Shown in pieces: positions 1-64,000 of a DNA stretch of 64,000 nt. How positions within the stretch are numbered: position 1 is the stretch's first letter; every line of letters starts with the position of its first letter. The translations under genes were made by a program, and so were the position numbers. Origin of the DNA: Natrinema halophilum. Its GTDB lineage: Archaea; Halobacteriota; Halobacteria; Halobacteriales; Natrialbaceae. Location: the NCBI RefSeq assembly GCF_013402815.2, contig NZ_CP058601.1, forward strand, positions 1 to 64,000, in the 5' to 3' direction. The notes under the pieces were generated by a model. It was not told where the DNA came from. It saw only the letters and a list, made by a program, of their open reading frames with translations, and searched no databases.

Positions 1-104
1 TCGGACGCGTCGACCGGTTGGACCTGTCCTGAATCGGTGGCTCGAGGCGTTCGCACGCGTCGACGGATCGTAGACCGACCGAGCCAATTCGAACCCGTTC
101 ACTC

Positions 105-2321
105 ATGCAACTCCGCGTTAAACCGCTGAAACGGAAAGATGTAGGCAGCGGTCTGGCCGCGATCGATCGCGAGGCGATGACCGACCTCGGTGTATCGAGC
201 GGCAACTTCGTCGCAATCGCGGGTCCCGACGGCCGAGTCGTCGCACGTGTCTGGCCGGGCCGCAGCGAAGACACGGGTCGGGGCATCGTCCGAATCGACG
301 ATCGGGTCAGCGTCGAGCCGGCCGACGTCGAACCAGCGGAGCGTGTCTCCCTCGCGCTGCCCGAGAACGTCCGCATCCAGGGCGACGTCGGCTCGTACCT
401 CAAGGATAAACTCTCGGAACGCGCCGTCAGCCCCGGCGACACGTTCTCGCTGTCGCTCGGCTTTGGTCTCCTCTCAACGCGTTCCGGTCGGCGACTACCG
501 GTCACCGTCGTCGAAACCAAACCGAGCGGTTCCGTCGTCGTCGGCAGCGAGACCGAGGTGATCGTGACCGAACGGGGCGACGACGAACTCGCGGTCGAAG
601 CAACCGGCCCGTTTGCGTCCGAGGACGAAACCGGCGGACGGCCGCCGGACGTCACTTACGAGGACGTCGGAGGTCTCGATGACGAACTCGAACAGGTTCG
701 AGAGATGATCGAGCTGCCGATGCGCCATCCCGAACTGTTCAGAGCGCTCGGCATCGAACCGCCGAGGGGTGTCCTCCTGCACGGTCCACCCGGTACTGGA
801 AAGACGCTGATCGCTCGTGCGGTGGCCAACGAGATCGACGCTCACTTCGAGACGATTTCCGGGCCGGAGATCATGTCGAAGTACTACGGCGAGAGCGAAG
901 AGCAACTCCGCGATGTCTTCGAAGAGGCGGCGGAAAACGAGCCGGCTATCGTCTTCATCGACGAACTCGATTCCATCGCGCCCAAGCGCGAGGACGTACA
1001 GGGTGACGTCGAACGCCGCGTCGTCGCCCAGCTGCTCTCGCTGATGGATGGCCTGGAACGGCGTGGCGAGATCACCGTCATCGGAACGACCAACCGCGTC
1101 GACGCAATCGACCCTGCGTTGCGCCGACCCGGACGCTTCGACCGTGAGATCGAGATCGGTGTGCCCGACGCTGCGGGACGGGAAGAGATCCTGCAGATCC
1201 ACACTCGCGGAATGCCGCTCGACGCAGACGTCGTTCTCGAGCGGTACGCTGAGAATACCCACGGATTCGTCGGGGCCGATCTCGAAAACCTCGCCAAGGA
1301 GGCCGCTATGACCGCCATGCGGCGGGTCCGCCCCGAACTCGACTTCGACGAGGAGGAGATCGACGCCGAGACCCTAGAGGCCATAGAGATCACGGAGGCC
1401 GACTTCAGGAGCGCCCTGCGCGGCATCGAACCCTCCGCGATGCGCGAGGTCTTCGTCGAAGTGCCGGACGTCAGCTGGGACGACGTCGGCGGACTCGAGG
1501 CGGCCAAGGAACGCCTGCGCGAGAGCGTCCAGTGGCCGATGGAACACGCCGACGCGTACGAACGCGTCGGCCTCGACCCCGCCAAGGGCGTTCTCCTGTA
1601 CGGCCCGCCAGGAACCGGAAAAACGCTGCTGGCGAAAGCGGTGGCAAACGAGTCCCAGTCGAACTTCATCTCGGTCAAGGGCCCCGAACTCTTCGATAAG
1701 TACGTCGGCGAATCCGAGAAGGGGGTCCGCGAAGTCATCAGTAAGGCCCGTGAGAACGCGCCGACGGTCGTCTTCTTCGACGAGATCGACGCCATCGCGA
1801 GCAAGCGCGGGACTGGAACCGGCGACTCCAACGTCGGCGAGCGAGTCGTCTCCCAGCTCTTGACCGAACTCGACGGGCTTGAAGAACTCGAGGACGTCGT
1901 CGTCATCGCGGCCTCGAACCGACCAGAGTTGATCGATGACGCGCTCCTCCGGCCGGGTCGTCTCGACTGTCACGTCTCCGTCGACGAACCCGACGAACCG
2001 GCTCGCCGGGAAATCTTCGAGATCCATACGCAAGATCGCCCGCTCGCCGACGACGTCGACCTTGAGGATCTCGCGGCCGAGACGGACGGGTACACCGGGG
2101 CGGACGTCGAAGCCGTCTGCCGCGAAGCCGCGACGATCGCCGTCCGCGAACACGTCCGCGCGAAAGCAGCCGGCGAAGAGACCGACGTTGCCGCGATCGA
2201 GCTGACGGCCGACCACTTCGACCGATCGCTCGACGTCGTCTCGCCGGAATCGGACGACGAGTTTGCGCTCAAAGGAGACGAGTTCGCCGACGCGCTCGAG
2301 GGTCTAGAAGGCGAAGCATAA
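105..2321 (+). CDS. cdc48: Cdc48/VCP-type AAA+ ATPase
   Basis: This 738-aa protein has the p97/VCP layout. An N-terminal substrate/cofactor domain (about residues 1-185) is followed by two AAA+ modules. D1 has Walker A GPPGTGKT at 227-234 and Walker B FIDE with D286/E287. D2 has GPPGTGKT at 500-507 and FDE with D559/E560. Both keep the TNR/SNR sensor and the RPGRFD/RPGRLD arginine-finger regions, so both should hydrolyse ATP. Archaeal Cdc48 is a cytoplasmic unfoldase that can feed the 20S proteasome. That fits the PAN gene about 9 kb away, although the two are not in one operon. The first ATG is used because the protein then begins exactly where the family does ([10 protein letters not shown]). 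Haloarchaea usually carry several paralogs; which one this is cannot be told here. Confidence 0.97.
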
Positions 2322-2470
2322 CGATAGACCAGTGATCGATCCGCCGCTGTGAGTAGCCCGTCAGAAACAAACCGAACGCGCTGGTCGCTCTCGTCCGAGC
2401 CCGGAGCGTTCGGGTGACTCAACCGGCGGTCGGACCAATACCTGCTGTCGGGGGTAGAAGACGAAAGGCC

Positions 2471-2480
2471 CATAAGTACC
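2471..2480 (+). promoter_or_regulatory. TATA box (box A) of the SRP RNA gene
   Basis: The decamer cataagtacc lies about 25 bases upstream of the predicted 5' end of the 7S RNA, the normal archaeal spacing. The same cataagtacc box is found upstream of the ferritin-like gene at 32449. Confidence 0.6.
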
Positions 2481-2498
2481 GCACGCCAACTATGAACT

Positions 2499-2806
2499 GG
2501 ACTAGGTCGGGCAGTTTGGCCCTGCTCGTTACCCGCGCTATGGTCATTAGCGGGGACCGAACACCGCGGGCGTCCGGTCAGACCGGCCGGGGCCCCGGGA
2601 GCCAACAGAGAAGCCTCGTCCGTCGGGGACAGCGGTCTCCGGTGGCCGTCCGCAGGGACGACCCATCGTAGTTAGTCGGCGACAGCCCATCAGGCGCGGA
2701 AGCGAGCAGTGGACCGCCGAACACCTGTCGCTCGACGGGTCGCGGGGTGGAGAAGGCAACCGGGATTCCCCCGGACGGAACGCCGGGCAACCCCGGTCGT
2801 CCGCAT
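2499..2806 (+). ncRNA. ffs: SRP 7S RNA
   Basis: This is a GC-rich stretch of about 308 nt with no convincing reading frame. The segment at 2691-2710 carries the helix-8 signature of SRP RNA (CAGGCGCGGAAGCGAGCAG), including the GGAA tetraloop and the GAGCAG asymmetric loop that bind SRP54. The 5' end (GGAC at 2499) can pair with GTCC at 2799-2802 to form the archaeal helix 1. The 5' part (TAGGTCGGGCAG) resembles the Halobacterium 7S RNA start. Length agrees with the roughly 300-nt haloarchaeal SRP RNAs, and a TATA box lies at the correct distance. The RNA scaffolds SRP19 and SRP54 for membrane targeting of nascent proteins. Ends are estimated to a few bases. Confidence 0.9.
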
Positions 2807-3026
2807 TCATATCGTTTCCAGTAACCCGACTAAGCGGAGGCTTCGGGTGCCGTTCTCCGCAACCTTCGCGACGAGAGCACCGTCGGGATGATCCTATCCG
2901 GACTTCTCTGCGGTATCTTGCTCTTCGTTGCGTTCGATGTCCGGCATTTCAATTCTTTCAATACCTCACGAAATCAACTCACTTATTTAGAAAAACTTAC
3001 AACGGTTATAATGGTCGATAGTAACG

Positions 3027-3839
3027 ATGACGAACAGACGATACACGGTCGTTCTTGGAGCGCTTGCGATAATGGTTCTTCTGAGCGGTTGCTCGATGGT
3101 CAGTGTCCCCTCGAGCGGTACCGATGATGGCGGTCCTGATTCCGATCCCGACCCCGAGGTGGTGTTCGAAGGGGCCTACGTTCACGCGGATGAACTGGAG
3201 GACGTCCAGGGTGTTCGGACGAACAACGTGACCAACGGGTCCGAATCAGTTATCGAACGGGTTCGCGTCAAACAACGACCGTACGTCGACGAACGAACGA
3301 AAGTACTCGAGTCGCCGGATCCGGGTAGAATAGGGAACGTCTACGTTTCGAACGCGACGGAAAACTGGTTTTATTATCCGAACTCGTCGGTAGCAGAGTA
3401 CTTCGCACCCGAAGAGCCGTTCACTAACGAGGAGGTGCGGTCGAGTCGGGCGTCGATGGCCGAGAAACAACTCGAGAATTACAGTATCGAATACCGAGGC
3501 ACCGAACGAGTCGCTGACCGAGAAACCCACGTTCTGGACGTCAAAGCGAAGAACGAAACCGTCGAAAAAGGCATTTCGACTATCGTCGGCGATACAGAAT
3601 ACGTCTTCGCACTCGAGACGAGTAATCCGGCAGAGGATCTTCGGACCGTCGAACAAACGCTGTGGATCGATACGGAGTACGACTATCCCTTGAAAGAGAA
3701 AGTCGTGTTCGAGCAACCGAACGGAGAACGGATCGTCATGACCGAACGGTTCGAGTCGGTCAGGTTCAATACCGGCCTCGACGACGAGACGTTCGCGTTC
3801 GACCCGCCGGAAAACGCCACCGTCCGGGATATCTCGTAG
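3027..3839 (+). CDS. LolA-like secreted lipoprotein
   Basis: This 270-aa protein starts with a lipoprotein signal: positive n-region, hydrophobic core (VVLGALAIMVLL), lipobox LSGC with C22. An acidic Gly/Asp/Pro linker follows. The rest is predominantly beta with repeated charged strands, ending in the FNTGLDDETFAF pattern seen in haloarchaeal proteins annotated as LolA-like or outer-membrane-lipoprotein-sorting-like. Archaea have no outer membrane, so the fold assignment does not imply Lol function; a cell-surface lipid- or ligand-binding role is the safer guess. AT-rich promoter-like sequence (acttatttag at 2981) lies upstream. The gene stands alone, converging on mscS. Confidence 0.8.
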   Translation: MTNRRYTVVLGALAIMVLLSGCSMVSVPSSGTDDGGPDSDPDPEVVFEGAYVHADELEDVQGVRTNNVTNGSESVIERVRVKQRPYVDERTKVLESPDPGRIGNVYVSNATENWFYYPNSSVAEYFAPEEPFTNEEVRSSRASMAEKQLENYSIEYRGTERVADRETHVLDVKAKNETVEKGISTIVGDTEYVFALETSNPAEDLRTVEQTLWIDTEYDYPLKEKVVFEQPNGERIVMTERFESVRFNTGLDDETFAFDPPENATVRDIS

Positions 3840-3924
3840 GACGTACCGGTGACGTATTCGCTATGCCGGCAGCCACTTACACGCGATAAAGCTCCAGCGG
3901 ACTGCCTCGAGGCGATTGAGGCAC

Positions 3925-4845
3925 CTATTCGGCCGGTTGGACGATGCTCTGATCCCGCTCGAGCGACAATCCTCCCTCGAGCGTGCGGACGGGGTAGGGG
4001 ATGTCGATTCCTTCCTCGTCGAAGCGTCGTTTGACCGCAGTGACGTACTCGCCGCGGATGCGGACGAAGTCGGCTCGAGCGGGATTAGCGATCCAGAACC
4101 GCGATTGAAGGCCGACGTCGGACGAACCGAGTTCAGTAAGTCGGACGGAGGGCGCAGGGTCGTCCATAATGTCGGGATGGCGCTCGGCTTCGTCGACGAT
4201 GATCTCGGTCGCCTGATCGATGTCGTCGTCGTAGCCGATCCCGAAGACGAACTTCAGCCGAAGTTCGTCTGCGTCGACGGGGTTCTTGAGAACGCCGTCA
4301 GTAAGTATTGAATTCGGTACGGTGAGTAATTCGTTATCGAACGTTCGCACGCGAGTGACGCGAAGGCTGATATCCTCGACGACGCCGGAATAGGCGCCGT
4401 CGTCCCACTCGATCCAATCACCGATTCGAAACGGCTTGTCGGTGTAGATGAATACGCCGGCCACGAAATTTGAGATCACGTCCTGCATCGCCAGCCCGAC
4501 GGCGAGTGCCCCGGCCGCCGCGATGCCTGCCATCGAAACGAGGAAATTCCCGTAATCTGCGAACCCGAAAGCGATCGCGACGGCGACGAAACCGATACCG
4601 AACTTCGTTACCATCAACAACGGATTCTGTACGTGTTCGTCGAGGCCTCGGTTCTCGAACGCCCGTTTGGTAAGCGGCACGACGACCGTCCGGCCGACGA
4701 ACCAGATAACGGCGAACGCGATGACGAACTTGATCGCACTTTCCGCACCGGCGGCGAAGGGTTCGTTGATGAAGTCCAACTCTTCGAGTTGGCTGCCGAT
4801 GGGGCCAAGCGTTTGCAACGGGGTCAGTAGTACCCCGATACTCAT
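3925..4845 (-). CDS. mscS: MscS-family mechanosensitive channel
   Basis: This 306-aa protein has an N-terminal helix, a membrane segment around residues 35-55, then TM helices with a Gly/Ala-rich pore helix (AAAGALAVGLAMQDVISNFVAG), the hallmark TM3 of small-conductance mechanosensitive channels. The soluble MscS beta domain follows (IGDWIEWDDGAYSGVVEDISLRVTRVRT, VPNSIL). The channel should open on membrane tension and release solutes on hypo-osmotic downshock. Its ATG overlaps the stop of the YhbY-like gene by 4 bases, so the two are translationally coupled at the end of a leftward group that begins with rnp4. Confidence 0.93.
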   Translation of the reverse strand: MSIGVLLTPLQTLGPIGSQLEELDFINEPFAAGAESAIKFVIAFAVIWFVGRTVVVPLTKRAFENRGLDEHVQNPLLMVTKFGIGFVAVAIAFGFADYGNFLVSMAGIAAAGALAVGLAMQDVISNFVAGVFIYTDKPFRIGDWIEWDDGAYSGVVEDISLRVTRVRTFDNELLTVPNSILTDGVLKNPVDADELRLKFVFGIGYDDDIDQATEIIVDEAERHPDIMDDPAPSVRLTELGSSDVGLQSRFWIANPARADFVRIRGEYVTAVKRRFDEEGIDIPYPVRTLEGGLSLERDQSIVQPAE

Positions 4846-5090
4846 CGATAGATCACCGCTGTATGCCCCCGGGTTTCAATCAGTTCAGCGTTGACGCGGT
4901 CGGCGAGGTCGGCCGCCTTTTCGTCGGTCGAACTGCCCGCGCGGGCTGCGCGGAGAAACTTTACTTTCACGAGGTCTCGACTCGAGAGTTGATCGTCGAG
5001 TTCGTCGACGACCGAGTCGATGCCGCTTTTACCGACCCAGACGGTAACGTCGAGATCATGTGCGTCTTGCTTGAGCTCCTGTTTATCCAT
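4842..5090 (-). CDS. yhbY: YhbY/CRM-domain RNA-binding protein
   Basis: This 82-aa protein consists of a single CRM (CRS1-YhbY) domain. It has the VWVGKSG motif corresponding to the family's GxxG-containing RNA-binding loop, then VKVKF and the C-terminal IETRGHTAVIYR. Bacterial YhbY associates with pre-50S ribosomes; the archaeal role is thought to be in RNA or ribosome maturation. The start at 5090 (MDKQELKQ) is preferred over an in-frame ATG ten codons upstream because the domain begins there. It lies between rnp4 and mscS on the same strand and overlaps mscS by 4 bases. The company of an RNase P subunit supports an RNA-processing role. Confidence 0.9.
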   Translation of the reverse strand: MDKQELKQDAHDLDVTVWVGKSGIDSVVDELDDQLSSRDLVKVKFLRAARAGSSTDEKAADLADRVNAELIETRGHTAVIYR

Positions 5091-5220
5091 GGCATAGGAT
5101 TGTGAACCGAGCCGTTTCAATCTTCTCGAACGAGAATCCGACGGCGATTAGCGTCACATTCGGGGCAATCGTCCGAGCGGTCGGCGACCACTCCTCGTGG
5201 CATTCCTGCGATGACGGTCG

Positions 5221-5499
5221 TCAGTCCTCGTACGGATATCTCGCGTGGGCACCACAGTCACAGGTAATGACGACGTGGCCGTCTCGCACTCTGACGCGGG
5301 CGTTCGTTCCCGGCCTGAGATAGGCGTCACAGCGGTCGCACGTAAACCGTCGGAACTCCCGGGGAAGCGAAAGCCGATTTCGCTCCGCGATTCGACGCGC
5401 GAGGCGGACGTAGTATCGAGCTCGGTCGTCCTCGCCGTTCGACGCCGCCGCTCTAGCCAGGTCCTGAAGCCGCTCTATCCGCTCGGCGGCGATCTCCAT
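5221..5499 (-). CDS. rnp4: RNase P protein component 4 (Rpp21/Rpr2 family)
   Basis: This 92-aa protein has two N-terminal helices (IERLQDLARAA, ARYYVRLARRIAERNR) followed by a zinc ribbon with Cys pairs FTCDRC and ITCDCG. This is the structure of archaeal RNase P protein 4/Rpp21, which pairs with Rpp29 on the specificity domain of the catalytic RNA and helps mature the 5' ends of tRNAs. All four cysteines are present and length is normal for the family. It is the first gene of the leftward rnp4-yhbY-mscS group, with 130 bases to the next gene. Confidence 0.93.
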   Translation of the reverse strand: MEIAAERIERLQDLARAAASNGEDDRARYYVRLARRIAERNRLSLPREFRRFTCDRCDAYLRPGTNARVRVRDGHVVITCDCGAHARYPYED

Positions 5500-5668
5500 A
5501 CTCCGTTTTCCCTCGGTTACCCTATTGATGTTGCGCTCTATCGATGGAGTCGTGCCCTCCCGCGGTTGAAACGAATGCTAGTGAGTTCCTATCGAATACT
5601 AATCTGAAGATAATGTACCGATGATTGAAAAGATTCTTTACCCCACCTGGCGTTCGGCTATAGTACGC

Positions 5669-5684
5669 AATATTGTTATATATC
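5669..5684 (+). promoter_or_regulatory. Promoter element shared with the paralog at 8717
   Basis: The sequence aatattgttatatatc is nearly matched by aatactgttatatcgc at 8674-8689. In both cases the TGTTATA core ends exactly 32 bases before the ATG of a permuted binding protein. It probably contains the TATA box; the extended match may include a regulator site. Confidence 0.5.
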
Positions 5685-5711
5685 AAATGCAAAATGGTGT
5701 GACATAACCGA

Positions 5712-7532
5712 ATGAATTGGAACCCCTCTCCCTCCGAGAACCGCGTTAGCAGGCGCTCGGTGCTCGCTGGCGGCGCTGCAGGCGCCGCGATCACGACGAG
5801 CGGCTGCATCGATAGCGTTCGAAGCGTCGTAAACCACCGCGGAAGTAACAGACTCTCCCTCTCAATCGCCACTGTCCCCGCGGACGCAGACAGACAGAAC
5901 GTACGGATCGCACGTCGACTCGAGGAGAACCTCGAAAAGGTCGGGATCGAAGTCTCACTGGATATGCGGTCGCGATCGGAACTGCTGAAAGCAGTGTTGA
6001 TCGACCACGACTTCGATCTCTACGTCGGTCTCCACCCGGCTGGCTACGATCCTGACTTCCTCTATGAGACTCTCCACTCTACGTACGCCAGCGAAGCAGG
6101 GTGGCAAAATCCGTTTGGGTTCACCGATCAGGCGTTCTTCGACACTCATCTCGAGAAACAGCGTCGAGCCACCGGCGAAAAACGCACACGAGAAATCAAA
6201 AACATCTTGAGAGGACTCACACAGGAGAAAGTGCTCGAACCGATCTGCTTCCCTGACGAGTATCGCGTCGCCAGGTCGGATCGATTTACGGGTTGGAACG
6301 AGGGGAATCTCGCGACACGACACGGTTATCTGGGTCTCGAGCCGGCCGAGGACGTCGATCAACTCCACGCGCTCGTAACCAGCAGCCGCATCACGAAGAA
6401 TCTCAACCCACTCACAGCGACGTTTCGAAAGCGGGGAACGATCATCGGCCTACTGTATGATTCGCTGGGGACTGTCCACGACGACGACGTCAAGCCGTGG
6501 CTAGCGGAATCGTGGGAAATACCCAGTGAGCCGGCGACTGGCGAGGAATCGGCGAACGACCAGCAAGCGACGGATGGCGAAGAGACGCTGCAGACGATGT
6601 CCGTCACGCTCCGAAAGGGTTGTCAGTTCCACGATGGTGAGCTTGTGACTGCCGACGACGTCGCGTTCACCTATCGATTCCTTGATGATACGTCATTGGG
6701 GCGAGCGCCTCTCAAATCACCAGCGCCGCAGTATCAGGGTCAGGTCGACGTTGTCGACGGCGTCACGACGAACGGCGACTACGAGCTTACCATGACGGTA
6801 ACTGGCGGTCGAGAGCCATGCAAACGTGCCCTGACAGTACCGATCTTGCCCGAGCACGTGTGGCGCAAGCGGGTCAACGAACACGCTCTCGACGGCGAGT
6901 TCACTGCGTCGCAGGGCCGGTGGAGCGCCGTCACCACGAACAACGTTCCGCCTGTTGGCAGCGGCCCCTTCCAGTTCGATAGTCGCACCGAGGACGAATC
7001 GCTTACTCTCCGGCGGTTCGACAATCACTTCACCCACCGGGACGACGTCAAATTGCCAGCGCCGACCGTCGCCGAACTGCGGTTCAGTGTCGATCCGGGC
7101 AGCGTCTCGTCGATTGGACGCATTCAAGACGGTGGGGCGGATGTAACGGCTACGATGCTCGGCGCCCATTCGCTGGCCGCAATGAGCGACTCGCCGAATG
7201 TCGAGCAACTGAAGTCCAAGTCACGGATGTTCTATCATGTCGGGTTCAACGTTCGTAATGCGCCGTTCAGCAATTCCTATTTCCGCCGAGCGATCACACA
7301 GTTGCTGGATAAAAAAGCGATCGTCGAGGACGTGTTCTACGAAAACGCGACACCAACTGCGACACCGGTTTCCGGTGACTGGGTCCCCGCGGATCTCGAA
7401 TGGAACGGTGAAGATCCGGTAACGCCGTTCGTCGGTTCGAACGGAACGCTCAACGTCGAAGCAGCGAAAAAGGCGTTCGAGCGGGCAGGGTTCCGTTACG
7501 ATGATAACGGAAGACTGCTTGGAGGATATTAG
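5712..7532 (+). CDS. Tat lipoprotein: circularly permuted peptide-binding (SBP_bac_5) protein, copy 1
   Basis: This 606-aa protein carries a Tat lipoprotein signal (RR at 14-15, lipobox TSGC, C32), so it should be membrane-anchored outside the cell. The fold is that of OppA/DppA-type solute-binding proteins, in an unusual order. Residues about 47-210 correspond to the usual C-terminal part (KVGIEVSL, DHDFDLYVGL, PDFLYETLHS, FTGWNEG). Residues about 220-606 then correspond to the usual N-terminal and middle parts (NLNPLTA, LLYDSLG, WLAESWEI, FHDGELVTADDVAFTY, GSGPF). The protein ends at FRYDDNGRLL, the point where canonical members continue into the block found here at the start. Five bases separate it from the PAP2 gene. 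No permease or ATPase gene lies nearby. The ligand is unknown. Confidence 0.88.
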   Translation: MNWNPSPSENRVSRRSVLAGGAAGAAITTSGCIDSVRSVVNHRGSNRLSLSIATVPADADRQNVRIARRLEENLEKVGIEVSLDMRSRSELLKAVLIDHDFDLYVGLHPAGYDPDFLYETLHSTYASEAGWQNPFGFTDQAFFDTHLEKQRRATGEKRTREIKNILRGLTQEKVLEPICFPDEYRVARSDRFTGWNEGNLATRHGYLGLEPAEDVDQLHALVTSSRITKNLNPLTATFRKRGTIIGLLYDSLGTVHDDDVKPWLAESWEIPSEPATGEESANDQQATDGEETLQTMSVTLRKGCQFHDGELVTADDVAFTYRFLDDTSLGRAPLKSPAPQYQGQVDVVDGVTTNGDYELTMTVTGGREPCKRALTVPILPEHVWRKRVNEHALDGEFTASQGRWSAVTTNNVPPVGSGPFQFDSRTEDESLTLRRFDNHFTHRDDVKLPAPTVAELRFSVDPGSVSSIGRIQDGGADVTATMLGAHSLAAMSDSPNVEQLKSKSRMFYHVGFNVRNAPFSNSYFRRAITQLLDKKAIVEDVFYENATPTATPVSGDWVPADLEWNGEDPVTPFVGSNGTLNVEAAKKAFERAGFRYDDNGRLLGGY

Positions 7533-7537
7533 AAGCG

Positions 7538-8389
7538 ATGCTCGCCGAGGTGCTGACTCAGCTCGTCGCCGTTATCTTGATTTTGCTGCCGATTTCGATA
7601 GCCGTCTTTATCGGCCGCAAACGTCTTGCTCAAACGCGATCTGAATGGCGAAGCAGACTGCAGACCGCTGCACCGGTGATCGTCGTACTGTTGATCGTGT
7701 TGCTGATCAACCGGGTCGCCAGGCAGACGGCGCCGGATCTCTCCCGGGAGATCGGAATTCATCTGACTTCGACCTTCTACAACATCGAAGGAGAATTTAT
7801 TCTGATCTTCCGGACGATCCAGACAGCGGAGACGACGGCGTATTTTTCGTCGATCTACGTCTATGGATATACGTTTCTGCTGATATTCCCCATTATCGCG
7901 TATTTCACTCTCTCGGATACTCGGATCTTTCGTCGGCTGTTGACGGCATACGCCCTTAACTACGCGATCGGATTGGTGCTGTATATCCTCGTAATCGCGT
8001 ACGGTCCTCGGAATCTGATGCCTGCCGAACTGATGGAACGAATGTTATACGATACAAACCCACAATATCAGTATCTCACGCGGGAAGTCAACACGAACAC
8101 CAACGTTTTTCCGTCGTTGCACACGTCGCTCTCTGCAACCGTCGCCACGTTCGCGTGGATAACTCGCTCGAAATTCCCGAAGTGGTTTCCCGTCGCAGTA
8201 ATCCTGGCAGCAAGCGTCGCAATATCGACGATGTACCTCGGGATTCACTGGGGGATCGACGTCACCGCTGGCTTGGTGCTTGCTGCCCTTTGTGTGGATC
8301 TTTCCGACCGGCTCGTCGACCGCTGGTCCGTCGCAGAACTGTTCGACCAGTACGGTGATCGAATTCCGTGGAAGCAAGAACACGAGTAA
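7538..8389 (+). CDS. PAP2-superfamily membrane phosphatase
   Basis: This 283-aa polytopic protein has hydrophobic segments near residues 3-26, 45-62, 105-128, 135-165 and 200-260. The PAP2 active-site motifs are VFPSLHTS (P192-H195, motif 2) and STMYLGIHWGID (H237, D241, motif 3). The classic KxxxxxxRP motif 1 is not obvious, as in the PAP2_3/Aur1-like subgroup. Such enzymes dephosphorylate lipid or isoprenoid phosphates or transfer phospho-headgroups, usually with an outward-facing active site. It starts 5 bases after copy 1 of the permuted binding proteins and is followed by copy 2, so it is likely co-transcribed with the first. Substrate unknown. Confidence 0.85.
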   Translation: MLAEVLTQLVAVILILLPISIAVFIGRKRLAQTRSEWRSRLQTAAPVIVVLLIVLLINRVARQTAPDLSREIGIHLTSTFYNIEGEFILIFRTIQTAETTAYFSSIYVYGYTFLLIFPIIAYFTLSDTRIFRRLLTAYALNYAIGLVLYILVIAYGPRNLMPAELMERMLYDTNPQYQYLTREVNTNTNVFPSLHTSLSATVATFAWITRSKFPKWFPVAVILAASVAISTMYLGIHWGIDVTAGLVLAALCVDLSDRLVDRWSVAELFDQYGDRIPWKQEHE

Positions 8390-8716
8390 CCAGGTCGCTT
8401 GCGGTTTTGCCCGGTCACTACCTTCGGAACGGATGGTTGACTGCCGTCATATGCCTCGCCATCCGCGGTTCTGAACGGCGTCGCAGTCTCGGCATCGAAC
8501 TGGTTCCCTGTGTCCGTTCGAACGCCACAACTCGCCTCGACGGAGCTGACACACCGGCTCGAATACGTCAAAGCGAAACTGAGCTCGCGGTTCAAGTACC
8601 CGGGTGGATACCGGACGACCGCACCGTTTGCGAGGATCGATTGTGCCGTTACCCCGCGGACTCCCGATAACATAATACTGTTATATCGCGGCAGATTACT
8701 GTGGCAGACGTACAAG
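8390..8716 (+). other. Intergenic region upstream of the second permuted binding protein
   Basis: There are 327 bases between the PAP2 stop and the next ATG. A frame open from a GTG at 8510 runs into the downstream gene, but its first 69 residues do not resemble anything and precede an otherwise standard Tat signal, so I treat them as noncoding. The promoter element at 8674-8689 is the only recognisable signal. Confidence 0.5.
8674..8689 (+). promoter_or_regulatory. Promoter element shared with the paralog at 5712
   Basis: aatactgttatatcgc closely matches the element at 5669-5684. Its TGTTATA core ends 32 bases before the ATG at 8717, the same distance as in the first copy. Confidence 0.5.
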
Positions 8717-10495
8717 ATGAACGGACGACGGGCTGCCCCCAATCGGAGCAACCGCAACACTGGCGGCAGTAGCGTCAGCCGTCGTGCCATGCTGGCGGCG
8801 ACGACCGGAGTGACAGTCTCGACCAGCGGGTGTGTTAATCGCCTCCGGGATCTCGTGACCCGGAACAACATCAAACAACTCTCGTTGACGATTACCACGC
8901 TCCCCGCAGACAGCGACAGGGAGAGCATTCGAATTGCAAACGAACTCGAACGTATCTTCAAGACGGTCGGGATAGACGTTTCCTTCGACGTTCGATCTGG
9001 TATCGATTTCCTCCAGACCGTTCTTTACGACCACGACTTCGACGTCTGCATCGGTCGTCACCCGGGCGGGACCGACCCGGATTTCCTCTATCAGGCGTTG
9101 CACTCGCTGTACGCCGACGAATCCGGCTGGCAAAACCCCTTCGGGTTCACCAATTTAACCGTTGATGCCTTTCTCGAGAAACAACGCACCGCCGAAGGGG
9201 CGGATCGTCGCGAAGCGGTCACGGACGCACTCGAAACGATAGCGACCGTCCAGCCGTTCGTTCCGATCTGTATCCCAGAGGAGCACCGGATGGTGAGAAG
9301 CGACCGGTTCGACGGTTGGGATGAGGGCCACCTCGCGACGCGACGCGGATATCTCGGCCTCGAACCGGCCGAAAGCGTCGAGACGCTACGTGCGATTAAT
9401 ACGGATGCCAGACCGACGGACAACTTAAACCCCCTCGCTATCAGCCACCGGGGCCGTGGAACGTTCACTGAATTACTATACGACTCGCTGGCGACCGACG
9501 ACCCTGACGGAGACGTTCAGCCGTGGCTCGCTGAGTCGTGGGAGTGGGATGGACGGACGGCAGACGTCCACCTCCGCGACTGGTGTGAGTTCCACGACGG
9601 GGAGACGATATCCGCAACCGACGTCGAGTTCACCTACCAGTTCCTGAAGGACATGTCCCTCGGGAATCACGAAGTGGAGACGCCGGCCCCTCGGTATCGA
9701 GGACAGGTTGAAGCCATCGAAACGGTCGAAGTGAGAGGTCCCACTCGCCTGGAGATAACGGTCGACACCAGTCCGGAAGTCGGCGAACGGGCCTTTCTCG
9801 TCCCCATTCTTCCCGCTCACGTCTGGCAAGAGCGGGCTGCAGACCCGAACGGGCCGGTCGGCGTAAGCCTCGCCCAGGGAACCACGAAAGCGGTCGTTAC
9901 GAACAACGTTCCGCCGATTGGAAGTGGTCCCTATCAGTTTGCGAGTCGTACAGAAGGTGATCAGCTCACGTTCGAACGATACGATTCACACTTCACCCGT
10001 CGGGCCGGCGTCGATCTCCCGGAACCGACTGTCGACGAGCTTACCGTCCAGATCACCCCGAGCAGCAAGACTGCTATCCGCGCCGTCGAAAACGACGTCG
10101 CCGACGTAACGAGTACGTCACTCGAGTCCAACGTCATCGATACTATCCACGATTCCAGCGACAGCCAGTTACTCGAGTCTCCGTCGTGGACGTTTTACTT
10201 CCTGGGATTCAACGCGCGCAAGGCCCCGTTTAGCAATCCACGATTTCGACGAGTCCTTGCACGCTTGATCGACAAGGAGTGGCTGGTTGAGAAGGTGTTC
10301 TACGGAAATGCACGACCCGTCGCGACGCCGGTCACCGAGCAGTGGGTCCCCAAAAGCCTCGAGTGGCAGGGGGACGATCCCGAAACACCGTTTCTTGGGA
10401 CAGATGGCGAAGTCAACGTAAGCGCGGCGCGGGCCGCATTCGAGGCAGCCGGATTCCGCTACGACGAACAGGAACGGCTCCGTGTGAGACAGTGA
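8717..10495 (+). CDS. Tat lipoprotein: circularly permuted peptide-binding (SBP_bac_5) protein, copy 2
   Basis: This 592-aa paralog of the 5712 gene has the same order of parts. A Tat lipoprotein signal (RR at 22-23, TSGC with C39) is followed by the normally C-terminal block (LSLTITTLPAD, DHDFDVCIGRH, TDPDFLYQALHS, FDGWDEG). The normally N-terminal part comes next (NLNPLAI, LLYDSLA, WLAESWEW, FHDGETISATDVEFTY, PPIGSGPY), and the protein ends at FRYDEQERLRVRQ. The start at ATG 8717 is chosen because it gives a normal Tat n-region and a TATA-like box at the same spacing as in copy 1. The duplication spans the whole protein, but the two are clearly diverged, so it is not recent. Expected location is the outer face of the membrane. 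Confidence 0.88.
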   Translation: MNGRRAAPNRSNRNTGGSSVSRRAMLAATTGVTVSTSGCVNRLRDLVTRNNIKQLSLTITTLPADSDRESIRIANELERIFKTVGIDVSFDVRSGIDFLQTVLYDHDFDVCIGRHPGGTDPDFLYQALHSLYADESGWQNPFGFTNLTVDAFLEKQRTAEGADRREAVTDALETIATVQPFVPICIPEEHRMVRSDRFDGWDEGHLATRRGYLGLEPAESVETLRAINTDARPTDNLNPLAISHRGRGTFTELLYDSLATDDPDGDVQPWLAESWEWDGRTADVHLRDWCEFHDGETISATDVEFTYQFLKDMSLGNHEVETPAPRYRGQVEAIETVEVRGPTRLEITVDTSPEVGERAFLVPILPAHVWQERAADPNGPVGVSLAQGTTKAVVTNNVPPIGSGPYQFASRTEGDQLTFERYDSHFTRRAGVDLPEPTVDELTVQITPSSKTAIRAVENDVADVTSTSLESNVIDTIHDSSDSQLLESPSWTFYFLGFNARKAPFSNPRFRRVLARLIDKEWLVEKVFYGNARPVATPVTEQWVPKSLEWQGDDPETPFLGTDGEVNVSAARAAFEAAGFRYDEQERLRVRQ

Positions 10496-10641
10496 TTGCC
10501 ATCGAGACGCTATTCGCGACGTGATACCGCATACTGAAGGCCGTTCGCGTGTTGCATAGTTCGGCTCGGAGTCGACTGACGTGGTGTCGTCGGCATCGCT
10601 GGTCGAACGATGGAAGCGGCGAAAACGGATCGGGAAGAAAA

Positions 10642-11028
10642 TTACTGGTCTTCGAGTGCGTCGGCGATTCGCTTGATTGCGCGGGTCTGGTCGCGCAGTT
10701 CGTCGCGCAGTTGCCGGACTTCGCGGACGAGTTCCTCGTTGCTCTCGTCTTGTCCGCCGGCTTCCGGCCCACCGGGACCGCCTGGACCTGCACCTGGGCC
10801 GCCGCCCATCATTCCGCCCATCATCTGGGCAAACGGATTGCCGCCCATACCACCGGGGCCGCCGGGTCCGCCACCGCCGCCGCCGAACGGGGATTCGGGG
10901 GCATCACCCTCTCCTTCACCCTCTTCTGCTCGCTTCTCGCGAATTTCCTCGACTCGTTCTCGGAAGGATTTCTCCTCATTGTCCTCGCCTGGGGTCTCTT
11001 CGTCAGGTGTTTCGTTTTCGTCCGTCAT
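10642..11028 (-). CDS. Gly/Met-rich coiled-coil protein next to PAN
   Basis: This 128-aa protein has an acidic N-terminal part (DEETPGEDNEEK), a charged helix (FRERVEEIREKRAEE), a Gly/Pro/Met-rich middle (runs of GGGG, PGGPGG, MMGGMMGG) and a C-terminal amphipathic helix (VREVRQLRDELRDQTRAIKRIADAL) likely to form a coiled coil. The start at 11028 (MTDENETPDEE) is preferred over a longer frame that would add 27 basic residues. It lies 310 bases downstream of PAN on the same strand. I do not recognise a functional family. The context raises a link to the proteasome or chaperones, but nothing in the sequence proves it. Confidence 0.75.
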   Translation of the reverse strand: MTDENETPDEETPGEDNEEKSFRERVEEIREKRAEEGEGEGDAPESPFGGGGGGPGGPGGMGGNPFAQMMGGMMGGGPGAGPGGPGGPEAGGQDESNEELVREVRQLRDELRDQTRAIKRIADALEDQ

Positions 11029-11338
11029 ACCATCGAGTTCTGTAGCGCTGGGGAAAAGGGTTACCATGTCTCGAAGGGGCGGTGTGAGTTGGCTTTCGGA
11101 TAGGATCAACAGCCGTCGCTTTCCAATTTCCCAGCTGGAACCAGTGATAGCCTGATGCTACCTGTAACAGCGAGAGAGTCCCGCCCTTCCCGTGAGGCGA
11201 GTATTCCGACGTTCTGTCGGAACCGAGGTCCGAACAGGACGGGCGTGAATCGCGTTAACTGCGACGCGAACGAACGAACATTCCGTGTGCCGATCGATAA
11301 TAATTGAACGAGCTGCCAACGACCGCTGTAAGTGTCTC

Positions 11339-12556
11339 TCAGGCGAACGTTTTCGAGACGTCTTCGGTTTCGTCGGATTCGGCCTGAACTTTTTCCCAGG
11401 CGCTTCGAAAGTCGTCCATCTGAATCTCGGTTCGGTCATCGCGGATCGCGAACATACCTGCTTCGGTACAGACTGCCTTGATGTCGGCGCCAGAGGCATC
11501 GTCGGCTTCGCCAGCCAGTTCTCCGAAGTCGACATCGTCCGAGACGTTCATTCCTCGAGTGTGGATCTCGAAGATGATCTTGCGACCTTCCTGATTCGGC
11601 TTCGGAACTTCGATGAGCCGGTCGAATCGGCCCGGCCGGAGGATCGCGCGATCGAGCATGTCGAAGCGATTGGTCGCCGCGATGATGCGGATCTCGCCAC
11701 GTTCCTCGAAGCCGTCCATTTCCGAGAGCAGTTGCATCATCGTTCGCTGGACTTCTGCGTCGCCGGAGGTTTTCGACTCCGTTCGCTTGGCGGCGATGGC
11801 ATCGATCTCGTCGATGAAGATGACCGCTGGTTCGTGTTCGCGGGCGACCTTAAAGAGATCCCGAACGAGTTTGGCTCCTTCACCGATGAACTTGTGGACG
11901 AGCTCCGAGCCAGCCATCTTGATGAAGGTGGCGTCCGTCTGGTTAGCGACTGCCTTCGCAAGCATCGTTTTCCCCGTCCCTGGCGGGCCGTACAGCAGGA
12001 CGCCGCTTGGGGGATCGATCCCGACGTCGTCGAACATATCGGGTTTCTCAAGCGGCATTTCGACGGTTTCGCGGACCTCTTGCATCTGTTCTTCGAGTCC
12101 GCCGATGTCTTCGTAGCTGACGTCGGGGCTTTCGGTGACTTCCATCACACGGGCGCGCACGTCCGTTTCGTTCGAGAGCGATTTGACGATCGACAACGAG
12201 TTGTTGACTGCAACCCGCGCATCGGGTTCGAGGTCGTCGCGCATTTCGTCGGTGACTTCGGTCAGCGCCTCCTGATTGTTGCCGTGCTGTTTGATGATGA
12301 CGCCTTCGTCCGCGATCTCCTGGACTGTGGCGACGAACAGCGGGGATTGTTTGAGTTTCTTGTTCTCGTGTGTAAGTCGCTCGAGTTTCTGCTGGTACTT
12401 ATTGTTCTCGGCGTTCGCGTCGAGGAGTTTATCCCGCATCTCCTCGTTTTGCGCCTCGAGGATTTCCAGTCGTTCCTCGAGCGATTGGATTTTCTCCTGT
12501 TGGGACGCCTCGTCCTCGTCGTATGGGAGGTCGACGTCGTCCACAGTGTCGCTCAT
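11339..12556 (-). CDS. pan: Proteasome-activating nucleotidase (PAN)
   Basis: This 405-aa AAA+ ATPase has the PAN layout. An N-terminal coiled coil (about residues 14-70) is followed by an OB domain (about 75-140) and one AAA module with Walker A GPPGTGKT at 190-197, Walker B FIDE with D249/E250, and the RPGRFD arginine-finger region. Hexameric PAN unfolds substrates and threads them into the 20S core particle in the cytoplasm. The start at 12556 (MSDTVDDVDL) is used; an upstream in-frame ATG adds 16 residues not expected in the family. The C terminus reads KTFA, with Phe rather than Tyr at the penultimate position of the gate-opening HbYX-type tail. It is divergent from the winged-helix gene at 12683. 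Confidence 0.96.
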   Translation of the reverse strand: MSDTVDDVDLPYDEDEASQQEKIQSLEERLEILEAQNEEMRDKLLDANAENNKYQQKLERLTHENKKLKQSPLFVATVQEIADEGVIIKQHGNNQEALTEVTDEMRDDLEPDARVAVNNSLSIVKSLSNETDVRARVMEVTESPDVSYEDIGGLEEQMQEVRETVEMPLEKPDMFDDVGIDPPSGVLLYGPPGTGKTMLAKAVANQTDATFIKMAGSELVHKFIGEGAKLVRDLFKVAREHEPAVIFIDEIDAIAAKRTESKTSGDAEVQRTMMQLLSEMDGFEERGEIRIIAATNRFDMLDRAILRPGRFDRLIEVPKPNQEGRKIIFEIHTRGMNVSDDVDFGELAGEADDASGADIKAVCTEAGMFAIRDDRTEIQMDDFRSAWEKVQAESDETEDVSKTFA

Positions 12557-12682
12557 CACACGATCCTTGGGGGCTGGTTCATAAGAGGCTTCGGGTAGGA
12601 ACACTCACCCACGATGTATTACTGTAGAGCATTAGATGGAATAGAAAATATTATCTCCTTGTATTCGGTAAGGGTGGATACG

Positions 12683-12952
12683 ATGAGCGCCTCAGAGTCG
12701 CTTCGACAGGAGACCAGCCAGCGGGGAACGTGGGATGACGTGCGCGATTTGCCGCCAAGTGCGAAACTCGTCGCGAAAGTTCTCGAGTACAACGACACGA
12801 TGACGCAACAACAGCTCGCTGACGAAACGCTACTGCCCTCTCGGACGGTTCGATACGCGTTGAACCGCCTCGACGAAGAGAACGTGATCGATTCTCGGTT
12901 TTCGTTCTCCGACGCCCGAAAGCGTCTCTACAGCCTCGCCATCGAATCCTGA
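12683..12952 (+). CDS. Winged-helix (MarR/TrmB-like) transcriptional regulator
   Basis: This 89-aa protein is essentially one winged helix-turn-helix: DLPPSAKLVAKVLEYNDTMTQQQLADETLLPSRTVRYALNRLDEENVI, then a wing with SFSDARKRLYSL. It resembles small haloarchaeal MarR-like DNA-binding proteins with no ligand domain. The ATG at 12683 is chosen because the frame upstream (from 12614) reads through promoter-like AT-rich sequence (aaatatta around 12646). It is divergent from PAN with about 126 bases between the starts, so it could control PAN or itself. That is inference from position only. Confidence 0.85.
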   Translation: MSASESLRQETSQRGTWDDVRDLPPSAKLVAKVLEYNDTMTQQQLADETLLPSRTVRYALNRLDEENVIDSRFSFSDARKRLYSLAIES

Positions 12953-13314
12953 TAGGCTGACGTCGGCGAATCTTTTCGCTCGAACGCGGTATCTTGTGCA
13001 GTCGTCGCCGTTCATGTCCCTTTGAGCGCGAACTGTGGCGCTCGGGTCGAGCGCTATCCGGATAGGACGAGCGGGCAAAAACGGTACGATTCAGCGTAAT
13101 GCAAGGTGGAGCCTCCGGCCTCAAGTCGAGAGGGACCGGAGGTCCCTCTGACCATTCGAACGGGCCGCAGGCCCGTGAGAAGAGAGCGAGCGAACAAGCG
13201 AGTAGGCCGGAGAGGAAACCGACACGGTACTACACCAGCCACGCTTGATGGCTGGCCGACTCCCCCACCGAATCGTTACTCACTTAAAGACAAGAGCATT
13301 CATCTGACACACGG
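12953..13314 (+). other. Intergenic region with hairpins leading into the tnpB element
   Basis: There are 362 bases with no gene. The first ~140 bases are ordinary. From about 13090 comes the leader typical of solo tnpB elements in haloarchaea: a GC-rich segment with two perfect hairpins (listed separately) and then 140 bases to the tnpB ATG. Confidence 0.5.
13129..13175 (+). repeat. Two adjacent perfect hairpins upstream of tnpB
   Basis: Stem 1 pairs AGAGGGACC (13129-13137) with GGTCCCTCT (13141-13149) around a 3-nt loop. Stem 2 pairs CGGGCC (13161-13166) with GGCCCG (13170-13175), also with a 3-nt loop. Subterminal hairpins are what TnpA recognises in IS200/IS605 elements, so this may be the left end, but no boundary can be proved here. 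Confidence 0.6.
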
Positions 13315-14601
13315 ATGGAGGTCCGTCGGACCGTCCCCGTCAAACTCGACGTGGCCGACAGCGACGCTGACTTCCTCCACGAAACCATTTCTGAGTTCCT
13401 GTGGGCCGCTAACTACGTCGTAGACCACGCGTGGCAAGGCGAATACAAGACCACGAGTAAAGCCGAACTCCAACGCGAAACCTACGACGACGTGCGGGCA
13501 GAGACGCAACTGCAAGCGAATCTCGTCCAGAACGCTCGCAACAAGGCCGCCGACGCCGTACAGAGCGCCGTCGCTCGCTGGAAGCAAGGTGACTGCGCGG
13601 GGAAACCGCATTTCACAGCCCCGACGCTCGTCTACGACAAGCGGTGTGCGACGTTCACCGACGATCACGCCACGCTCTCAACTGTTGAGGGACGTATCAC
13701 CGCCGAATACGTCCTTCCCGACGGGAGTCGAGAGACGCCTCACTCGGAATACCTGTACAATGACGACTACGAAGTGACTGGTGCGGAACTGCACTACCGC
13801 GACGGGGAGTTCTACCTACACATCCGAACAAAGGCGGATGTGGAGTCTGAGATTGCCGACGACGGCAACGCCGGGCACAGCACAGTCCTCGGCGTTGACC
13901 TCGGCATCGAAAACATCGCCGTCACGTCCACGGGCGCGTTCTGGAACGGGTCGGAGTTGAACCATTGGCATCGTGAGTTCGAGAAGCGACGTGGGTCGCT
14001 TCAACAGCATGGAACGCGGGCCGCCCACGAAACCATCCAGTCGGTCGGACGCACTGAGACGGGGCGCTACAACCACTTCTTACACACCGTCTCGAAAGAA
14101 CTCGTCGCGGAAGCCATCGAAAACGGCTGTGACGTAATTGCGTTCGAGAACCTGACGGGGATTCGTCAGCGGATGCCTCGCGCCAAGAAGTTCCACGCAT
14201 GGGCGTTCCGACGGCTATTCGAGTACGTCGGGTATAAGGCTGAGGGAGTCGGTATCTCGGTCGAACAGGTGAGTCCCGCGTACACCAGCCAGCGATGTTC
14301 TAAGTGCGGGTTCACCCACGAGGACAACCGTCCAACCTCGGACGGACAGGACGTATTCGAGTGCCTGAAGTGCAACTACTCACCCCACGCGGACTACAAC
14401 GCAGCGAAGAACATCGGTCTGAAGCATCTCCGCTCGGCGCAAAAGTCGTCGGGCGGAGGCGCGCCCGTAAACGTGCGCTTGAATCGCGGGACGTTGAACG
14501 TGAATGGCGAGTACGAGCCTGCCGCCGACGGCGGCCAGAACGGGAGTCCACGCGAAAGCCTCACCCTCAACGAAGCGAACGGCGTCGCCGTGAGCGAGTA
14601 G
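13315..14601 (+). CDS. tnpB: TnpB, RNA-guided endonuclease of an IS1341-type element
   Basis: This 428-aa protein has the N-terminal OrfB helix-turn-helix region ([13 protein letters not shown]), a beta-barrel segment and a split RuvC-like nuclease. The catalytic residues are D195 (GVDLGIEN), E278 (AFENLTGIR) and D360 (HADYNAAKN), with a zinc ribbon at C328/C331 and C350/C353 between the last two. All key residues are present and the frame is intact, so the protein could be active. TnpB uses an RNA from the element's right end to cleave DNA next to a short motif. A C-terminal tail of about 60 residues after the RuvC part overlaps the expected guide-RNA scaffold. No tnpA is nearby. Confidence 0.95.
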
Positions 14602-14620
14602 GGTGGGGTAGTTTACTAGC
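14400..14620 (+). ncRNA. Candidate omega (right-end guide) RNA of tnpB
   Basis: In IS200/IS605 elements the guide RNA overlaps the 3' end of tnpB and runs into flanking DNA. Here the last 200 bases of tnpB encode a low-complexity tail and contain GC-rich hairpins, for example GCCGCC-GAC-GGCGGC at 14521-14535. Overlapping sense RNAs at this position have been described for IS1341-type genes of Halobacterium. Both ends are guesses, and the guide would start just after about 14605-14620. Confidence 0.35.
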
Positions 14621-14689
14621 GTCTCGTCACCGAAGACGATCGAACGATGAACACGACGTCCGCGGGTATCGGGCGAGCGTAAACGAGCG

Positions 14690-15111
14690 ATGAGTGATTT
14701 CACCGGCGGTCCCCACTGTCCGGAGTGTGGCGAACCCGTTGATAAACGGCGGCATACTGCATTCACTGCTGGACCGGTCTACCCGCGGGACCGGCGAGTA
14801 ACGGGGCCACTGAAGCTCGAGTTGAGGGCACCTCGAATGCGGTCTCCGACCCCGGTGGAGAGAAAACGGCCCTTCTCGGGGCCACAGCCACCGGAACTGT
14901 AAGCGAGGATGCGGGTCGGACTCGAGCGAGTTCGAACGAAGGGGACCGTTCTGCACGCTCCGAGGGCAACGACGGGCTACTGGATCGGAGCGGATTCGTC
15001 GACGACACGCTCACCGTCGCCGTCGGGATCGGAGGGTGGCTCGTCGTCGCTGTCGGTACCATCGTACTGGCAGTCGTTCCGGGTCGACATCACGAGTCTC
15101 GTTCGCGATGA
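14690..15111 (+). pseudogene. Zinc-ribbon single-pass membrane protein, broken by a -1 frameshift
   Basis: From ATG 14690 the frame gives MSDFTGGPHCPECGEPVDK, half a zinc ribbon, and then turns into unlikely basic sequence. In the -1 frame from about 14749 the text continues AAYCIHCWTGLPAGP, which supplies the missing CxxC pair. It runs on through an acidic Ser/Gly-rich linker to a hydrophobic segment (TVAVGIGGWLVVAVGTIVLAVV) and a stop at 15109-15111. Restoring one base near 14747-14750 yields a normal protein of about 140 aa. No canonical slippery heptamer is visible, so a deletion or a sequencing error is more likely than programmed frameshifting. Such proteins are common in haloarchaea; function unknown. 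Confidence 0.8.
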
Positions 15112-15215
15112 GTCGCGGCTCTTTCCGAGGATGCCGTTCGTTCGGCAGATAGTCCACGTATACTTTCACCTCGGTCACGGAATCCCTTTAGGGACGGCTT
15201 GCCAACGATCGGACA

Positions 15216-16559
15216 ATGACGCGGGTAATCCATACGGGCGATACCCACATCGGGTACCAGCAGTACAATTCGCCCGAGCGACGACGAGATTTCCTCGAGG
15301 CGTTTCGCACCGTCATCGAGGACGCGGTTGCCGACGGCGTCGACGCCGTCGTTCACGCCGGCGACCTCTTTCACGACCGCCGGCCGAGCCTGGTCGACCT
15401 GCAGGGGACCGTCGACATCCTCCGAACGCTCGACGAAGCCAACATTCCGTTTCTCGCCGTCGTCGGAAACCACGAGTCGAAACGCGATGCCCAGTGGCTC
15501 GACCTCTTTGCGGATCTCGGATTGGCGACTCGACTGGGTGCCGACCCGGTCGTCGTCGGCGGCGCTGCGTTCTACGGACTCGACTTCGTTCCCCGCTCGC
15601 GGCGGGACGACCTCGAGTACGATTTCGCACCGAAACCCGCCGAGGCCGACAGTACGACGCTGGTGAGCCACGGCCTCTTCGAACCATTCGCGCACGCAAA
15701 TTGGGATACCGAAACGGTCCTCGAGGAGTCGACGGTCGACTTCGACGCCGTCCTACTGGGTGACAATCACGCGCCGGACACCGCCGAAGTGCTCGACACG
15801 TGGGTCACGTACTGCGGGTCGACCGAGCGCGCAAGCGCGAGCGAACGAGAGGAACGCGGGTACAATCTCGTCGAATACGGGGACTCGGTCGCGATCAGCC
15901 GGCGCGGACTCGCGACGACCCGCGAGTTCGTTTTCGTCGACGTCGAACTTGCGGAGGGCGAGGGAATCGACCGCGTGCAAGAACGCGTCCGCCAGCACGA
16001 CCTCGCGGACGCGGTCGTCATCGTCACCGTCGAGGGTGAGGGACGACCGATAACGCCAGCCGCCGTCGAGGAACTCGCGATCGATCGCGGGGCGCTCGTC
16101 GCTCGCGTTAACGACCGTCGGGAACTCCCTGACGAGGACGAAGCGGTATCGGTGAGTTTCGCCAACCCGGACGACGCAGTCCGTAAGCGCGTTCGGGAAC
16201 TCGGGCTTAGCGACGCAGCCCTCGAAATCGACGAAACCGTCCGAAACGGCGATCTCGCCGACGCGAACGTGCGTGAATCCGTCGAACGACGCGTTCGAGA
16301 GTTGCTCGAGGAAGATCGGGCGGCCTTCGAGCCTGCCCCGGAGCGCGACCCGGACGACGGAGACGTCTCGACGGTCGCCGATCGCCTCGGCGACGAAACC
16401 GATTCCAGGTCCGAAGCGGAGCCCTCAATGTCGAAGCCGACCGAAGCTGACGGTGGCGATACCGACGCCGAATCTACCGCCACGGACGCAACGAGGGACG
16501 GGGAAGACGCCGACGGTGCGTCCGACACTGATACCGCGTCGCTGGGTGATTTCGCGTGA
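15216..16559 (+). CDS. mre11: Mre11 DNA double-strand break repair nuclease
   Basis: This 447-aa calcineurin-like phosphoesterase has metal-binding motifs HTGDTHIGY (D9, H11), HAGDLFHDRR (D50), VGNHES (N85, H86), LVSHG (H152) and LLGDNHAPDT (H185). The last motif has Asp where many Mre11 proteins have the first His of GHxH. A capping domain follows to about residue 330, and then an acidic, low-complexity tail. Mre11 is the 3'-5' exo/endonuclease of the Mre11-Rad50 complex that processes DNA ends. Its stop overlaps the rad50 start (GTGA), so the two are co-translated. Confidence 0.96.
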   Translation: MTRVIHTGDTHIGYQQYNSPERRRDFLEAFRTVIEDAVADGVDAVVHAGDLFHDRRPSLVDLQGTVDILRTLDEANIPFLAVVGNHESKRDAQWLDLFADLGLATRLGADPVVVGGAAFYGLDFVPRSRRDDLEYDFAPKPAEADSTTLVSHGLFEPFAHANWDTETVLEESTVDFDAVLLGDNHAPDTAEVLDTWVTYCGSTERASASEREERGYNLVEYGDSVAISRRGLATTREFVFVDVELAEGEGIDRVQERVRQHDLADAVVIVTVEGEGRPITPAAVEELAIDRGALVARVNDRRELPDEDEAVSVSFANPDDAVRKRVRELGLSDAALEIDETVRNGDLADANVRESVERRVRELLEEDRAAFEPAPERDPDDGDVSTVADRLGDETDSRSEAEPSMSKPTEADGGDTDAESTATDATRDGEDADGASDTDTASLGDFA

Positions 16560-19240
16560 GAGTCGACCGCATTCGCCTCCTGAATTTCAAGTGCTACGGC
16601 GACGCCGATCTGTCGCTCGAGCGAGGCGTCACCGTCGTCCACGGCGTCAACGGCAGCGGGAAGTCGACACTACTCGAGGGGGTTTTCTTCGCACTCTACG
16701 GCTCGAAGGCGCTCGATGATCGCACCCTCGACGACGTTATCACGACCGGCGAGGAGGAAACCGAGGTCGAACTCTGGTTCACCCACGACGGACGGGAGTA
16801 CCACGTCGAACGCAGACTCAAACTGCGCGGCGATCGCGCGACGACGACGAAGTGCGCCCTCCAGATGCCGACGGGGACGATCGAGGGTGCCCGCGACGTT
16901 CGTCGCGAAGTGACCGAGCTCCTGCGGATGGATGCCGAGGCGTTCGTAAACTGCGCCTACGTCCGTCAAGGCGAGGTCAACAAACTCATCCACGCCTCTC
17001 CGAGCGACCGACAGGACATGATCGACGACCTCCTCCAGCTCGGTGCGCTCGAGGAGTATCGCGAGCGTGGCAGCGAGGCCCGACTCGGCGTCAAGACCGT
17101 CCTCGACGGCCAGCGCGACGTCCTCGAGGACATCCGCAAACAAGTCGAGACGAAAGAGGAGAAAGACCTCCACGAGCGTCTGAACGGCCTTGAATCCCGA
17201 CGAACCGACGTTGACGAAGAGATCGAGCACTATGAGACACAGCGCGAGCAGGCCCGCCAAACGCTCGATACCGCCGAAGACGTCCTGGAACGCCACGAAG
17301 AAACACGCGAGGAGATCGAATCGATCGAGGAAGCGATCGATGACCTTCGGTCGAAGATCAACGAAACCGAGCGCAAGCGCGAGGAGGCATCCGAGGAGAT
17401 CCGAGAGATTCGGAACCGCCGGGAGGAACTCGCGACTGAACGCGCCGACCTCCTCGAGGCGACTGACCTCGAGACGTCCGATCCTGACGGGGAAGCGGTC
17501 GCGCACCGCATCGAGGACCTCGAGGCCCGAGACGAAGAACTCCGGGACGACCTCGAAACCGTTCGTGTCACGATCACGGAGGGGAACAACGAGATCGAAC
17601 GGCTCCGCGACGAAGCCGACGACCTCGAGTCGCAGGCGGATGCGGCCCGTGAGGAGGCTGCCGATCTCGACGATCGAATCGAGGCCGACGAAGAAACGAT
17701 CGCGGACCGTGAGGCGAGTCTCGACGACCTCCAGACTCAGATCGAAGCCGCCCGGGCCACGTTCGAAGACGCGCCGATCGACTTCGGTGAGGCCGACTCC
17801 CACCTCGAGCGACTCGAGGAAGAACGGACGGAACTGGTCTCGGAAATCAACGACGTTACCGCGGATATCCGAGCTGCAGAGAACGCGATAGCGGAGGGCG
17901 AACGACTGCTCGAGGAAGGCAAGTGCCCCGAGTGCGGCCAACCGGTCGAGGATTCGCCCCACGTTGACGTTCTGGACGAACGACGAACGGAACTCGCGGA
18001 CCTCGCGGACCGTCGCGAGGAACTCGCAGCCGAGCGAGATGACGTCGCCGATCGGATCGATCGGGCCGAAGCGTTGCGGGAGGCCGAACGCCGAGTCGAC
18101 CGGCTCGAGGAGAACCGACAAAACACCGAGCAGTTGCTGGCGGAGAAACGCGAGACGCTCGCGGATCGGCGCAATCAACGAGACCAGTTGCGGGACGACG
18201 CGGCAGCGTACGAATCAGAAGCCGAGGAAAAGCGGTCCACAGCGGACGAACGCGAAGACGAGGTCGCCGACGCACGGACGACTCTCGGCGAAATCAACAC
18301 CGAACGGGGCGAAATCAAGGAAGCGCTCGAGTCTCTGCGTCGCGTTTCTGAGATCGCCGACGAACGAGCGTCCCTCGAAGGCGAGATAGAAACCCTGCGC
18401 GAACGACGCCAGGACTGGGAAACGATGAACGACGAGCGTCGGGAACAGCTCTCGGCAAAGCGCGACCGCAAGCGAACCCTCGAGTCCGAATTCGACGAGG
18501 GGCGGATCGAAACTGCACGGACGAACAAGCAAAACGCCGAGAACTACATCGACCAGGTCGACGAAAAGCTCGACGACCTCGAAGAAAAGCGAACGGGACT
18601 CCAGAACGCCATCGGTGCAGTCGAGAAGGAACTCGAGGAACTCGAACGCCTCCGCGAACGGCTCGAAACGGTCGAAGATCGATGTGAGCAACTCGAATCA
18701 CTGTACGACGAGGCCGAAACGCTGCAAACGACCTACGGTGAGTTGCGAACGGAACTCCGCCAGCGCAACGTCGAAACCCTCGAGCGACTGCTCAACGAGA
18801 CGTTCGACCTGGTCTACCAGAACGATTCGTATGCGGCGATCGACCTGGACGGAGACTACGGTTTGACCGTCTATCAGAAGGACGGTGAAGCACTCGAACC
18901 GGAGCAGCTGTCGGGTGGTGAACGGGCACTGTTCAATCTGAGCCTCCGGTGTGCGATCTACCGATTGTTGGCCGAGGGGGTGGAGGGAACCGCCCCCATG
19001 CCGCCACTGATCCTCGACGAGCCCACGGTATTCCTCGATTCCGGCCACGTAACGCAGCTCGTCTCGCTCGTCGAATCGATGCGCGATCTGGGCGTCGAAC
19101 AGATCGTCGTGGTCAGCCACGACGAGGAACTAGTCGGCGCAGCCGACTCGCTCGTCCGCGTCGAAAAAGATGCGACCTCGAATCGGTCGTCCCTCGAGCG
19201 CGGCCACCCGCCGAACGTGGCGTTGTTGGCGTCCGAGTAG
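16556..19240 (+). CDS. rad50: Rad50 SMC-like ATPase
   Basis: This 894-aa protein has the Rad50 layout. The Walker A half has GVNGSGKS at 30-37 and the Q-loop YVRQGEVNKLIHA. About 500 residues of heptad-rich coiled coil are interrupted by the zinc hook CPECGQ (C457, C460). The C-terminal half has signature LSGGERALF and Walker B LILDEPTVFLD. Two copies join through the zinc hook and hold Mre11 at DNA ends. A GTG start overlapping the mre11 stop by 4 bases is used; it places the first beta strand (MRVDRIRLLNFKCY) exactly at the family start. Confidence 0.96.
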   Translation: MRVDRIRLLNFKCYGDADLSLERGVTVVHGVNGSGKSTLLEGVFFALYGSKALDDRTLDDVITTGEEETEVELWFTHDGREYHVERRLKLRGDRATTTKCALQMPTGTIEGARDVRREVTELLRMDAEAFVNCAYVRQGEVNKLIHASPSDRQDMIDDLLQLGALEEYRERGSEARLGVKTVLDGQRDVLEDIRKQVETKEEKDLHERLNGLESRRTDVDEEIEHYETQREQARQTLDTAEDVLERHEETREEIESIEEAIDDLRSKINETERKREEASEEIREIRNRREELATERADLLEATDLETSDPDGEAVAHRIEDLEARDEELRDDLETVRVTITEGNNEIERLRDEADDLESQADAAREEAADLDDRIEADEETIADREASLDDLQTQIEAARATFEDAPIDFGEADSHLERLEEERTELVSEINDVTADIRAAENAIAEGERLLEEGKCPECGQPVEDSPHVDVLDERRTELADLADRREELAAERDDVADRIDRAEALREAERRVDRLEENRQNTEQLLAEKRETLADRRNQRDQLRDDAAAYESEAEEKRSTADEREDEVADARTTLGEINTERGEIKEALESLRRVSEIADERASLEGEIETLRERRQDWETMNDERREQLSAKRDRKRTLESEFDEGRIETARTNKQNAENYIDQVDEKLDDLEEKRTGLQNAIGAVEKELEELERLRERLETVEDRCEQLESLYDEAETLQTTYGELRTELRQRNVETLERLLNETFDLVYQNDSYAAIDLDGDYGLTVYQKDGEALEPEQLSGGERALFNLSLRCAIYRLLAEGVEGTAPMPPLILDEPTVFLDSGHVTQLVSLVESMRDLGVEQIVVVSHDEELVGAADSLVRVEKDATSNRSSLERGHPPNVALLASE

Positions 19241-19255
19241 CTCGACTGTGATCGG

Positions 19256-19717
19256 TCAGGAATCCCTCGCGTCCGTCGCAGTTGCGGGTTCGAGACGCGG
19301 TCGAATGGCGTCGAGCGCGGTTTCGCACGTCTCTGTAACACGATAGCCGCGTTCGCCGGCTATTTCTGCTTCCGCGATGAGACCGGCAGCCGAGAGGACC
19401 GTGAGCCGTCCGTGCAGGTCGCTTTCGCACAATTCGTACGCATCGAGCAGGGTACGAACGTCGAGTGGCCCTCGCTCTCCCAGCTCGATCAAAAGTCCGA
19501 GCGTTTCCTCATCGTGGACGTTTGTCAGGAGCCTCAGGATCGGATCGTCGATACTTCGGGCCGCCGTTTCGAGGGCCGATTCCTCGTCGATTTCCTCGAG
19601 TCGGTCGTTCTGTATGTAGCATTCGTTGCCGGTCGCGGGATCGCGGACGAGACTCGCGTCCGCCGATTGCTTGAGAAGGAAATAGCGCTTCCCGGTATCA
19701 TCCTGAAGGGATTTCAT
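19256..19717 (-). CDS. Winged-helix domain protein beside rad50 (DUF7346-like)
   Basis: This 153-aa protein begins with a small beta region (DDTGKRYFLLKQSADASLVRDPATGNECYI), suggesting a short ligand- or nucleic-acid-binding element. A C-terminal winged helix follows (LGLLIELGERGPLDVRTLLDAYELCESDLHGRLTVLSAAGLI). The ATG at 19717 is chosen over a longer frame because it overlaps the stop of the preceding gene by 4 bases. I believe this corresponds to the haloarchaeal DUF7346 family often found next to mre11-rad50; the number is from memory. It converges on rad50 with 15 bases between them. A regulatory role is likely; the target is unknown. Confidence 0.8.
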   Translation of the reverse strand: MKSLQDDTGKRYFLLKQSADASLVRDPATGNECYIQNDRLEEIDEESALETAARSIDDPILRLLTNVHDEETLGLLIELGERGPLDVRTLLDAYELCESDLHGRLTVLSAAGLIAEAEIAGERGYRVTETCETALDAIRPRLEPATATDARDS

Positions 19718-20259
19718 GATTGTCCTGAATCGTCGGGTGAAGTCGTGTTGGGGTCCTTGGCTGGGTCGGTATTCAACGTTTCGTCCGATTCGTTCCGTCC
19801 GGTTGTCTCGTTTCCGTGGGTCGCGTTCGGTTTTGCCGTTGACTCGGATACGGTTTGCTGGTATTGCTGATACCGGTGAACGGAGAATCCGGTGAGGACG
19901 ACGCCGATAGTAAGTAGCCAACCGCCCTTGGTCAGGTCATCCTCGAAGAATAAAAACATGGCCCCCAGTGAGAGCGCCAGAATAGCACCGTTGAGGACGA
20001 GCACGAGGACCCAGAACGTCTCGAGGATGTCTTCCGGTGCGTCGGTTTCGGCGGCGGTAACTTCGGGGATTCTGATCGAGTTCGAGGAGGAGTCCGACGC
20101 TGGATCGTCGACCCCCACCTGCGGAATCGTTACCGAATCGTGGTTCGGATCCGTGAATTTCCCCTCCGGATCTTTGAATCGATCTCCCGGGTCCCTGACC
20201 GAATCCTCTGTGTCTGGCTCCCGGTCTTCAGGATCGTCGTCGAGCGGGTCGAACACCAC
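19714..20259 (-). CDS. Acidic two-TM membrane protein (DUF7322-like)
   Basis: This 181-aa protein has a hydrophilic N-terminal half with repeated D/P-rich text (RDPGDRFKDPEGKFTDPN). Two membrane helices follow (FWVLVLVLNGAILALSLGAMFLFF and GGWLLTIGVVLTGFSVHRY), then a Thr/Asn/Asp-rich tail. It is translationally coupled to the winged-helix gene (ATGA overlap) and lies 51 bases after the small gene at 20311-20475. I believe it is the haloarchaeal DUF7322 family. Function is unknown; the coupling suggests a membrane sensor or anchor for its HTH partner. Confidence 0.78.
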   Translation of the reverse strand: MVFDPLDDDPEDREPDTEDSVRDPGDRFKDPEGKFTDPNHDSVTIPQVGVDDPASDSSSNSIRIPEVTAAETDAPEDILETFWVLVLVLNGAILALSLGAMFLFFEDDLTKGGWLLTIGVVLTGFSVHRYQQYQQTVSESTAKPNATHGNETTGRNESDETLNTDPAKDPNTTSPDDSGQS

Positions 20260-20310
20260 GTATGGGCGAAGGGCAAACGACAGGAAAAGTGTTCGCGTTT
20301 AGACCGCTTT

Positions 20311-20475
20311 TCAGGCGAGATCCTCGAGTGGAAGCGTTCGAGACGTTTCCATCCACGCGAGTGGGTTCTGGGCGTCGTAGAAGACAACGCCGTCCTCAGT
20401 TTCGTAGGACTCGATCGTTGCGGTACCCTCGGGCTCGCTACCTGGTTCGCGCTGATCCGTCGCGTCATCGTTCAT
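20311..20475 (-). CDS. Small acidic protein (DUF7331-like)
   Basis: This 54-aa protein has an acidic N terminus (MNDDATDQREPG) and a compact conserved-looking C-terminal part (ESYETEDGVVFYDAQNPLAWMETSRTLPLEDLA). The start at 20475 removes seven residues of a longer frame and leaves a promoter-sized gap. It heads the three-gene leftward group that ends at rad50. I believe it is the haloarchaeal DUF7331 family. No function is known to me. Confidence 0.72.
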   Translation of the reverse strand: MNDDATDQREPGSEPEGTATIESYETEDGVVFYDAQNPLAWMETSRTLPLEDLA

Positions 20476-20634
20476 ATGGGTGGACACATCGATCACCTGT
20501 ACCTGTGTTATGTGTTACCAAGTTAAATGTCTTCTTGCCCAGGCAGCTCTCCGGGAGCATCCCCGTAATAAACGACATCCGATGAGCGGGAGTGAGTTGA
20601 TGACAATATTTACAGTATCGTCTGGCGATAACAG

Positions 20635-22263
20635 ATGGATATACGCAGGCGGCCATACGTACGGGCCCTGCTCGCGGGCGTGACGGTCGGTGCTACAAGC
20701 GGTATCGGCAGTTCAACACCGAAATTCAGCCCGAAGGCGATGACCGAAAGCGGCCCAGTCTCCGGGGTGCAGGTCGGACCGACGAACGTCTACAAGGGAA
20801 TTCCGTACGCGAAACAGCCGATCGACGACCGTCGATGGCGACCGCCGGAGATCCCTGCCGAATGGGATGGTATCCTCGAGGCGACCGAGTACGGTCCGGA
20901 GTGCGTCCAGAGCGGTGGACTCTCCCAGATTACCGGTGGCGACTCGAGCGGAATCTCCGGGAGCGAGGCGTGTCTCAATCTGAACGTGTGGACCCCGGTG
21001 GATGCGACGAGTGACGATCCGCGACCGGTGATGGTCTGGATTCACGGCGGGGGCTACACCACGGGGAACAATCGGTACGACTCGAGAACCCTCTCGGCGT
21101 TCGGCGACGTCGTCGTCGTGGCGATTAACTATCGGCTGGGCCCGTTCGGGTTTTTCACCCATCCGGACCTCCTCGCGGAAAATTCTCGAAATGTCAACCA
21201 GGGATATCAGGATATACGGGCAGCGCTTCGGTGGGTGCAACGGAACGTGCGAGCCTTCGGCGGCGACCCGGACAACGTGACGGTCTTCGGCGAGTCGGCC
21301 GGCGGAAACGCGGTGCTGACGCTGATGACCGATCCGGAAACGGAAGGACTGTTTCACCGCGTCATCTGCCAGAGCGGTCCCGCGATCAGCGACCTCTCGA
21401 CTCGTGAGGAAGCGGCCGAGGCTGGCGTCGCAATCGCGACGGAACTCGGATGTACCGGACGCGATGCGGCCGGCTGCCTTCGCGAGAAATCGCCGGAAGC
21501 GATCCTGAACGCGGGATCGTCGAATTCGTCCGGAAATGGTGTGCTGGACGGTCCGTTAGGTGTCGTCGTCGACGGGGAGGTTATCGTCGAGAATCCCGCG
21601 AGACGGTTCTTCGACGGTGAGTTCCACGACGTCCCGCTGCTCACTGGCGGCAACGACGACGAAACGCAGCTATTCCTCCTCCAGGATGCCGTCCCGACGG
21701 ACGATGCCTACGAGACGGCGATCCGGGAACGCTACGGTGAGCTCGCCGATGCCGTTCTCGAGGCCTACCCGGCGGAGGCATACGAGACGCCGAAGAAGGC
21801 GCTCATCGATGCGACGACGGATTCCGCCTTCCTCTGTCGCGACCGGCTGGTGGCACAGTGGATCGACGAAAACGGAGGCACCGTCTATCGATACCTGTTC
21901 GACGACACACCGACCCACCCGCTCGTCGCTCTCCCGTGGTTTGCGGATGACGTGGGTGCCTATCACGCGGCCGAACTTCCGTACGTCTTCGGTAGAGCCG
22001 TTCCGGAAGGCGAGTACGCGGCGGGTCAGATCGGGTCGTCTGACAGGTTACTCTCCAGACGGATACGGGACTACTGGACGACGTTCGCCGAAACCGGGAA
22101 TCCGAACAGCGACCGTCGACCCGCGTGGCCGGAGTTCACCGCGAGCGAACAGCGACAGATCCGGCTCACCGAAACCGAAGTCATTCCGCAGTGTGGAACG
22201 AAAGACGAGTGTGTCATCTGGTATCCGGGATACAGGCGCCACATCGGATTCTCGGAAGATTGA
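20635..22263 (+). CDS. Type B carboxylesterase (alpha/beta hydrolase)
   Basis: This 542-aa enzyme is of the carboxylesterase/para-nitrobenzyl esterase family. It has the oxyanion hole HGGG (137-140), the nucleophile elbow FGESAGG with S221, an acidic triad member in TGGNDDET and the His in GAYHAAELPYVFG. It hydrolyses carboxylic esters; the natural substrate is unknown. The N terminus (RRRPYVRALLAGVTVGA) looks like a weak Tat-type signal, so the enzyme may be exported. Length is normal for the family. It stands alone, 159 bases after the divergent small-gene group and upstream of polB. Confidence 0.92.
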   Translation: MDIRRRPYVRALLAGVTVGATSGIGSSTPKFSPKAMTESGPVSGVQVGPTNVYKGIPYAKQPIDDRRWRPPEIPAEWDGILEATEYGPECVQSGGLSQITGGDSSGISGSEACLNLNVWTPVDATSDDPRPVMVWIHGGGYTTGNNRYDSRTLSAFGDVVVVAINYRLGPFGFFTHPDLLAENSRNVNQGYQDIRAALRWVQRNVRAFGGDPDNVTVFGESAGGNAVLTLMTDPETEGLFHRVICQSGPAISDLSTREEAAEAGVAIATELGCTGRDAAGCLREKSPEAILNAGSSNSSGNGVLDGPLGVVVDGEVIVENPARRFFDGEFHDVPLLTGGNDDETQLFLLQDAVPTDDAYETAIRERYGELADAVLEAYPAEAYETPKKALIDATTDSAFLCRDRLVAQWIDENGGTVYRYLFDDTPTHPLVALPWFADDVGAYHAAELPYVFGRAVPEGEYAAGQIGSSDRLLSRRIRDYWTTFAETGNPNSDRRPAWPEFTASEQRQIRLTETEVIPQCGTKDECVIWYPGYRRHIGFSED

Positions 22264-22375
22264 CTCGGGGCCGGCGTGGCCGACCGACATGAACCCGATC
22301 GGGGACGACCGACGTGACGGCCTAGCCGGCGGTGATTGCAGGGGTTTTTATCCGCCGACTGCGAATCACGGCATC

Positions 22376-25114
22376 ATGACTGAGGCGGGCCAGACCGGAC
22401 TCACGGAGTTCGGCGGTGACTCCGACGTGACTGACGACCGGCCAGCGGAAGAGGCGGCTGCCGTCGCAGGCAACGGCGGGTCCGGCGCTGCAGAGGTGAT
22501 CGACGTCATAGAAGAGACTCTCCCCGAAGCCGAGGGGGACCTCGAACTTGCCGTGATGCAGGTCGACTATACGATCGCCGGCTACGGCGACGAGGAGCGA
22601 CCGATCGTGCACGTCTTCGGACGCACACCCGATGGCGATCTCGAACACGTCCAGGTCGTCGGCTTTCGCCCCTACTTCTACGCGCCGTCGAACTCGCTCG
22701 AGCGACCGCCCGAGGAGCAGTACGACCGCCTTACCGGAAGCCGAGAGTACGGCGAGGACGGCGAACCGTACGAGAGCATCCGTGGCGAGAAACTCACAAA
22801 AATTTTCGGACAGACACCCCGGGACGTCGGGAAGGTGCGCGACGAGTTCGACCACTACGAGGCAGACATCCTGTTTCCGAATCGGTTTCTGATAGATAAA
22901 GACATCCGAAGCGGGATTCGGATTCCAGAGCGACGGGCCGACGACGATTCGTTGATCGTCCCTCACGACGAGGTCGAGGCAGTCGCCGTCGACGCCCAAC
23001 CGCGCGTCTGTACATTTGACATCGAGGTCGACGACCGCTCCGGATTCCCCGAGGATGGGGAGGAACCCATCGTCTGCCTCACCAGTCACGACTCCTACCG
23101 TGACGAGTACGTCATGTGGTTGTACGAGGCCCCGATCGGCGACGGTGAGATCCCGTCTACGATAACAGACTACGAGCCTATCGAGGGCGAAATCGACCAC
23201 GAGGTACGAAGCTTCGAGGAGGAGGAAGCGATGCTCGAGGCGTTCATCGAGTACGTTCGAACCACCGATCCGGACCTGCTTACCGGGTGGAACTTCGAGG
23301 ATTTCGACGCACCGTACTTCCTCGACCGCCTCGAGGAACTCGATGGTTCCCACCACGAGTACGACCTGACAGTCGACCGCCTCTCCCGGGTCGACGAGGT
23401 CTGGCGGAGCAACTGGGGTGGCCCCGATATCAAGGGGCGCATCGTTTTCGACCTGCTCTATGCCTATCAGCGAACGGTCTTTTCGGAACTCGACTCCTAT
23501 CGGCTCGACGCCGTCGGCGAAGAGGAACTCGGCGTCGGCAAGGAACGGTATGCAGGCGACATCGGCGACCTCTGGGAGGGCGACCCGACGCGGTTGCTCG
23601 AGTACAACCTTCGGGACGTCGAACTCTGCGTCGAACTCGACCGCCAGCAGGAGATCATCGCCTTCTGGGACGAAGTGCGTTCGTTCGTCGGCTGTAAACT
23701 CGAGGATGCGCCGACGCCCGGCGACGCGGTCGACATGTACGTCCTCCACGTAGCACACGGGCGGTTTTCGCTGCCTTCGAAGGGTCAGCAGGAGGCCGGC
23801 GAGGAGTACGAAGGCGGAGCAGTGTTCGAGCCGATCACGGGTGTCAAGGAAAACGTCACCGTGCTCGACCTCAAGTCGCTGTACCCGATGTGTATGGTGA
23901 CCGTCAACGCATCACCCGAAACGCGGGTTGATCCAGACGAGTACGACGGCGAGACGTTCGTTGCACCGACCGAACCCGAGCCGACACACTTCCGAAAGGA
24001 ACCCGACGGCGTCATGCGCGAGATGATCAACGAATTGCTGGCCGAACGCGAAGAGAAGAAATCGCTGCGGAACCAGTACGAGCCTGGCACCAGAGAATAC
24101 GAACAGTACGACCGCCAGCAAGGTGCAGTAAAGGTTATTATGAACTCGTTGTACGGTGTGTCGGGATGGGAACAGTTTCGGCTCTACGACAAGGAAGCGG
24201 CATCCGCGATTACCGCGACCGGCCGCGATGTGATCGAATTCACCGAGACCGCCGCGAGCGAAATCGACTATCAGGTTGCGTACGGTGACACTGATTCGGT
24301 CATGCTCGAACTCGGACCCGACGTCTCGAAAGCCGAGGCCCTCGAGCAGTCGTTCGAGATAGAGGAGTACATCAACGGTCGCTACGACGACTTCGCGCGC
24401 GAGGATTTGAACGCCCAGGACCACCGGTTCCAGATCGAATTCGAGAAGCTCTATCGGCGGTTCTTCCAGGCCGGGACGAAGAAACGATACGCGGGTCACA
24501 TCACCTGGAAGGAAGGAAAGGACGTCGACACCGTCGACATCGTCGGCTTCGAATACCAGCGCTCGGACATCGCCCCTATCACCAAGGAAGTCCAGCACGA
24601 GGTCATCGAGATGATCGTCAAGGACGGCGACGTCGAAGGCGCAAAAGAGTACATCAACGGCATCATCGAAGACGTGCTAGCGGGCGAGGTTTCGCTCGAG
24701 GACATCGGGATTCCCGGCGGAATCGGAAAGCGTCTGGACAACTACGATACCGACACGGCCCAGGTCCGCGGCGCGAAGTACGCCAACCTGCTGCTTGGCA
24801 CCAACTTCCAGCGCGGCAGCAAACCAAAGCGACTCTACCTCGAGCGCGTCGATCCGCGGTTTTTCGAACGACTCGAGGACGAAGAAGGGTTCGACGCACG
24901 CACTGATCCGCTCTACGGCGCCTTCAAGCGCGATCCAGACGTCATCTGCTTCGAGTACGAAGATCAGGTACCCGAGGAGTTCGAAGTCGACTCCGAGAAG
25001 ATGCTCGAGAAGACGCTGCAGGGGCCGATCGAACGAATCCTCGAAGCGCTCGATATCTCGTGGGACGAAGTGAAAAGCGGGCAGGAGCAGAAAGGGCTGG
25101 ACAGTTTCATGTAA
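22376..25114 (+). CDS. polB: Family B DNA polymerase (PolB)
   Basis: This 912-aa protein has an N-terminal uracil-recognition-like domain and a 3'-5' exonuclease with Exo I DIEV (D215, E217), Exo II (TGWNFEDFDAPYF) and Exo III (YNLRDVELC). The polymerase motifs are A (DLKSLYPMCM from D498), B (KVIMNSLYGVSG) and C (YGDTDS, D638/D640). It is the main replicative/repair family B polymerase of Archaea. No intein interrupts motifs A-C, where haloarchaeal polB genes often carry them. The C terminus ends in QKGLDSFM, a PIP-box-like sequence for binding the sliding clamp PCNA. ATG 22376 is preferred to frames open further upstream inside the esterase; a tttttatcc TATA-like box lies about 25 bases before it. 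Confidence 0.96.
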   Translation: MTEAGQTGLTEFGGDSDVTDDRPAEEAAAVAGNGGSGAAEVIDVIEETLPEAEGDLELAVMQVDYTIAGYGDEERPIVHVFGRTPDGDLEHVQVVGFRPYFYAPSNSLERPPEEQYDRLTGSREYGEDGEPYESIRGEKLTKIFGQTPRDVGKVRDEFDHYEADILFPNRFLIDKDIRSGIRIPERRADDDSLIVPHDEVEAVAVDAQPRVCTFDIEVDDRSGFPEDGEEPIVCLTSHDSYRDEYVMWLYEAPIGDGEIPSTITDYEPIEGEIDHEVRSFEEEEAMLEAFIEYVRTTDPDLLTGWNFEDFDAPYFLDRLEELDGSHHEYDLTVDRLSRVDEVWRSNWGGPDIKGRIVFDLLYAYQRTVFSELDSYRLDAVGEEELGVGKERYAGDIGDLWEGDPTRLLEYNLRDVELCVELDRQQEIIAFWDEVRSFVGCKLEDAPTPGDAVDMYVLHVAHGRFSLPSKGQQEAGEEYEGGAVFEPITGVKENVTVLDLKSLYPMCMVTVNASPETRVDPDEYDGETFVAPTEPEPTHFRKEPDGVMREMINELLAEREEKKSLRNQYEPGTREYEQYDRQQGAVKVIMNSLYGVSGWEQFRLYDKEAASAITATGRDVIEFTETAASEIDYQVAYGDTDSVMLELGPDVSKAEALEQSFEIEEYINGRYDDFAREDLNAQDHRFQIEFEKLYRRFFQAGTKKRYAGHITWKEGKDVDTVDIVGFEYQRSDIAPITKEVQHEVIEMIVKDGDVEGAKEYINGIIEDVLAGEVSLEDIGIPGGIGKRLDNYDTDTAQVRGAKYANLLLGTNFQRGSKPKRLYLERVDPRFFERLEDEEGFDARTDPLYGAFKRDPDVICFEYEDQVPEEFEVDSEKMLEKTLQGPIERILEALDISWDEVKSGQEQKGLDSFM

Positions 25115-25580
25115 TGGGGAGACTCGACGGACGAGTGGTCCGTTTCTTCTCTATGCAACGGACTGAACCGTAGTAGGCGGATATTACGACTCGATTGTCG
25201 CCACTCGAAGACACCTGCTCCCTACTATCGCCGCTCGAAGACATCTGCTCCCTACTATCGCTGCTCGTGACACAATCTCGAGTCGCTCGATCCATGGATG
25301 ACATCCTGGGTGGCGCTCGAGCAAATCAGGTCCAGAGATCCCTCGAGGCAATCGCCAAATCTTGGGAAGGGGTGAAATCGGCCAGAAGTGAACTGGCCAC
25401 GGTAACGTCGTCTGACACAGGCCGTTCGATGGTCGAGGACGGTATACGTTGGTATGCAACGAACATGGCAGACGATCGACTGGATTAGTGATCGAATACG
25501 GGGTATCCAAGCCAGTAACGGGGCGAACCGAATACGACCGCCCGTTCGGCCTGTGACGTTTCTCTTTTCTTGGAGTCGAA
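25115..25580 (+). other. Gap after polB: tandem repeat and possible remnant ORF
   Basis: There are 466 bases between polB and the beta-helix gene. They contain the 30-bp tandem repeat (25198-25267) and a weak rightward reading frame from ATG 25294 to 25488 (64 aa, MDDILGGARANQVQ...). In that frame only about half the third codon positions are G/C, lower than in neighbouring genes. I see no RNA gene. It looks like the decayed border of an inserted segment. Confidence 0.4.
25198..25267 (+). repeat. 30-bp tandem repeat, two copies plus a partial third
   Basis: Copies at 25198-25227 and 25228-25257 differ at two positions. A partial third (tcgctgctcg) runs to 25267. Each unit contains ctgctccctacta. 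The repeat length is divisible by three, and read on either strand it gives a repeated decapeptide (for example SPLEDTCSLL), so it may come from a decayed coding sequence. Confidence 0.8.
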
Positions 25581-27146
25581 CTACGGAAGGGGGCGGGGAT
25601 CCGCTACCCCGAGGTCCGAAGCAGTATAATAATGAGGTGTTGGCGTATAAGTCGTGCCGTCAACAGTCAGTGAATTGTAGACAACGACGTCATACCCGGA
25701 GTGTTCCGTGGCAAATTCCCATCCGTCTGCAATCACCTCTGTTCCCTCTTTGAACGTATACGGTGTATCGTACTTGTTTCGTGATTCGTTATCGTCGTAC
25801 CAATAACAATCTTTTATCTCAACTGTCGGGCTCTTGCGTCCGCTCACTCTCGCAGCCGCTCCAATCGTGTCCATTCCGCTGAGTCCATCGAGCCAGCCCG
25901 TCTTCATCACGACTCGCTCCAGTGTAGCGTGCTCGAGGAACTTTCGAACGTCGATAGCTCTCAAAAAGAAGCTCGTGTCGATCTCTAATCCGATAACTTC
26001 GACGTTCTTTCCTTCCTCGAGGGTTAGCGCACGTGCGGTATGAAGGCCGTGCATGTCTCCGGGGGGTTCTAGCCACTCGGCAGCGGACCATCCCGATGAA
26101 TTCGCTAGCGCTTCCGCCCGGTCCAACCAATAGCCGTCGTATACGACCCGCCCGCCGATTATTTTGTCGTTGCCGCCGATTCGCATCGCGCAGTTGCGAG
26201 CCTCACAGTTCCAGAGGATGTTTTCGGAAACCATACTGGGCGAATCCGGTTGTGGTTCGTCGGCTTTCCGCTTGTTACCGAGGTACCATCCACTTCCGGG
26301 CGAGTTAGCTACGGAACAGTCCTTGTATACGGCGGTACCGTAGTGGTTGTGGGCATTTCCAAACGGGATACCCTGGTAAAACTTGACAGAAGGTGCCCCG
26401 TCGGTAACGGCCTCGATCGCTCGCTGGGGATGAATTTCCATCCCGTCATCGAGTTTTACCCGATGATGGAACGCTGTGCCGTCTTCAGAAGTGATATCGA
26501 CGAGCCACGTACAGTATCCACCAACCGCAGTGGGGCTGCCATCTACAGTCTGATATCGTTTGCGCTTCCCTTTCAGAACGACGTTGTGCGCCCAGAATTC
26601 GTCTTCGACGAACAGTCTGATGATCCCGGCATCCGGGGTGTGTCCTTCTGCCGTCGTTCCGGAAATATCGAAGACAACATTGTAGAGATACCCGGAATTC
26701 ACCCGATTTTCCACCTTGCTTTGCTTCGACTGGAAGAAAATCGCTTTGCCGTGTCCTTTTCGTATCTCCTCGAATCGTATCGTCGCGGGATCAGATTCGT
26801 TGCCCACGATGCCGAAGACTTGGTGTTCGGATCTCAACTCGACGGGGAGATTCTTCTCCTTGAACGTGTACGTTTCAGAGCCGAGGTCGACGATCTCACC
26901 TCTGTCCGCTGCGCCTTGAATTATACTCGTTAAACTTTCCTCCGGATACGTTTCGTATGCTTTCGTCACTCCGAGATCGTCTATCTCTCGTGGATCCGGT
27001 GGCATTTCGTGCCACAGGCCCCTGGCGTCGGGGGGTACGTCATCAGTATCGACGCCACCAGCGGTATTGAGTTTATTCAGACGCTGGCGCTTCATCTCTC
27101 TGTACGACGCGATACTCGCCTCGATTTGGTCGATAGTGTTCTCCAT
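25581..27146 (-). CDS. Beta-helix (pectate-lyase-like fold) protein
   Basis: This 521-aa protein starts with a charged helical segment (IDQIEASIASYREMKRQRLNKLN). A long beta-rich body follows, with repeated short strands and Asn/Gly turns (NILWNCEARNCAMRIGGNDKIIGGRVVYDGYW, VEVIGLEIDTSFFLRAIDVRKFLEHATLERVVMKTG), characteristic of right-handed parallel beta-helices. It resembles Pectate_lyase_3/viral tailspike-type proteins. No signal peptide is seen. ATG 27146 is chosen; a GTG at 27152 is possible. It lies 9 bases downstream of the Tat-protein gene on the same strand. Base composition is more AT-rich than neighbours, which suggests transfer. A polysaccharide-binding or degrading role is plausible but unproved; catalytic residues could not be assigned. 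Confidence 0.72.
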   Translation of the reverse strand: MENTIDQIEASIASYREMKRQRLNKLNTAGGVDTDDVPPDARGLWHEMPPDPREIDDLGVTKAYETYPEESLTSIIQGAADRGEIVDLGSETYTFKEKNLPVELRSEHQVFGIVGNESDPATIRFEEIRKGHGKAIFFQSKQSKVENRVNSGYLYNVVFDISGTTAEGHTPDAGIIRLFVEDEFWAHNVVLKGKRKRYQTVDGSPTAVGGYCTWLVDITSEDGTAFHHRVKLDDGMEIHPQRAIEAVTDGAPSVKFYQGIPFGNAHNHYGTAVYKDCSVANSPGSGWYLGNKRKADEPQPDSPSMVSENILWNCEARNCAMRIGGNDKIIGGRVVYDGYWLDRAEALANSSGWSAAEWLEPPGDMHGLHTARALTLEEGKNVEVIGLEIDTSFFLRAIDVRKFLEHATLERVVMKTGWLDGLSGMDTIGAAARVSGRKSPTVEIKDCYWYDDNESRNKYDTPYTFKEGTEVIADGWEFATEHSGYDVVVYNSLTVDGTTYTPTPHYYTASDLGVADPRPLP

Positions 27147-27155
27147 TGTCACACC

Positions 27156-28118
27156 CTAAACGCTCTCCGTCGTCGAAATTTCGAGGTTGTGATAATAATA
27201 GTGGGAATCGCTCGTGTCACTCGGGCCGTCGTAGTGCGTGAAATACGGGTTGTATCCGCCGTGAACCGTGACACCGTGTTTCGAATCACCGGTATACCCA
27301 TCGTACCCGCCTCGTCGAAGTTCGATGGCGTCGTCCGTCGGTTTATACGCACTATCCGGGGCCGGCTCGAGGTTGTCGTTCTCGTCTCCCTCGTTCCCCT
27401 TTTTGAAAGGAATCAACCGCGTCAGCAAGTACTCGCCAGGTTCTTCAGCCAGAAAGTCCAGAAAGATGGTCTGCTTTCTCCCGGTTGTCTGGATCGTAAT
27501 CGTATCGACCTGTTCGACCAGTTCGTCCGTCTCCGGATCGTACTCGTACAACGCAGGTGTAAACTGCCCTGCCAAATTAGCCTCGATTTGGCACTCACCC
27601 AGGTACAGCGGGCGGTCAGTCGCGAATCGAAGGCCAAACGAGCCGTGAAGATGAGGATCGCCGACCGGTTCGGCCGGTCCAACACGCCAGTTGTTCCCCG
27701 TGCCGCCGACGAGTTCGAGACGAGTCGTAGCTTCATCCAGCCGATTTTGGATCGTGTCCCCGATTTCACCGCCGCTGCTGCCGGGGACGGCGTTGAGTTG
27801 TCCCTCCGACACGGAGAGGTTTTCACCTGCCAGCGATTCGATGCGGTTTCCATCGGTCAGCGTCCCACCGATCGCCGCCACGTTCTGCAGATCGTTGTCG
27901 CTCAGGTCGATGGATTGACTCATATGTAACGCGCCGTCATCCGCCCTAACCGACCGGGAACCGACGCCGAGCGCACCTAGTCCAGCGACCCCAGCCAAAC
28001 CGAGCGTCCGACGTCTCGAAACGCCAGAGGACTCTCGAGCGTTCTCGCGTTCCTCGAGTTTTTCGTCGACAATACTCCCCACCAGTGCTTCCATTTCAGC
28101 GCGCTTTTGCCACGCCAT
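27156..28118 (-). CDS. Tat-exported beta-sandwich protein with an unusually long cytoplasmic head
   Basis: This 320-aa protein begins with about 33 helical, charged residues (KRAEMEALVGSIVDEKLEERENARES). Then comes a clear Tat motif SRRRTLGLAGVAGLGALG and an Ala-rich c-region. The exported part has repeated Asn/Leu/Asp strands (IDLSDNDLQNV, LTDGNRIESLAGENLSV). A beta-sandwich-like domain follows (PLYLGECQIEANLAGQFTPALYEYD, FLAEEPGEYLLTRLIPF), resembling carbohydrate-binding or appendage domains. It is followed after 9 bases by the beta-helix gene, so the two probably act together at the cell surface. No family is recognised. The AT-rich promoter region upstream and the lower GC content suggest an acquired module. 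Confidence 0.7.
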   Translation of the reverse strand: MAWQKRAEMEALVGSIVDEKLEERENARESSGVSRRRTLGLAGVAGLGALGVGSRSVRADDGALHMSQSIDLSDNDLQNVAAIGGTLTDGNRIESLAGENLSVSEGQLNAVPGSSGGEIGDTIQNRLDEATTRLELVGGTGNNWRVGPAEPVGDPHLHGSFGLRFATDRPLYLGECQIEANLAGQFTPALYEYDPETDELVEQVDTITIQTTGRKQTIFLDFLAEEPGEYLLTRLIPFKKGNEGDENDNLEPAPDSAYKPTDDAIELRRGGYDGYTGDSKHGVTVHGGYNPYFTHYDGPSDTSDSHYYYHNLEISTTESV

Positions 28119-28470
28119 AAAATTCCAACATTACAGTATGTGCATAAATTTTCCCATATGATATTAAAACATATTTTTATATACTAAATTTTAGGGATGG
28201 AATTACGATACATAACGGAGAAAAATCCGTCCAGTAACAGTAAAAAGTGACTCAGGTATCGGGTGTATGACATACAGTCCCAACGATATGGATCCGAAAA
28301 GTACAGCGGTTTTCCGTCCTGAGCTCGTCCAGAAGTGCGCTGCGACGAGTGACGGAAGAACTCGATTGAGTTTCCGTTTTCGAAAATATTCTTGTGGATT
28401 CATCACCGTATCCAACATCATACGAAACCGTTATTAGTCATACGCCCCACTCTTCGCACGACAGAGTACT
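28119..28470. other. AT-rich divergent intergenic region
   Basis: There are 352 bases between the Tat-protein start (leftward) and sufC (rightward). The stretch 28130-28200 is very AT-rich (ttttatatactaaatttt) and likely holds the leftward promoter. A leftward frame of 72 codons at 28203-28421 (MMLDTVMNPQEY...) exists, but it has weak codon bias and no recognised family; I do not call it a gene. Confidence 0.45.
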
Positions 28471-29376
28471 ATGGCACGTCTCCAACTAAACAACCTGCAT
28501 GCGGAAGTAGCGGAGGGCGACGAGAAGATCCTCGAGGGCGTCGACCTCGAGGTCGAATCGGGCGAGATACACGCCCTTATGGGGCCGAACGGCTCCGGGA
28601 AGTCGACGACCGCGAAGGTCATCGCGGGCCATCCCGCCTACGAGGTCACTGACGGTGAAGTCCTGCTCCACCTGGAAGAAGGCGAGTTCGGTGACGATAT
28701 CGATATCGACGAGGACCAGCGAACCTGGGATCTGCTCGATCTCGAGCCGAACGAGCGTGCCGCGATCGGCATCTTCCTCGGGTTTCAGTATCCGGCCGAG
28801 ATCGAAGGGGTTACGATGACGAACTTCCTTCGAACGGCACTAAACGCAAAGATCGATGAACGCGAAGAACTCTTCGAGGATGACGAAAGCGAGGAGGCAG
28901 ACGAAGACGACGGGTTCGAGACGTCCCCGATGGAAGGTCCCGCAGACGATGGTGACGTCGGCGTCGCCGAGTTCCAGGAAATCCTTCAGGAGAAGATGGA
29001 CCAACTGGACATGGACGAGAAGTTCGCCCAGCGATACTTAAATGCCGGCTTCTCAGGCGGCGAGAAAAAACAGAACGAGGTGCTGCAAGCAGCCATCCTC
29101 GAGCCGTCGATCGCTGTCCTCGACGAGATCGACTCCGGTCTCGACATCGACCGCCTTCAGGACGTCTCGAACGGAATCAACGCGCTTCGCGACGAGCAGG
29201 GAACCGGAATCCTACAGATCACCCACTACCAGCGCATCCTCGACTACGTCGAGCCGGATCACGTTCACGTAATGCTCGACGGCCAGATAGCCAAGAGTGG
29301 CGGTGCGGAACTCGCCAAGGAACTCGAGGACAAGGGCTACGACTGGGTCCGCGACGAAGTCTACGGCACCGCGTAA
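28471..29376 (+). CDS. sufC: SufC, Fe-S cluster assembly ATPase
   Basis: This 301-aa ABC-type ATPase has Walker A GPNGSGKST (38-46), the Q-loop GFQYPAEIEG, the Suf-specific signature FSGGEKKQNE and Walker B AVLDEIDSGLD. It forms the SufBC2D scaffold complex with the next two genes and powers Fe-S cluster assembly in the cytoplasm. It is longer than bacterial SufC (about 250 aa) because of an acidic insert (EREELFEDDESEEADEDDG) in the middle, a usual salt adaptation in haloarchaea. It is the first gene of sufCBD, with 60 bases to sufB. Confidence 0.97.
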   Translation: MARLQLNNLHAEVAEGDEKILEGVDLEVESGEIHALMGPNGSGKSTTAKVIAGHPAYEVTDGEVLLHLEEGEFGDDIDIDEDQRTWDLLDLEPNERAAIGIFLGFQYPAEIEGVTMTNFLRTALNAKIDEREELFEDDESEEADEDDGFETSPMEGPADDGDVGVAEFQEILQEKMDQLDMDEKFAQRYLNAGFSGGEKKQNEVLQAAILEPSIAVLDEIDSGLDIDRLQDVSNGINALRDEQGTGILQITHYQRILDYVEPDHVHVMLDGQIAKSGGAELAKELEDKGYDWVRDEVYGTA

Positions 29377-29436
29377 CCGGATTCGGCTAGAACAACCGTA
29401 ATAACGCTACAGCCGTAAACACAACTACATCAAACT

Positions 29437-30867
29437 ATGAGTTCCGATCAAGACCACCTACAAGAGACAGACACCGAGGCCCGGTTCGAGTTCAAGAAAG
29501 ACCAGAACGCCGCAGTTCGATCCGAGAAGGGCCTGACCGAAGAGGTCATTCGCATGATCTCCGACGACAAGGACGAGCCCGACTGGATGCTCGAGCGGCG
29601 CCTCCGCGCACTAAAGCAGTACCAGAACATGCCGATGCCGTCTGGCTGGCCCGGCATGCCGGATCTCTCCGAACTGGACGTCGAAGAGATCATCCCTTAC
29701 ATCCGCCCGGACGTCGACAAGCGTGAAGGCGTCGACGACTGGACGGAACTGCCCGACGAGATCAAAGACACCTTCGACAAACTTGGCATTCCGGAAGCCG
29801 AGAAGAACGCCCTCTCGGGCGTCGGCGCCCAGTACGAGTCCGAGGTCGTCTACCAGAACATGCAAGAGCAGTGGGAGGAAAAGGGCGTGATCTTCTGCAA
29901 CATGGACAAGGCCGTCCAGGAACACCCCGAGCTCGTCAAAGAGCACTTCATGACGACCTGCGTGCCGCCAAGCGACAACAAGTTCGCTGCGCTGCACGGA
30001 GCCGTCTGGTCCGGCGGATCGTTCGTCTACGTGCCCGAGGGCGTCACCGTCGAGATGCCCGTCCAGGCGTACTTCCGGATGAATTCGGAAGGGATGGGCC
30101 AGTTCGAACACACCCTCATCATCGCCGAAGAAGGGTCCGAGGTCCACTACATCGAAGGCTGTTCCGCCCCGAAGTACGGCACCCACAACCTCCACTCGGG
30201 CGGCGTCGAAGTCTTCGTCGGCGAAGACGCACACGTTCAGTACTCGACCGTCCAGAACTGGTCGAAAAACACCTTCAACCTCAATACCAAGCGCGCCATC
30301 TGTGAGGCAAACGGCACGATGGAGTGGGTCTCGGGAAGCATGGGCTCGAAAGCGACCATGCTCTACCCATGTACGATCCTCAAGGGACGCGGCGCGACCG
30401 ACACCCACATCACCATCGCCTTCGCCGGCGAGGGCCAGGACATCGACACCGGCGCGAAGGTCTACCACAACGCGCCCGACACGAGTTCGACCATCGAATC
30501 CAAGTCGATCTCCAAGGACGGCGGCCGCACCAACTACCGCGGCCTCGTCCACATCGCCGACGGTGCCGAGAACTCCTCGACCGCCGTCGAGTGTGACGCG
30601 CTGATGTTCGACAACGAGTCCACCTCGGACACCATGCCGTACATGGAAATCGAGGAATCGAAAGTCGACGTCGCACACGAGGCGACCGTCGGCAAGATCG
30701 GCGACGAGGACATCTTCTACCTCCAGAGCCGCGGTCTGGACGACGACGACGCCAAGAAGATGATCGTCGCCGGCTTCATCGAGCCGATCACGGAGGAACT
30801 GCCAATCGAGTACGCGGTCGAACTCAACCGCCTCATCGAACTCGAGATGGAGGGGAGCCTCGGATAA
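29437..30867 (+). CDS. sufB: SufB, Fe-S cluster assembly scaffold protein
   Basis: This 476-aa SufB/SufD family protein has an N-terminal helical region (ISDDKDEPDWMLERRLRALKQYQNMPMPSGWPG), typical SufB sequence (KGVIFCNMDKAVQEHPELVKEHF, VYVPEGVTVEMPVQAYFRMN) and a C-terminal beta-helix core (CDALMFDNESTSDTMPYMEI, VAHEATVGKIGDEDIFYLQSRG). SufB receives sulfur and is the main scaffold on which the cluster forms together with SufC and SufD. Length is as in other SufB proteins. One base separates its stop from sufD. Confidence 0.97.
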   Translation: MSSDQDHLQETDTEARFEFKKDQNAAVRSEKGLTEEVIRMISDDKDEPDWMLERRLRALKQYQNMPMPSGWPGMPDLSELDVEEIIPYIRPDVDKREGVDDWTELPDEIKDTFDKLGIPEAEKNALSGVGAQYESEVVYQNMQEQWEEKGVIFCNMDKAVQEHPELVKEHFMTTCVPPSDNKFAALHGAVWSGGSFVYVPEGVTVEMPVQAYFRMNSEGMGQFEHTLIIAEEGSEVHYIEGCSAPKYGTHNLHSGGVEVFVGEDAHVQYSTVQNWSKNTFNLNTKRAICEANGTMEWVSGSMGSKATMLYPCTILKGRGATDTHITIAFAGEGQDIDTGAKVYHNAPDTSSTIESKSISKDGGRTNYRGLVHIADGAENSSTAVECDALMFDNESTSDTMPYMEIEESKVDVAHEATVGKIGDEDIFYLQSRGLDDDDAKKMIVAGFIEPITEELPIEYAVELNRLIELEMEGSLG

Positions 30868-30868
30868 T

Positions 30869-32089
30869 ATGAGCGCCGGAACACAGGTACACGCCAATCT
30901 GACGGAAGAACAGGTCCGCCAAATCTCGGGAGAGCTCGACGAGCCTGACTGGCTCTTGGAGACCCGTCTCGAGGCACTCGACGCCCTCGAGGAGCTCGAC
31001 ATGCCGGACGTCATCCGGACGCCCGGCCGCGACTGGACGAACCTCCACGAACTGGACTTCGAGTCGCTCGTGGATCCGCTGAACGCGGCCGAAGACAAGG
31101 ATCAGGTCGGACCCGACGAGGCCGACGTTCTCCCGTGGTCTAAAGCGGTTCAGGAGCACGACGATCTCTTGCAGGAGCATTTCGGGTCCGTCGTCGACCC
31201 TCAAGAGAACTACCTGACGGCCCTCTCGACGGCGCTCTTTAGCACCGGAACGGTAATCTACGTTCCCGAAGGCGTCGACGCGGAAGACGTCACCGTCCGG
31301 ACCGAACAGAACTCGCGATCGCTGTTCAACTACACGCTCGTCGTCACCGAGGAATCGAGTTCGGTGACGCTCCTCGAGCGCCAATCGACCGGCGACGAAG
31401 CCGAGGAACAGTACTACAGCGGGATCGTCGAGGTCGTTGCCGGCGAAAACAGCTACGTTCAGTACGGTAGCCTCCAGAACCTCTCGGAGGAGGCTTACAA
31501 CTTCACCGTCAAACGCGGCGTCACCGACACCTACGCCACGATCGACTGGATCGAAGGCAACCTCGGCACGCAACTGACCAAGACGGAAGTTTCGACGGAG
31601 CTCGCCGGCGACTCCTCGGAAACGCAAATCGTCGGTGCATTCTACGGGCACGACGATCAGCACTTTGATCTCGATGCGAAAGTCTGGCACCGCGCCGAAC
31701 ACACCACGGCCGATCTCGTCACGCGCGGCGTTACCGACGACGTCGCTCGTTCGGTTTACGAAGGCGTTCAGGACGTCGGTGCCGACGCCTGGGATACGAG
31801 CTCCTACCAGCGCGAGAACACACTGATGCTCTCCGACGAGAGCGAAGCCGACGCGTCTCCGAAACTGATCATCAACAACCACGACACGGAGGCCAGCCAC
31901 TCGGCGACTGTCGGCCAGATCGACGAGGAGGACCTGCTGTACATGACCTCCAGAGGCGTCGGCCCGCGCGCCGCGCGGAATATGCTCGTCGAGGGCTTCT
32001 TTGTGCCCGTCCTGGAGGAAATCGACGTCGACGAACTCAGAGACGACCTCGAGGAACTGATCGCCGCGCGACTTCGCAACCGCGACTAG
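30869..32089 (+). CDS. sufD: SufD, Fe-S cluster assembly protein
   Basis: This 406-aa paralog of SufB shares the N-terminal DEPDWLLETRLEALDALEELDMP segment and the C-terminal beta-helix (KLIINNHDTEASHSATVGQIDEEDLLYMTSRG, ARNMLVEGFFVPVLEEI). The SufD-specific His of the SufB-SufD interface is conserved in this last region. It completes SufBC2D and is thought to help iron entry and clusters form on the scaffold. It starts directly after the sufB stop, so the three genes form one operon. No sufS or sufU gene follows in the window. Confidence 0.96.
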   Translation: MSAGTQVHANLTEEQVRQISGELDEPDWLLETRLEALDALEELDMPDVIRTPGRDWTNLHELDFESLVDPLNAAEDKDQVGPDEADVLPWSKAVQEHDDLLQEHFGSVVDPQENYLTALSTALFSTGTVIYVPEGVDAEDVTVRTEQNSRSLFNYTLVVTEESSSVTLLERQSTGDEAEEQYYSGIVEVVAGENSYVQYGSLQNLSEEAYNFTVKRGVTDTYATIDWIEGNLGTQLTKTEVSTELAGDSSETQIVGAFYGHDDQHFDLDAKVWHRAEHTTADLVTRGVTDDVARSVYEGVQDVGADAWDTSSYQRENTLMLSDESEADASPKLIINNHDTEASHSATVGQIDEEDLLYMTSRGVGPRAARNMLVEGFFVPVLEEIDVDELRDDLEELIAARLRNRD

Positions 32090-32448
32090 TCGCCGGTCGC
32101 TTGCGGACAGCTGTGCGATTTTTCCTGTGTTCGAATCGGTAGTTGCAAGAGCTGGGTACGGAGAGAGTGCGGGCTCTCGCCATCAGACGCTCGACCACGT
32201 CGCCTCGAACTGCTGTTGGCCGGGCTGGGCGAGGACGGGGAGAGAAAGCAGATACGAGAGGTAAATCGTCGACGAACCGGGGTAGCGGGAGGTAATTCCG
32301 AACGAGAGACGCGAACGACGGCGTTTTCCGTCCCCGGAAGACTCGATTCGAGTCATGTGCGTTCGTCCCATCGGACCGTCGAAACGGTACCGGCCGGTCG
32401 ATGCCAGCAATAGGGAAGCATAAGTACCGACGGTCCAGTAATTCACCC
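32090..32448. other. Intergenic region between suf and the ferritin-like gene
   Basis: This is a 359-base region. It ends in a clear promoter (TATA box at 32419). A leftward frame of about 60 codons at roughly 32183-32371 has no recognisable features. No RNA gene or operator was found; in particular there is no TTAGG/CCTAA palindrome here. Confidence 0.4.
32419..32428 (+). promoter_or_regulatory. TATA box of the ferritin-like gene
   Basis: cataagtacc ends 21 bases upstream of ATG 32449, which implies a leaderless or nearly leaderless transcript. It is identical to the box at 2471-2480. Confidence 0.55.
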
Positions 32449-32943
32449 ATGAGTTTGGGACAGCGTGTCTCGAGCGATCATCAGCTGACCCGACTGCTCC
32501 AGATCGGGGTCGTATTGGAGGAAGTCGTCGAGTCACGCGCCGCCCACCACATCGACTCGCTCCCTCCGGAAGAGCGGGCGGAATTCGACGAAGAAGTAAA
32601 AGAGTTGCTTGCGGAGGCCGCGGCAGAGTCGGCTGAGCACCGCGAGCGACTCGAGGCACTGATCGACGATCTCGAGGCTGAAACGGTCGGGTACGAGGAG
32701 ATTAACGCACTGGTCGACGCCCAATACGGGCCGCCGGAGGACACGGACGGCGTCCTCTACGATCAACTGGCGAACGAAGAGACCGCGTACAAATTTTACG
32801 ACGACCTGATCGGCGCAATCGAAGCATCCGATGCGGAGTTTGCCGTCGACCGCGAGCGACTACTCGAGACGCTGTATTCGATTCGCGAGGAGGAAAAGAA
32901 CGGCGTCGAAGAAGTAACGGAGATTATGGAACACAGAGTATGA
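32449..32943 (+). CDS. Ferritin-like (rubrerythrin-type) domain protein
   Basis: This 164-aa, mostly helical protein has E-rich helices carrying the spaced Glu/His residues of a four-helix di-iron bundle (GVVLEEVVESRAAHHID, AAAESAEHRERLEALI, LANEETAYKFYDDLIGAIE, IREEEKNGVEEVTEIMEHRV). The fold suggests a di-iron protein for iron or peroxide handling. The ATG at 32449 is chosen because the TATA box sits 21 bases before it. It is followed after 121 bases by a DtxR-type regulator on the same strand, consistent with a metal-homeostasis pair. Whether it oxidises or stores iron cannot be told from sequence. Confidence 0.8.
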   Translation: MSLGQRVSSDHQLTRLLQIGVVLEEVVESRAAHHIDSLPPEERAEFDEEVKELLAEAAAESAEHRERLEALIDDLEAETVGYEEINALVDAQYGPPEDTDGVLYDQLANEETAYKFYDDLIGAIEASDAEFAVDRERLLETLYSIREEEKNGVEEVTEIMEHRV

Positions 32944-33064
32944 TCGGGACGACCGTGCCGAACGAACCTGATCCAATACCGTTCGGCGAGCGAACCAACG
33001 CCCGGATTCCACCACGCCGGCGAGGGGCTGACGCGGCACGAAGCCATACCGCTGGAGGGTTGTT

Positions 33065-33493
33065 ATGAACACTGCCGACCAATATCTCAAGGCTATCTAC
33101 CTGGCACAACGGATCGAAGACGGACCTGCATCGACTGGAACGCTCGCAGACTTACTCGAGGTGAGTCCGGCCAGCGTCAACGAAATGATCGGGAAGCTCG
33201 AGGAACGCGAGCTCGTCGACCACGAGAAGTACAAGGGGGCGAGTCTGACCGACGACGGTCTCGAACGCGCTCACAACGCCTTGCAAACCTACTGTATCAT
33301 CGAGCGCTTCCTCGCAAACGTTCTCGAGGTCGAGGAATTTCGCGACGAAGCGCGCGCACTGGAGAGCGTCATCGACGATACGGTCGCCGACCGACTCGAC
33401 ACGATCATCGACCGTCCCGATCAGTGTCCGGACTGTTTCGACCCCGAGGCGGACTGCTGTGAACTACTCGAGGTCGGCGGCCGCGCAGACTGA
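33065..33493 (+). CDS. sirR: DtxR/SirR-family metal-dependent regulator
   Basis: This 142-aa protein has an N-terminal winged helix (TADQYLKAIYLAQ, SGTLADLLEVSPASVNEMIGKLEERELVDHEKYKGASLTDDG) and the helical metal-binding/dimerisation domain (ALQTYCIIERFLANVLEV, ARALESVIDDTVADRLDTII). It ends in a Cys-rich tail (CPDCFDPEADCC). There is no C-terminal SH3/FeoA domain, so it is the short form. These proteins bind Fe(II) or Mn(II) and repress uptake genes when metal is plentiful. It follows the ferritin-like gene. The perfect TTAGGC/GCCTAA palindrome at 46431 is a candidate target (inference). Confidence 0.92.
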   Translation: MNTADQYLKAIYLAQRIEDGPASTGTLADLLEVSPASVNEMIGKLEERELVDHEKYKGASLTDDGLERAHNALQTYCIIERFLANVLEVEEFRDEARALESVIDDTVADRLDTIIDRPDQCPDCFDPEADCCELLEVGGRAD

Positions 33494-33586
33494 GTTCGCG
33501 GAGACAGTCGGCGTGGATACCAACGGCGACACGAAGAATACTCACCGCTTCGGCCGACACCGCCGTCGGTTTCGCGTCTGTGTTTG

Positions 33587-35377
33587 TCACCGAAGCTCGC
33601 CGAAGCGCACGTAGCGTCGGCCGACGACCGCGGCGAGAGCGGAAACGATGATGGCCGGGACGAGAATTCCGATCGGCAGCTGCCACCTCTCTCCCGACCA
33701 ATCGGCCTCGAAGACTGATGCGTAGTAATCTGCGGCCGACTCGCCGTGGAGCGCGACGAGTACCTCGCGGTTGTTCTCGAGCGAATTCGAATTCCAGTTT
33801 GCACTCCCGACGATCGCCACGTCCCTGTCTATTACGACCCCCTTCGCGTGAATTTTTTCGAACCGACCTGTGTTCTCGGCCAGTCGTATCTCGAGCGGGA
33901 GATCGTCGTTCGCCGCGAGGCGCTCGAGGTCGGCAACGAGCGCTTCGTTCTTCTCGGCATTGTACCACGTCGAACCGAGCAAGATACGAACGTCGACGCC
34001 GCGGCGAGCCGCTTCGATCGTCGACTCGAGCAGCGAGACGTCGGCGGCGATGCGCGGTTGAACGACGAGTAGTTCGTCATCTGCCGCAGCAATGAGCTCC
34101 TGCAATCGGCGGTCGGCGTTGTCCGGTGCGACCAGGAGTTCGGCCGAGTCGATCGAGACCGTCGTCGGTTCGTGGTTTCTCGGTAATCGCGGCTCGGAGG
34201 ACGCAACGGTCGGAGCCTCGTCGTCGACGAACGAGGTATTCGCTCGATACGCCGTGCTACCCGTCGTGTCCCATCCCTCGAAATCGGCCCGGAAGACCCG
34301 AGCGAGGTCGGATGCGAGTGTCTCGTCCTCGAGACGGACGCCCCAGCCACGGCTGCTCTTGCCCCCGACGCCCGCTGGCTTCCAGTTTTCAGTGGTAACC
34401 AGGACGCTATCGTCTGCGACCGCGTACTTGGGGTGGTGATACCGGTAGCGCGCCCCCTCGCCGCCGATGGCTCGAACGTCGACGCCGCCACGTTCGAGCG
34501 TCTCGAGGACCGCTTCGGTCGGCGCCGGTGTACCGCCGACCGGGCTCGCTTCGAGGAGCACCGCGACGTCGACGCCGCGGTTTGCTGCTGCCACGAGGTC
34601 GGCGGCGATAGTCTCGGAGGTGATGGTGTAGCCGGCGAGCAGGAGCCGGTGGTCGGCTGATCGGATCGTTTCTCGCGGAACGTTCGGGGCATCCGGAAGG
34701 ACGAACAGGTTCGCCTCATCGACCGCAGCACTCGAGATGGGGAGACAGGTCGCGTCTCGGGGCCACCACTGACCGTCCGTCCCGCCGACCGTCTGGTCGG
34801 TTGGAGTGAAAGATCGGTACCATCGTTCGGCTTCCGGGGCGCGACCGTAGGACACCGAGTCGACCGTCGTCGTTCCGTTTCGAAGTCGAAGGGTGTCGCC
34901 GTCTGCCGCGAGCCGGAGGTGTCCCTCGAGACCGAACACGGGTACGTCGGTCATCGTTTCGGTGACGTTCGGAGCGGTGCTCAATGCGAAACGGCCGGCC
35001 CCCGTCTCGTTCGGAATTCCCACCGACGTATGGCCGTCTGAAAGCGTCCAGTTTCTGACTCCCGTTTGGGACGGGACATCGAGGACGACGAACTCCCCGA
35101 CGTTCTCATCGGTGATTGGGTTCGGGTAGAGGCCGACGATCCGCGGGTCCGCCGATGTCTTCTGCGGGGGAGGCTGCGACTCGTTGGTGACGGCCGTCGA
35201 TGCTCGAGCGGGGCAATCAAGAGTGGTCGAATTCGGGTTCGAAGGTGTCACTGCTCGAGTCGGTTCCGGTCCGGCAGTCGACGAGTCGTCTGTGATGGTG
35301 AACTCGACGAGTAACGCGGTACTGCCGACGAGAGTACAGACGAGGGCGGCGATGAGGATGGCTCGCCGGACGTTCAT
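33587..35377 (-). CDS. Membrane-anchored lamin-tail/phospholipase D-like protein
   Basis: This 596-aa protein starts with a membrane helix (ILIAALVCTLVGSTALLV) and a Ser/Thr/Pro linker. A lamin-tail-like beta domain follows (about residues 78-185: GEFVVLDVPSQTGVRNWTLSDG, DTLRLRNGTTTVDSVSYG). Two PLD modules come next. The first has HPKYAVADD and a TENW element; the second has a full HxKxxxxD motif (HAKGVVID) followed by GSANWNSNS. A C-terminal helix (PIGILVPAIIVSALAAVV) and basic end follow. The catalytic part should lie outside the cell between two membrane anchors. PLD-fold enzymes cleave phosphodiesters in lipids or DNA; the substrate here is not known. It converges on sirR. Confidence 0.85.
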   Translation of the reverse strand: MNVRRAILIAALVCTLVGSTALLVEFTITDDSSTAGPEPTRAVTPSNPNSTTLDCPARASTAVTNESQPPPQKTSADPRIVGLYPNPITDENVGEFVVLDVPSQTGVRNWTLSDGHTSVGIPNETGAGRFALSTAPNVTETMTDVPVFGLEGHLRLAADGDTLRLRNGTTTVDSVSYGRAPEAERWYRSFTPTDQTVGGTDGQWWPRDATCLPISSAAVDEANLFVLPDAPNVPRETIRSADHRLLLAGYTITSETIAADLVAAANRGVDVAVLLEASPVGGTPAPTEAVLETLERGGVDVRAIGGEGARYRYHHPKYAVADDSVLVTTENWKPAGVGGKSSRGWGVRLEDETLASDLARVFRADFEGWDTTGSTAYRANTSFVDDEAPTVASSEPRLPRNHEPTTVSIDSAELLVAPDNADRRLQELIAAADDELLVVQPRIAADVSLLESTIEAARRGVDVRILLGSTWYNAEKNEALVADLERLAANDDLPLEIRLAENTGRFEKIHAKGVVIDRDVAIVGSANWNSNSLENNREVLVALHGESAADYYASVFEADWSGERWQLPIGILVPAIIVSALAAVVGRRYVRFGELR

Positions 35378-35518
35378 CGCTCCGTCTGGCTGCTCTTCCG
35401 TACTTAAACTGCGGGATGTGACGGATTCTCAGAACGTGTGATCGTTCGATGCCACCGAAGGTCCGTTTGCTGGGGCACAACGAACCAAACCGAAGAGTGG
35501 ATCCGAGAAATGGCGGTC

Positions 35519-36862
35519 TCAGGCGGCCGGCTCGAGGTCGACGCGTTCGGCTTCGGCCTGAACGAGATAGGCACGATCGTCGTCGTAGTCGGCGACGACC
35601 TCGAGTGCGTCTTTGGTTCCGATTCGGGTGAGTGCCCAAGCGGCGCTGGCTCGAACGCGGTCGGATTCGTCGTCTTCGAGTACGTCAGCGAGCGGGTCGA
35701 TGGCTCGAGTGTCGCCGATCAAGCCGAGCGCGCGGGCGGCCCAGCTGCGGACGTCGGCTTCGTCGGCGACGAGTTGGTTGGCGATCGGCTGGACCGCCTC
35801 CTCGCTGCCGATTTCGCCGAGAGCACGGAACGCCGGGCCCTGTAGATTCGGATTGGAATCGACGTAATCGAGCAGCGTCTCGATGATCTCGTCGTCGGCG
35901 ACGCCGATCGTACCGAGGACTCGCATCGCCGCCTGATCCCGGCGGTTGGCCTTCTGGAGCATCGGCTCGATGGCCTCTTCGGGGCCCATCCGTTCGAGGG
36001 CCTCCATGCAGTGTTCTTCCATGAAGTCCGAGCCGAACGTTTCCAGCGCCAGCAGAATCATGTCGACGTTCCCTCGCTTTTCGTGGACCTTGAGCGCGTG
36101 CCACTCCGGCGGGAAGTCTTTGACGTGATCGAGTACGTCGTAGTACCCTTCGCGGCGCAGTCGCTCGCGGACTTCGAGGTCCGTCCATTCGGTTGCGTCG
36201 TCGACGTCGCTCTCGAGGTCGTCAGTCGCCTCGAGCAGGCTGGCGATCGTGTCGGCGTCGTCGTCGGCGTCGAGTTCCGCGGCCTCGACGGCCTCGACCG
36301 CGGAATCGAGGGTCGAATCCAGCTGTTCGGGGACGTCCTCGCCTTCGTTGACCAGCGTCACCGAACTGTTCAGCAGGTCGTTGAGTTCGGTGAGAAAGTC
36401 GTCGACAGCTTCGATAAGCTCCGCCGTTCCCTCTTCGGTCCAGCGGGTGTTCGTGATCGTGTTGCTGACACTGTCGATTTCGCTTACGACGTCCTCGCCG
36501 TAGGGGCCACGCTGATCCTCGAGGTCGGATTCGAGATCCGAGAGGTCGCTCTCGATGTCGTCGTGTCGCTCCTGTAGTTTCTCCTCAGGAGCGGGTTCTT
36601 CGTCTTCTTCCTCCTCCTCGTCGGTTTCCGGCGGCTCCGGTATCTCGACGCCCTCTACCTCGTCGCGGAACGAATCGAGATCGGCCTCGACGTCGTCGAG
36701 GTCGCCTTCGGTATCGGCTGCCTCGAGTTCCGCCTGGAGGTCTTCGAGCTCGTCGGCCAGTGCCTCGAGTCGGTCGTCGATCGCCTCGAGGTCTGCGGCT
36801 TCCTCCTCGCCCGCTTCCTCCCCGGCGGCCGTGTCGTCACCGTTCGCCTCGTCCTCGCTCAT
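35519..36862 (-). CDS. Acidic coiled-coil protein with C-terminal HEAT repeats
   Basis: This 447-aa protein has two parts. Residues about 1-240 are extremely acidic with heptad-like leucines (LEAIDDRLEALADELEDLQAELEA) and further helical stretches. Residues about 260-430 form HEAT/PBS-lyase-type repeats (EEHCMEALERMGPEEAIEPML, GPAFRALGEIGSEEAVQPIANQL, VRSWAARALGLIGDTRAIDPLADVL). HEAT repeats make protein-binding surfaces; no enzymatic motif is present. It lies 66 bases after the archaetidylserine synthase gene on the same strand and may be co-transcribed. The partner is unknown. Confidence 0.85.
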   Translation of the reverse strand: MSEDEANGDDTAAGEEAGEEEAADLEAIDDRLEALADELEDLQAELEAADTEGDLDDVEADLDSFRDEVEGVEIPEPPETDEEEEEDEEPAPEEKLQERHDDIESDLSDLESDLEDQRGPYGEDVVSEIDSVSNTITNTRWTEEGTAELIEAVDDFLTELNDLLNSSVTLVNEGEDVPEQLDSTLDSAVEAVEAAELDADDDADTIASLLEATDDLESDVDDATEWTDLEVRERLRREGYYDVLDHVKDFPPEWHALKVHEKRGNVDMILLALETFGSDFMEEHCMEALERMGPEEAIEPMLQKANRRDQAAMRVLGTIGVADDEIIETLLDYVDSNPNLQGPAFRALGEIGSEEAVQPIANQLVADEADVRSWAARALGLIGDTRAIDPLADVLEDDESDRVRASAAWALTRIGTKDALEVVADYDDDRAYLVQAEAERVDLEPAA

Positions 36863-36928
36863 CGTACCACCCGGGGACGATACCGACGCGTGACAGTGTG
36901 CATACCATACTATCGTGTCAGCACGGCC

Positions 36929-37654
36929 CTAAGCGTTTCCATGCACGCCGACCGCGTCCGGTTGTCCGTCCTCGCGCCAGTAGAACCACGGACTGAGCGT
37001 CATGTACGCGAGCCCGAGCGTCAGGAGTGCGTACGGGAACGTCCGGCCGCCGATATCCGGAACCAGAATGGCGAGCGCGTGAACGACGCCCATAATCGCG
37101 GCATCTCGAGCCAACAGGTCGGGATACTGCACTTTCGAGACCATCAGGTAACAGAACGCGGCGGTTACTCCGAGGATGAGCCAGGGTTGGGTCTCCCCGG
37201 CCAAAATCGCTGCGCCGAGGACAGTCGCGGCGAGCGTCGTCTGAACACCCTCGGTGTAACTGCCGGAAATGTCGTAGGCGGTGTACATCCCCAGGCGCGT
37301 AACGGCCATCGCGACGAATAGCGCACAGATCACTGTCACGATCAGGAGTTCAGTGCTGACTGCGTCGAATTCGATCTCGAGGCCGTCGGTAAAGACGACG
37401 AACGAGAGAACCGCGGGGGCGACGGCGAACGAGGCCACGTCGGCAAGCGAGTCTAGATATGGACCGGCGTCGGTGCCTCCATACCGGCGCGCGAGGATTC
37501 CGTCGAGGCCGTCTGCGATGGCAGCTAGCAAAATAAGTCGCGCAGCGAGTTCGATATCGACGGTCGCGACGACGACCGCGACGAACCCCAGCGCGGCGTT
37601 GGCGATCGTCACCACGTCGGCGACGCCTAGCCGACCGACGAACCGGGGGAGCAT
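36929..37654 (-). CDS. pssA: CDP-archaeol serine transferase (archaetidylserine synthase)
   Basis: This 241-aa polytopic protein has the complete CDP-alcohol phosphatidyltransferase motif. D48, D51-G52, A55-R56, G64, D68 and D72 fit DxxDGxxAR(x7)GxxxDxxxD. About six hydrophobic segments surround it. The enzyme exchanges CMP on CDP-archaeol for serine to make archaetidylserine. In Haloferax the PssA/PssD pair is needed for archaeosortase A processing and lipid anchoring of surface proteins; a pssD is not in this window. The assignment to serine rather than inositol or glycerol phosphate rests on overall similarity (LGVADVVTIANAALGF start). Confidence 0.88.
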   Translation of the reverse strand: MLPRFVGRLGVADVVTIANAALGFVAVVVATVDIELAARLILLAAIADGLDGILARRYGGTDAGPYLDSLADVASFAVAPAVLSFVVFTDGLEIEFDAVSTELLIVTVICALFVAMAVTRLGMYTAYDISGSYTEGVQTTLAATVLGAAILAGETQPWLILGVTAAFCYLMVSKVQYPDLLARDAAIMGVVHALAILVPDIGGRTFPYALLTLGLAYMTLSPWFYWREDGQPDAVGVHGNA

Positions 37655-37833
37655 ATGCCCGGATTCGACGGGGAGCTACCTTACGTGTTTTCGTTTCTAT
37701 GGGATTCCGAGCTCCCGTCCGTATTCTCGGTTCAGCGACAGTACAACCACCGTTCGTCAGTTCGATCGGTGAGATTCCCAGTTTCGTGGACTGAACCGAG
37801 GTGGTTATACGGCGAGTCTCCCAAGGTCCTGCT

Positions 37834-38271
37834 ATGCACCGGCGCCGTTATCTCGCCGCCGTCGGAACATCCCTCTCGGTCGGTTTGGCGGGGTGCTCGT
37901 CAGCACTCGCTGTTTTCGAGGACAATCCGTGCAGCGGCGAAGACTGCCACATCGGCATGAACCGTACCGAATTCCTCCCGAAAACCCACGAGATCACCGT
38001 CGGCGAGACCGTCGTCTGGAAAAACACGAGCGAGGCGGATCACACCGTCACGGCATACGAAAACCTCATTCCCGATGAAGCTGCCTTCTTCGCCACCGGC
38101 GGCTTCGAGGATCAGGAAACCGCCTACGACGCGTGGCGGGACGAGCGCGGCGGCGGTATCGGGACGCGCGAGACGTTCGAACACACCTTCGACGTTCCGG
38201 GAACGTACGAATACTTTTGTATCCCCCACGAACGAGCGAACATGACCGGTGAAATCGTCGTTTCAGAGTGA
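37834..38271 (+). CDS. Halocyanin/plastocyanin-like blue copper lipoprotein
   Basis: This 145-aa protein has a Tat lipoprotein signal (RRR at 3-5, lipobox LAGC with C21) and one cupredoxin domain. The copper ligands can be read directly: H70 (ADHTVTAYE), C129, H132 and M137 in YFCIPHERANMTGEI. It should act as a small electron carrier on the outer face of the membrane. Two cysteines (C33, C38) in NPCSGEDCH could make an extra disulfide. ATG 37834 is used; a longer frame adds 11 residues before the signal. It is divergent from pssA. Confidence 0.92.
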   Translation: MHRRRYLAAVGTSLSVGLAGCSSALAVFEDNPCSGEDCHIGMNRTEFLPKTHEITVGETVVWKNTSEADHTVTAYENLIPDEAAFFATGGFEDQETAYDAWRDERGGGIGTRETFEHTFDVPGTYEYFCIPHERANMTGEIVVSE

Positions 38272-38349
38272 CGAACGTCGACGCCTCGCTGCATCGAAAC
38301 GGCCCGGCAGGGGCATTTTTATCTACTGGCGCCAGAATGACACTGTCGC

Positions 38350-38655
38350 ATGATAGTAATCAGCGCGAGTTTTCCGGTCGAACCAGATCGCCGCGACGAA
38401 GCTCTCGAGTTGATCGACGAACTCGTCACCCACTCTCAATCCGAGGACGGCGTACTAGATTACCGGGCCGCGACGGACGTCTCCGATCCGAACGTCGTCC
38501 GCTTTTTCGAACAGTACGAAGACGAAGATGCGCTCGACGCCCACTCCCAGTCGGACCACTTCAGGGAGTTCGGAGCTGCGCTCCCGGACCTGCTCGCCGG
38601 CGAACCCACCATCACTCGGTTCGACGTCGACTCAGCGTCCGAAGTCGACCTCTGA
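38350..38655 (+). CDS. Antibiotic biosynthesis monooxygenase (ABM) domain protein
   Basis: This 101-aa protein is a single ABM ferredoxin-like domain: MIVISASFPVEPDRRDEALELIDEL, then GVLDYRAATDVSDPNVVRFFEQYEDEDALDAHSQSDHFREF. The H-x-x-S-x-H-F region is the usual pocket. Members are cofactor-free quinol monooxygenases or heme-degrading (YgiN/IsdG-like) enzymes, and many are uncharacterised. It stands alone 78 bases after the halocyanin gene and converges on rps3ae. Confidence 0.85.
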   Translation: MIVISASFPVEPDRRDEALELIDELVTHSQSEDGVLDYRAATDVSDPNVVRFFEQYEDEDALDAHSQSDHFREFGAALPDLLAGEPTITRFDVDSASEVDL

Positions 38656-38805
38656 CTCGGCGGTCGAAGCGTCGATCCCCTCGTGACTTGTCGCCCGGAG
38701 CGTACAGAGTACTCTCGTGACTCGTCGTTGGCGACGGGTCGAACGCGTTCGTAGAGCAAAACGGAACGCGTTGCAACGAAAGGAGATTGCGCTCGTCGAT
38801 CGATA

Positions 38806-39447
38806 TTAGTCGTCGGCAGTGATGTCTTCGTCGTCGACGTCGACCGAGGTCGCTTCCTCTTCGGCGACTTCTTCGGGGTGAGCCTCGAGGGTCGCTTTCT
38901 GGATCTCGACGCGACGGAGTGGGTAGATCGTCTTCGCCTCGCCGTAGATCGCCGAGGAGAGACGGCCTTCGACGACGCCGTCGATGAGTTCCTCGAAGGA
39001 CCGTTCGGCGGCGGCGTCTTCGACCATGTCGACCATCGTTTCGCGAATGGCTTTCTCCTGGCTCGCGTCGGCTTTTTTCGTCGTGAAGGCGACGGGCTGG
39101 ATCTGGACGCGGTAGTCGTCCGTCGTGAGAACGGTAATGTAGGCCTCGATTTTCGATGCGCCCCGTCGGACCAGCGAGCGCAGGTAGTCACGGGTCAGGG
39201 AGTGTTCCGTGAACTCCGTGTATGCGCTGTCGCTGCCCACGTCGGTAATTTTGAACGTGAGCTTCGTGTTGTTCTCGCTTGCGTTGTTCGTCAGTTCGCC
39301 GAGCGTCGTTTCGATCGTTCGGCCGTAGACTTTTTCCGGTTCGTCAGCGGGGGTTTCGCCGAGTTCCTGGCGGTCGAACTGCTCGGGTGCCAGGACGGTG
39401 TACCACCGCTTCTCCTGTTTTGCACGTGAAACTGATCGTTCACTCAT
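38806..39447 (-). CDS. rps3ae: Ribosomal protein S3Ae (eS1)
   Basis: This 213-aa protein has the S3Ae sequence: KRWYTVLAPEQFDRQELGETPADEPEKVYGRTIE, LTFKITDVGSDSAYTEFTEHSLTRDYLRSLVRRG and IYPLRRVEIQKA. It belongs to the 30S subunit platform near the mRNA exit. An acidic C-terminal tail (EEVAEEEATSVDVDDED) is added, as usual in haloarchaea. ATG 39447 is used; frames extending to 39669 run into pcc1. It is last in the leftward operon rps15-recJ-like-pcc1-rps3ae, with 4 bases after pcc1. Confidence 0.96.
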   Translation of the reverse strand: MSERSVSRAKQEKRWYTVLAPEQFDRQELGETPADEPEKVYGRTIETTLGELTNNASENNTKLTFKITDVGSDSAYTEFTEHSLTRDYLRSLVRRGASKIEAYITVLTTDDYRVQIQPVAFTTKKADASQEKAIRETMVDMVEDAAAERSFEELIDGVVEGRLSSAIYGEAKTIYPLRRVEIQKATLEAHPEEVAEEEATSVDVDDEDITADD

Positions 39448-39451
39448 TGTG

Positions 39452-39802
39452 TTATCTCGTATCTGAGTCGCTGTTGGTGTCGGACACAGGTCCCGTGTCC
39501 GTCGGTTGTGCGCGCTGTACCGTTCGAGCGTTCGTCGCGACCTCCATTGCGACCTCGAGATTGACGACGTAGTCGTCGACCGTCGTTCGAAGGCCGCTCG
39601 TCGTGTCCCGGTCGATTTGCGTGACCACCGTGGCACCAGCGTCGTCGCGATGCGAGCGTGCGGCCTCATCGTCGCCGACTGCGCGTTCAGCGTCGTTTCG
39701 CTCGACCATCGTGGTCATGTCGTCGGTGTTATCCGGTCGAAGTGCTCGTGCAAGGAGTGCTGGATCGTCGTGGGCCGTCCGGATCGTCGCTCGGCGGCTC
39801 AT
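39452..39802 (-). CDS. pcc1: KEOPS complex subunit Pcc1
   Basis: This 116-aa protein carries the Pcc1 fold. An N-terminal strand (RRATIRTAHDDPALLARALRPDN) is followed by basic/acidic strands around GATVVTQIDRD, then the long C-terminal helix (LRTTVDDYVVNLEVAMEVA), ending in a low-complexity tail. Pcc1 dimerises Kae1 in the KEOPS complex, which makes t6A at position 37 of ANN-decoding tRNAs. Its start overlaps the stop of the RecJ-like gene (ATGA). Linkage with ribosomal genes fits a translation role. Confidence 0.88.
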   Translation of the reverse strand: MSRRATIRTAHDDPALLARALRPDNTDDMTTMVERNDAERAVGDDEAARSHRDDAGATVVTQIDRDTTSGLRTTVDDYVVNLEVAMEVATNARTVQRAQPTDTGPVSDTNSDSDTR

Positions 39803-41052
39803 AGCAGATCCCTCACTGTCGCAATGATCGTCGACTCGTCCACGCCGGGGTCGTATCGCAGGTAACCGCGCCGATGGCCGACGTCGTAGGTGGCGCTGGT
39901 ACTGGAGTCGGAGCCGGGTTCGGTTCCCGGATCGGTGTCGGAATCGGTCGTCCGCTCCGTATCCGACTCTGCCTCCTCGAGTTCGCGAGCGATGCCTTCG
40001 ACGGTTGCGCCGAGAGGCAAGGCGTCGCGAGTTACGACCGCGGCTTCGCCGGTTCCAACGGCGAGGACGGCCGGTTCCGGCGACAGATAGTCCGCCGCGA
40101 TCCGGGCGACTGCCTCGACGGGCCCGTCGTCCACGCTGACGACGAACAGCCCGTCGTAGCGGCCGGTCGTTTCCTCTGCGAGTGCGGCGTGAGCGCGTCG
40201 GCCGCGGTCGCGCCAGGCGGAAAGCGCCGGGTCTGTTACGTCGTGACCCATTGCGAGTGCGGCACCCGTACCGGGTTCCGTCCTCGCCGTCGCTTCGAGG
40301 ACGTCGGCGAACCCGCCGAGCGTCGCGAAGGGACGATCCGGCGTTGCGTACGGCCGCAACACGCGCCCGATCGTTGTTGCGGCGACATCGGCTGCCTCTT
40401 CGGCACCGACGACGTCGAGCGCAACCAGCGATCCGACCGTTCGATGGTCGTCGTCGGTCAGGCTGTCCGGGTCGTCGCCGGCGATATCGTCGAGCGCATC
40501 GCGGGTCGCGCCGAGATCACCGGACCACGGCGCGCGCACTCGCGTAGTGTGAGCGAGGCCGTCGACCGTATCCGCCGTCGGCACCGCAACGCCCGGGCGC
40601 TGCTCGAGGAGTCCGCGGTCGCGGGCAGCCTCCAGAAGCCACTCGCTTTCGCCCGCCCCGGGTTCGCCGCCGCTGGCGACGACGCCGGCGAGGGCGAGTA
40701 CCGGATCTGGGTTCGAACCGATTTCGCGGACGTAATCGACAGCCTCGAGCGTCGCGGGTCGGTCCGTTGCCGGGAGATGGACGACGGTATCGTCGTCGGT
40801 TCCGTTAGCGCTCCCGAGGACGATCGTGACGTCGTCGTCGCCCGTCGGCGTACGGACGCGCTCCGAACGCTCTGCGACCGTTCGGCCGACGGTTACCTGA
40901 AACGGCGTCTCGTCGGCTGTGAGTGCGCTGGCGAGGAGTCCGCTCGCCGCGAGTGCGTCACCGTCCGCCCGGACGACTAGACGGACGAAGCCGGCGCTCT
41001 CGAGTGCGCGCGTGGCGGATGTCAGTTCGACGGATCGACCCTCAGTGGACAT
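39799..41052 (-). CDS. RecJ/Cdc45-like DHH-family protein lacking the DHH motif
   Basis: This 417-aa protein has an N-terminal region related to the RecJ phosphoesterase domain (RLVVRADGDALAASGLLASALT) and a C-terminal DHHA1-like part (YDGLFVVSVDDG, YDVGHRRGYLRYD). The usual DHD and DHH metal-binding motifs are absent: the place of DHH reads VVHLPATDRPATLEAVDY. It is therefore probably not a nuclease. Archaeal RecJ-like proteins, some inactive, are the counterparts of Cdc45 in the MCM-GINS helicase complex, so a replication-fork role is plausible. It lies between rps15 (6 bases) and pcc1 (overlap). Confidence 0.82.
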   Translation of the reverse strand: MSTEGRSVELTSATRALESAGFVRLVVRADGDALAASGLLASALTADETPFQVTVGRTVAERSERVRTPTGDDDVTIVLGSANGTDDDTVVHLPATDRPATLEAVDYVREIGSNPDPVLALAGVVASGGEPGAGESEWLLEAARDRGLLEQRPGVAVPTADTVDGLAHTTRVRAPWSGDLGATRDALDDIAGDDPDSLTDDDHRTVGSLVALDVVGAEEAADVAATTIGRVLRPYATPDRPFATLGGFADVLEATARTEPGTGAALAMGHDVTDPALSAWRDRGRRAHAALAEETTGRYDGLFVVSVDDGPVEAVARIAADYLSPEPAVLAVGTGEAAVVTRDALPLGATVEGIARELEEAESDTERTTDSDTDPGTEPGSDSSTSATYDVGHRRGYLRYDPGVDESTIIATVRDLL

Positions 41053-41058
41053 GTCGTA

Positions 41059-41532
41059 TTACTCGACGTCTTCGAGCAGTTCCACTGCGACCTCGTAGGT
41101 GTACGTGAAGTCTGGCTCGAGTTCGTCGCCGCGGTAGTAGTCTGCCAGACGGCGTACTTTCGATTCGGTGTTTTGCAGGGCGCGCTTGTTCTGGTAGTCC
41201 TGTGGATTTTCGCGAACGTGTTCGCGGAGGCGAACCGCACGCTCCATCAGGTTCCGGAGGTCCTCGGGAATATCCGCTCTCGCGTCGTTTTCGTCGAGGA
41301 TCTCGGAAATCTTCTTCCCGGTCGCCAGTTTGACGTCCGGGACAGGCGTGCCGGTGACGCCTTCGTCACGCAGTTTCATTCCGATCTGACTCGGATCGTA
41401 GCCCTGCTCTGCCAGTTCGACGACCCGGTCTTCGATATCATCCGGGTCGACGTCGCTCCACTCCGGGGGTTCGTCTGCCGACGGCTTGTCCGAACCGGAC
41501 GAGCCGCGGCGGCGGGTATGCATTCGTGCCAT
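41059..41532 (-). CDS. rps15: Ribosomal protein S15 (uS15)
   Basis: This 157-aa archaeal S15 has the N-terminal extension MARMHTRRRGSSGS, a helical part (VELAEQGYDPSQIGMKLRDEGVTGTPVPDVKLATG) and the conserved C-terminal S15 helices (LMERAVRLREHVRENPQDYQNKRALQNTESKVRRLADYY). It binds 16S rRNA in the platform of the 30S subunit. The start at 41532 (MARMHT) is the family start; an upstream frame to 41625 is discarded. It is first gene of the operon with the RecJ-like gene, pcc1 and rps3ae. Confidence 0.96.
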   Translation of the reverse strand: MARMHTRRRGSSGSDKPSADEPPEWSDVDPDDIEDRVVELAEQGYDPSQIGMKLRDEGVTGTPVPDVKLATGKKISEILDENDARADIPEDLRNLMERAVRLREHVRENPQDYQNKRALQNTESKVRRLADYYRGDELEPDFTYTYEVAVELLEDVE

Positions 41533-41793
41533 TGGTGAGGATAGGAACCGCACTGACCGCTCGAATATACCGTCGAAAGCCGACACAACCGGCCCTCGCT
41601 GTACACTTCCGCAATCCCAAGCCACCCGAGAGAGCGAGTGGCGCTGTCAGATTTGCGGCCGTGCGTTTCCCACTGGGGTTTCAGTCGTCGTCGACTAAAG
41701 GGTTTCTACATCGTCTTCGCGTCGGCAAACGGGGGGTCCCCGCGTCAGTGCGCACGGAGGTTCAGGACGTTCGACGGGCGATCGCAGAGGGGT

Positions 41794-43866
41794 TCAAAGG
41801 ACGATCGCAAAGAGAACCAGGGAGAGGCCGATCATGACGGCGGCGTGTTTCGCACCGGCTCTGACGTCGCCGGTACTCAACTGGCCGGCGATCAGTCCCG
41901 AGAGCAACCCTTGAACGAGCGTCGCGTGGTAGAAGAGCGTCGCGTACGCATCCGTGTCGGCGTCGGAGAGTCCTCCCAGTTCGGTCGTGCCCGAACCGGT
42001 GGCCAAATCTGCCCCCTCTGATGGAAGATTCGGGAGCAGATAGCCGGCCAGGACGGCGATGATGAACAGAAAGACCAGAAACGAGACGTAGACGACGATC
42101 ATGTACTCGACCATCGCTTGCTTGCGCTCGCGTTCGAGGCGGCGGTCGGCCGCCGCTTGCCGCGCGGCGATTCGGAGCGTCGTCGCGAGGTTCCCGCTGG
42201 CGTTCATCGATTCGGTCAGCAAGGTTACGACCCGCGAAATCGATCGGGTGCCGACGCGAGTCTCGAGTCGGTGTAACGCCGTCTGGAGGTCGGCGCCCCA
42301 CTGAACGTCGGCCCAGACACGATCCAGTTCGTCGCTGAGCGGCCCCAGATCCGAGTCTCTGACTCGGTCGATTGATGACACCACTGCCAGACCGGCTTCG
42401 TTGACGCTGGCGAGCTGGTCGAGCAGGTCCGGCACCTGCGTCTCGATCGCTTTGAGCCGGCGGCGGTGAAGTTCGTATGCGACTGCGAAGACGGTGATGA
42501 CTCCGAGACTTCCCACGGCGATGGCGTCGTCGATTGCGCTCGCGTCGAATCCACCTTCTAGAGCCGCCGGAAGTTGCCAGGCCACTATCGCGAGCGCGAT
42601 CGGTACTGTAACTGCGAACGTGAGAAACGGCTGGTCGATGACCGTCCGAATTGGATGACCGAACCGGTCGCGAAGGCCTTGCAATCGGCGGTAGTATCGG
42701 ACTCGTTCGACGTTCGGATGTGGACGCGGACCGGGGACGTCGTCGTGGGCCCGCGCCGTTGGGATCGTGGTAGCCGACGGGGGTTCGATCGCGGCCGGCT
42801 CCCCATCGACCCCGTTACTGGGATCGAGTTTGTCGGTTACCATGCTCAGATACACCATGAACCCGGCGTTGGCGACTGGCAGGAGTAAATAGACGAGGAT
42901 CTGCAATTGGCCGAACGTCTCGCTGGACGCGATACCGATGACGACGAGGATAGTGATCAAAAAGAGCGGCCCTGCAACCAGTACCGTCACGTAGGCTTCG
43001 GCTAACGTCGCGAGCAACTCGATGATTCCCTCCTGTTGGGATTCGGCTTCTTCGCGGTAGTCCTGATATTGGCGTTCGAGGAACTCGGAGAGACCCTGAC
43101 CGCTCTGCAAGACGCTGACAAGGTTGTCGACGAACTCGCGGAACTGCGGGCTGGGAGAGCGCTGGCTCATCGTTTGAAGGGCGGTGATGACGTCGGTCCC
43201 GAACGTGTCCATCTGTCGAACCGCGACCGAGAACTCCGTGGCAGCCTCTCCGTAGGTATCTTCCTGTTCGGCGACGATCCTGATCGTATTCGGAAGCGAC
43301 ATCCCGCTTTTCGAAAGCGCGTAGATAAACGCGACCGTCGAGGGTAAGCCCGCTTCGATCCGGCGGGCGCGGGCGTCGGCGACGTAGCTCGGATACCACC
43401 ACCTGAGCCAGTACGTGCCGGAACCGGCGAGCGCGCCGACCGTGAGCGCAGAGCACCCGAAGAGGACGGACAGTTCGAGGATCGACAGGGCCTGGACCCC
43501 CCCGAACGCTGCGAGGAATTCGACTGGCGCGGGCAACGTTGCACGCAACGTTTCCGGATCGATGGAAAGCAGGGTCAGTATCCCCCAGATGGCGTAAACG
43601 CCGAGGATCGAACCGGCGACTGCAGCGATCGCAGCGTACAGTACCGTCGTCGATCCGTACGCTCTGAGAGTCGTCGGGATGCGTGCGGCTCGCAACGCTT
43701 CTCCTCTGTCCGGCCGTTCGTCTCGGATCGTGTCGACGTGATTCCCGAAGGCTCGAATCGAGACGCGGCTCAGCACGCGGTCGACGCGATCGGAGTATCT
43801 CGCGGCGGCGACGAGCGAACAGAGAAAGATTACGAGTCCCAGCGGGAAGGCCGTCGTGGGAGTCAT
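41794..43866 (-). CDS. pilC: Type IV pilus/type II secretion platform membrane protein (PilC/TadC type)
   Basis: This 690-aa membrane protein has two tandem T2SSF domains. In the first (about residues 170-320) the core is YALSKSGMSLPNTIRIVAEQEDTYGEAATEFSVAVRQMDTFG; in the second (about 480-620) it is LDQLASVNEAGLAVVSSIDRVRDSD. Hydrophobic segments flank each, and helices close the C terminus. It is the membrane platform that works with the ATPase to assemble pilin-like subunits. ATG 43866 overlaps the stop of the ATPase gene by 4 bases. No pilin gene is next to it in this window, so which pilus system it serves is open. Confidence 0.92.
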   Translation of the reverse strand: MTPTTAFPLGLVIFLCSLVAAARYSDRVDRVLSRVSIRAFGNHVDTIRDERPDRGEALRAARIPTTLRAYGSTTVLYAAIAAVAGSILGVYAIWGILTLLSIDPETLRATLPAPVEFLAAFGGVQALSILELSVLFGCSALTVGALAGSGTYWLRWWYPSYVADARARRIEAGLPSTVAFIYALSKSGMSLPNTIRIVAEQEDTYGEAATEFSVAVRQMDTFGTDVITALQTMSQRSPSPQFREFVDNLVSVLQSGQGLSEFLERQYQDYREEAESQQEGIIELLATLAEAYVTVLVAGPLFLITILVVIGIASSETFGQLQILVYLLLPVANAGFMVYLSMVTDKLDPSNGVDGEPAAIEPPSATTIPTARAHDDVPGPRPHPNVERVRYYRRLQGLRDRFGHPIRTVIDQPFLTFAVTVPIALAIVAWQLPAALEGGFDASAIDDAIAVGSLGVITVFAVAYELHRRRLKAIETQVPDLLDQLASVNEAGLAVVSSIDRVRDSDLGPLSDELDRVWADVQWGADLQTALHRLETRVGTRSISRVVTLLTESMNASGNLATTLRIAARQAAADRRLERERKQAMVEYMIVVYVSFLVFLFIIAVLAGYLLPNLPSEGADLATGSGTTELGGLSDADTDAYATLFYHATLVQGLLSGLIAGQLSTGDVRAGAKHAAVMIGLSLVLFAIVL

Positions 43867-45764
43867 CGGTCCCAAACCGGATCGTCGACGGTGCTCGAGT
43901 CGGAACGGTCGGCATCAGCTCCGCCGGTTGCTTCAGCAGTGGCCGTGTCGACCGCGACGGATCGATGCTCATCGCGTCCGTCGCCGTCTCCACAGTCACT
44001 GCCTTCCTTGCGCTCGGTGCTTTCGTCGCGTTCGTCAGCGATCGTCTCGAGTATGCGCTCTGGATCACTGTAATATTGATTGACCAGTGCGGTGAATCGC
44101 TCGTAGTCGGAGATACCGTTGGCCTGGAGGTACTCGAGGAACAGCTCTCGATTGTCCAGTTCGGTCAGGAGTTCCGTTTGACTCCAGCCGCGTTCTTCTC
44201 GTATTTCTGATAGCACTCGGCTGGAATTGCTCCGGAAACTGTCGGTGTCGCTTTCCCAGGTGTACGCCGTCGAGTAGTCAAGTTCGCCGGTACGCTGGTC
44301 GATTCCCTCGATCTCCGCGAGGACTTTATTTCGGCGGACGCGCTGATCGCCCGAGCGGGTAAGCGTCTGGATAGAGAGGATATCGAGGCTTCGAACCATC
44401 GATCTGGGCACGTTTATCGGGTCGTTCTCGAGTCGGTTGATTGCCGTCTGTACCGAATCGGCGTGCATCGTCGAATAGGTCGTGTGGCCGGTGTTCATCG
44501 CCTGGAAGAGGGTCATCGCTTCCTTGCCGCGAACTTCGCCCACGACGATGTATTCTGGCCGGTGGCGTAACGCGGAGCGCAACAGATCGTACATCGTAAC
44601 GTCCGTCCCCTCGTGGATGCGCTCGCGCGTGACCGAGGAGAGCCAGTTGTCGTGGGACAGTTGCAGTTCGCGCGTATCCTCGATTGTTACGACTTTCGAC
44701 CGGGGCGGGATAAACATGGAAATGGCATTCATGCTCGTCGTTTTCCCCGACGCGGTTCCGCCCGCAAAGAGCAGGCTCTTGTTGTGCTCGATCGCGAGCC
44801 AGAGGTAGGCCATTTGCTCGACGCTAAACGTCCCGTACTCGAGCAGGTCTATCGGGGTAAAGGGATCGTCGGCGTATTTCCGGATCGTAAACGCAGAGCC
44901 CCGCGGGGTCACCTCCTCACCCAGGGCCAGTTCTGCGCGCGAGCCGTCCGGAAGCGTCGTTTCGACCATCGGATCGCCGATCGAAATGTGCCGTCCCGAG
45001 TGTTGGGCGAGTCGGATGACGAACTGATCGAGATTCGTTTTGCCGAACGAAACGGACGTCTCGATATCGGTGTACTCGTCGTGATAGACGAAAATCGGCA
45101 GATCGTAGCCGTCACAGGAAACGTCCTCGACGTGCGGGTCGTGCATTATCGGATCGAGACGACCGTATCCGCGAAAGTCGCGGTGGATGTAATAGAACAA
45201 TCGGTAGAACGTCGCCGCGTCGATTTCGACGCCGTACTGTTCGAGGGAATCGCGGATCGTCTTCCGCAGCAGTTCCTCGATGTCGCCGCCTTCGTCGTCG
45301 CGGTACAGTAGCGGATCGCGGACGTCTTCGAACAGCGACTCGAGAAGAACGCGTTCGTCCTCGCGAAGGGGTGGCTCGACGGTATGATACCGGTGTTCGT
45401 TCGCTTCGTGATCGTACCCAATCGAGATGAACGAAAACGGTGCATCGACCCAGTAGCGCTCGACCTCTTCGATGCCGTCCGGGACGTCGAACGTAACCAG
45501 CGGACCGTGGGTGGATGGGTCGTACTCGCCGACATCGACGGTCGATCCCTGGAGCGTCTCGAGGAGACGACGGATCGTACGCCGAGCCGCGTCGATCATC
45601 GACTCGCGGTGAGACTCGTCACCGCCGGATATTTGCGGTGGGTCACCGTCAGCCGTCGCTGATGTGTTCTCGGGTGGACGGGTACCGACGTCATCGCTGT
45701 CATCTCGAGTGACGGCCGACTCGCTGTAATCTGGGGGCTCCATTGAACGCAGGTTTCGTGACAT
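43863..45764 (-). CDS. pilB: Type II/IV secretion system ATPase (PilB/TadA/VirB11 type)
   Basis: This 633-aa protein has an acidic N-terminal extension, an N-terminal domain (YYIHRDFRGYGRLDPIMHDPHVEDVSCDG) and a secretion ATPase core. The core carries Walker A GGTASGKTT, the Asp box (TIEDTRELQL), Walker B-like VVGEVRGKEA and the His box (MNTGHTTYSTMHA). It should form a hexamer on the cytoplasmic side and power pilin assembly through its coupled partner PilC. The C-terminal 130 residues after the core are helical with an acidic low-complexity end. It is the first gene of the two-gene operon and divergent from the DUF5793-like gene. Confidence 0.93.
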   Translation of the reverse strand: MSRNLRSMEPPDYSESAVTRDDSDDVGTRPPENTSATADGDPPQISGGDESHRESMIDAARRTIRRLLETLQGSTVDVGEYDPSTHGPLVTFDVPDGIEEVERYWVDAPFSFISIGYDHEANEHRYHTVEPPLREDERVLLESLFEDVRDPLLYRDDEGGDIEELLRKTIRDSLEQYGVEIDAATFYRLFYYIHRDFRGYGRLDPIMHDPHVEDVSCDGYDLPIFVYHDEYTDIETSVSFGKTNLDQFVIRLAQHSGRHISIGDPMVETTLPDGSRAELALGEEVTPRGSAFTIRKYADDPFTPIDLLEYGTFSVEQMAYLWLAIEHNKSLLFAGGTASGKTTSMNAISMFIPPRSKVVTIEDTRELQLSHDNWLSSVTRERIHEGTDVTMYDLLRSALRHRPEYIVVGEVRGKEAMTLFQAMNTGHTTYSTMHADSVQTAINRLENDPINVPRSMVRSLDILSIQTLTRSGDQRVRRNKVLAEIEGIDQRTGELDYSTAYTWESDTDSFRSNSSRVLSEIREERGWSQTELLTELDNRELFLEYLQANGISDYERFTALVNQYYSDPERILETIADERDESTERKEGSDCGDGDGRDEHRSVAVDTATAEATGGADADRSDSSTVDDPVWDR

Positions 45765-45903
45765 GTCCGGACGCGACCGTGATAAATGAGACGGCCGACT
45801 CGGCAGTTGAACCAGCCGTCGTGGGAGGCGGAGTTTTCACTCAGATCGCTTAACTGTCGTGCGTTACGTTCATACCCCGGGAGTCCGAAGCAACGTGTAC
45901 GGA

Positions 45904-46374
45904 ATGAGGCGCGAGCACTTCACGTTAAACGTAACCAACATCGACTGGGTCGAGACCGACGACACGCCTGAAAAACCTTCGGTATCGATCGATTTCACCG
46001 GCCCGGCAACGATGCTTCGCAAGCGCCTGACTGGTCCCGACGACCACGTTCTCGAGGCGAGCGAAACGGACGCGGCCCTCAGATTACAGGGACCGATCGG
46101 GGACGCCACCACAGGTGTAGTGAGCGTAACTAACCGCATCACCGGTGAGTTCATCCTCGAACTCAACGAAGATGCCGACGACGTTCTCCAGTTTATTCGG
46201 GCTGCGCGAGGATACGGTGAGTCTACTGGAGACGACGATGGACGGTACGAAGTCGAAATCACGCTCGACGACGAACCGTTCGTTACATACGATAAACGAA
46301 CGTTTCTCGTTTACGACGACGAGGGGAGTCTCCTCCGCCAGCACAGCTTAATTCCAAGCGGCGTGGAATTGTAA
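45904..46374 (+). CDS. Conserved haloarchaeal protein (DUF5793-like)
   Basis: This 156-aa, beta-rich acidic protein starts MRREHFTLNVTNIDWVETDDTPEKP and ends TYDKRTFLVYDDEGSLLRQHSLIPSGVEL, with a strand-rich middle (VSIDFTGPATMLRKRLTG, GPIGDATTGVVSVTNRITGEFILELNEDAD). I believe this is the haloarchaeal DUF5793 family. No signal peptide or membrane segment is present, so it is cytoplasmic. ATG 45904 is taken because the preceding 15 codons lie in the promoter region. Function is unknown, and it lies alone between the pilB promoter and an iron-type ABC ATPase gene. Confidence 0.8.
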   Translation: MRREHFTLNVTNIDWVETDDTPEKPSVSIDFTGPATMLRKRLTGPDDHVLEASETDAALRLQGPIGDATTGVVSVTNRITGEFILELNEDADDVLQFIRAARGYGESTGDDDGRYEVEITLDDEPFVTYDKRTFLVYDDEGSLLRQHSLIPSGVEL

Positions 46375-46420
46375 TACTCCCCCGGTACGCGTTTTCTCTT
46401 TACTGAGACCGGACCGGCAA

Positions 46421-46446
46421 CTATAAGTGATTTAGGCGTGCCTAAA
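46421..46446 (+). promoter_or_regulatory. TATA box plus perfect palindrome (DtxR-like operator candidate)
   Basis: The TATA-like ctataagtg (46421-46429) is followed at 46431-46446 by tttaggcgtgcctaaa, a perfect 7-bp inverted repeat with a 2-bp spacer. The half-sites TTAGG/CCTAA are those recognised by DtxR/IdeR-type iron repressors. The palindrome lies between the TATA box and the expected transcription start, a position where bound protein would block transcription of the ABC ATPase gene. Confidence 0.65.
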
Positions 46447-46482
46447 GTAAGTGTGCGCCGGCCAGCGCCGGGGAACCGATAC

Positions 46483-47655
46483 ATGTCGAACGGACAACTG
46501 CTTACGACGGCGGTCGAGGAACGAACCCAGGAACCGACGACCAAGAAGACGGTTCTCGAACTCGACGGTATTACGAAGCAATACGGCAGCGAGGAGGTCA
46601 TCGGCGACCTTTCGCTGTCGGTCCGCGACGGCGAAATTCTGACGTTACTCGGTCCCTCAGGCTGTGGGAAGACGACCACGCTTCGACTGATCGCCGGCCT
46701 CGAGAAACCCAACGCGGGACGGATCAGCCTGCAAAATCGGACCGTTTCGGGTGACGAGCGCTTTGTCCCGCCGGAGGATCGCGACGTCGGCGTCGTCTTT
46801 CAGGACTTCGCGCTCTTCCCGCATCTGACCGCCCGCGAAAACGTCGCCTTCGGTATACAAGATCGGGACGAGGCCGACCGTGCGGCCCGGGTCGACGACC
46901 TCCTCGACCTCGTCGGTCTCGAGGCCCACGGCGATCACTATCCGGACGAACTTTCCGGCGGTCAACAACAACGGATCGCTCTCGCGCGCTCGCTGGCACC
47001 CGAACCCGAGATGCTATTGCTCGACGAACCGTTCTCGAGTCTGGACGTCGACCTGCGCGTCGAAATGCGCGAGGAGGTACGCCGAATCATCAAAGAGACC
47101 GGCGTCACTGCCATCTCAGTCACGCACGATCAGGAGGAAGCGCTTTCGATTTCCGATCGTGTCGCCGTGATGAACGACGGTACCATCGAACAGATCGATA
47201 CCCCGCAGCAGGTCTTTCAGCAACCGATGTCCCGGTTCGTCGCCGGCTTCCTCGGACACGCCAGTTTTCTCCCGGGCGAGGTCCACGGGGATAGCGTCGA
47301 CACTTCGCTCGGCCGCGTCCTCCGTGACGACGTTCACGGACTGGCCCACGAATACGACGGTTCGACGGTCGACCTTCTCGTTCGTCCTGACGACGTAACG
47401 GCGTACCCCGCGGAGGATGAAGAGGCGGACGGCCGCGTCGTGTATCGGCGCTATCTCGGACCGACCGTTCTTTACCGAGTCGAGCTCGACGACGGTGAAA
47501 CCATCGAGTGTATGCACAATCACTCCGACCGGATCGATCTGGACGAACGCGTCGGCGTCCGGGTCACCGCAGACCACGAACTCGCCTGGTTCCCCGCAGA
47601 CCATCGCGAGGACGGAGACGGGGGAGCAGACGCGGCCCCTGCCGGTGCCGACTGA
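46483..47655 (+). CDS. ABC transporter ATPase, Fe(III)/spermidine-type importer (FbpC/PotA-like)
   Basis: This 390-aa protein has an ABC ATPase domain (residues about 24-255): Walker A GPSGCGKTT (57-65), Q-loop VFQDFALFPHLTARENVAFG, signature LSGGQQQR, Walker B MLLLDEP and switch His (SVTHDQEEAL). A C-terminal TOBE-like regulatory domain follows (about 260-375: DGSTVDLLVRPDDVTAYP, YLGPTVLYRVEL). It resembles the ATPase of Fe(III) or polyamine importers. The ATG at 46483 is preferred, since a GTG at 46438 would lie within the operator. No permease or binding-protein gene is adjacent, so it is an orphan ATPase here; the operator-like palindrome points to iron. Confidence 0.87.
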   Translation: MSNGQLLTTAVEERTQEPTTKKTVLELDGITKQYGSEEVIGDLSLSVRDGEILTLLGPSGCGKTTTLRLIAGLEKPNAGRISLQNRTVSGDERFVPPEDRDVGVVFQDFALFPHLTARENVAFGIQDRDEADRAARVDDLLDLVGLEAHGDHYPDELSGGQQQRIALARSLAPEPEMLLLDEPFSSLDVDLRVEMREEVRRIIKETGVTAISVTHDQEEALSISDRVAVMNDGTIEQIDTPQQVFQQPMSRFVAGFLGHASFLPGEVHGDSVDTSLGRVLRDDVHGLAHEYDGSTVDLLVRPDDVTAYPAEDEEADGRVVYRRYLGPTVLYRVELDDGETIECMHNHSDRIDLDERVGVRVTADHELAWFPADHREDGDGGADAAPAGAD

Positions 47656-47766
47656 TCGACAGCCGTTTTTGCCTATTCGCAACCCGTCCGGTCTATAGTC
47701 ACTTCCTCTCCGCCGTAATTCGTTCGAATAGTTACTTTGATGAGTATTCAATTTAGACATAATTTC

Positions 47767-48420
47767 ATGACCGATATAAGACAACTTTCGACCTACTGCG
47801 GTATCGCCGCACCGATCATGTCAGTGGGCGCGGTCACTCTGGCAACTATTCTCGCGCCACCCGAGACGTTTACCTGGGCGGAACGGTCGCTCTCGAGCAT
47901 GGGCCGATACGGAGCCCCGACGTTCCCGCTGTTCAACGGGGGATTGATCGCGAGTGGACTCCTCGGATCTCCTTTCGTCTGGCGGCTCTGGATAGCGAGC
48001 CGCAACACCGTCGAGCGAGTCGGGATTGTCCTCCTCGCGATAACTGTAGTCGGTATGATCGGTGTCGGCGTCTTCTTTCTCGACCACAACGAACTCTATC
48101 TCGATACGAGCCTCCACGGGCTCGCAGCGTTGACCGTGTTCGGCGTCGCCCCGTTTGCGAGCTGGGTCTACGCCACCGGCGCTACACTGGCCAAGGATGC
48201 GCTGCTTGCGATCACGTCGTTCTGGCTCGGAATCGTCCACCTGCTGGGCTGGCTGGGCTGGTTGGTGTTACCCGGCGGCGGGTTCGACACCTGGTTGTGG
48301 TTCGCGGTTCCCGAATTTGTCGCTTCCGTCGCGTTTGGCGGTTGGGTTTTGATACTCGCCGTTGTTACCCTTCGCCGCGAGGAGCACGGGAGTTCCGAAC
48401 CCGCCGCCGTAGATTTGTGA
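47767..48420 (+). CDS. DUF998-family membrane protein
   Basis: This 217-aa protein has six hydrophobic segments (CGIAAPIMSVGAVTLATIL; FNGGLIASGLLGSPFVW; VGIVLLAITVVGMIGVGVFF; LHGLAALTVFGVAPFASWVYA; ITSFWLGIVHLLGWLGWLVL; VPEFVASVAFGGWVLILAVV). The pattern SLSSMGRYGAPTFPLFNGGLI after helix 1 is typical of DUF998. Members are found in many archaea and bacteria and have no established function. ATG 47767 (MTDIRQ) is chosen; starts ten codons earlier are possible. It is preceded by the AT-rich stretch 47727-47766. Confidence 0.85.
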   Translation: MTDIRQLSTYCGIAAPIMSVGAVTLATILAPPETFTWAERSLSSMGRYGAPTFPLFNGGLIASGLLGSPFVWRLWIASRNTVERVGIVLLAITVVGMIGVGVFFLDHNELYLDTSLHGLAALTVFGVAPFASWVYATGATLAKDALLAITSFWLGIVHLLGWLGWLVLPGGGFDTWLWFAVPEFVASVAFGGWVLILAVVTLRREEHGSSEPAAVDL

Positions 48421-48467
48421 CAGCCGGCCACACAACGCTTAAATCGAAACCGTCCTTACAAGCGCGT

Positions 48468-48746
48468 ATGCACAAAGACGAACTTCTCGAGCTCCACGAA
48501 GAACTCGTCGTCATTATGGAGTACTTTTCGGAGCGCGAGGAGGTCGACGAAACGTTGTTCGATCCGTACCGCCAGCTCGACGTCGATCCTTCGCACGTCC
48601 ACAAGTCGAAAAGCGAACACAAACACGCTGTATTTGTCCTCGGCAATGCGTTGGCCAGCGCGATGAGCGAGGACGAATTCTCGAGCGCGGGCCGGATCGG
48701 CAAGCGAATGAAGGAACTCGCCGAGGACGCTGAATCGAAAATATAG
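48468..48746 (+). CDS. UPF0058 family small helical protein
   Basis: This 92-aa protein is helical throughout: MHKDELLELHEELVVIMEYFSEREEVD, then HKSKSEHKHAVFVLGNALASAMSEDEF. This is the archaeal UPF0058 family, metal-ligand-like His residues included. The start at ATG 48468 lies 47 bases after the previous stop and corresponds to the family start; longer frames overlap the DUF998 gene. Function is unknown. A cytoplasmic location is expected. Confidence 0.88.
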   Translation: MHKDELLELHEELVVIMEYFSEREEVDETLFDPYRQLDVDPSHVHKSKSEHKHAVFVLGNALASAMSEDEFSSAGRIGKRMKELAEDAESKI

Positions 48747-48803
48747 AAAATCTAGACGCTTTCTAGGCGAAACGTATTTGGTCCGGTTCCCGCTTGTTGA
48801 CGT

Positions 48804-51509
48804 ATGGACTCGCGCACGCACGAGCGCGTCGAGGAGTGGGATTCACGCCCGTTCAGCGGTGGTTTCGACGGGCTTTCCGATCTCGCTGCTACTGAATTCT
48901 CGGGTGCTGTCTCGGCGGCTGGCACGTGGCTCTTTATGCTCAATGGCCGTGTTGTTGGCGTCTTCGACGGCGATATCGAAGACTTCGAAACCGCCTCGGG
49001 GACGCGGTACGATGCACCTCACCCGTCACTCCCGTTACTCTGTGTGATGGAAGAACGCGGCGGCGACACTCGAGCGAATTACTATACGAACGAGACGCCG
49101 ATCCAGGAGGTAGACGAAACGCTTCAGAACGGCTCGTTTACCGGATACGTCGAACTAAGCGAGAACGTACTCAGCGGGGACTATTATGCGGTCTACTACG
49201 GCGGACGTCGCATGGCCGCCGCGTACATCGGCAACGCCGAGCGGCTACTCACCGGCGATGAAGCCTTCGACCGCGCAGCTGACGAAGTCGGAATCTACGA
49301 GGTCGTCGACGTCGACATCGACGTCACGGACGTTCCAGAGCCGGCAGACGGCGATGGCAACACGAAAGACGCAAGCGTCACCTCCGACGACATAACGGAT
49401 GCCGGTTCCGGTTCCGAATCCGATCCCGCTCTAGGGACCGGAACCGACGGGGAATCCTCAGATATCGAGGTCGGCATCCCTGGTGGGGACAACGCAGGAT
49501 CTGGTTCAACCGACGATTCACCGTCGTCCTCGATCGAACCGATTAACATTTCTGGTGACGATCCGACGGCCAACGATACCGACGCAGGACCCGACCCGAC
49601 CGAAGATGTAGCTGTCGACGATACTCCGACGAGTCCGTCCGATATCGACCTCACGGAGGACCCCACAGATATCACTCCGAACGGACCGTCCGCTCAGGAC
49701 TCGGATTCCACTTCCGCCGGCATCACTGGTGGGGAATCACCCGCTGATCCGTATCCAGATTCGGATTCGATCACTTCGGACGACGGGAGCGGACCCGAGG
49801 GACAGACGGAAACGAACGAACCAGAACAGGCCGAGGAAGCGGGCGACGACGCTGTTTCTTCCGCACCGGCCGAGACGGCATCTTCGCCCTCGCAGCCGGA
49901 TTCCACCCCTGCCGCCGTCTCGGAAAACGAGACCGCGACGACAGATAGCACGTCAGTGGACAGCAATACCGACGCCGACGACGCAGAATCGACGGCGGTC
50001 GAGGTCGAAGGACCGACAGATCCAGACCTCGAGGAGGTCGAGGCTGCAGCCGAAGAGTTAGACCGACACATCTCCTGGGTCGAAGAGGACGACGAAGACG
50101 ACGTCACGCAAGCCGACAACGAGGACGCACAAAGCGAGGAGCGAGCCACGACGACAGTCACGACGACCGAAACGCCGTCATCGGAATCGGACGACGTGGC
50201 AGAAACCGACGGAAACGACCTCGAGGAGCAGTTCGAACGCGAAGAACAGTGGCGGGAAACGCGACGCATTCCATCGATCGATCCGGACGATAGTGAGACG
50301 GAAACGACGGCAGCGAGTCCCGCAAACCGGACCGCGAGCAACGAACGGTCGTCATCGACGTCGAATACGGGTCGCGGTGTTGCCAGCCCGTCGTCCGAGA
50401 CGCAGTCTGACTCGAGGGCCGCGGCGGGGACGACGGAGGCGGCGGCCGGCGGCTCTTCGTCAGACGGTACCGATGGCCAATCTGCGAACCGAACTCGCCA
50501 GCAGAAATCTGCGCGTACTGGATCGACGGAATCCACGGCCCAGCGGGAGCAAAACCGTAGTTCCGCGCTCGAAGAAAAACTCGAAACCCTTCGAGAGCAA
50601 CGCGACGCGCTCGTATCGAAAGCTGAAGAACTCGAGGCAGAGCGCAACCGGTTGCAGTCACAGAACGACGAGCTCTCTGCGACGGTCGAACGCCTCCGGT
50701 CTCGTATCCAGGATCTCGAAACGGAACTGAAACGCGAACGCGAACGCGATTCCGCTGCGGCGGAGACTGGTTCGAACGCGGATACCCGACTCTCTCCCCA
50801 GCAGGCGCTCTCGGGAACGAACCTCTTCGTTCGGTACGCCTCGAAGAGTCAGGCGACTCTCGAGACGGCCCACGACGGCGCTGCTGATCGCAGTGAGGTT
50901 GCATCGAACCTCCGGCTCGAACACCACACACAGTTCGACTCGGCCGATGCAGTCGTCGATAACCAACCCTACGAGGACTTTCTTACGTCGACGATGCAAT
51001 ACCAGTTCGTCGACTGGCTCACTGAAACGCTCCTTTATGAGATTCGCGACACCGGCAATGCGAACGGGTTGGTGGATCTCTACGATGCGATTCCGCGAAT
51101 CGACCGGGCCGAACTCGATGCGTCTATCTCGCTCGCGGACGACGACACCGAAGACGTCCCGGATCAGGTTACCTTCGACATCGTCGCGTACGACAAAATG
51201 GGGAATCCGCTCGTGCTGGCCACTCTCAACGATTCACGCGAACCTGCCTCGAGGGAACTTCTCGAACAGCTGGAAGAAGCGTCGTCTGCGGTGAAGGCAA
51301 ACTATCCATCGCTCGCGGCGTCGATCGCCGTCACCTCGAGTTATTTCCAGCCCGGTGCACTCGAGGTAGCCGAACAGGCGACGAGTAGTGGCTTTCTCAG
51401 CCGTGGCTCGAAACTAAGTTACATTAATCTTTCGCGGAAGGAGGGCTATCACCTCTGTCTGGCCGAGTCACGTTCAGAAGGGTTCCATATGAACGTACCA
51501 GAACTCTAG
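48804..51509 (+). CDS. Large acidic protein with coiled coil between two conserved ends (DUF7527-like)
   Basis: This 901-aa protein has three parts. Residues about 1-170 form a globular domain (SGAVSAAGTWLFMLNGRVVGVFDGDIEDF, SGDYYAVYYGGRRMAAAYIG). Residues about 175-590 are Ser/Thr/Asp/Glu-rich and low-complexity. Residues about 585-660 form a coiled coil (LEEKLETLREQRDALVSKAEELEAERNRLQSQNDEL). The remainder is a second globular domain (TNLFVRYASKSQATLETAHDG, TFDIVAYDKMGNPLVLATLNDS). I believe it is the haloarchaeal DUF7527 family, sometimes named a transcriptional regulator, though I see no HTH. No signal or membrane helix is present. Function is unknown. Confidence 0.82.
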   Translation: MDSRTHERVEEWDSRPFSGGFDGLSDLAATEFSGAVSAAGTWLFMLNGRVVGVFDGDIEDFETASGTRYDAPHPSLPLLCVMEERGGDTRANYYTNETPIQEVDETLQNGSFTGYVELSENVLSGDYYAVYYGGRRMAAAYIGNAERLLTGDEAFDRAADEVGIYEVVDVDIDVTDVPEPADGDGNTKDASVTSDDITDAGSGSESDPALGTGTDGESSDIEVGIPGGDNAGSGSTDDSPSSSIEPINISGDDPTANDTDAGPDPTEDVAVDDTPTSPSDIDLTEDPTDITPNGPSAQDSDSTSAGITGGESPADPYPDSDSITSDDGSGPEGQTETNEPEQAEEAGDDAVSSAPAETASSPSQPDSTPAAVSENETATTDSTSVDSNTDADDAESTAVEVEGPTDPDLEEVEAAAEELDRHISWVEEDDEDDVTQADNEDAQSEERATTTVTTTETPSSESDDVAETDGNDLEEQFEREEQWRETRRIPSIDPDDSETETTAASPANRTASNERSSSTSNTGRGVASPSSETQSDSRAAAGTTEAAAGGSSSDGTDGQSANRTRQQKSARTGSTESTAQREQNRSSALEEKLETLREQRDALVSKAEELEAERNRLQSQNDELSATVERLRSRIQDLETELKRERERDSAAAETGSNADTRLSPQQALSGTNLFVRYASKSQATLETAHDGAADRSEVASNLRLEHHTQFDSADAVVDNQPYEDFLTSTMQYQFVDWLTETLLYEIRDTGNANGLVDLYDAIPRIDRAELDASISLADDDTEDVPDQVTFDIVAYDKMGNPLVLATLNDSREPASRELLEQLEEASSAVKANYPSLAASIAVTSSYFQPGALEVAEQATSSGFLSRGSKLSYINLSRKEGYHLCLAESRSEGFHMNVPEL

Positions 51510-51861
51510 GCCGCTGACAAAACTGTCCGAGAGAACGACGGGTCCGGGACGACCAAGCCGGAATTCTAGGCTGTCACTATGGCTACGAGTCCCGTTTGTT
51601 CGATCGAAATTCGCAACAGTAACGTCCACTACGGCCGGTATACTGCGTCGGGTAGCCACAGAGACAGCGCTAGTCAACGGATTGCCAGTGACTGCGCTGG
51701 TCGACGGGATTTTAACGGACGGCCCGCCCAGTACTGTACAGTAACGCGATGAGGCGTCAGCGATGTATCACGGAACGCGAAAAACGACGGTAGAGAATCG
51801 ATTGCGCTACGATAGCTATCGATTGCAGGGCAAGACGACAGTGTCCGACCCAGACGTGAGA
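51510..51861. other. Intergenic region with a perfect 12-bp palindrome and short direct repeats
   Basis: This is a 352-base gap between convergent genes. It contains tactgtacagta (51732-51743), a perfect palindrome; a near-repeat of about 17 bases (cgctagtcaacggattg and cgctggtcgacgggatt, near 51670 and 51696); and a repeated ctaggc motif at the end of the upstream gene and near 51566. No gene or RNA family was recognised. The palindrome may act in transcription termination, but that is a guess. Confidence 0.4.
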
Positions 51862-52167
51862 CTATCCTTCGATCTCAGCGACGTCTTCGATTTTCATCCC
51901 GTCGAGTTTGTCGACGATATCGTCGATTTTTCCGTCGAGTTCGTCGACGAACTCCGCGGTGCGCTCGGTTTTGATCGCTCCCTGACTCGAGGGCTCGATC
52001 AGGTTTTCTTCCTCGAGGACTCGCAGCGAATAGCGTACCTTGTGGTGTGGGTAGCCGGTTTCGTTCGACATTTTGACGATCCCGATCGGTTCGTTCTCGA
52101 TGACCATCTTCAGGACCTGGAGATGGCGCTCCAACATATCGACTTCCTTCTCAAGTCGGTCTATCAT
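51862..52167 (-). CDS. Small haloarchaeal winged-helix protein
   Basis: This 101-aa protein begins with a coiled-coil-like helix (MIDRLEKEVDMLERHLQVLKMVIENEP). A winged helix follows (GIVKMSNETGYPHHKVRYSLRVLEEENLIEPSSQGAIKT) and then a C-terminal amphipathic helix (EFVDELDGKIDDIVDKLDGMKI). The combination suggests a dimeric DNA-binding protein without a ligand domain. It is convergent with the 901-aa gene and divergent from purA, with about 300 bases upstream holding AT-rich promoter sequence (ttttaaaagttac near 52193). Target genes are unknown. Confidence 0.8.
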   Translation of the reverse strand: MIDRLEKEVDMLERHLQVLKMVIENEPIGIVKMSNETGYPHHKVRYSLRVLEEENLIEPSSQGAIKTERTAEFVDELDGKIDDIVDKLDGMKIEDVAEIEG

Positions 52168-52465
52168 GGCATTTGTTAACTTGTCTTTTGGCCTTTTAAA
52201 AGTTACTCTCGGCTGTTGAAACGACCACTCCCAACTGAATGCTCGTTCCTGTCAGTAGTTAACGCTTCCGATCCTGGTTATTCTTTCGATTGAGTTCGGA
52301 TGGAAAACTAACGCAAGTCGGATCGGTCAGTCGTATCGAGACCAATAGCGGTCAGCGACAGCGATCGATCGTTTCGGCCTCCCGGCGAACGAAAACCGTG
52401 TGATCCCTCGGTGGCACCCGTATACCGTAATCTGTTTATCGGCCGGGCAAGAATCCGCCGCTGTT

Positions 52466-53878
52466 ATGACCGTCACTATCGTCGGGTCGCAACTCGGCGA
52501 CGAAGGCAAGGGTGGGGTCGTCGATCTGTACGGCGACGCCGCCGACGTCGTTGCCCGCTACCAAGGCGGGGACAATGCTGGACATACCGTCGTTCACGAC
52601 GGGACGAAGTACAAACTGTCGCTCGTGCCGTCAGGTGCCGTTCGAGGGAAAATCGGCGTCCTCGGTAACGGGTGCGTCGTCAACCCGGAGACGCTTTTCG
52701 ACGAAATCGACACCCTACGGGAACGCGGACTCGATCCCGACGTCCGCGTCGCCGAGCGCGCACACGTAATCCTTCCGTATCACCGCGCGCTCGACGGTAT
52801 CGAGGAAGAAGAGAAAGACGACCTCGCCGCCGGAACGACCAAGCGCGGCATCGGTCCAACCTACGAGGATAAGGCTGGTCGTCGTGGCGTCCGCGTCGGC
52901 GACTTGCTCGATCCTGACGTGTTGCGCGAACGACTCGAGTACGTCGTCCCACAGAAGAAAGCTCTCGCCGAGAAGGTTTTCGAATCGGAGACCGGTGAGG
53001 CGTTCGATATCGATCATCTCTACGAAACGTATCGTGAGTACGGCGAGCGCCTCGCCGACGAGGGAATGACCGTCGACTGCGGGACCTTCCTCCAGGATCG
53101 CATCGACGCCGGCGAGAACGTTATGCTCGAAGGTGCACAGGGGACGTCCCTCGATATCGATCACGGCGTCTACCCCTACGTCACCTCCTCGAACCCGACC
53201 GCTGGCGGGGCGACCGTCGGCACCGGACTCGGGCCGACCGTCATCGGCGACGGCGAAGTCATCGGCATCGTCAAGGCCTACCTCTCGCGCGTCGGAACCG
53301 GCCCGCTGCCGACCGAACTCGGCGGAGTCGAGGGCCAGACGCCCGACTACGACGCGAGCGCGGCCCAGCGGACCGCAGAGGACGGAGCGGCGGAGCCGCG
53401 AGGTGACGAAGCCGTCGGCAACGACGAGGAGGAACTGGCGACTTACATCCGCGACGAAGGCGGGGAGTACGGAACCGTCACCGGCCGCCCGCGTCGGGTC
53501 GGCTGGCTCGACATGCCGATGCTGCGACACGCAGCCCGTGCAAACGGCTTTACCGGACTCGCGGTTAACCACATCGACGTCCTCGCCGGCCTCGAGGAAG
53601 TCAAGGTCGGTCACAGCTACGAGTTCGGTGGTGAGGAAATCCTCACGATGCCCCCGACGACCGAAGCGTGGGGCCGGTGTGAAGCCACGTTCAAGACGTT
53701 CGACGGGTGGCCCGATGTCGACTGGGCCGCGACCGCCGAGGACGGCTACGAAGCGATCCCCGAAAACGCGCGTCGCTACCTCGAGTACGTCGCAGACGAG
53801 CTCGATGCCTCGATCTACGCGGTCGGCGTCGGTCCCGGTCGCGAGGAAACCGTCGTCGTCGAAACCCCGTACGAATAG
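52466..53878 (+). CDS. purA: Adenylosuccinate synthetase (PurA)
   Basis: This 470-aa enzyme converts IMP and aspartate to adenylosuccinate using GTP, in AMP synthesis. The P-loop GSQLGDEGKGGVVD lies at the N terminus. Further hallmark stretches are QGGDNAGHTVV, GTTKRGIGPTYEDK, LEGAQGTSLDIDHGVYPYVTSSN and GRPRRVGWLD. ATG 52466 puts MTVTIVGSQ at the start as in the family. An insert rich in Ala/Glu/Asp (about residues 290-315, ASAAQRTAEDGAAEPRGDE) sits before ELATYIRDEGGEYGTVTG; it is longer than in most relatives and probably a surface loop. Confidence 0.96.
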   Translation: MTVTIVGSQLGDEGKGGVVDLYGDAADVVARYQGGDNAGHTVVHDGTKYKLSLVPSGAVRGKIGVLGNGCVVNPETLFDEIDTLRERGLDPDVRVAERAHVILPYHRALDGIEEEEKDDLAAGTTKRGIGPTYEDKAGRRGVRVGDLLDPDVLRERLEYVVPQKKALAEKVFESETGEAFDIDHLYETYREYGERLADEGMTVDCGTFLQDRIDAGENVMLEGAQGTSLDIDHGVYPYVTSSNPTAGGATVGTGLGPTVIGDGEVIGIVKAYLSRVGTGPLPTELGGVEGQTPDYDASAAQRTAEDGAAEPRGDEAVGNDEEELATYIRDEGGEYGTVTGRPRRVGWLDMPMLRHAARANGFTGLAVNHIDVLAGLEEVKVGHSYEFGGEEILTMPPTTEAWGRCEATFKTFDGWPDVDWAATAEDGYEAIPENARRYLEYVADELDASIYAVGVGPGREETVVVETPYE

Positions 53879-54094
53879 CGTCCGAACTTCTCTCGACCAC
53901 CATCGATCCGGCGGTGGGAAGGAACCATCGCCTCGGATTCTGCCGTCCGGGAGTTCCCCTCTCTGGCGATCCCGACGATCGCAGCGTTTCGGACGACCGT
54001 GAGGCAGTTCTCCGCTACCAGACCACGGGAGAGAAAAGCTTCTACCCCGGCGTTTTCCCGAAACCTTTTGCTGGAGGCGACGATCCTACCTAAT

Positions 54095-54289
54095 ATGAAA
54101 GAGTCGTTACTGGACATTCTCTGCTGTCCGCTCGACAAAAACGATCTGGAACTCGAGGACGCTGCCTACGACGAGGGTGAGGTCATCGGCGGAGCCCTCG
54201 TCTGCACCGAGTGCGGCGAACGATATCCGATCGAAGACGGCATTCCGAACCTGCTCCCGCCGGATATGCGCGAGGAAACACCGGCCTGA
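54095..54289 (+). CDS. trm112: Trm112-like methyltransferase activator
   Basis: This 64-aa zinc-binding protein reads MKESLLDILCCPLDKNDLELED at the start. The second Cys pair lies in VCTECGERYPIEDGIPNLLPPD. It is the Trm112/UPF0434 fold. Archaeal Trm112 activates several methyltransferases that modify tRNA, rRNA and release factor. ATG 54095 lies about 30 bases after a promoter-like stretch. A DUF7524-like gene follows 15 bases downstream. Partner methyltransferases are not encoded nearby. Confidence 0.88.
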   Translation: MKESLLDILCCPLDKNDLELEDAAYDEGEVIGGALVCTECGERYPIEDGIPNLLPPDMREETPA

Positions 54290-54304
54290 CCGGGCCGAGT
54301 TACC

Positions 54305-54895
54305 GTGCCCAGGACCGAAGTCACCGTCCACGTCAACCGCGGGAATGCAGACGCACTCGAGCCAGCGGCTGGTACGCTCGAGACCGACGGATCGGTCGCG
54401 CTCCGTTTACAGGGCCACGTGTCGCCCGCGCACGTTCACTGTCGCCTCGACGGTGACCTCGAACGGATTGCGTCCATAGAGCAGTCGAACTACTACGTCG
54501 AACCGGATGCCGTCACGACCGTTCCAGTCGTCGTGGATGCCGACACCATCGATCAGCCCATTGACGGGCGACTCGAGGTGGTAACGGGCTACGGCTCGGA
54601 ATCAGTCACGATCGACGTGACCGTCGTCCCCGGACCGCCGGCTGTCGATATCGACGATTCCCTGTCCGAACCGACTCGGCGAGAGCCCGATTCAACGGCT
54701 CTCGAGGACGCAATCGATCAATTCACCGCAGTTAGCGGACTCGAACCGGCGTCGCTTGCGGTTGTTGCACTCGGAGTCGTTGCGATCGTGATCGCAACAA
54801 CGACGGCGGCGACGATCGCCAGTCCGATCGCGACGGCCGGTCTCGGTATCGTCGTAGTCGGCGTCGTCGTGGCATTCTTGTTACTTGTCTGGTAA
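54305..54895 (+). CDS. Beta-rich protein with C-terminal double membrane helix (DUF7524-like)
   Basis: This 196-aa protein has an N-terminal beta-sandwich-like domain of about 110 residues (VTVHVNRGNADALEPAAG, RLQGHVSPAHVHCRLD, VTVVPGPPAVDIDDS). A linker follows, then two membrane helices (PASLAVVALGVVAIVIATTTAATIAS and GLGIVVVGVVVAFLLLVW). It begins with GTG at 54305, 15 bases after the Trm112-like gene, so the two are likely co-transcribed. I believe it is the haloarchaeal DUF7524 family. Function is unknown. Confidence 0.75.
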   Translation: MPRTEVTVHVNRGNADALEPAAGTLETDGSVALRLQGHVSPAHVHCRLDGDLERIASIEQSNYYVEPDAVTTVPVVVDADTIDQPIDGRLEVVTGYGSESVTIDVTVVPGPPAVDIDDSLSEPTRREPDSTALEDAIDQFTAVSGLEPASLAVVALGVVAIVIATTTAATIASPIATAGLGIVVVGVVVAFLLLVW

Positions 54896-54930
54896 TTTCC
54901 CCCCACGATTCGCGGTCGAGCTAGCGGGAA

Positions 54931-56100
54931 TCAGTCGTCGACCTGCGTTGCATCGAGCGTTCCGTCCTCGTCGAATCGTTTCGCCCGGAGATATCGGGCC
55001 CGATAGCGGTTCGCACCGTCGGTGACGTCCGCCTCGCGGATCTCGTCGGTGCGACCTTCTGCGACGGCGTCGATCAACTCCTCGAGTTGATTCAGTTCGC
55101 TCGTCGTCAACTCGAGTTGGTACGTCCGTTCCGTCTCGGATTCGAGAATCGCCCACCTCCGAGCGGCGGCGATCACGAGCGAACACGGCTCGCGGCAGGG
55201 AAACTGGCCGTCGCCGCCGTCGACACCGAGGTCGTCGTCCTCGTCGTACTCCCATTCGCGGCGCCGGAGACACTGCGAATCGTCGCAACATGCTTCTGCC
55301 AACCACGCGACGGCCTCGCGAGGGAGTTCGTCGACCACATCGTAGATTCCCGTCTGTCGTTCTGCGGTCTCGAGCCAGTGGTCGACGTCCAGGTTCCCGG
55401 ACAGTTCGCGGTGCCAGTTGGCGACCGTTGCCGGGTAGAAGAATCCGACTGTTTCGACGAGTTCGTCGCCCGAGAGACCGGTAAAGGCCCATCCCGAGGC
55501 GAGCGACGGTGCGGTCTTCAGCGGCCGGTAGCGGCCGTCTTCGTCGTACGTTGCAATCTCGCGGGCGTCACGTGGGTCGTCGTGTACCTCGAGGTCGACG
55601 AGATCGCTGTTGGCGTCGGCGACGTGCCAGAGATCGTAGACCCTCGCGCCGTTGGACTCGTCGACGTCGAGAAAGCGCGTCGTGATGGATAGTTGCCCCC
55701 ATTGGCGGTCGATGCCGTCACGGAGCGCATCGTACCGCTCCGGGACCGCGAGTGGCTCCTCGACGGCCCGTTCGCCGGTGTTTCCGTCGTCCAAGGCGCC
55801 ATCCCGTGGCGTCTTCGTGTTGGCGTCATCGAGCGGCGCCCGTTCGCACCATCGGAGGAACTCGCGGCGTGACGTACCCTCCCCGCCGACCGTTTTCTGC
55901 CAGTACCGCCAGTTCGTGACGTACTCTTCGCACGATTCGAGCGCTTGCTCGAGTTCGTCCTTCTCGAGGCCCGTCCATTCGTTCTCCGGGGTCTCGAGGG
56001 AGTACGTCTCGTCCGTTTCGTCGACGCGGAGCCCGTCGAACGCGATGCCCGACGACGCGCAGTCGACCAGGATCTCGTGATCATCGGACGCCACCGTCAC
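54931..56100 (-). CDS. DR2241-family protein, CbiX-linked, with a Cys-rich Fe-S-type C-terminal domain
   Basis: This 389-aa protein has the DR2241 layout. A long N-terminal part has few motifs. The C-terminal domain has four spaced cysteines (AEACCDDSQCLRRREW and FPCREPCSLVIAAARR) in the pattern of the family's 4Fe-4S binding domain. These proteins are encoded next to or fused to CbiX and are thought to act in cobalamin or siroheme synthesis; the role is not established. A GTG start at 56100 lies 3 bases after the cbiX stop, which supports co-translation. Confidence 0.85.
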   Translation of the reverse strand: MTVASDDHEILVDCASSGIAFDGLRVDETDETYSLETPENEWTGLEKDELEQALESCEEYVTNWRYWQKTVGGEGTSRREFLRWCERAPLDDANTKTPRDGALDDGNTGERAVEEPLAVPERYDALRDGIDRQWGQLSITTRFLDVDESNGARVYDLWHVADANSDLVDLEVHDDPRDAREIATYDEDGRYRPLKTAPSLASGWAFTGLSGDELVETVGFFYPATVANWHRELSGNLDVDHWLETAERQTGIYDVVDELPREAVAWLAEACCDDSQCLRRREWEYDEDDDLGVDGGDGQFPCREPCSLVIAAARRWAILESETERTYQLELTTSELNQLEELIDAVAEGRTDEIREADVTDGANRYRARYLRAKRFDEDGTLDATQVDD

Positions 56101-56103
56101 GCG

Positions 56104-57009
56104 TTAGTCCCCCGTACCCGTTCTCGAAGTCGATTCGGCGACCGCTTTCGCGGGTGAACCGGCGAGTTCGCGTACCGCTTCGCGAGCCTCGCCGATACCG
56201 GCACCGGCGTCGGCCGCACGCTCGAGGAGGACGTCGGCCATCAGCCCCTCGGTACCGACGGCACCCGTATACCAGATCCGATGACCGTCGACCGCGGCCG
56301 GGACGTCCCAGCCTCGCCGGTAGTCCTCGGTGAGCCCCATGTCCTCGGGAATGTCCTCCTGCGTGTGGTAGCCGTCGGCGATGAACAACGGAACCACGAC
56401 CACGTCCTGGCTCTCGAAGTACTCCGTCACGTCGTCGACCTCCGGTTCCTCGTCCATGAACAGCGCCTTCACCTCGTCGAAGCGGTCCCGCTCGCGGATT
56501 CGTTCGGTGTGATATTCGATCGCCTTCGCTGAGTTTTCGTTCCGTTCGGTGCCGTGGCCGACGACCGCGAGGCCGAACCCTTCGCCGACATCGGGATCTT
56601 CGGTCGCGGTCTCGGCTCGCTGGACGATAACGTCCGTCATCGCGTCGTGGGTCCCGACCGGCCCGCAGTAATGAATCGTCTTCCCGACGTCCCCGGCCTC
56701 GAGCGTGGCCTGCGAGGCGCTGGTTCCGTCGGACGCCCATTTATTCGGATCCCACTGCTCGAGGCGCAACTCCCGTGGTATCACCTGCTCGGTAAAGTAC
56801 CCTTCACTGATGAACAGCGGCACGACAAACACCTCGTCGGACTCGAGGGTTCGAATCACGTCGCGGAAATGCGGTTCCTCTTTCCAGAACGCCTCTCGAA
56901 CCTCGTCGAATGCGCCCGTTTCGCGGATCGTGTCCGCGTGGGCATAGGTCGGGTCGGAGGCGTCCGGATTCAGGTGCGATCCGTGTGCCGCGATGACCAG
57001 CGCTTGCAT
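56104..57009 (-). CDS. cbiX: Sirohydrochlorin cobaltochelatase (CbiX, long form)
   Basis: This 301-aa protein contains two CbiX domains in tandem. Each begins with an active-site His (IAAHGSHLNPDASDP and LAVVGHGTERNENS). Each has the PLFIS/PLFIA motif and a second His region (EGYFTEQVIP; ADGYHTQEDIPE). It inserts Co2+ (or Fe2+) into sirohydrochlorin, a step of the anaerobic cobalamin pathway or of siroheme synthesis. The gene is first in a leftward pair with the DR2241-type gene. Other cobalamin genes are not in the window. Confidence 0.93.
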   Translation of the reverse strand: MQALVIAAHGSHLNPDASDPTYAHADTIRETGAFDEVREAFWKEEPHFRDVIRTLESDEVFVVPLFISEGYFTEQVIPRELRLEQWDPNKWASDGTSASQATLEAGDVGKTIHYCGPVGTHDAMTDVIVQRAETATEDPDVGEGFGLAVVGHGTERNENSAKAIEYHTERIRERDRFDEVKALFMDEEPEVDDVTEYFESQDVVVVPLFIADGYHTQEDIPEDMGLTEDYRRGWDVPAAVDGHRIWYTGAVGTEGLMADVLLERAADAGAGIGEAREAVRELAGSPAKAVAESTSRTGTGD

Positions 57010-57120
57010 AAGTGGCGGTTAGGATGGGGACGGTATAGGAACTTCGCTGGCGGACCACATCGCCGGGTTACCGATGCCGGTATCACGATCGTCCGGACAG
57101 TTTGCCTTCCCTCGGCGGAT

Positions 57121-57465
57121 TCACGATGGGATTGAAACGTCGATTCGAGCCTCACAGGTACGATCCTGGGCTTTCAACTCGGCTCTTGCAACGTACTCAC
57201 CCGGCTCCGGATCGGTCCACTCCGCTTCGTAGCTCGTCGACGTACCGGGCTCTATGGTCTCGGAACTGAGTACCTGCGCGAACATGCGACCGTCGGTGAA
57301 ACGCCAGACCTCTTCGTCGCCGTCCGCGACGATAAAGTCCGCTTTACACGCGTCCGAGAATCGGAGTTCGACCGTTTCGTCGCCGTCGTTGGTGACGGTG
57401 AATACGAACAGTACCGCGTCTCTAGAATCCTCTCCCGTCGTCTCGAGCGATCCCTCGAGCGTCAT
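57121..57465 (-). CDS. BsuPI-type intracellular proteinase inhibitor domain protein
   Basis: This 114-aa, beta-rich protein has the BsuPI/IPI domain pattern: LFVFTVTNDGDETVELRFSDACKADFIVADGDEEVWRF, then MFAQVLSSETIEPGTSTSYEAEWTD and PGEYVARAELKAQDR. There is no signal peptide. In Bacillus the namesake inhibits an intracellular serine protease; for haloarchaeal members the role is not known. It is a lone gene between cbiX and the gap at 57466. Confidence 0.85.
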   Translation of the reverse strand: MTLEGSLETTGEDSRDAVLFVFTVTNDGDETVELRFSDACKADFIVADGDEEVWRFTDGRMFAQVLSSETIEPGTSTSYEAEWTDPEPGEYVARAELKAQDRTCEARIDVSIPS

Positions 57466-57862
57466 AATTCGAGGTTCGGGGCCGTCACAGATAGGTCTTG
57501 TCCGTCCTGAAACGAAAGAGACCGAAATCGACCGACATGGTCGAATTGCCGCCCTCGCTGAACCGGGGCGTCGGAGTATCGCGTAGCATTTGGAGAAGCG
57601 GCCGACGATCGTTGGTCGGCGGTCCGGTCGTTCGTCAGACTGCCGGTCTGGGGATGCTCTACTGGCTGTACTACGGAGATATTATACTACGACGTGGCGC
57701 TGAAAAGATGGTGGCGTCAGCGAACTAATACAGGGCATTCTGTAGCGATACACAGAATCTGATAGTAACGCCCGGCATCACGTCAGGACCGGCGACCTCC
57801 GAGTTCCACCGCACAACGGTGAAAGCGCTACGTCTATTTGCGCGCAGTCCGAACGTCCAATC
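57466..57862. other. Gap with one doubtful small reading frame
   Basis: This region has 397 bases. A rightward frame from ATG 57537 to 57728 would give 63 aa with a hydrophobic patch (GGPVVRQTAGLGMLYWLYYGDIILRRG). Codon bias is moderate, and no family is recognised, so it is at best a small unknown membrane-associated protein. Nothing else is seen. Confidence 0.35.
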
Positions 57863-58627
57863 GTGCAACTGGTGGGCTACGAACCGAGCGGGACCGGCTC
57901 CACACTCCTTCTGAGCAACGCTGATTCTGGTCAGCGTTCGATCGAGCACCAGACCCTCGAACCCGGCACCACCCTCTCCTTCTCGCTCGGGGACCGCCAC
58001 TGCGCCGGGACCATCACCGACGGCGAGCACATCCCGTGTAAGCGACCGTCGGCACCCTACTGCGAACACCATACGAGTACGTGGATCTGCGCCCGCTGTA
58101 CGGGCACCTGCCTGAAAGACGAGATGGACTGTTACGAGGACCACGCCGTCTACATCGCCGCGTTCGCCCCGGATACGTTCAAAGTCGGTGTGACCCGTGA
58201 GTGGCGCCTCGAGACCCGGTTGCGAGAACAGGGTGCCGACCGCGCGGTCCACGTTCACACCGTTTCGAACGGCCGAATCGCGCGCGAACTCGAAGCCGAA
58301 ATCGCCAAGCGGCTGATCGACCGCGTCAGGACCGGTCCGAAAATAGCGGCACTCGCCGCCGACGTCGACGAAGATGCCTGGTCGTCTCTCCAGTCCGAGT
58401 TCGACGTCGTCGACCGATTCGACTTCGACTACGGGTTCGACCTCGAGGCCCGGCCGGTCCGCGAGACGTTGGCTTCGGGGTCCGTCGTCGGCGTCAAGGG
58501 ACGGCTTCTGGTCCTCGAGAACGGTGGAACGACCTACGCCGTCGACATGCGCGATCTGGTCGGCTACGACCTCGAGGACGGGACGGCAGACCGTAATCTT
58601 CAGTCATCGTTGGAATCGTTCGGATAG
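57863..58627 (+). CDS. DUF2797-family protein
   Basis: This 254-aa protein has a Cys/His-rich region in its first half (RHCAGTI, IPCKRPSAPYCEHHTSTWICARCTGTCLKDEMDC), which suggests zinc binding. A segment VYIAAFAPDTFKVGVTREWRLETRLREQGADRAVHV follows, with a strand-helix order reminiscent of GIY-YIG endonucleases. The C-terminal part is beta-rich. Start is GTG 57863, since the protein then begins at its first strand. The relation to GIY-YIG is an inference; no enzymatic activity is established. Confidence 0.85.
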   Translation: MQLVGYEPSGTGSTLLLSNADSGQRSIEHQTLEPGTTLSFSLGDRHCAGTITDGEHIPCKRPSAPYCEHHTSTWICARCTGTCLKDEMDCYEDHAVYIAAFAPDTFKVGVTREWRLETRLREQGADRAVHVHTVSNGRIARELEAEIAKRLIDRVRTGPKIAALAADVDEDAWSSLQSEFDVVDRFDFDYGFDLEARPVRETLASGSVVGVKGRLLVLENGGTTYAVDMRDLVGYDLEDGTADRNLQSSLESFG

Positions 58628-58749
58628 TCGACACCGGTCGTCGAGACAGTGATCTGACAGGGGAGTATCGTACGTGGTAGCAGCACCCGGCCTCGAACCA
58701 CCTGTTGCAAAACGGAGGTGTTTTTCGATTCGGGCACTCAATCATCAGT

Positions 58750-59451
58750 ATGGTCATCGCGCTGGAAATGGGATGGCGACACCTCCTCTTCGAGAACTGG
58801 CTGGTTGATCCGGCCGTGATCGAGGCCCACCTCCCCGAAGCGCTCGCGGCCGACGTATACGACGGGTCCGCCTGGCTCTCGGTGATCCCGTTTACCAACG
58901 TTGCAGTGCGGCCGAAGGGAGTCCCGAAACGGGCGGGCATTCAGCTGCCGGAAATTAACGTCAGAACGTACGTCACTCGCGACGGTGTTCCGAGCGTCTA
59001 CTTCTTCAGTCTCGACGCGCAGGGACTGGCGAGCGTCGTCGGCGCACGGTACTTCCATCACTTGCCGTACTATTATGCTCGTATTTCGATCGACGGAACG
59101 GACGGGAAGGTACGGTTCCGGAGCCGACGACGCCATCCCGGTGCACGACCCGCCAACTACGAGGCTACCTACTGGCCGACCGGGGAACCGATCTCGGCTC
59201 CGGACGATCCGCTGGGATCGTTCCTCGTCGAGCGCTACCGATTTTACACGCAATCCCCGGACGGATCGCTCCGATATACCGACGTCGACCACGAACCGTG
59301 GACGCTGTATCCGGCCGCTGCCGACGTGGAAACGAATACGTTGCTGACCGCCGACGGGTTCGCCCACCCGACGTCCGAGCCGGTCTATTTCTACAGTCCG
59401 GGCCTCGACGTCGTTGCGTTTCCGAGTCAGCGCCGTGAAGAACGAAAGTGA
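58750..59451 (+). CDS. DUF2071 (YqjF-like) protein
   Basis: This 233-aa protein has the DUF2071 pattern: MGWRHLLFENWLVDPAVIEAHLPEAL, then WLSVIPFTNVAVRPKGVP, LPEINVRTYVTRDGVPSVYFFSLDAQG and FLVERYRFYTQSPDGSLRYTDVDHEPW. Members share an acetoacetate-decarboxylase-like fold and are uncharacterised. ATG 58750 is used, giving an N terminus close to the family. No signal peptide or membrane segment is seen. Confidence 0.88.
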   Translation: MVIALEMGWRHLLFENWLVDPAVIEAHLPEALAADVYDGSAWLSVIPFTNVAVRPKGVPKRAGIQLPEINVRTYVTRDGVPSVYFFSLDAQGLASVVGARYFHHLPYYYARISIDGTDGKVRFRSRRRHPGARPANYEATYWPTGEPISAPDDPLGSFLVERYRFYTQSPDGSLRYTDVDHEPWTLYPAAADVETNTLLTADGFAHPTSEPVYFYSPGLDVVAFPSQRREERK

Positions 59452-59683
59452 TCGAATACGGAATGGAAGAATATTGAAATCCTGTTCGACAGAGAAACGA
59501 GGTCGTGACCGGGATGAGAGCCAGGGAAAGACGAATGTGGACGATTGACGGGTGGAAAGAGAGACACGCGTACACTCGAGCCGACCCCACATCGATACCC
59601 CCTTCTCGTCGAAGCCACACCAATCGAATCCGAAAATGGATATCCGTAATCCCCTAATATAGGGCCCGATTTATACTATTCAA

Positions 59684-60151
59684 ATGACGTACGAACACCT
59701 CGATACGGACCTCGTAAACGAACTGCTCAACGACGGCCGTGCCAGCCTTCGAAGCCTCGCCGAAGAACTTGACGTTTCTGTTACTACCGTTTCCAACCAC
59801 CTCTCCGAACTCGAGGATGAGAACGTCATTCGCGGATACACGCCGGTCGTCGACTACGATTCGGCGGGATACGACGTTACTGCCGTGATGCAGCTCAAAG
59901 CCGAGGGTGACGCGCTCCCCGAAATCACCGACTCGTTGAAAGACCATCGCCAGATGATCTCGGTGTACGAGGTCACCGGGGATTACGACGTGATCGCTAT
60001 CGGCAAGTTCAAAAATACGGACGACATGAACGAGGAGATCAAATCGATCATCACCGACCCCGATATCAATCGATCGAACACCAGCATCGTCCTCAACGCC
60101 GTCGCGGAAAACGAGCAGTTCGAACTCGATACCGACGGCGGCAGTGACTGA
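59684..60151 (+). CDS. lrpA: Lrp/AsnC-family transcriptional regulator
   Basis: This 155-aa protein has an N-terminal HTH ([53 protein letters not shown]). A RAM (ligand-binding/oligomerisation) domain follows ([55 protein letters not shown]). Such proteins control amino-acid and energy metabolism; which haloarchaeal Lrp this is cannot be decided. It is preceded by an AT-rich promoter stretch (cctaatatagggcccgatttatac, 59653-59677) and stands alone. Confidence 0.93.
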
Positions 60152-60356
60152 CGACGTCCGGTCGAGACTTCCGTTCGTTTCGGCCTCGAGACGCGCTCGT
60201 ACCTGAATCGCCTGATCTGGCGCCCCCGTCACGGACTGCAGTTTACCGGTCGCGCAGTACTGCAATTTCCGAGCACCCATTCCTTGCACACGTGCGAGCA
60301 GAAAGCACCGCCAGTCGAGGGCGGTGAAGCCGCAAAAACCGGACTCGCGGACGCGG

Positions 60357-61970
60357 TTATCCCTGCCCGACCATCCCGTCTTCGTCCTCCCATTCCGTTT
60401 CGCGGAGTTCGTACTTCTGAACTTTCCCCGTCGTCGTCTTCGGGAGGGTTTTGACGAATTCGACGCGGTGGACGACCTTGTAGCCCGCGAGCCGTTCGCG
60501 CGTAAAGTCGGTCAGTTCGTCCTCGGAAACTGGCGGGTTCTGCGGGTCATCGTTCGTCGGCACCACGAACGCTTTTGGCGTCTCACCCCACTTCTCGCTC
60601 GGCGATGGGATTACCGCTACGTCCGACACGTCCGGATGGTCGAACAGGGTATCCTCGAGTTCGATGCTCGAGATGTTTTCACCGCCGGAGATGATGATGT
60701 CTTTCTCGCGGTCCTGAATCGCGATCATACCGTCTTCGTTGACGACGGCCAGGTCGCCGGTGTGGAACCAGCCGTCGCGCTTTTCGGTGAACGCCTTCTC
60801 GGTTTCGTCGGGCTTCTCCCAGTAGCCCTCCATGACCTGATTGCCCCGAACGAGTATTTCCCCGACCGTTTCGTCATCCCACGGGACTTCGGTTCCGTCG
60901 TCGTCGACGACTTCGACTTCGGTAGCGAGGGGAGCGATCCCCTGCCGTTTCTTCAGTCCGAAGCGAGTATCGCTGTCCTCGTCGATCAGCCGCCGGGTCG
61001 CGGAGGTGCCGATCAACGGTCCCGTCTCGGTCGCCCCGTAGAGCTGACGGAAGTGCCAGCCGAACTCCTCTTCGACCGTTTCGATGACGCTCTCGGGCGG
61101 CGCTGACCCCGCCGCGGTAACGCGCATCGGCGCGTCTCCCTCGGTCGCAACGTCGTTTTCCTGTCGGTACTCGTCGAGCAGGCTCAGGACCGTCGGGGCA
61201 CAACAGAGGAACGAGACGTCCTCGACGGTAATCTGACGGAATATCTCCTCGGCATCGACGCCTCGCGTACAGACGTGTTTCGCTCCCATTCCCGTAATAG
61301 CGTAGATGTGGCCCCAGCCGTTGACGTGGAACATCGGGAGCGTCCATAGGTAGACGTCGTCGTCCCGGATCTCGTGGTGAATCGTCACGAGTTGGGCATG
61401 TAGCGATTCGGTTCTGTGAGTCCGCATTACGCCTTTGGGATCGCCGGTCGTCCCGGAGGTGTAATTGATCGTGATGACCTCGTCTTCGCTCATCTCCGGG
61501 CGCTCGTAGGTCGGTTCCGCGCCGTCGATGAGCGTCTCGAAGTCCTCCCAGTCTCCATCGACCGCGGACGCATCGTTCGTGATGAACGTCTCCACCGGAA
61601 CCTCGTCTCGGATCGCCTCTATCTGCTCGGCGAATTCGTAGTCGGCCACGACCGCTTTTACGCCGGCGTCGTTGAGCATGTACTCGTAGTCTTCGGGCAT
61701 CAATCGGTAGTTGAGCGGCGTGTGAATCGCCCCGAGTTGCATGATCCCGTAGGCCGACTCGAGGTGATAGTGGGTGTTCGGATCGAGTACCGCCACGCGG
61801 TCTCCCTTCTCGATCCCACGCGATTGGAGGACCGCGGACAGTCGATCGACTCGATCGCCGAATTCGTCGTACGTGAATCGGTCTCCCGTCGTGGCTACGA
61901 TCGCCTCTTCGTCGCCGTAGTACGTGCGGGCCCGGTCGAGGAAATCAGTCACGAGAAGCGGGACTTCCAT
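60357..61970 (-). CDS. Acyl-CoA synthetase (AMP-forming)
   Basis: This 537-aa enzyme of the ANL superfamily has the P-loop motif YTSGTTGDPKGV, the A5 motif (QLYGATETGPLIG), the A7/A8 motifs (WFHTGDLAVVNEDGMIAIQDREKDIIISGGENIS) and the C-terminal Lys loop (LPKTTTGKVQKYEL). It activates a carboxylic acid to an acyl-CoA through acyl-AMP. It is most like medium/long-chain fatty-acid--CoA ligases, but chain length is unknown. It converges on the Lrp gene and is divergent from the HTH-receiver gene. A promoter-like ctatatattatt lies about 20 bases upstream of its start. Confidence 0.93.
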   Translation of the reverse strand: MEVPLLVTDFLDRARTYYGDEEAIVATTGDRFTYDEFGDRVDRLSAVLQSRGIEKGDRVAVLDPNTHYHLESAYGIMQLGAIHTPLNYRLMPEDYEYMLNDAGVKAVVADYEFAEQIEAIRDEVPVETFITNDASAVDGDWEDFETLIDGAEPTYERPEMSEDEVITINYTSGTTGDPKGVMRTHRTESLHAQLVTIHHEIRDDDVYLWTLPMFHVNGWGHIYAITGMGAKHVCTRGVDAEEIFRQITVEDVSFLCCAPTVLSLLDEYRQENDVATEGDAPMRVTAAGSAPPESVIETVEEEFGWHFRQLYGATETGPLIGTSATRRLIDEDSDTRFGLKKRQGIAPLATEVEVVDDDGTEVPWDDETVGEILVRGNQVMEGYWEKPDETEKAFTEKRDGWFHTGDLAVVNEDGMIAIQDREKDIIISGGENISSIELEDTLFDHPDVSDVAVIPSPSEKWGETPKAFVVPTNDDPQNPPVSEDELTDFTRERLAGYKVVHRVEFVKTLPKTTTGKVQKYELRETEWEDEDGMVGQG

Positions 61971-62287
61971 GTACGCAAGCGTTGCCGTCTCTATATATTA
62001 TTTGTTCCGGATCAATCCCATTTTCGCGGTTCAATCCAACCGACTGTCCAGCGGCGGTTCATATCGGCTACCAAAACCGTTGAAACCGCCAGGCGAAATC
62101 GTCACCGATTCGGACGGTGAATAGTCGGTTCAAGCGATGCTGAACACAGCGAATGCGAGTAATAAATCCAGTTGCTAACAAAAACGGACGAATGTGAGCA
62201 TTGTGTCTATGAATAGTTATGATTTGATGGAATATCCGCTCAATGGTGGATAAATCTTATTCAAGGAGAGGACGCTATGCAGCATAT
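61971..62287. other. Divergent promoter region
   Basis: This is a 317-base region with AT-rich promoter stretches for the leftward acyl-CoA synthetase (atatattattt near 61995) and the rightward HTH-receiver gene (ataaatctta near 62250). I see no operator repeat and no RNA gene. Confidence 0.4.
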
Positions 62288-63073
62288 ATGAACGAGAATC
62301 ACGGGAGGAACGAGGACCGCAGGAGAGATGAAATCTCGAGTGACGATCTATTCGACGTCCTTTCCGACGAAAAACGACGAGCGGTGCTGTTCCACCTTCG
62401 CCAACATGGAGCCGCGACGGTCGACGAACTCGTCGACGTACTCGTCGGTATCGGCGAGGGAAACTTTACGGAGAGCGGCCGTGAGCACGTCTTTATCTCG
62501 TTGTATCATGTTCACCTGCCTAAACTCGCAGGACAGGGGCTCATCTCATACGATCCGGACGACCAAATCGTCGAGTTCACGGCCACCAGTGACGATGTCG
62601 ATGAGTGGCTCGACCTGGCGGTCCGTCGTGATATAGCGATCGAGAGACTCTCCGAAACGCGCGGCCGAAAAGACGATCTGGAGACGATTCGAGTGTTGCT
62701 TACCGACGACGAACCGGGTCTCCCCGAAACCGTTGCGGCATACGTCGAGCGCGAGTACGACGAGATGGAGATAACAACTGCGACCAGCACGAGTGAAGCG
62801 GTAAATCACCTCGAGGAGGAGTCGTTCGATTGTATCGTAAGCGACTACAAGATGCCGGGCATCAGCGGATTGGACTTCCTCAAGACAGTCCGCGAGAGTG
62901 ACGGGACGATTCCGTTCATCCTCTTCACTGCCAAGGGGAGCGAAGAGGTCGCCAGTCAGGCCATTACGAACGGTGTCTCCGACTACGTCACGAAGAGCAC
63001 GGACACCGCTCAGTTCGACGAACTGGCCGATCGGATCCGAAAGGCTGTCGGCCAAAACGGCGATACTGACTAA
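62288..63073 (+). CDS. HTH (DUF7344-like)-receiver protein
   Basis: This 261-aa protein has an N-terminal winged HTH of the haloarchaeal DUF7344 type (DDLFDVLSDEKRRAVLFHLRQHGAATVDELVDVL, LPKLAGQGLISYD) and a C-terminal receiver domain from about residue 133. In the receiver, LLTDDEP (D140, D141), SDYKMPG with phospho-acceptor D186, LFTAKGSEE (Thr) and YVTKS (Lys) are all present, so it should be phosphorylated. The order HTH-receiver is opposite to classic response regulators. ATG 62288 is preferred. The following gene, 17 bases on, begins with a related receiver, so the two likely form one signalling unit. Confidence 0.85.
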   Translation: MNENHGRNEDRRRDEISSDDLFDVLSDEKRRAVLFHLRQHGAATVDELVDVLVGIGEGNFTESGREHVFISLYHVHLPKLAGQGLISYDPDDQIVEFTATSDDVDEWLDLAVRRDIAIERLSETRGRKDDLETIRVLLTDDEPGLPETVAAYVEREYDEMEITTATSTSEAVNHLEEESFDCIVSDYKMPGISGLDFLKTVRESDGTIPFILFTAKGSEEVASQAITNGVSDYVTKSTDTAQFDELADRIRKAVGQNGDTD

Positions 63074-63090
63074 CGACGTTTCTCGAGTAG

Positions 63091-64000
63091 ATGAGCACCG
63101 AACTGGAATCCGACCGCACACGCTCAGTTTGTATCCTTTGTGTCGACGACGATCCAGGCTTCGTCGCGCTGATCTCGAAGCTGTTAGAGCGAGAATCTGA
63201 TCAGTTCACGACGATTACGTCCACGAGCGGTCCAGAAGCGCTCGATCACCTGCAATCGGAGTCGATTGACTGTGTGGTGAGCGATTACCAGATGCCCGGG
63301 ATGGACGGGCTGGAATTTCTCGATCACGTCCGTGCCGAGTACGGTGATCTCCCGTTCATCCTCTTTACGAGCAAAGGCAGCGAGGAGATCGCCAGCGAGG
63401 CAATCTCTCGAGGTGTCACCGATTACCTCCAGAAGGGATCGAATACCGAACTGTACGAAGTGCTCGCCAATCGGGTCCAGAACGCGGTCGCCCAGTACCA
63501 GAGCCAACGCGCCCAGCAGTGGTTACTCGAACTCGCCGAAAACACGGATCAGATTCTTTTTATCTGCTCGCACGACTGGAGCGAGTTGCTGTACGTAAAT
63601 TCCACGTACGAGGACATCTCCGGTCGTTCGATTACCGCCCTTCGGACCGATCCGACGGATATGGTAAGTGCTGTTCACCCCGACGACCGTGAGCAGGTAC
63701 GGGACGCCATGGAGACGGTTTCGGCTGGTGAACCGGTCGATCTTACGTTCCGTGTCAATCCCGACGAACAGTACCAGCGGTGGCTCCGAATCCGTGGAGA
63801 GCCGATTTTCGACGACGAGGGAGCAGTCGTTCGGCTCATCGGTTTCGGGACCGACATCACCGAGGAACAGCGGAGCCGACAGCGCCGTGAGCGCCAACAA
63901 CAGACGCTCGTCGAACTGGCTACCGACGAGGCAGTCACGACCGGAGACCTCGAAACGGCTGCCCGACGGATCACCGAAACCTCGGCGCACGTACTCGACG
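63091..64000 (+). CDS. Receiver-PAS sensor protein, probable histidine kinase (truncated by window end)
   Basis: The gene starts at ATG 63091 and is open to the end of the window (303 codons seen). Residues about 12-125 form a receiver with CVDDDPG and phospho-acceptor D65 (SDYQMPGMDG). A PAS domain follows at about 150-265 (NTDQILFICSHDWSELLYVNSTYEDISGR, VHPDDREQV, RWLRIRGEPIFDDEGAVVRLIGFGTDITEE). The start of a GAF-like helix follows (TLVELATDEAVTTGDLETAARRITE). In haloarchaea this order usually ends in HisKA and HATPase_c domains, which would lie beyond the window. It lies 17 bases after the HTH-receiver gene. Confidence 0.85.
   Translation, partial: MSTELESDRTRSVCILCVDDDPGFVALISKLLERESDQFTTITSTSGPEALDHLQSESIDCVVSDYQMPGMDGLEFLDHVRAEYGDLPFILFTSKGSEEIASEAISRGVTDYLQKGSNTELYEVLANRVQNAVAQYQSQRAQQWLLELAENTDQILFICSHDWSELLYVNSTYEDISGRSITALRTDPTDMVSAVHPDDREQVRDAMETVSAGEPVDLTFRVNPDEQYQRWLRIRGEPIFDDEGAVVRLIGFGTDITEEQRSRQRRERQQQTLVELATDEAVTTGDLETAARRITETSAHVLD

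Follow-up and report, generated by a model that had tools for sequence, protein, structure and literature searches.

Circularly permuted SBP_bac_5 lipoproteins of Natrinema halophilum and their possible link to PAP2-family membrane proteins

Introduction

TpMglB-2 (Tp0684) is described, in the part of the report that was available, as a naturally circularly permuted solute-binding protein (SBP) of 'Type Ic / Cluster Bc' from treponemes and Gram-positives (PMC4990184). Like the proteins analysed here it is a natural permutant of an SBP and a lipoprotein; however, on the same partial source, it is a Type I/Cluster B (MglB) protein with a different cut (PMC4990184). In contrast, the group containing P0001 and P0003 belongs to family 5, spans several phyla and probably has several origins. 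The canonical cluster C proteins (B. subtilis AppA; E. coli DppA, OppA and NikA) share with this group a homologous fold, a high Pfam score and lipoprotein motifs, as well as the importer operons that surround most permuted relatives. They differ from P0001 and P0003 in block order, B-A having become A-B with new termini beside AppA ~355, and in that no importer is linked to these two proteins.

No published permutation of SBP_bac_5 was found in the literature searched; PMC2588589, PMC7683729 and PMC2912341, as far as their texts were available, matched through tables or reference lists alone and were set aside. An earlier note on this DNA knew of no description of the permutation; these searches turned up none for SBP_bac_5 either, but for SBPs generally TpMglB-2 is a precedent (PMC4990184, in the part available).

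The window, that is, the whole 64,000-nucleotide stretch that was analysed, led to a reading in which P0001 and P0003 are permuted, the permutation arose more than once and a haloarchaeal branch became the partner of PAP2 proteins. With no solved structure and no biochemistry, a probability of about 0.7 is given to this reading as a whole.

Results

Features of the locus

The P0001 and P0003 open reading frames were present with the ends reported previously (Table 1). Judged from the sequence, P0003 most likely starts at 8717 rather than 8510, since the Tat motif and the TATA-like element seen by eye at ~8672-8686 suit the former. The lipidated residue of P0001 is inferred from the motif to be Cys32. 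A wider regulon for the element upstream of P0001 was rejected, a genome search having returned one further place, with one mismatch; the copy upstream of P0003 has two mismatches and was absent from that list.

Table 1. Features of the permuted SBP locus (positions in the window).
Feature	Position	Strand	Basis
P0001, circularly permuted SBP_bac_5 Tat lipoprotein, 606 aa	5712..7532	+	ORF, Pfam profile, rotation, AlphaFold model
P0001 Tat signal, RR motif and lipobox TSGC	5712..5807	+	Sequence, motif tally
P0001 block A, residues 43-211, canonical SBP C-terminal third (AppA 355-517)	5838..6344	+	phmmer, Pfam, model
P0001 block B, residues 213-606, canonical SBP N-terminal two thirds (AppA 18-357)	6348..7529	+	Pfam, phmmer, model
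P0002, PAP2-superfamily membrane protein (PF14378/PF01569)	7538..8389	+	Pfam match, kept PSLH...H..D motif
P0003, P0001 paralogue, permuted SBP_bac_5 Tat lipoprotein, 592 aa	8717..10495	+	ORF, Pfam profile, rotation
P0003 block A, canonical C-terminal third	8864..9367	+	Pfam, N-terminal piece alone and rotated
P0003 block B, canonical N-terminal two thirds	9368..10492	+	Pfam, native and rotated
GCAATATTGTTATAT, TATA-containing element 5' of P0001	5667..5681	+	Kept in most relatives listed
ATAATACTGTTATAT, element resembling GCAATATTGTTATAT, 5' of P0003	8672..8686	+	By eye

Block order and predicted fold

Both proteins met the requirement for membership of SBP_bac_5 (PF00496; 159.7 bits for P0001 and 163.0 bits for P0003, against a curated cut-off of 32.4). 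This was the only SBP family matched by Pfam at E ≤ 1, a threshold at which neither was a Type I/cluster B protein like TpMglB-2. Each native sequence matched the profile in two stretches, the best of which paired residues 260-600 of P0001 with positions 2-284 of 368 and residues 267-584 of P0003 with positions 2-282. The N-terminal pieces, taken alone, matched the end of the profile (289-362, E = 0.001, for P0001; 288-359, E = 0.02, for P0003). Rotation in silico produced a single, higher-scoring stretch in each case, covering profile positions 2-361 (169.6 bits) and 2-358 (173.0 bits), respectively; there was no rotated canonical SBP as a counter-control. The canonical topology was not met, as neither native sequence gave the collinear full-length match that would have refuted the permutation, and the statement that the sequences read normally once their ends are joined was upheld.

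The same swap was seen when P0001 was compared with the PDB by phmmer: residues 297-549 corresponded to AppA 83-308 and residues 43-127 to AppA 355-437, the latter match being weak on its own (5.2 bits). As claimed, the two copies were cut at the identical position, directly after the helix AKKAFERAGF or ARAAFEAAGF. E. coli OppA, DppA and NikA were called canonical by the block-order classifier. No solved permuted SBP_bac_5 was seen among the best 60 of 108 PDB sequences (E ≤ 1e-10), because the best stretches all started at a profile position of at least 206.

The AF2 model of P0001, built from a 46-row alignment, had a pLDDT of 87.6 and a pTM of 0.86. Its residues ~210-606 were superposed by VIA on AppA 18-357 (Z 22.0, rmsd 2.7, 331 aligned); in all 50 matches listed the aligned part, starting at 190-217 and ending at 596-606, lay on the first two thirds of a canonical chain. 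Superposed in sequential order on 1xoc, the model had TM-scores of 0.44/0.52. The weak Pfam matches of block A alone could also suit an unrelated N-terminal domain fused to a C-terminally truncated SBP, with no permutation. Against this, block A of the bacterial relative L144 matched AppA significantly by itself (35.4 bits), and block A of P0001, folded alone (pLDDT 84.2), fitted the SBP C-terminal part in 50/50 matches listed (residues 43-211 on AppA 355-517: Z 12.0, rmsd 4.1, 160 aligned). A separate non-SBP domain in the N-terminal ~165 residues, the other finding that would have refuted the permutation, was thereby excluded, and the fusion is hardly tenable. The cluster C SBP fold was thus met in two AlphaFold models, although the halves were fitted apart and no order-independent superposition was made. 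On sequence profiles and predicted structures, P0001 and P0003 were confirmed as circular permutants of the SBP_bac_5 (OppA/DppA) fold.

In the resulting chain the Tat signal and lipobox are followed by the part normally found after AppA ~355, then the usual C-terminus and then the usual N-terminus, the chain ending after the helix that canonically precedes the start of block A. Circular permutations generally arise by duplication or fusion followed by loss of the outer parts, and a tandem-duplicated or fused ancestor is inferred here. No tandem-duplicated intermediate was found in the loci examined, the only multi-hit ORF (L130_8583) being a single interrupted block A. Ligand predictions from collinear alignments would mislead, since the best Pfam stretch ends about three quarters of the way along the profile. 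The alignment columns of DppA R383 and D436, read for signs of a peptide-type ligand, were not generally conserved, canonical proteins included.

Distribution and origins of the permuted order

Orthologues of P0001 with the same order were present in 29/29 sampled genomes of the genus (author's count), and permuted relatives occurred throughout the haloarchaea, as the proposed search of haloarchaeal genomes was to establish, and beyond that order in a single further family of archaea. Bacterial relatives came from Alphaproteobacteria, Chloroflexota/Thermomicrobia, Armatimonadetes, Trueperaceae and one Bacillota MAG. Because the order recurred in the genus and in other phyla, an assembly or annotation artefact was excluded. 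The swapped order is a stable family trait, as previously proposed, and permuted SBP_bac_5 proteins are widespread. The annotated records examined name them just 'ABC transporter substrate-binding protein'. A tblastn search of plasmids with an f21-type query gave mainly two-piece matches, which were left out of the permuted count; the only one read, L258, had the canonical order.

A single clade of all permuted rows was rejected with rotated sequences (AU p = 1e-5) and also without rotated parts, using block B alone (AU p = 2e-14). Joining the main clade with P0004 (p = 4e-4) or with the f21-type (p = 0.004) as one group was likewise disfavoured, though both groupings were chosen with the tree already in view. 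P0004, the second permuted SBP of this genome, is cut on the opposite side of the same helix from P0001 and P0003; its sister, L127, is canonical, with 43% identity over the larger block and the same operon layout. Since the trees reject one permuted clade, several origins are favoured, that of P0004 among them. The trees favour repeated permutation beside this helix, most likely on three or more occasions. The trees also favour P0001 and P0003 lying on the large branch, in common with the bacterial importer-linked members.

A single origin, with canonical L127 and L258 as reversals or tree misplacements, appears improbable against these rejections and the differing cut of P0004. It draws support from the 66-row tree, in which a 99/97 branch had 37/41 permuted rows together on the same side, from the f21-type sharing the main-clade cut site, and from L258 being a fairly long branch inside the f21-type. 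The quicker 85-row tree needed 6 label changes, 3 of them forced by starred branches, but such counts cannot separate gain from loss. In that tree L135 and L141 fell on the canonical side, unlike in the 66-row tree, and the permuted row L136 grouped with a canonical long branch. Nineteen rows were dropped for the 66-row tree: the named long branches L003, L006, L253, L136 and L065 and, for a shorter run, L072, L109, L126, L233, L240, L245, L218, L223, L202, L060, L046, L054, L067 and L256. How many origins are counted varies with the sampling.

Importer or PAP2 gene context

Among 198 sequence-distinct permuted ORFs, a permease was in the locus of 119, PAP2 lay downstream of 64, neither was found for 15 and none had both. 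Each of 80 bacterial scan loci had one permuted ORF, with a permease in 77/80 and a PAP2 match in 0/80. P0001 and P0003 are of the PAP2 type, although within the first 20 kb of the window no PAP2 match followed P0003 and the PAP2-type L047 and L051 had none in their 13-kb loci. No BPD_transp_1 permease was found in the 64-kb window (0/33 PF00528 places of the genome within 1-64000), whereas 5/6 other SBP_bac_5 genes of the genome adjoin a permease pair. The linked-permease test for an ABC importer subunit was not met, which does not exclude a distant permease.

P0002 starts 5 bp past the P0001 stop and exceeded both Pfam cut-offs (PF14378, 60.6 bits; PF01569, 46.0 bits). Residues G156, P157, R158, P192, S193, L194, H195, S197, H237 and D241 were invariant in 76/76 aligned PAP2 ORFs, an alignment that includes near-copies and repeats. 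Like other members of the superfamily, P0002 retains PSxH and H..D, so the phosphatase test of a Pfam match with catalytic His/Asp (H195, H237, D241) was met. The PAP2 motif includes SRxxxxxHxxxD. In contrast to that motif, its Arg was Thr231 in 76/76, failing the Arg test and leaving the activity of P0002 uncertain; the operon partner, a permuted SBP, is a further difference.

From gene order alone, a link between permuted SBP and PAP2 function is inferred. One haloarchaeal branch may have abandoned the ABC importer, the P0001-type SBP, anchored outside the cell by a short tether, becoming a binding partner for the PAP2 protein encoded by the next gene downstream. It would present or sense a ligand for PAP2 phosphatase/phosphotransferase activity; there are no data on ligand binding or activity. 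Orphan SBPs served by distant permeases are known, and P0001 and P0003 could be permuted but ordinary importer SBPs sharing an unlinked permease, such as one of the five pairs above, with PAP2 an incidental neighbour; complete importer operons do contain other proteins of the permuted clade to which these two belong. This is unlikely, though less so than a single origin, given that PAP2 and permease never shared a locus, that PAP2-downstream loci are spread over many families of the order and that SBP-PAP2 pairs occur twice in tandem in Natronorubrum bangense. Returning to PAP2 partnership, the strict split between permease-linked and PAP2-linked members suggests that a haloarchaeal binding protein was recruited for a role other than import.

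It is an even bet that the helix region before AppA ~355 is a recurrent permutation site, used independently at least three times in an unrecognised class found in archaea and several bacterial phyla, and that in one haloarchaeal branch the product left ABC import and came to serve a PAP2 lipid phosphatase as its ligand-binding lipoprotein. Natural permutants for which both orders occur in one type of operon offer a rare chance to study how a fold tolerates new termini, and P0004 and L127 are a ready comparison pair.

Lipid anchor

The earlier note had proposed that the permutation moved the lipid anchor to a different point of the fold. This held for P0001 and P0003 but not as a general reason: a lipobox pattern close to the fold start was present in 70/70 PAP2-type members versus just 4/84 bacterial permuted members, and anchoring as a general driver was rejected on that count. 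The tally used a regular expression with start codons unchecked. In the PAP2-type members the lipid tether was 9-12 residues long.

Circular permutation of P0001 and P0003

The paralogous Tat lipoproteins P0001 and P0003 were described in the earlier note as circularly permuted SBP_bac_5 proteins with one common cut point. In native order each matched the Pfam SBP_bac_5 profile as two stretches. The best of these covered residues 260-600 of P0001 (profile 2-284) and 267-584 of P0003 (profile 2-282), and the N-terminal piece by itself matched the profile end (289-362, E 0.001 for P0001; 288-359, E 0.02 for P0003). A match in one piece was obtained only after rotation in silico, spanning profile positions 2-361 for P0001 (169.6 bits vs 159.7 native) and 2-358 for P0003 (173.0 vs 163.0 bits). 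No rotated canonical SBP was included as a counter-control; L001, a canonical SBP from the same genome, gave a single native stretch (1-366).

When unrotated P0001 was compared with PDB sequences using phmmer, residues 297-549 corresponded to Bacillus subtilis AppA 83-308 and residues 43-127 to AppA 355-437, that is, in swapped order; AgaA showed the same pattern. The second pieces of these matches were weak alone (5.2 and 7.9 bits). For the bacterial relative L144, both pieces matched AppA significantly on their own (110.0 and 35.4 bits), again swapped.

An AlphaFold2 model of P0001 (46-row alignment, pLDDT 87.6, pTM 0.86) was compared with known structures by VIA. The 50 rows listed all started at model residue 190-217 and ended at 596-606, and all 50 paired this part with the N-terminal two thirds of canonical chains, including NikZ 3-328 (Z 22.0, rmsd 2.9, 323 aligned), AppA 18-357 (Z 22.0, rmsd 2.7, 331 aligned) and DppA 1-347 (Z 20.3). 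Block A, the canonical C-terminal third that comes first here (residues 43-211), was also modelled alone (37 rows, pLDDT 84.2, pTM 0.69); it corresponded to the C-terminal part of SBPs in 50 of the 50 rows listed, with AppA 355-517 at Z 12.0 (rmsd 4.1, 160 aligned). A separate, non-SBP N-terminal domain, which would have refuted the permutation, was therefore not seen. Superposed separately, the two halves jointly spanned AppA 18-517 with the junction at 355-357; in the models they are complementary parts of one SBP. Rotation, the swapped PDB matches and the models of both P0001 halves agreed in supporting the permutation, and the common cut was upheld, as both proteins are cut after the helix 'AKKAFERAGF' or its counterpart.

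Coordinates of the features discussed
Feature	Position	Remark
YhbY-family RNA-binding protein and RNase P component 4 (Rpr2) genes	window 4842-5499, - strand	divergent, upstream of P0001
TATA-containing element like GCAATAYTGTTATAY	window 5667-5681	upstream of P0001
P0001 ORF	window 5712-7532	606 aa
P0002, PAP2-family gene	window 7538-8389	between P0001 and P0003
Similar TATA-containing element	window about 8672-8686	upstream of P0003
P0003 ORF	window 8717-10495	592 aa
TnpB-like IS605 OrfB gene	window 13315-14601	PF07282, PF01385
P0004, permuted SBP_bac_5	C1:3919553-3921196	
P0004 orthologue in G025	C5:154975-156589	two ORFs
Permuted SBP in L123	6730-8472	family f21
Open frame in L056	5214-9113	1299 aa

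Distribution of permuted relatives

The swapped order was shown to be stably inherited. P0001 orthologues were full length and collinear in 29 of 29 genus genomes (own genome counted), and some match was found in 55 of the 61 genomes searched, a figure that includes partial matches to canonical SBPs. The proposed search of haloarchaeal genomes for the same order, a profile search of 294 phylum genomes, listed full-length matches in seven families of the taxonomic order (f1, f4, f5, f6, f7, f12 and f17). Also among those listed were matches from f21, a family outside it that, judging from its sequences, may be Archaeoglobi. Usually only four candidates were scored per genome and not all matches were listed, so absences mean little.

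Plasmid records of Alphaproteobacteria (Neorhizobium, Ketogulonicigenium, Nitratireductor, Maritalea and Roseomonas) contained matches in one piece that began at P0001 residue 43-59 and ended at 594-602; all five loci were permuted by the order classification, which called Escherichia coli OppA, DppA and NikA canonical. A genome scan with a permuted-junction fragment yielded 180 relatives out of 317 candidate stretches. The best 80 of the 180 all matched 176 or 177 of 177 residues, and each of their loci held one permuted ORF. They were mostly from Alphaproteobacteria, with others from Trueperaceae, Chloroflexota/Thermomicrobia, ANGP1, Armatimonadetes and one Bacillota MAG; several relatives from the scan were MAGs, with taxon labels as recorded. 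No description of permuted SBP_bac_5 proteins was found in the literature searched, which is weak evidence as few subscription papers were covered.

Partner genes

Permuted SBPs were shown to have exclusive partner types, a permease or a PAP2 protein. In a sample of 198 permuted ORFs that all differed in their last 300 residues, 119 had a BPD-type permease in the locus and 64 were followed on their own strand by a PAP2 ORF; none had both and 15 had neither. This sample was not random, because loci were picked by permuted queries and many are close orthologues. Four of the 15 were second copies in SBP-PAP2-SBP clusters (L005, which is P0003, and L081, L082 and L132), and several lay on short loci or close to contig ends. 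L047 and L051 were PAP2-type, yet no PAP2 match was found in their loci, and no partner was found within the 13-kb loci L071, L136 and L140. The 80 bacterial scan loci gave a permease match in 77 and a PAP2 match in none. Hydantoinase/oxoprolinase and M28 peptidase genes were near by in three of four annotated bacterial operons, being absent in Maritalea, and a Halalkalicoccus operon carried creatininase genes.

Haloferax gibbonsii had an SBP-PAP2 and Natronorubrum bangense an SBP-PAP2-SBP-PAP2 arrangement. In window stretch 8390-10495, P0003 has no PAP2 gene behind it, unlike its counterpart in N. bangense; two SBPs with one PAP2 are also seen in L081 and L082 of the genus. The divergent YhbY-family and Rpr2 genes are arranged in the same way in N. 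bangense.

None of the genome's 33 PF00528 places lay inside the window, the nearest (in contig coordinates) standing at 209 kb on one side and, on the other, about 48 kb before the contig's far end. Adjacent permease pairs stood beside five of the six other SBP_bac_5 genes of the genome. The main alternative is that P0001 and P0003 serve an unlinked permease. In the preferred reading, which is inferred without binding data, both would still be ligand-binding clamshells whose termini the permutation would have shifted to the other lobe. In the PAP2 branch a short tether would keep the binder at the membrane next to the PAP2 protein; this partner would either act on the ligand that the binder captures or be controlled by that ligand. 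Nothing on haloarchaeal PAP2 proteins with such binding proteins was found in the literature searched (few subscription papers covered).

Lipid anchor, PAP2 residues and upstream element

RR and lipobox motifs were present in 70 of 70 PAP2-type members (class set by profile score), with a tether of merely 9-12 residues; the lipobox pattern occurred in 4 of 84 bacterial permuted members. A natural circular permutation is reported for a cluster B protein, with the name Cluster Bc proposed and tethering offered as a possible reason (PMC4990184). The data for the bacterial permuted SBP_bac_5 members do not agree with tethering as a general reason. In L123 the permuted SBP carried a C-terminal PGF-CTERM anchor motif (PF18204), so that the membrane anchor would be at the other new terminus. 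The L056 frame ended in a permuted PAP2-type SBP; its first ~650 residues gave nothing convincing in Pfam, and it is perhaps just overlong.

Relatives of P0002 kept PSLH, H237 and D241, and also Thr231, in 76 of 76 ORFs (near-copies included). Thr231 occupies the position where PAP2 proteins usually carry Arg.

The element resembling GCAATAYTGTTATAY, often with the palindrome CAATATTG, also occurred upstream of relatives in other loci; of the 29 upstream stretches listed, 24 had its core TGTTATA. One further place, with one mismatch, was among the matches listed for the own genome. The element looks like a shared operator.

P0004 and the number of origins

Three of the eight SBP_bac_5 places in the genome were permuted (P0001, P0003 and P0004) and five canonical, with a weak block A match for L006 and L008 among the latter. 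Two permease and two ATPase genes lay downstream of P0004. By the matches listed, 24 of the 29 genus genomes carried P0004 full length and one more, G025, as two ORFs split near the junction of block A and block B (residues 1-204 and 219-547), either a frameshift or a split binding protein. The remaining 36 of 61 genomes had no full-length match above 30% identity among the matches listed. The closest relative outside the genus, L127, has the same operon layout but canonical order: P0004 234-544 corresponded to L127 70-383 (43% identity) and P0004 46-227 to L127 391-578 (26%). P0004 is cut before the helix 'AEELIQKGF'; in the bacterial members and f21-type sequences compared, the cut follows the corresponding helix, as in P0001 and P0003.

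At least three permutations are favoured by the trees, with canonical order, by established usage, taken as ancestral; a single helix lies after the cut in one of them and before it in the rest. A careful tree of 66 proteins was built after rotating the permuted ones. Of its 41 permuted rows, 37 fell to the same side of a 99/97 branch, the P0004 type was sister to canonical L127 (100/100), and two f21-type rows (L123 and L124) joined canonical L258 (96/92); starred branches forced four label changes. Such counts cannot separate gain from loss of permutation. AU tests rejected a single clade of all permuted rows (p 1.1e-5), and also the main group with P0004 (p 3.8e-4) or with the f21 type (p 0.0036), two groupings chosen only after the tree was known. 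A quicker 85-row tree gave six changes, three forced by starred branches, with the permuted pair L135/L141 on the canonical side and the long branches L136 and L006 meeting. The tree of block B alone (the canonical N-terminal two thirds), for which rotation is unnecessary, again gave four changes and rejected one clade (p 1.7e-14).

Follow-up and report, generated by a model that had tools for sequence, protein, structure and literature searches.

Circularly permuted family-5 solute-binding lipoproteins linked to a PAP2 membrane enzyme in Halobacteria

Genes and features at the locus

The window, a stretch of 64,000 nucleotides from Natrinema halophilum (NZ_CP058601.1, positions 1 to 64,000), contains a solute-binding protein gene (SBP1), a gene for a PAP2-type membrane protein and a second solute-binding protein gene (SBP2). 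As the first-pass annotation had described, all three open reading frames are present in this order and rightward, with 5 bases between SBP1 and the PAP2 gene (Table 1). The program-listed frame of SBP2 begins at GTG 8510, and its natural start is the ATG at 8717. TATA-like elements could be read from the letters upstream of both binding protein genes; the SBP1 transcript is probably leaderless, and SBP2 probably has its own promoter.

Table 1. Features of the locus, numbered as in the window
Feature	Position	Strand	Basis or remark
TATA-like element, TTATATAT	5676..5683	+	~32 bp upstream of SBP1 start; read from letters; putative promoter role
SBP1, circularly permuted family-5 solute-binding lipoprotein, 606 aa	5712..7532	+	Pfam, rotation, AlphaFold
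Tat-type signal (RR, residues 14-15) and lipobox cysteine (TSGC, Cys32) of SBP1	5712..5807	+	Sequence
Ancestral C-terminal segment, now N-terminal, SBP1 residues 45-202	5844..6317	+	Segment HMM order test; OppA/DppA/NikA alignment
Ancestral N-terminal segment, now C-terminal, SBP1 residues 212-606	6345..7529	+	Pfam, segment HMM, structural matches
PAP2_3-type (AUR1/IPC-synthase-like) predicted membrane phosphatase or phosphotransferase, 283 aa	7538..8389	+	Pfam, AlphaFold
PAP2 motif-1 arginine R158 (GPRN)	8009..8011	+	Invariant, 46 homologs
PAP2 catalytic His195 (NVFPSLH motif)	8120..8122	+	Invariant, 46 homologs
PAP2 catalytic His237 and Asp241 (motif 3)	8246..8260	+	Invariant, 46 homologs
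TATA-like element	8681..8686	+	~33 bp upstream of SBP2 start; read from letters; putative promoter role
SBP2, second permuted family-5 SBP lipoprotein, 592 aa	8717..10495	+	SBP-PAP2 tandem duplicate; own PAP2 missing

The two SBPs had also been viewed as bracketing the PAP2 gene. This gene order is real, but it is not a functional arrangement: SBP2 has no downstream PAP2 in the window, the genus to which the window belongs lacks the second PAP2, and relatives have two SBP-PAP2 pairs in tandem; the bracketing is therefore the remnant of a tandem duplication from which the second PAP2 is absent. On this basis we rejected the bracketed trio as a functional unit, and the real unit is the SBP-PAP2 pair.

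Permuted binding proteins and the PAP2 enzyme

Both SBPs exceed the gathering cut-off of the Pfam profile SBP_bac_5 (PF00496; 159.7 and 163 bits, cut-off 32.4), and the profile is covered only at positions 2-284 of 368, in the C-terminal half of each protein (residues 260-600 in SBP1, E 1.4e-46). When SBP1 was rotated, profile positions 2-361 were matched in one stretch with 172.7 bits, against 159.7 for the unrotated protein, and the rotated sequence was collinear with family-5 chains in PDB, e.g. 7ebm 64-507. Among the structural matches listed for the AlphaFold model of SBP1 (pLDDT 88.5), the alignments begin at model residues 194-217, close to where the solved chain begins, and end at model residues 596-606, at about chain residue 326-400. 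The profile rotation, the collinear PDB chains and the matches of the model therefore establish that the circular permutation proposed from the first reading is real, in agreement with the Pfam coverage and the segment order: instead of the canonical linear order of family 5, the ancestral C-terminal segment comes before the N-terminal one.

The permutation had been taken as a hint that the SBP pair does not serve import, and this argument had to be abandoned. Permuted family-5 SBPs of other lineages, which have the same segment order and SBP_bac_5 matches (that of L114 being cut at profile ~284/285), occur in complete opp-type operons both in the Natrinema halophilum genome (L183) and among Rhizobiales (L114, Nitratireductor); unlike the PAP2-linked SBP, they are there accompanied by genes for two permeases and two ATPases. 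Homologs of L183 with ~45-50% identity are unpermuted, and a single clade of all permuted SBPs was rejected by the AU test (p 0.0002). Judged from these sequences, circular permutation of family-5 SBPs arose more than once. On these two grounds, the full opp operons and the AU test, we do not take permutation as evidence against import; it is a repeated event in this family and is compatible with transport.

By motif, the SBP would be a Tat lipoprotein, RR or KR being found ahead of the lipobox in 126 of 134 homologs in a motif scan. The homolog alignment points out a near-invariant pocket-region motif, GWQNPFG at SBP1 130-136, inside the ancestral C-terminal segment. This motif is present in 148 of 152 SBPs of the PAP2-linked clade vs 6 of 52 others, and its near-exclusive occurrence suggests one conserved ligand across the clade. 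The haloarchaeal SBP has the fold and the SBP_bac_5 profile in common with OppA, DppA and NikA; unlike these, it is permuted, has no neighbouring permease or ATPase genes and does not conserve the peptide-amine aspartate (OppA D419, DppA D408), whose aligned position in SBP1 is A110 and which is Asp in 3 of 73 homologs.

The PAP2 protein matches PF14378 (PAP2_3; E 2.2e-16, 60.6 bits vs a cut-off of 27) and PF01569 (E 5.3e-12). The best structural match of its AlphaFold model (pLDDT 90.7) is inositol phosphorylceramide (IPC) synthase 9vj4 (Z 18.1, 216 aligned, 3.1 A), and further matches are Aur1 9ivc (Z 16.8), SMSr (Z 14.2) and PgpB (12.5). As modelled, the protein is closest to the lipid phosphotransferases AUR1/IPC synthase, with which it shares the PAP2_3 profile and the catalytic residues; it differs from them in having only 14% identity in the structural alignment and in having an SBP, not Kei1, as its putative partner. 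The helices of the model and the loop charges place the predicted catalytic loops outside, and the active site is thus predicted to face outward. An outward-facing lipid-phosphate site, as first imagined, and a lipoprotein partner both agree, as predictions, with the sequence.

Distribution of the pair, c4 and ABC genes

Whether the PAP2 gene always accompanies permuted SBPs had been posed as a question, and in the neighbourhood survey it almost always does: across 116 neighbourhoods, 114 of the 134 permuted SBP genes have a same-strand PAP2 directly after them, as do 82 of 83 first loci. The gaps are mostly -4, -1 or 3-11 bp, overlapping stop and start codons being commonest, and the pairing is kept amid very different flanking genes in many families. 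Leaving aside tandem copies and the two SBPs that belong to opp operons, five SBP loci (L127, L136, L170-L172) have no PAP2 beside them. Identical 155 of 242 haloarchaeal genomes carry SBP and PAP2 (cut-offs E<=1e-30 and E<=1e-60, respectively), and 87 are without the system. The link is common to the class Halobacteria, and the PAP2-linked SBP gene is present in clearly more than half of the haloarchaeal genomes sampled. For this clade, we saw neither homologs regularly embedded in opp/dpp operons nor a linkage restricted to one genome, the two outcomes that the first-pass annotation had named as contrary to its proposal. No methanogen SBP lay beside PAP2 in 11 loci from outside the class; no bacterial SBP-PAP2 pair was seen in plasmid records, where the two annotated rhizobial matches are opp operons.

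A third gene, c4, encodes a membrane protein and is present in 145 of the 155 SBP-PAP2 genomes vs 4 of the 87 others (Fisher p 7e-48; this test ignores phylogeny, of which the co-distribution of SBP, PAP2 and c4 is not fully independent). The presence of c4 follows that of SBP within most mixed genera, and c4 is unlinked to SBP-PAP2 in the Natrialbaceae examined. In one genome (G033), the SBP (L170) is without a neighbouring PAP2, and the PAP2 adjoins c4 instead (L274). LssY_C (PF14067) is found in bacteria together with PAP2 and DedA. The likeness of c4 to this domain is weak, the two orthologs scored, both from the window's genus, being below the cut-off of 25 (20.5 bits, E 3.8e-4 for the genome's own ortholog; 16.2 bits for the second) and none of the 21 linked c4 members giving an LssY_C match. 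Genes for a PMT_2-like membrane glycosyltransferase and an ASST-like protein lie beside SBP-PAP2 in 16-20 loci and in several orientations.

The reported absence of an ABC transporter beside the SBPs holds, since there is no permease in the window (the nearest BPD_transp_1 permease of the genome lies at C1:209,475) and none travels with SBP-PAP2 class-wide. No opp operon headed by a PAP2-linked SBP was found in 109 neighbourhoods. In two genomes, G181 and G197, the pair is faced convergently by an opp operon that includes a permuted SBP; besides these, permeases occur within 6 kb at 1 of 109 loci (L144, where the genes do not form a single co-directional operon), and 2 of 109 have an ATPase gene less than 3 kb away. 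A dedicated transporter acting in trans was also judged improbable, because permuted SBPs near the genome's own opp-linked type give a full-length match in a few tens of the 242 genomes at most and are thus much rarer than SBP-PAP2.

Possible roles at the cell surface

The co-occurrence of SBP, PAP2 and c4 across species suggests that they form a lipid-processing system of the cell surface that has not been described before. Our leading reading, which we consider about evenly balanced between right and wrong, is that an orphan SBP has been repurposed as an extracellular partner or substrate-presenting lipoprotein of the AUR1-like PAP2 enzyme. The SBP would no longer serve a dedicated importer; anchored on the membrane outside, it would bind one specific ligand, probably the head group of a lipid or the donor of such a group, and would either present this ligand to the outward-facing phosphatase/phosphotransferase site or use it to regulate that site. 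A third member would be c4, joined in some lineages by the GT-C-like glycosyltransferase and the arylsulfotransferase-like protein. We infer a physical SBP-PAP2 contact, a lipid substrate and a presenting or regulating role, as well as ligand sensing or presentation by the SBP. Only tentatively can we extend this to a hitherto undescribed archaeal envelope machine, in which the permuted SBP, the AUR1-like phosphotransferase and an LssY_C-like membrane protein might remodel a haloarchaeal outer-face lipid or lipid-linked glycan, with the GT-C and sulfotransferase-like proteins taking part in some lineages. In this extended reading, the permutation might reposition the lipid anchor and the pocket with respect to the membrane, turning the SBP towards the enzyme and not towards a permease.

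A rather unlikely alternative is scavenging: PAP2 would remove the phosphate from an organophosphate or lipid phosphate outside the cell, and the SBP would catch the product and pass it to an Opp-type transporter encoded elsewhere. Opp-type operons are indeed present elsewhere in the Natrinema halophilum genome, and DppA1-A5 of P. aeruginosa, all served by one DppBCDF (PMC4206461), are a bacterial precedent of one transporter for several SBPs; the convergent opp operons of G181 and G197 and the conserved pocket-region motif, suggestive of a real ligand, also fit. Against this, ABC genes do not accompany the pair except at the few loci mentioned above, the opp-linked permuted type is far less widespread than the 155 genomes with SBP-PAP2, and the substrates of AUR1-like enzymes are lipids, not soluble phosphates.

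The adjoining glycosyltransferase and ASST-like genes, together with the weak LssY_C likeness of c4 orthologs, would agree with recycling of polyprenyl (dolichyl) phosphate, PAP2 dephosphorylating the used glycan carrier and the SBP chaperoning or sensing the released glycan or carrier. The glycosyltransferase is, however, found in only 42 of 242 genomes, and the system, being absent from 87, is distributed too unevenly to be an essential step of carrier recycling; we regard this explanation as improbable. It is very improbable that SBP and PAP2 are two independent genes sharing an operon by history without functional coupling: the short intergenic gaps alone suggest only co-transcription, but the pairing is kept in many families whatever the flanking genes, SBP and PAP2 share one pattern of presence and absence across genomes, and c4 shows the same distribution even where it is unlinked.

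The repurposed-partner reading has its nearest parallel in mycobacteria, where SBP-like lipoproteins without a transporter bind envelope glycosyltransferases (LpqZ-AftA, FecB-AftB; PMC12802301) and LpqW steers PIM/lipomannan synthesis (PMC3229680); LpqW (2grv, Z 19.5) is among the structural matches of the SBP1 model. All of these are SBP-fold lipoproteins without their own ABC transporter that are tied to extracytoplasmic enzymes of envelope lipids or glycans, the tie here being gene linkage and co-distribution. Unlike SBP1, LpqW is unpermuted (SBP1 model 214-606 aligns to 2grv 25-386), and the mycobacterial partners are glycosyltransferases, whereas the proposed haloarchaeal partner is a PAP2 enzyme and the genes form a tight conserved pair in archaea. 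In addition, LpqZ and FecB conserve the interface, not the pocket (PMC12802301), whereas the haloarchaeal SBP conserves the pocket region. If the proposal is true, binding proteins have been repurposed as envelope-enzyme partners in archaea as well as in mycobacteria, and the three genes would be an entry point to haloarchaeal surface-lipid chemistry. We found no publication on a circularly permuted family-5 SBP or on the SBP-PAP2 pair, and one may still exist.

In annotated plasmid records, homologs of the SBP carry the label 'ABC transporter substrate-binding protein', and for the PAP2-linked SBP this label is probably misleading.

Linkage and distribution of the SBP and PAP2 genes

The SBP (family-5 solute-binding lipoprotein) is encoded in 155 of 242 haloarchaeal genomes (E<=1e-30) and PAP2, the membrane phosphatase-type gene, in exactly the same 155 (E<=1e-60), the match of the two genome lists having been judged by eye. 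Within 116 neighbourhoods, PAP2 lies directly 3' on the same strand for 114 of the 134 full SBP genes, typically with stop and start codons that overlap or nearly touch, and the pair was found amid many unrelated flanking contexts. The linkage pointed out in the first-pass annotation extends, therefore, far beyond this genome, and its ORF positions, five-base spacing included, are correct. The reported absence of ABC transporter genes was also borne out: the window contains no permease genes, the nearest in the genome being at 209,475, and permeases occur near the pair in only 1 of 109 loci (L144), forming no single operon with it, apart from two loci with convergent opp operons (L176 and L177).

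Coordinates of the features discussed
Feature	Position	Remark
SBP1	5712-7532	ORF
PAP2	7538-8389	ORF, five bases after SBP1
TATA-like element	upstream of SBP2 start	SBP2's own
SBP2	8717-10495	natural start at 8717
TnpB-like ORF	13315-14601	resembles TnpB-type proteins of IS200/IS605, paired CxxC motifs (read from translation)
L183 operon, same genome	L183:2593-8859 (G000:C1:3,919,592 onward)	complete opp-type, second kind of permuted SBP
Orphan family-5 SBP, same genome	L181:4873-6459	unpermuted, no adjacent permease; adjoins APC-like membrane protein (read from translation)
c4, same genome	C1:3,360,810-3,362,267 (L263:6790-8271)	unlinked to SBP-PAP2

The bracketing of PAP2 by two SBPs is not an arrangement of its own; because many Natrialbaceae carry a tandem [SBP-PAP2][SBP-PAP2], the order in the window is the same arrangement minus the second PAP2. 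The second SBP is intact here and at homologous Natrinema loci, although the second tandem PAP2 has gone. Such second copies, in this genus and a few other Natrialbaceae, are among the SBPs without a following PAP2, which also include opp-operon SBPs of a different clade (L176_15 and L177_2) and those of L127 and L136. At three loci of family f7 (L170, L171 and L172) a dodecin-like small gene follows the SBP in place of PAP2, and in one of these genomes (G033) a PAP2 is located elsewhere (L274), adjoining a third gene, c4. Natrialbaceae also have a second lineage of PAP2, which is accompanied by an SBP in certain genomes (L236, L237 and L240); its representative in the genome of the window (L187) has no SBP beside it.

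Circular permutation of the SBPs

SBP1 and SBP2 are, as previously proposed, circular permutations of family-5 binding proteins. Unrotated, their SBP_bac_5 match is limited to profile positions 2-284, in the C-terminal halves; after rotation, SBP1 matches positions 2-361 in a single stretch with a score higher than native and aligns collinearly with solved chains. In its AlphaFold model (pLDDT 88.5), the part from about residue 210 onward aligns to the start of OppA-type structures.

Permutation had been counted, along with the missing transporter genes, as a sign of a possible non-import role, an argument that fails because permuted SBPs also head opp operons. In L183 a permuted SBP precedes two permeases and two ATPases, and permuted family-5 SBPs on rhizobial plasmids (L114, L115 and L116), cut at the same Pfam position, head opp operons where annotated. 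These rhizobial operons adjoin hydantoinase/oxoprolinase genes. Homologs of the L183 SBP in other haloarchaea (L246-L250), about 45-50% identical, are unpermuted, so the permutation recurs; moreover, a single clade of all permuted SBPs was rejected (AU test, p 0.0002) on a quick tree with long branches, in which the PAP2-linked permuted SBPs form one clade (support 99.7). Permutation was thus gained, or undone, on more than one occasion.

The PAP2 enzyme and the proposed role of its SBP

The PAP2 protein was assigned to PAP2_3, and the structures nearest to its model (pLDDT 90.7) are inositol phosphorylceramide synthase (Z 18.1) and Aur1 (Z 16.8), followed by LpxE, SMSr and PgpB. Residues R158, H195, H237 and D241 are invariant. 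Loops 1 and 5 are positively charged and the catalytic loops are not, a charge pattern from which the latter are predicted to face outward. Taken together, these features suggest a candidate lipid phosphatase or phosphotransferase.

An RR/KR motif precedes a lipobox in 126 of 134 SBP homologs by a simple motif scan. GWQNPFG, searched in slightly relaxed form, occurs in 148/152 members of the PAP2-linked clade versus 6/52 other SBPs tested, and this near-confinement suggests a conserved ligand. In OppA/DppA, peptide amines are bound by an aspartate; it is not conserved in these SBPs, which makes an OppA-like peptide pocket unlikely.

The main rival explanation, scavenging by an SBP that works with an unlinked Opp transporter, is possible, since several SBPs share one transporter in P. 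aeruginosa (PMC4206461). We favour repurposing of the SBP, which would act outside the cell as partner of the AUR1-like PAP2 enzyme; the pairing, the co-distribution, the fold, the catalytic residues and the lack of neighbouring ABC genes are shown, and the outward orientation, complex formation between the two, a lipid substrate and the direction of action are what we infer. Precedents for a transporter-less SBP as partner of an envelope enzyme are found in mycobacteria, where the SBP-like lipoproteins LpqZ and FecB, lacking a transporter, bind AftA and AftB (PMC12802301) and LpqW steers PIM/lipomannan synthesis (PMC3229680).

c4 and optional neighbours

c4, which encodes a membrane protein about 420 aa long, was found in 29 of the neighbourhoods, mostly immediately upstream of the pair and co-directional. 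It is present in 145/155 SBP-positive genomes versus 4/87 others (Fisher p 7e-48, ignoring phylogeny), and in genera of mixed SBP status it tracks the SBP in most, the exceptions being g19 and one g33 genome. The best Pfam lead for c4 of the window's genome, LssY_C, is sub-threshold (20.5 bits against a cut-off of 25). A PMT_2-like membrane glycosyltransferase (GT) and an arylsulfotransferase-like protein (ASST) adjoin the pair in 16-20 loci in several orientations (including L117, L118, L119, L130 and L147, where the two sit side by side); GT, present in only 42/242 genomes, is thus an optional neighbour. An ASST gene also lies beside c4 in L268.
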